A stretch of DNA of 7,700 nucleotides from JALXCG01 sp026991065 [NCBI: Gemmatimonadota bacterium] (GTDB lineage Bacteria > GCA-2686955): NCBI GenBank assembly GCA_026991065.1, contig JALXCG010000166.1:1-7700 (forward strand), written 5' to 3'. The notes beneath the pieces are model-generated. The model was given only the letters and a program-made list of their open reading frames with translations. It was not told where the DNA came from and did not search any database. Shown here in pieces: positions 1 to 7,700 of the stretch. Within the stretch, counting starts at the first letter, position 1. Every line of letters begins with the position of its first letter. A program made the translations under genes and the position numbers.

Positions 1-1
1 G

Positions 2-505
2 ATCCTCGCGCGGTGGCCGGAGAGTGTTGGTGGGGAGCGCGCGGGCTACCGCAACCATGTCTGTCGGTTGCTCCACTTCTGCTTTGCCCTGCGCGAGTGC
101 TCCGCACCAGAGAAACAGAAGCTCATCATTGCCGGAGCATTTCACGATCTCGGCATCTGGATCGACGATACTTTCGACTACATTCCGGCATCGGTCGCGG
201 CGGCCCAGGCCTATCTGCGGAATACGCCGGAGAGTTCCTGGGCTCCCGAGATCGCGCGGATCATCACCGAGCACCACAAGATTACCCGCTATCGTGGCCC
301 GAACCAGCCACTGGTGGAGCTTTTCCGCCGCGCGGATCTGGTGGACCTGTCTCTGGGCCTGGTCCGCTTCGGAATCCCTCGGGCTGATGTCGAGCAGGTG
401 ATCCGGGCGTTTCCCAATGCGGGGTTTCATGCCGGACTGGCGAAACGGGCGGCGCGCTGGTTTCTGCGGCACCCGCTGCAACCGTTCCCCATGCTGAAGT
501 GGTGA
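2..505 (+). CDS. HD-domain protein, 5'-truncated by the window edge
   Basis: The reading frame is open from base 2, so the start codon lies outside the window; a TTG at 68 is in frame but would remove the first metal-ligand histidine and is unlikely to be the start. The visible 167 residues show an HD-superfamily pattern: a His in YRNHVCR (about residue 19), the His-Asp pair in GAFHDLGIW (48-49), an EHH in the helix IITEHHKITRY, and a later Asp in FRRADLVDLS. HD proteins are metal-dependent phosphohydrolases, often acting on nucleotides or phosphoesters; the substrate cannot be told here. No membrane segment is seen. It ends with TGA at 503-505, and a 115-bp gap with its own promoter separates it from the next gene, so it is probably a separate transcription unit. 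The family call is fairly sure; the specific function is unknown. Confidence 0.75.
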   Translation: MLARWPESVGGERAGYRNHVCRLLHFCFALRECSAPEKQKLIIAGAFHDLGIWIDDTFDYIPASVAAAQAYLRNTPESSWAPEIARIITEHHKITRYRGPNQPLVELFRRADLVDLSLGLVRFGIPRADVEQVIRAFPNAGFHAGLAKRAARWFLRHPLQPFPMLKW

Positions 506-545
506 GGCGGACTGCACCGCAATCCATGGTGAAATGCGAATTTGG

Positions 546-574
546 TTGACAAGAGGGCACAATACTCTGATATT
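546..574 (+). promoter_or_regulatory. sigma70-like promoter
   Basis: TTGACA at 546-551 is a perfect -35 hexamer. Seventeen bases downstream is GATATT (569-574), matching four of six positions of the -10 consensus. Transcription would begin near 581, giving a leader of about 40 nt before the ATG at 621. The spacing and the perfect -35 make this the most convincing promoter in the window. It would drive the membrane protein and the regulator behind it. The -10 is embedded in an inverted repeat, which suggests repression. Confidence 0.7.
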
Positions 575-589
575 CAGAGTTATCTGAAT
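564..589 (+). promoter_or_regulatory. Operator with three alternating arms over the -10
   Basis: ACTCTGA (564-570) and TCAGAGT (574-580) form a perfect 7-bp inverted repeat with a 3-base centre. The middle arm is reused: ATTCAGA (572-578) and TCTGAAT (583-589) form a second perfect 7-bp inverted repeat with a 4-base centre. The TCTGA/TCAGA half-site therefore occurs three times in alternating orientation, covering the -10 and the expected transcription start. This arrangement suits a dimeric winged-helix repressor, possibly binding as two dimers. The obvious candidate, by inference, is the regulator encoded at the end of the same transcription unit (1171-1497), giving negative autoregulation. 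Confidence 0.65.
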
Positions 590-610
590 GAGCAAAAACT
601 CTTATCTCAA

Positions 611-614
611 AGGA
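611..614 (+). promoter_or_regulatory. Ribosome binding site that decides the start at 621
   Basis: AGGA at 611-614 sits six bases before ATG at 621. The alternative in-frame ATG at 588 lies within a few bases of the predicted transcription start and overlaps the operator, so it would have almost no leader. The 621 start is preferred. Confidence 0.6.
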
Positions 615-620
615 ACTCTT

Positions 621-1184
621 ATGTCAGATGTCAACCGGATCCAGGAAGACATGGGTTATGTCCGCGAAGTGATCGAGAGGTCGGAGGGCGGGCGCGGTCC
701 ATCGAGCATCTATTATTTGTGGGCGGCGATTACCCTGGTGGGCTTCTCCCTCGCCGATGTTGCCGGTCCCCAGGTTGGCCTGTTTTGGCTTGTGGCCGGT
801 CCCCTCGGTGGCTGGCTCACCTACCGCCTCGCCAAACGCGCCAACACCCGCCAGGGGCGCCTGAACCGCCGCGAAGGGCAACGCCACGCGCTGCACTGGA
901 ACGCGATGATGGTCACCATCATGCTGGCGATTGTACCGGTCGCGACGGGCACCATGAATCCGGAGGCACTGTCGCCCCTCATTTTGTTGATTGTCGCTTT
1001 CAGCTATTTTCTCGCCGGAGTCCACCTGGACCGCACTGTCGGCTGGATCAGTATCTTGATGATCGGCGGCTATTTCCTGGTGCTTTTCGTGCCGACCTAT
1101 CCCTGGACCATCACCGGAGTGGCGGTCGCGGCCGGCCTGGCGATCTCTGGTTTCCGCCTGGACCGTTCCCGTGAACCCGCTTGA
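621..1184 (+). CDS. Small polytopic inner-membrane protein of unknown function
   Basis: I do not recognise this 187-residue protein. It begins with a roughly 30-residue charged N-terminus containing a possible short amphipathic helix (RIQEDMGYVREVIERSE). About six hydrophobic segments follow, near residues 33-49, 54-72, 98-114, 121-139, 144-160 and 163-179. A strongly basic loop (KRANTRQGRLNRREGQRH) follows the second segment, and by the positive-inside rule it should be cytoplasmic. No catalytic or transport motif is visible. It is preceded by a good promoter with an operator, and its last 14 bases overlap the start of a winged-helix regulator. That pairing suggests a regulated membrane protein controlled by its partner, perhaps in a stress or envelope response, but this is inference. 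Start chosen at 621 from the AGGA box; 588 is possible. Confidence 0.8.
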   Translation: MSDVNRIQEDMGYVREVIERSEGGRGPSSIYYLWAAITLVGFSLADVAGPQVGLFWLVAGPLGGWLTYRLAKRANTRQGRLNRREGQRHALHWNAMMVTIMLAIVPVATGTMNPEALSPLILLIVAFSYFLAGVHLDRTVGWISILMIGGYFLVLFVPTYPWTITGVAVAAGLAISGFRLDRSREPA

Positions 1185-1497
1185 CACCGGCGCGGAGAGC
1201 GGTTGGCTGGAGGGCATCGACAAGATTCTGGAGCACCGGATTCGGCTGGCGATCGCGGTGATTCTGACGCGCGATGATGAAGTGTCGTTCCGGCGTCTGA
1301 AGCGGCTCCTGCAGGAGACCGACGGCAGTCTTGGGGCCAACCTGCGGCGCCTGGAAGACGCTGGTTACATCACGATCCGCAAGGAGTTTCGCAAGCGCCG
1401 CCCGGTGAGCTGGTATGCGCTCACCGAGCTGGGCCGGAATCGGCTCCGCGCTCACCTGCGGGCGCTGCAGCGAATGATCGGCGAGGCGGGTGAATGA
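1171..1497 (+). CDS. Winged-helix transcriptional regulator (HTH_34-type, MarR/ArsR-like fold)
   Basis: This 108-residue protein matches the pattern of single-domain winged-helix regulators. A helix with IRLAIAVILTRDDEVSFRRLKRLL leads to the recognition helix TDGSLGANLRRLEDAGYI. A basic wing follows (RKEFRKRRPVSWYALTELG), then a C-terminal dimerisation helix. The closest family I know with this layout is HTH_34, related to MarR/PadR proteins. The start is GTG at 1171, inside the end of the membrane-protein gene (14-bp overlap), with no clear Shine-Dalgarno, so translation is probably coupled to the upstream gene. No effector domain is present. By inference it binds the inverted repeats at 564-589 and represses its own operon. 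Its stop is only 10 bp from the stop of the convergent kinase gene. Confidence 0.85.
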   Translation: MNPLDTGAESGWLEGIDKILEHRIRLAIAVILTRDDEVSFRRLKRLLQETDGSLGANLRRLEDAGYITIRKEFRKRRPVSWYALTELGRNRLRAHLRALQRMIGEAGE

Positions 1498-1507
1498 GGC
1501 GCTGTGG

Positions 1508-2383
1508 TCAGAAACAGATCTGCGTGCCCACCCGCTCTCCGCGCAGCGCCAGCTCCACGTGGCCCGGGCGGTTCGCGTTGAAGATCGCCACCTCGATCCC
1601 CGCCAGCCGCGCGCGGATCTCCAGCAGTTTCTGTTCCATGCCGCCGGTCACGTCGACGGTGGTGGCGCCGCGCACCGCCCGCCGCACCTGGTCGAAATTG
1701 TCGCGATCGACGCGCTCGAAACGCTGCGCGGCGGGGTCGAGCTTGGGATCGCCGGCGAAGATGCCGTCGACATCGGTGCCGAGAGCGACCCGGGTGGCGC
1801 CGAGCGCGGCGGCCAGATGAGCGACAATTGCGTCGCCGGAAACGACACTTGCGCCGAGGGTGTGATCCAGCACCATGTCGCCGTATAGAATGGGAATCAC
1901 CTCCGGGTCGAGCTGCAGGAGGCCGCGGATCAGACCGAGATCGAAAGCGGTGATGCGCCGGTTCTGTTGCTGGATCACGGCGCTGGGCTGCACCGGAAAC
2001 CCGAGCAGGCCGGCGTCGCGGAAGGCGTCCAGCACCGCCTGGTTCAGCTCCTGCACGGCATGGTGGGTGCGGACAAATCCCTCGACGCCGCGCGGGGGGG
2101 TGAGCCCGCGGGCGATGTTGTAGCGGGTGACCATGGTGTGGCCGAAGGGGCCGGCGCCGTGGACCAGCAGCAGGCGCTGGGGGGTGTCGCGGCGGGCGGT
2201 GGCGATCTCCGCGGCGAGCCGCGCCAGGGCGGTGGTGCGCACTTCGAAGCGGTTGTCGTCTTTGTTGGTGATCACACTGCCGCCGAGCTTCAGGACTGTC
2301 AGCGGCAGGGGGGAGGGAGTGGGCGCGGCGGGCGGCGCGGCGTCGGTTCCCGCCCTCGGATCCGGCCCCTGCGGCCCCCTCAC
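1508..2383 (-). CDS. ipk: Isopentenyl phosphate kinase (amino-acid kinase superfamily)
   Basis: The protein (291 aa) carries the amino-acid-kinase signatures. KLGGSVIT is at 32-39. The glycine loop is followed by the histidine of HGAGPFGH (75-82); in characterised isopentenyl phosphate kinases the FGH histidine contacts the substrate phosphate. GDMVLD (168-173), ASVVSGD (178-184), GTDVDGIF (201-208) and TGGMEQK (245-251) complete the fold. It would phosphorylate isopentenyl phosphate to IPP with ATP, the last step of the modified mevalonate pathway, in the cytosol. The GTG start at 2383 overlaps the stop of the AcnX small subunit (GTGA) and has GGGAGAGG four bases upstream (2388-2395). This gives an unusual Pro/Ala-rich extension of about 28 residues before the catalytic fold; no later ATG, GTG or TTG precedes KLGGS. 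The nearest alternative is a fosfomycin-kinase-like enzyme, but the gene neighbourhood strongly favours IPK. Confidence 0.92.
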   Translation of the reverse strand: MRGPQGPDPRAGTDAAPPAAPTPSPLPLTVLKLGGSVITNKDDNRFEVRTTALARLAAEIATARRDTPQRLLLVHGAGPFGHTMVTRYNIARGLTPPRGVEGFVRTHHAVQELNQAVLDAFRDAGLLGFPVQPSAVIQQQNRRITAFDLGLIRGLLQLDPEVIPILYGDMVLDHTLGASVVSGDAIVAHLAAALGATRVALGTDVDGIFAGDPKLDPAAQRFERVDRDNFDQVRRAVRGATTVDVTGGMEQKLLEIRARLAGIEVAIFNANRPGHVELALRGERVGTQICF

Positions 2384-2778
2384 AGCACCTCTCCCGCCGG
2401 CCGCTCGACATGCACTTCGGCGCCGTCGATGGTGACCCGGTCATTCTCCCGGATGCGGTCCCAGGGGATCGAGTCGACGCAGGGGATCTCGGCGATGATC
2501 GCCCCCACCGCGACCACGGTTTCGCAGGTGCGGTTGATGATTCCGGCCGGCGCAACGCCGTTCTTGGCCAGGCGATAGAGTGTGTAGGAACCGACGGTCG
2601 AGCCTTTGCCCTGGGGAAAGACCAGAATCCGGCCGGCCACCGAGCGCCCCTCCAGCGGATGCCCCGCCTCGGTCACCACGCCGCTCTCCGGGTCCACCCC
2701 GCCGTAGAAGCTGATCCCCTCGCTGGAGAGGAGTGCGCGTCCCTCGGCCTTGCCGTCGAAAACGATGCGTCCTTTCAT
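2380..2778 (-). CDS. Aconitase X small (swivel) subunit; probable phosphomevalonate dehydratase small subunit
   Basis: This 132-residue protein is the AcnX swivelling domain (DUF126 family). Diagnostic stretches are ISFYGGVDPESGVV (22-35), the loop FPQGKGSTVGSY (54-65) whose serine (about 60) lies in the active site of AcnX enzymes, and ETVVAVGAIIAEIPCVD near the C-terminus. With the large subunit it would remove water from mevalonate 5-phosphate to give trans-anhydromevalonate 5-phosphate. Bacterial AcnX proteins can also be cis-3-hydroxy-L-proline dehydratases; adjacent UbiD and IPK genes argue for the mevalonate role. It starts at an ATG overlapping the large-subunit stop (ATGA), with GGAAGGA eight bases upstream (2787-2793), and ends in a GTGA overlap with the kinase. 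The separate-subunit arrangement resembles archaeal enzymes; some bacterial homologues are fused. Confidence 0.9.
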   Translation of the reverse strand: MKGRIVFDGKAEGRALLSSEGISFYGGVDPESGVVTEAGHPLEGRSVAGRILVFPQGKGSTVGSYTLYRLAKNGVAPAGIINRTCETVVAVGAIIAEIPCVDSIPWDRIRENDRVTIDGAEVHVERPAGEVL

Positions 2779-4058
2779 TGTGCGGTTCCTTCCCGCGTGG
2801 CCAGCTCGATGCAGGTGGCGAGCGAGCCGAAACGGCTCCTGAAGCGGTTCTTGGCCCGACCGTAGTAGACCCCCTTGGCCGAGTTGGTGGCGAAGGTGCG
2901 AAAACGCCCTTTGAGCGGTGCCACGACGTGGCAGGTGTCGCAGGCGAAGCGGGCGCCGGAGCGGGTGATGCGGGCGCTGAGACCGCTGGCGTCGGCCTGC
3001 TGCTTGACCTCGCGGGCGATCCCCAGCCAGAGTTCGCCGCGCACCGTGCGTCCCTCCAGCAGTTGCGCGATCTCCTCCAACTCGTCGAGCGAGAGGTGGG
3101 GGCAACCGAGAAAAACCAGGTCGACGCCGCCCCTGTCTTTGCTGTTGGTTGTGTCTTCGCCGTCGGCCGCGTCGTCGCCGGCCGCGGCTTGCCGGTCGCC
3201 GTCGGGCCGGTCGCCGCCGGGCCGGTCGTTCAGCTCCGCATAGGCGCGTTCGATCCGCTCCCGATCCACCCGCAACGATTGCTCCGGCCGCGGCCAGTCG
3301 CCCGCTTCGGGCGTCACCCCCTCGATGTGGAAGAGCGACGCGCCGCCATAGGTGGCGAGCGCCGCGCTCAGCGCCTTCAGGCGGTCCCAGCGCTTGCACA
3401 CTACCCCGCTGATCAGCGGAATCTGTGCCGGCGCTTGCTCCGCGATCACTTTGCCCAGCGCCCCGAAATCGGCCGCTGTCCGCAACTCGCAGGTCACCTC
3501 CACCCAAACCCGGGGCGCCCGCTCGCGGTCGAGATGCAGCCCGTAGGCCGGCGTGCGTCCGGTCAGGGCCGCGGCGATGCTGCTCGGCCCTCCCTCTTTG
3601 TTGGTGCGCGCTCCCAGCACCGAGTTGGCGAAGGTCACCGCCGAACTCTCTCCCCAGGCGATGTGCGCTCCCCGCTGCGGCACATTGCCGATCAGATAGG
3701 GCGTGCAGGAGCAGGTGGTCGTCACCCCCATCGCTTTGAACGCCTCCACCACCTCCAGTTGCTTGGCCGCGAACTCCTCCGGAATGGCGAAAGCCCGCCA
3801 ATCGCAGAGATCCATTCCGGCCGGGTTCAGCGTGGTCGGCACCCGCACCCGGCCATCGGCGGCCATGCTGCGCAGATATTCCAGCCCGGCGTCGCCGAGA
3901 TTGTCATAGGAGACGCCGGAGATCTGCACGGTTGCCACCGGGATCAACTTCTCGGCGCCGAAGATGCGCCCCAGCGCGGTCAGGATCTGCATGCTCTTTT
4001 GCACTGCATAGCCCTGCTCGCCGGCGAGCATCGATTCCTCTTCGGGGGTCAGTTTCAT
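2775..4058 (-). CDS. Aconitase X large (catalytic) subunit; probable phosphomevalonate dehydratase large subunit
   Basis: The 427-residue protein is the AcnX catalytic domain (DUF521 family), expected to bind an Fe-S cluster. Recognisable blocks are the N-terminal LTPEEESMLAGEQG, IPVATVQISGVSYDNLGD (39-56), TCSCTPYLIGNVP (115-127), WGESSAVTFANSVLGARTN (135-153), the FLGCPHLSLDEL block (316-327) and ACDTCHVV (372-379). Candidate cluster cysteines are C116/C118, C319 and C373/C376; which ones bind cannot be settled by eye. With the swivel subunit it would dehydrate mevalonate 5-phosphate. Residues about 278-310 form a hydrophilic, low-complexity insertion (DRPGG/DRPDG/DRQ repeats) just before the GCPH block, unusual for the family. 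The ATG at 4058 overlaps the UbiD stop (ATGA) and has GGAAGA upstream; the frame stays open beyond it, but homologues begin near this MKLT. cis-3-hydroxy-L-proline dehydratase is the main alternative function. Confidence 0.9.
   Translation of the reverse strand: MKLTPEEESMLAGEQGYAVQKSMQILTALGRIFGAEKLIPVATVQISGVSYDNLGDAGLEYLRSMAADGRVRVPTTLNPAGMDLCDWRAFAIPEEFAAKQLEVVEAFKAMGVTTTCSCTPYLIGNVPQRGAHIAWGESSAVTFANSVLGARTNKEGGPSSIAAALTGRTPAYGLHLDRERAPRVWVEVTCELRTAADFGALGKVIAEQAPAQIPLISGVVCKRWDRLKALSAALATYGGASLFHIEGVTPEAGDWPRPEQSLRVDRERIERAYAELNDRPGGDRPDGDRQAAAGDDAADGEDTTNSKDRGGVDLVFLGCPHLSLDELEEIAQLLEGRTVRGELWLGIAREVKQQADASGLSARITRSGARFACDTCHVVAPLKGRFRTFATNSAKGVYYGRAKNRFRSRFGSLATCIELATREGTAQ
3191..3229. 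repeat. 15-bp direct repeat inside the AcnX large-subunit gene
   Basis: Two 15-bp units, gccggtcgccgtcgg (3191-3205) and gccggtcgccgccgg (3206-3220), differ at one base and are followed by a partial third (gccggtcgtt). They encode the DRPGG/DRPDG/DRQ part of the low-complexity insertion. The core GCCGGTC is the same heptamer, in the same orientation, that is tandemly repeated between ubiX and ubiD (5455-5524). The unit length is a multiple of three, so the frame is kept. Confidence 0.75.
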
Positions 4059-5383
4059 CGCGATTGTTCTTCCAGGTCGAGAAAGTCCGCCAGATCGACG
4101 CGCGGGTATTCCACCCGCTCGAAAGCGGCGCGCGCCGCGGCATCCAGTGGAGCGGTCAGGTCGAAGCCGACCTTGGCGCTGAGTTTGCTGCCCGGTTCCG
4201 CCGAAGGGTCCAGGCTGGATCCCGGCTCGCGCCCGAGCGGATGGGTGTCGCGGTCGTACTGATAGCGGGTCGCCATCGCCCACTCGATCTCACGCGGATT
4301 GAGCGGGTCGATGTCGGCATCCACCACGAAGGCGTGTTTCAGGCTGCGGTGGCCGGCGAACGCCGCGCGCAGCGCCCGTGGGCCATCCTCCTCGCTGCGC
4401 TTGCGGATCTGGATCACGGCGTGCAGCCAGGAGCAGCCGCCCGGCGTGATGCTCACGTCGAGACAATCAACGCCCGCCTCGCGCACTTTGCGATAGATGG
4501 TTGGTTCGCGCGGCATCCCCATCAGCATCTTGTGCTCCAGCCCGCCGGAGAGCAGCGCCTGCCAGACCGCGTCGCGGCGGTGGGTGATGCACTCGACCGT
4601 CAGCACCGGCTCCCGGCGCACATGATCAGCGGTCTCGGTCAGATCGACAAAGGGGCCTTCGGCGACCCGCTCCTCCAGCCGGATCACCCCTTCGATCACG
4701 AACTCCGCCGCGGCCGGGAGCAGCAGGTCGCTGCAGCGCGCCCGGGTGACGGTCAGGGGCTCCAGCGCGTTGGCGATCTCCAGCTCATTGCGCCCCTTCT
4801 CCACACTGATCGCGGCCGCCAGCAGCACGTTCAGCCCATTGCCGACGCAGATCGCCACCGGCATCTCTTTCTGTTCGCGCAGAAACTGGTCGAAGTGGCG
4901 CCCCCCGACCACCCGCAGCGCCAGCTTGCGCGGCCCGATCTGTTGCGCCCGGTGAAAATCCATGTTCAGGCCGAACTTCGGGTGCCGCGCCAGGCACACT
5001 CCGGCGGTGATGTAGGGGCCGCCGTCGCCCGCGCAGTGCAGCAGCAGCGGGAGTCGCCCCAGCGCGTCCGGCGGCAGCTCGCACTCCTGGCAGGGCGCCT
5101 GCGCCGTCTCCGGCGGGGCTTGCCCCGGTGCGTCGATTGCCGCCGCGATGCGCGCCATTACTGCTTGCGGTTCGATGCCGAAATAGGCGGCCACCCGCCG
5201 CCGGTCGCCAAACAGGTTGCCAACCACCGGAAAATCGGCGCCCCGCACCTCTTCGAAGAGCAGCGGCCGCTCCTCCAGCGCTTTCAGCACGCCCGCCACC
5301 TCCAACTCGCGGTGGGCCGGCTTGCGGATCTTCAGCAGTTCACCCCGCTCATCGAGGCGTTGCAGATAGGAACGAAGGGACAA
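4055..5383 (-). CDS. UbiD-family prenyl-FMN decarboxylase; probable anhydromevalonate phosphate decarboxylase
   Basis: At 442 residues it has normal UbiD length. The N-terminus (SLRSYLQRLDERGELLKI) and the tail (GSSLDPSAEPGSKLSAKVGFDLTAPLD) are typical of the family. N140, R145 and H163 in the block NMDFHRAQQ...GGRHFD keep the spacing I recall for the cofactor/metal and catalytic residues N168, R173 and H191 of Aspergillus Fdc1; EFVIEG (227-232) supplies a likely metal-ligand Glu, and EGPF follows. UbiD enzymes need prenylated FMN, and a UbiX gene lies directly upstream. In this context the substrate is inferred to be trans-anhydromevalonate 5-phosphate, giving isopentenyl phosphate and CO2. 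The start appears to be TTG at 5383, with only a weak purine stretch upstream, so initiation may be inefficient. It ends in an ATGA overlap with AcnX-L. Without context it could be an aromatic-acid or polyprenyl-hydroxybenzoate decarboxylase. Confidence 0.9.
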   Translation of the reverse strand: MSLRSYLQRLDERGELLKIRKPAHRELEVAGVLKALEERPLLFEEVRGADFPVVGNLFGDRRRVAAYFGIEPQAVMARIAAAIDAPGQAPPETAQAPCQECELPPDALGRLPLLLHCAGDGGPYITAGVCLARHPKFGLNMDFHRAQQIGPRKLALRVVGGRHFDQFLREQKEMPVAICVGNGLNVLLAAAISVEKGRNELEIANALEPLTVTRARCSDLLLPAAAEFVIEGVIRLEERVAEGPFVDLTETADHVRREPVLTVECITHRRDAVWQALLSGGLEHKMLMGMPREPTIYRKVREAGVDCLDVSITPGGCSWLHAVIQIRKRSEEDGPRALRAAFAGHRSLKHAFVVDADIDPLNPREIEWAMATRYQYDRDTHPLGREPGSSLDPSAEPGSKLSAKVGFDLTAPLDAAARAAFERVEYPRVDLADFLDLEEQSR

Positions 5384-5454
5384 AACAGGAACTTTCGGAA
5401 AAACATTGGATGCTGGGGCCGGCGGCCGTCATCCGGTCACTCGGGCACTTCGCC

Positions 5455-5524
5455 GCCGGTCGCCGGTCCTCGGTTGCCGGTCCTCGGTTGTCGGTCGCCG
5501 GCTGCCGATCGCCGACCGCCAGTT
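5455..5524. repeat. Degenerate heptanucleotide tandem repeat, ten units
   Basis: On the + strand the sequence divides without gaps into ten 7-mers: gccggtc, gccggtc, ctcggtt, gccggtc, ctcggtt, gtcggtc, gccggct, gccgatc, gccgacc, gccagtt. The consensus is roughly GYCGGTY. It fills about half of the 147-bp gap between ubiX (ending 5531) and ubiD (starting 5383). It resembles the short tandemly repeated repetitive (STRR) sequences seen between genes in some bacteria. No interspersed unique spacers exist, so it is not a CRISPR array. The rest of the gap (5384-5454) shows no clear promoter or terminator. Confidence 0.85.
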
Positions 5525-5530
5525 GACCAG

Positions 5531-6091
5531 CTACTCGCCCCAACGCTGAAACTGCTGGTTGTCGATCGCCAGCAGGTCGAGCACCTTGCCGACCATGAAC
5601 CGATGCAGATCGGCGAGCGACTCGGGGTGATGGTAGAAGCCGGGGCTCAGCGGGGCGATCATGCCACCCGCCAGGGCCACCGTGCGCATATTTTCGATGC
5701 AGGGCAGACTGAGCGGTGTTTCGCGCACGCAAACCACCAGCCGCCGCCGCGTCTTCAGCATGTTGTCGGCCGCCCGCGCGATCAGCGACCCCGCCGCGCC
5801 GGTGGCGATCTCCGCCAGGGTCTTCACCGACGCCGGAATCACCACCATCCCCTCCACCAGGAAGCTCGAACTGGCGATGCTCGCGGCCAGATCGCCGTTG
5901 TCATGCACCACATCCGCCAGCGCCCGCACCTCCGCGGCGGCGATCCCGCACTCTTCGCCGATCACCACTTCCGCCCAGCGGCTCAGCACCAGATGGGTTT
6001 CGATCGGCAGCGGCTGCAGTGCGCGCAGCAGTTCGATGCCGTACTGCGCGCCCGACGCGCCGCAAATGCCGATCACGATTCTGCGTTGCAT
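5531..6091 (-). CDS. ubiX: Flavin prenyltransferase UbiX
   Basis: The 186-residue protein is a clear UbiX. It shows the N-terminal GICGASGAQYG loop (8-18), the flavin-contacting serine region LVLSRWAE (34-41), ASSSFLVEGMVVIPAS (73-88), the helix TLAEIATGAAGSLIARAADNML, the RETPL motif (123-127) and the C-terminal PLSPGFYHHP with its Tyr (about 153). It attaches a dimethylallyl group to FMN to make the prenyl-FMN cofactor required by UbiD enzymes, so it serves the decarboxylase encoded next on the same strand. The usual PCS triplet reads PAS here (86-88). The ATG at 6091 has only a weak Shine-Dalgarno. A 117-bp gap separates it from the upstream cNMP-domain gene. The identity is nearly certain; dedication to the mevalonate branch rather than ubiquinone or other decarboxylases is inference from position. 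Confidence 0.95.
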   Translation of the reverse strand: MQRRIVIGICGASGAQYGIELLRALQPLPIETHLVLSRWAEVVIGEECGIAAAEVRALADVVHDNGDLAASIASSSFLVEGMVVIPASVKTLAEIATGAAGSLIARAADNMLKTRRRLVVCVRETPLSLPCIENMRTVALAGGMIAPLSPGFYHHPESLADLHRFMVGKVLDLLAIDNQQFQRWGE

Positions 6092-6208
6092 AAGAAACTC
6101 GATTTCGCGGTGTCGCGGCGGCGCCCGCCGGTGAGGAGAGGGGAGAGAGGAGAGAGCAGGGAGAGAAGATAACCCATTTGGCGCCGCCTCTCACACTGTC
6201 CGGGCCGC
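6092..6208 (-). other. Leader region of ubiX with homopurine tract and hairpin
   Basis: This 117-bp gap precedes ubiX. On the + strand 6131-6169 is almost all G and A (only T6132 and C6157 interrupt it), so a transcript of ubiX would carry a long polypyrimidine tract. Between it and the start codon lies a perfect 6-bp inverted repeat, CGGCGG (6116-6121) and CCGCCG (6125-6130), with a three-base loop. I see no convincing -35/-10 pair and no U-tailed terminator after the cNMP gene, so whether a new transcript starts here is undecided. Confidence 0.5.
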
Positions 6209-7135
6209 TTACCCGCAGCGCGCCTCGCCCCGCTCCAGGTTTTCCAGGTGGATCCGCGCCAGCGACCCCAGGAACGCCATCGCGGTTTCGTTGCGATCTT
6301 CGAGCACGTCGATCAGGTTCTCGCGCGAGGTCCGCAGCACCCGCGCCGGCGCAACAGCCCGCGCCGCATACCAGCGGGGACGTTCACAGAGCATCTCTTC
6401 CACGCCCATCACATGGCCGGGGCCGAAATGGTAGGTATGTTCGGTGCTGCGCACCTCGATCTCTCCCTCCAGAATGAGCACGGCACAGAGCGGACACTCG
6501 CCCATCTCCCAGAGCTGCCCTCCAGCGGCGAGCCGGTTTTCTTCGGCCAGATGGGCGAGGGTGCCGATCGAGGCGATGCCGATCGGGCGGAAGAGCTGGG
6601 TGCGGCGGAACACCAGCATCCGTTCCACCAAGTTCAGCGGCGCCTCCCCGGCGGCGCAGACGGGCGGGCTCGATCCCCAGGGCGCGCAGGTGAAATCGTC
6701 GGGGCGCCGCTCCACATCCCCCAGCAAAGCAGCAGAGATCTTGCGCAGGAAGTCGAGATAGAAGTCGAAGCTGTCCTCGAAAACATCCATCAGCGCATCC
6801 ACATCCAGGTAGAAGGCCAGCGTATCTTCGGCGGCGACCGCGTCGATCCCCTCCGGATGCTGCGAGATGCACTCCAGAAAGCCCACACTCTCCTGCGGAT
6901 TGACCCGGCGCAACTCGCGGCCGCCGCGCAGTACCCGCACCTGCCCTTCGACCACCGAATAGACACCGTGCAGCGCTTCTCCCTCGCTGAAAAGCTTCTC
7001 CCCCTGACTGAAGAGTCGCTCCCGGGCGCGCGAAGCGAGCCAGGCGAGCAGCGTCATCGGCAGTGCCTGCAGCATATCCAGGGCGCGGAAATGGAGCATG
7101 CGGTCGGTCGGGCCGAGCAGGTCCAGGTGCTTCAT
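6209..7135 (-). CDS. Protein with two cyclic-nucleotide-binding-like domains, no DNA-binding domain
   Basis: The 308-residue protein contains two CRP-type beta-barrel domains. The first (about 17-135) has LFSQGEKLFSEGEALHGVYSVVEGQVRVL. The second (about 190-300) has LAAGGQLWEMGECPLCAVLILEGEIEV and a phosphate-binding-cassette-like stretch with GVEEMLCERPRWYAARA. The second cassette keeps Glu and a possible Arg; the first reads GFLECISQHPEGIDAVAA and lacks the arginine normally needed to hold the cyclic phosphate, so it may not bind ligand. No helix-turn-helix follows either barrel, so this is a sensor or scaffold rather than a CRP transcription factor. The ATG at 7135 overlaps the stop of the upstream HEAT-like gene (ATGA) and has GGAGG seven bases upstream (7143-7147). 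The two genes are probably coupled and functionally linked. Confidence 0.82.
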   Translation of the reverse strand: MKHLDLLGPTDRMLHFRALDMLQALPMTLLAWLASRARERLFSQGEKLFSEGEALHGVYSVVEGQVRVLRGGRELRRVNPQESVGFLECISQHPEGIDAVAAEDTLAFYLDVDALMDVFEDSFDFYLDFLRKISAALLGDVERRPDDFTCAPWGSSPPVCAAGEAPLNLVERMLVFRRTQLFRPIGIASIGTLAHLAEENRLAAGGQLWEMGECPLCAVLILEGEIEVRSTEHTYHFGPGHVMGVEEMLCERPRWYAARAVAPARVLRTSRENLIDVLEDRNETAMAFLGSLARIHLENLERGEARCG

Positions 7136-7700
7136 GCCGCGCCCTCCCCGCTCTCTTCGAGCAGTGGCTCGATCCACGCCTCCTGGTCGGCGCCGGACCG
7201 GCGCTCCAGCCATTGCGCATAATGCGCCGCCAGCCCGCGCAGCATCTCATTCGGCGCGCGCGTCAGAATCGCCAGGAGTTGATCGCGGTCCAGTTCCCGC
7301 TCCGGCGGCAACCCATAGCGGGCGGCGATCGCCCACCACTCCGCCTCGGGACGCTCATCCACCAGAGCCAGCACCGCTTCGCGCACCGGCGGCAGCAGCA
7401 CCGCGTTCAGCAACTCGATGCTGCTCGAACGGATCTCGCGCCGGCGGCTGCGCAGCCCGCGCAGCAGGCGCAAGAAATCCTCGCCCGGATTGAGCAGGGC
7501 CAGCACGCGGAAAAGCCGCTCCAGCACATTCGCCTCCTGCTCCACCAGCAGCTCCTCCAGCAGTTGCTGCAGCGCCAGTTCCTCGCGCTCCAGGGCGTCG
7601 GAAAACTCCTCGAGACCATCACGCTCGTCACGCAGAACCTGAACCCCGCACTCCGTGTCGCCGGCGTCGTGCTCTGCATGTTCGACGGCAAGACCACCCA
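7132..7700 (-). CDS. HEAT-like helical-repeat protein, 5'-truncated by the window edge
   Basis: The frame is open to the right edge of the window (188 visible codons) and contains no credible start except a GTG at 7545 inside a long helix, so the true start lies outside. The visible part is almost all amphipathic helix: a Glu/Leu-rich stretch (EREELALQQLLEELLVEQEA), then VLERLFRVLALLNPGEDFLRLLRGL and RSSSIELLNAVLLPPVREAVLALVDE. These resemble the HEAT-type repeats found at the C-terminus of some bacterial nucleotide-transporter-like (Npt/TLC) proteins, which are often followed by a cNMP-binding domain. Here the cNMP domains are encoded by the next gene, with an ATGA overlap. No membrane segment is visible in this portion. 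The transporter link is tentative; the helical-repeat nature is reasonably clear. Confidence 0.6.
   Translation of the reverse strand, partial: GGLAVEHAEHDAGDTECGVQVLRDERDGLEEFSDALEREELALQQLLEELLVEQEANVLERLFRVLALLNPGEDFLRLLRGLRSRRREIRSSSIELLNAVLLPPVREAVLALVDERPEAEWWAIAARYGLPPERELDRDQLLAILTRAPNEMLRGLAAHYAQWLERRSGADQEAWIEPLLEESGEGAA

Follow-up and report, generated by a model that had tools for sequence, protein, structure and literature searches.

Can a bacterium use the archaeal-type mevalonate pathway and, if so, from where did it obtain the genes? This question is raised by five consecutive genes on the minus strand, at positions 1508-6091 of a 7,700-nucleotide stretch of DNA (here referred to as the window) from a genome assigned to the Gemmatimonadota. 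The sequence-only reading had described them as ubiX, ubiD, acnX-large (acnXL), acnX-small (acnXS) and the gene for isopentenyl phosphate kinase (ipk), and had assigned them to the route from mevalonate 5-phosphate (MVA5P) via trans-anhydromevalonate 5-phosphate and isopentenyl phosphate to IPP. Our best explanation overall, in which we have high though not complete confidence, is an archaeal-type lower mevalonate operon in a bacterium, which probably derives from DPANN archaea and probably serves as the sole source of isoprenoids.

Family matches confirmed the identity and the arrangement of the five genes. Matches exceeded the curated cut-offs of NCBIfam for UbiX, UbiD, AcnX-S and IPK, and of Pfam for AcnX-L. 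The first gene of the operon, ubiX (5531-6091), codes for a flavin prenyltransferase (NF004685, 217 bits, cut-off 188; TIGR00421, 190.8, cut-off 108.9; PF02441). It is followed by ubiD (4055-5383; TIGR00148, 322.3 bits, cut-off 244.85), which has a TTG start codon and encodes a putative trans-anhydromevalonate 5-phosphate decarboxylase. The acnXL gene (2775-4058) encodes the large subunit of a predicted heterodimeric mevalonate 5-phosphate dehydratase of type IIb (PF04412, 469.7, cut-off 31.5, scanned on the upstream-extended frame 2775-4283); its start is most likely at 4058 rather than at 4283, as in the ORF list. The small subunit, a swivel domain, is encoded by acnXS (2380-2778; NF003046, 164.1, cut-off 163; PF01989, 119.9, cut-off 27, both scanned on frame 2380-2808), and its top PDB match was chain 7cnr_B of T. 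kodakarensis AcnX (E 2.9e-36). The last gene, ipk (1508-2383), starts with GTG, with an uncertain N-terminal extension; its product should convert isopentenyl phosphate (IP) to IPP (NF040647, 214.4 bits, cut-off 120; PDB 3ll9, an isopentenyl phosphate kinase, E 2.1e-44).

The genes from ubiD to ipk are chained by 4-base stop/start overlaps, ATGA at ubiD/acnXL and at acnXL/acnXS and GTGA at acnXS/ipk. NYZA01 ('Gemmatimonadetes bacterium ARS67', hereafter ARS67), the only other genome of the phylum compared, carries this set of five in identical order, again beginning with ubiX. Two features emphasized in the sequence-only reading did not hold up as stated. Promoter and SD signals had been said to look bacterial; a promoter scan of the window gave one promoter-like site against 0.6 expected, located on the plus strand at 546-574, 5′ of divergent genes, with none upstream of ubiX, and inspection of the upstream stretches by eye revealed no clear SD before ubiX or ubiD. 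The compact gene set had been contrasted with archaeal genes that are often scattered. This gene order is not peculiar to the window: allowing gaps of up to 1500 bases, 16 of the 80 best-matching loci contained all five genes in this order, and 13 of these 16 were archaeal.

UbiX enzymes produce prenyl-FMN, UbiD enzymes are prFMN-dependent decarboxylases and IPK phosphorylates isopentenyl phosphate. In the proposed pathway, UbiX would supply the prenyl-FMN cofactor for UbiD. AcnX-L/S, using a [4Fe-4S] cluster with three cysteine ligands, would dehydrate mevalonate 5-phosphate to trans-anhydromevalonate 5-phosphate, which UbiD would decarboxylate to isopentenyl phosphate, and IPK would then form IPP. 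The upper half would be provided by a second cluster with HMG-CoA reductase (HMGR) and mevalonate kinase (MVK), joined in the sister genome by a type 2 IPP isomerase (IDI2). We infer enzyme activities and substrate from sequence; taken together, residues, trees and genome content support the route proposed in the sequence-only reading, and the bacterium very probably possesses a working archaeal-type mevalonate pathway.

For AcnX, conserved residues were examined. Over the segments compared, AcnX-L shares 49% identity with its T. kodakarensis counterpart. All 13 landmark residues for MVA5P and Fe-S binding are present in the window and likewise in ARS67 (13/13 each); these are the TkAcnX-L residues given in PMC8184944 and PMC10040528, two of the three cluster cysteines having been placed by motif. 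Complete sets were found in 72 of 81 type IIb rows, the other nine being gapped at some columns (four) or substituted (five). Control AcnX proteins of other bacterial types (n = 10, from the sampled bacterial genomes) retained 7-9 of the 13. The S-T-V stretch of PMDh occurs in AcnX-S of the window and in 63/63 rows. According to PMC8184944, four pocket residues set PMDh apart from the hydroxyproline enzyme. The window retains Ser50(L) and Val64(S), with Ala47(L) changed to Ser and Leu27(S) to Tyr. Both substitutions are frequent among family members: 33 of 81 rows have Ser and 32 of 63 have Tyr, the archaeal loci L026 and L027 among them. In an AcnX search across 386 sampled genomes of this domain, only the own genome (778 bits) and ARS67 (773) stood out, the next score being 291.6. 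In AcnX-family relatives matched at E 2e-58 to 8e-57, the substrate-binding residues, as described in PMC8184944, differ.

The remaining steps were searched for in the genome, as the sequence-only reading had suggested. HMG-CoA reductase is encoded in the own MAG, and mevalonate kinase is present as a fragment cut by a contig end (142.5 bits, cut-off 163.05); the ARS67 kinase exceeds the cut-off and lies in a second cluster, idi2-mvk-hmgR, in which IDI2 adjoins MVK. The suggested IPP isomerase was thus recovered in ARS67 as IDI2, but not in the own MAG, which is approximately 84% complete. Searches of both genomes for Dxr, IspH and diphosphomevalonate decarboxylase (MVD, TIGR01240) were negative, which may reflect gaps, as each MAG is approximately 84% complete; the search for the MEP pathway was confined to Dxr other than type II and to IspH. 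By the missing TIGR01240 match, the classical mevalonate branch was rejected for both genomes. HMG-CoA synthase (PF08540) was likewise found in neither; this model also misses the M. jannaschii and S. acidocaldarius controls, so that an archaeal-type HMG-CoA synthase may still be present. Because Dxr, IspH and diphosphomevalonate decarboxylase were without match, the operon route is probably the only source of isoprenoid units in this cell, in place of the usual bacterial route.

Phylogenetic trees placed the operon next to DPANN archaea, the nearest relatives outside the lineage among the best 80 matching loci. For AcnX-L, both bacterial copies fell into a seven-row set with five Aenigmatarchaeota (99, starred). 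The UbiD tree joined window, ARS67 and L027 (SH-aLRT 99, starred), and the IPK tree placed window and ARS67 with L026 (96, starred), a 4.5-kb contig assigned by its label alone. In the concatenation, the two bacterial copies grouped with L027 and then with L026 (100/99 each). The trees of UbiX and of AcnX-S, the latter too short for resolution, did not join the bacterial copies to any single archaeal group with a starred value. UbiD, UbiX and IPK of other Aenigmatarchaeota (L028, L030, L031, where present) were placed elsewhere, which points to an L026/L027-like archaeon as donor and not to the phylum at large. In the MVK tree (22 rows), the own and ARS67 kinases lie together inside an 11-row starred set. 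From these phylogenies, an archaeon of the Aenigmatarchaeota type (DPANN) was probably the source of the entire lower-half operon, which would have arrived before the two genera of the lineage diverged; we infer the direction of transfer to have been from archaeon to bacterium.

Could the five genes instead form a degradation cluster, in which a catabolic AcnX dehydratase for cis-3-hydroxyproline or another substrate of types IIa or IIc-f acts together with an aromatic or furan acid UbiD and a kinase? AcnX proteins of other bacterial types do exist in the sampled genomes, two of the four contrasted pocket residues are unlike T. kodakarensis, and the best PDB matches of UbiD were to the decarboxylase 6h6v/6h6x, the former an HmfF-type enzyme. 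However, the NCBIfam model for cis-3-hydroxyproline dehydratase, an AcnX of type I/IIa, yielded 296.4 bits, far below its cut-off of 700, and the archaeal locus L027 scores similarly (310.9). The sequence-only reading had named as contrary outcomes an AcnX grouping with cis-3-hydroxyproline dehydratases and a UbiD grouping with aromatic-acid decarboxylases. Instead, AcnX-L, with its full set of landmarks, was placed in the tree among PMDh-type proteins, mostly archaeal, and UbiD grouped with AcnX-linked UbiDs, the two solved decarboxylases 6h6v and 7p9q falling outside. Together with the adjoining IPK, the presence of MVK and HMGR and the two MEP enzymes without match, this makes a catabolic function very unlikely, and residues and trees led us to reject it. 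A stray contig, DPANN archaeal or from another bacterium, misbinned into the MAG, which would break the link to the other genes of this genome, appears to be just as improbable. It would account for the archaeal affinity of the operon, for the G+C content of the window contig (66.7%), which is higher than that of two other MAG contigs (61.9 and 59.8%), and for 16S rRNA having been found in neither of the two genomes. We rejected contamination in view of ARS67, whose copy of the operon lies on an 81.6-kb contig (at about 24-29 kb) together with UvrA, and of the G+C content of the operon, 68.4% compared with 41.7% in archaeal L027. Moreover, the two operon copies are sisters in the concatenation (100/100), HMGR and MVK are also common to both genomes (82 and 62% identity, respectively), and both lack the same matches for Dxr, IspH and MVD. 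In agreement with the bacterial context claimed from the sequence, the genome encodes a bacterial RpoB (1828.6 bits, cut-off 801.15), with NusG and bacterial L11 (L11_bact) on the same contig.

A further possibility concerns the path of transfer, namely that the operon arrived via bacterial copies, for example from Chloroflexota, and not directly from DPANN archaea. Of the best 80 matches, 28 are labelled bacterial and 22 of these belong to Chloroflexota, and the DPANN-rich clade that contains the window also holds Chloroflexota L035 and L036, Anaerolineales L050 and the bacterial loci L042 and L051. On the other hand, L035 and L036 are closer to two archaeal loci, L029 and L032, than to the window, and the sisters in the concatenation are L027 and L026. 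Descent from the main Chloroflexota copies was rejected, since a clade with their 17 rows gave a p-AU of 8.96e-05, the group having been chosen after inspection of the tree. We therefore regard a bacterial intermediate as unlikely and favour acquisition from the archaeon; the transfer was apparently independent of the Chloroflexota case. A more far-reaching scenario has a slim chance: the phylum would have gained the complete operon from an archaeon of the Aenigmatarchaeota type that may once have been a symbiont, and would have lost MEP afterwards; the route would also feed archaeal-type (sn-glycerol-1-phosphate) isoprenoid lipids via the GGGPS-family enzyme of the bacterium, giving a mixed membrane.

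The novelty of such a route in a bacterium must be qualified: the lineage is new, but an archaeal mevalonate pathway has already been published for Ca. Promineifilum breve, a member of the Chloroflexota (Kanno et al. 2024, doi 10.1128/aem.01106-24, as cited in PMC13001223). Both are uncultured bacteria with an archaeal-type route; they differ in lineage, and the genes of the window are sister to DPANN and not to the main Chloroflexota copies. Compared with the modified mevalonate pathway known from Aeropyrum pernix (Hayakawa et al. 2018), the window has homologues of AcnX-L/S, UbiD, UbiX and IPK and conserved PMDh residues (measured against T. kodakarensis), but a bacterial host and a single five-gene operon. 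DPANN loci such as L026, L029 and L032 contain the same genes in the same order and are nearest in the trees; they differ as archaeal records, and L027, distinct also in G+C, has an operon without IPK in the stretch examined. Within the open-licence PMC subset, from which prior publication was judged, the new elements are a further bacterial lineage and what looks like a separate transfer of the entire operon.

This looks like a second, independent bacterial case after Chloroflexota, indicating that bacteria received the archaeal-type route on more than one occasion and that DPANN archaea can pass it on as an entire operon, here to a lineage without a Dxr or IspH match. It bears on the statement in the abstract of PMC10040528 that only archaea have this route, and on the proposal in PMC11052028 that bacteria obtained their mevalonate genes mainly from Asgard archaea. 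It is also relevant to trees used in arguments on the origins of isoprenoids and membrane lipids, and supplies bacterial homologues of PMDh and of the decarboxylase for enzymological study. Among other AcnX matches inspected by eye, no mevalonate genes were seen at the loci of G025 and G041 (judged from ORF starts only), and the G048 match resembles a LeuC/LeuD neighbourhood rather than AcnX.

The five genes of the operon all lie on the minus strand of the window, one entire contig of 7700 bases in a MAG of 4.14 Mb (902 contigs, 84% complete). As the sequence-only reading had claimed, they follow one another without interruption between 1508 and 6091, in the transcription order ubiX (5531-6091), ubiD (4055-5383), acnX large (2775-4058), acnX small (2380-2778) and isopentenyl phosphate kinase (ipk, 1508-2383). 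ATGA, ATGA and GTGA overlaps join ubiD, acnXL, acnXS and ipk, and these four genes are therefore very probably transcribed as one message. One flank of the operon carries a divergent pair (546-1497), a small protein with no Pfam match, membrane-protein-like by eye, and an HTH_34/PadR-type regulator. The pair is preceded by a sigma-70-like site with 10/12 matches (chance expectation 0.6 sites). The opposite flank encodes a protein with a cyclic-nucleotide-binding domain.

The nearest solved structure of AcnX-L is the Thermococcus enzyme, T. kodakarensis AcnX (7cnr, E 2.8e-95), while hydroxyproline dehydratases gave weaker matches (2e-58). We compared 13 landmark residues, comprising the MVA5P- and water-binding residues described in a section of PMC8184944 and three cluster cysteines described in a section of PMC10040528, two of the cysteines being located by motif. 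All 13 are present in AcnX-L of the window and of the related Gemmatimonadetes bacterium ARS67, and in 72 of 81 type IIb rows (of the other nine, four are gapped and five substituted); ten AcnX proteins from other sampled bacteria kept 7 to 9. The S-T-V stretch of the small subunit is likewise present in the window and in 63/63 rows. Where PMC8184944 contrasts T. kodakarensis AcnX with the hydroxyproline enzyme, the residues named include Ala47 (large subunit) and Leu27 (small subunit). Ala47 is Ser in the window and in 33/81 rows, and Leu27 is Tyr in the window and in 32/63 rows, including the Aenigmatarchaeota loci L026 and L027. The window UbiD clusters with AcnX-adjacent UbiDs, outside two solved decarboxylases used as outgroup. 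AcnX, by its landmarks and its position among mostly archaeal PMDh-type rows, and UbiD, by its separation from these two decarboxylases, thus both withstood the checks that would have spoken against a mevalonate role. A hydrophilic low-complexity stretch of ~30 residues between the two AcnX-L domains (3126-3218, minus strand) is mostly missing in ARS67. Other-type AcnX occurs in other bacteria (L020:7650-9325, L021:7870-9033), by eye outside any mevalonate context.

The upstream enzymes expected elsewhere in the genome, HMG-CoA reductase (337 bits) and mevalonate kinase, were both found on contig C255, the kinase as a 3' part ahead of the reductase, cut by the contig end. In ARS67, the one other genome of the phylum available for comparison, the gene order is idi2-mvk-hmgR. 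The expected IPP isomerase was thus recovered as IDI2 beside mvk in ARS67, but no IDI2 was found in the 84% complete MAG itself. Dxr, IspH and diphosphomevalonate decarboxylase each gave 0 matches in both genomes. PF08540 detected HMG-CoA synthase in neither, and it likewise failed to detect the enzyme in two archaeal controls. In the idi2-mvk-hmgR cluster, the second mevalonate cluster (L015:764-3195 and L017:5477-10442), HMGR scores above the TIGR00532 cut-off, and a homocysteine S-methyltransferase-family gene comes next in both genomes. ARS67 further encodes a GGGPS-family protein (L141:8541-9356; NF003198, 257.7 bits against a cut-off of 247); recA and, judged by eye, alaS share its contig. 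The search of the window's genome yielded no such gene. According to a passage of PMC6431249, GGGPS and DGGGPS have orthologues in each of the 12 FCB phyla surveyed there.

The bacterial context suggested earlier was borne out. RpoB scored 1828.6 bits against the bacterial model (cut-off 801.15), shares its contig with NusG and bacterial L11, and is 84 and 89% identical to that of ARS67 over two matched pieces; 16S was found in neither genome. In ARS67 the five genes stand in identical order at ~24-29 kb of a contig 81.6 kb long, on which UvrA is encoded as well. The operon has a G+C content of 68.4%; two other contigs of the MAG have 61.9 and 59.8%, and the archaeal locus L027 has 41.7%. The window contig overall has 66.7%, and GC3 is 84-87% in the operon compared with 75-77% in rpoB and HMGR of the same MAG.

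An AcnX alignment search of 386 genomes, a sample of the same domain, gave some match in 41; besides window and ARS67, ten of these matches entered the landmark comparison. The only clear outliers were the window's genome (778 bits) and ARS67 (773 bits), the next scoring 291.6, in a sample that may not include Chloroflexota carriers of type IIb AcnX. A scan of species genomes yielded 192 relatives. The analysis covered the 80 best of them: 52 archaeal by taxonomy or title and 28 bacterial-labelled (22 Chloroflexota, 2 Planctomycetota, 1 Gemmatimonadota, 3 unnamed). Among these 80 loci the five-gene order is not rare: with counts depressed by contig ends, it occurred on one strand with gaps <1500 bases in 16 (13 archaeal, 3 bacterial; L033 with mvk inserted between acnXS and ipk), ubiX-ubiD-acnXL-acnXS in 28 and ubiD-acnXL-acnXS in 52.

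After ARS67, the closest of the best 80 relatives are two Aenigmatarchaeota (59%). Window and ARS67 grouped with Aenigmatarchaeota in the AcnX-L tree (SH-aLRT 99), with L027 in the UbiD tree (SH-aLRT 99) and with L026 in the IPK tree (SH-aLRT 96), the L027 stretch examined having no IPK. Concatenation of up to four genes from 52 loci placed them with L027 (100/99) and then L026 (100/99). The UbiX tree gave just a 12-row SH-aLRT-supported set of DPANN-type rows and two Chloroflexota rows, and the AcnX-S tree no resolved placement. UbiD, UbiX and IPK (where present) of L028, L030 and L031, which are also Aenigmatarchaeota, were placed elsewhere. The L027 contig is in keeping with an archaeal origin, because mevalonate kinase and an archaellum-type ATPase match under its cut-off adjoin the locus. 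From the nesting, on trees without an inferred root, we infer that transfer ran from archaeon to bacterium. A clade uniting window and ARS67 with the 17 main Chloroflexota rows, a group defined post hoc with the tree already known, was rejected (p-AU 8.96e-05).

Statements in PMC8184944 and PMC10040528 regard type IIb AcnX as archaeal and call the pathway unique to archaea, respectively. Its presence in a bacterium is already published for some Chloroflexota, as a passage of PMC13001223 states, citing Kanno et al. 2024 on Ca. Promineifilum breve; this bacterium resembles the window lineage in having the pathway, but the window genes do not fall with the main Chloroflexota copies. Among the open-licence papers that the searches returned, no title or abstract opening dealt with the pathway in a Gemmatimonadota-like lineage or with its transfer from Aenigmatarchaeota. 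The window lineage is therefore a further bacterial carrier of a known kind of pathway, with an apparently independent origin of the operon. Bacterial-labelled PMDh-type AcnX rows (L042, L051, L054, L072, L082, L035, L036, L048-L050) take several separate positions beside archaeal rows in the AcnX-L tree, either through several independent transfers or as mis-binned contigs. Contrary to a statement in PMC8407114 that Ca. Aenigmarchaeota genomes have no mevalonate-pathway genes except mevalonate kinase, the lower archaeal set is clustered in L026, L027, L029, L032 and other loci of Aenigmatarchaeota and related DPANN.
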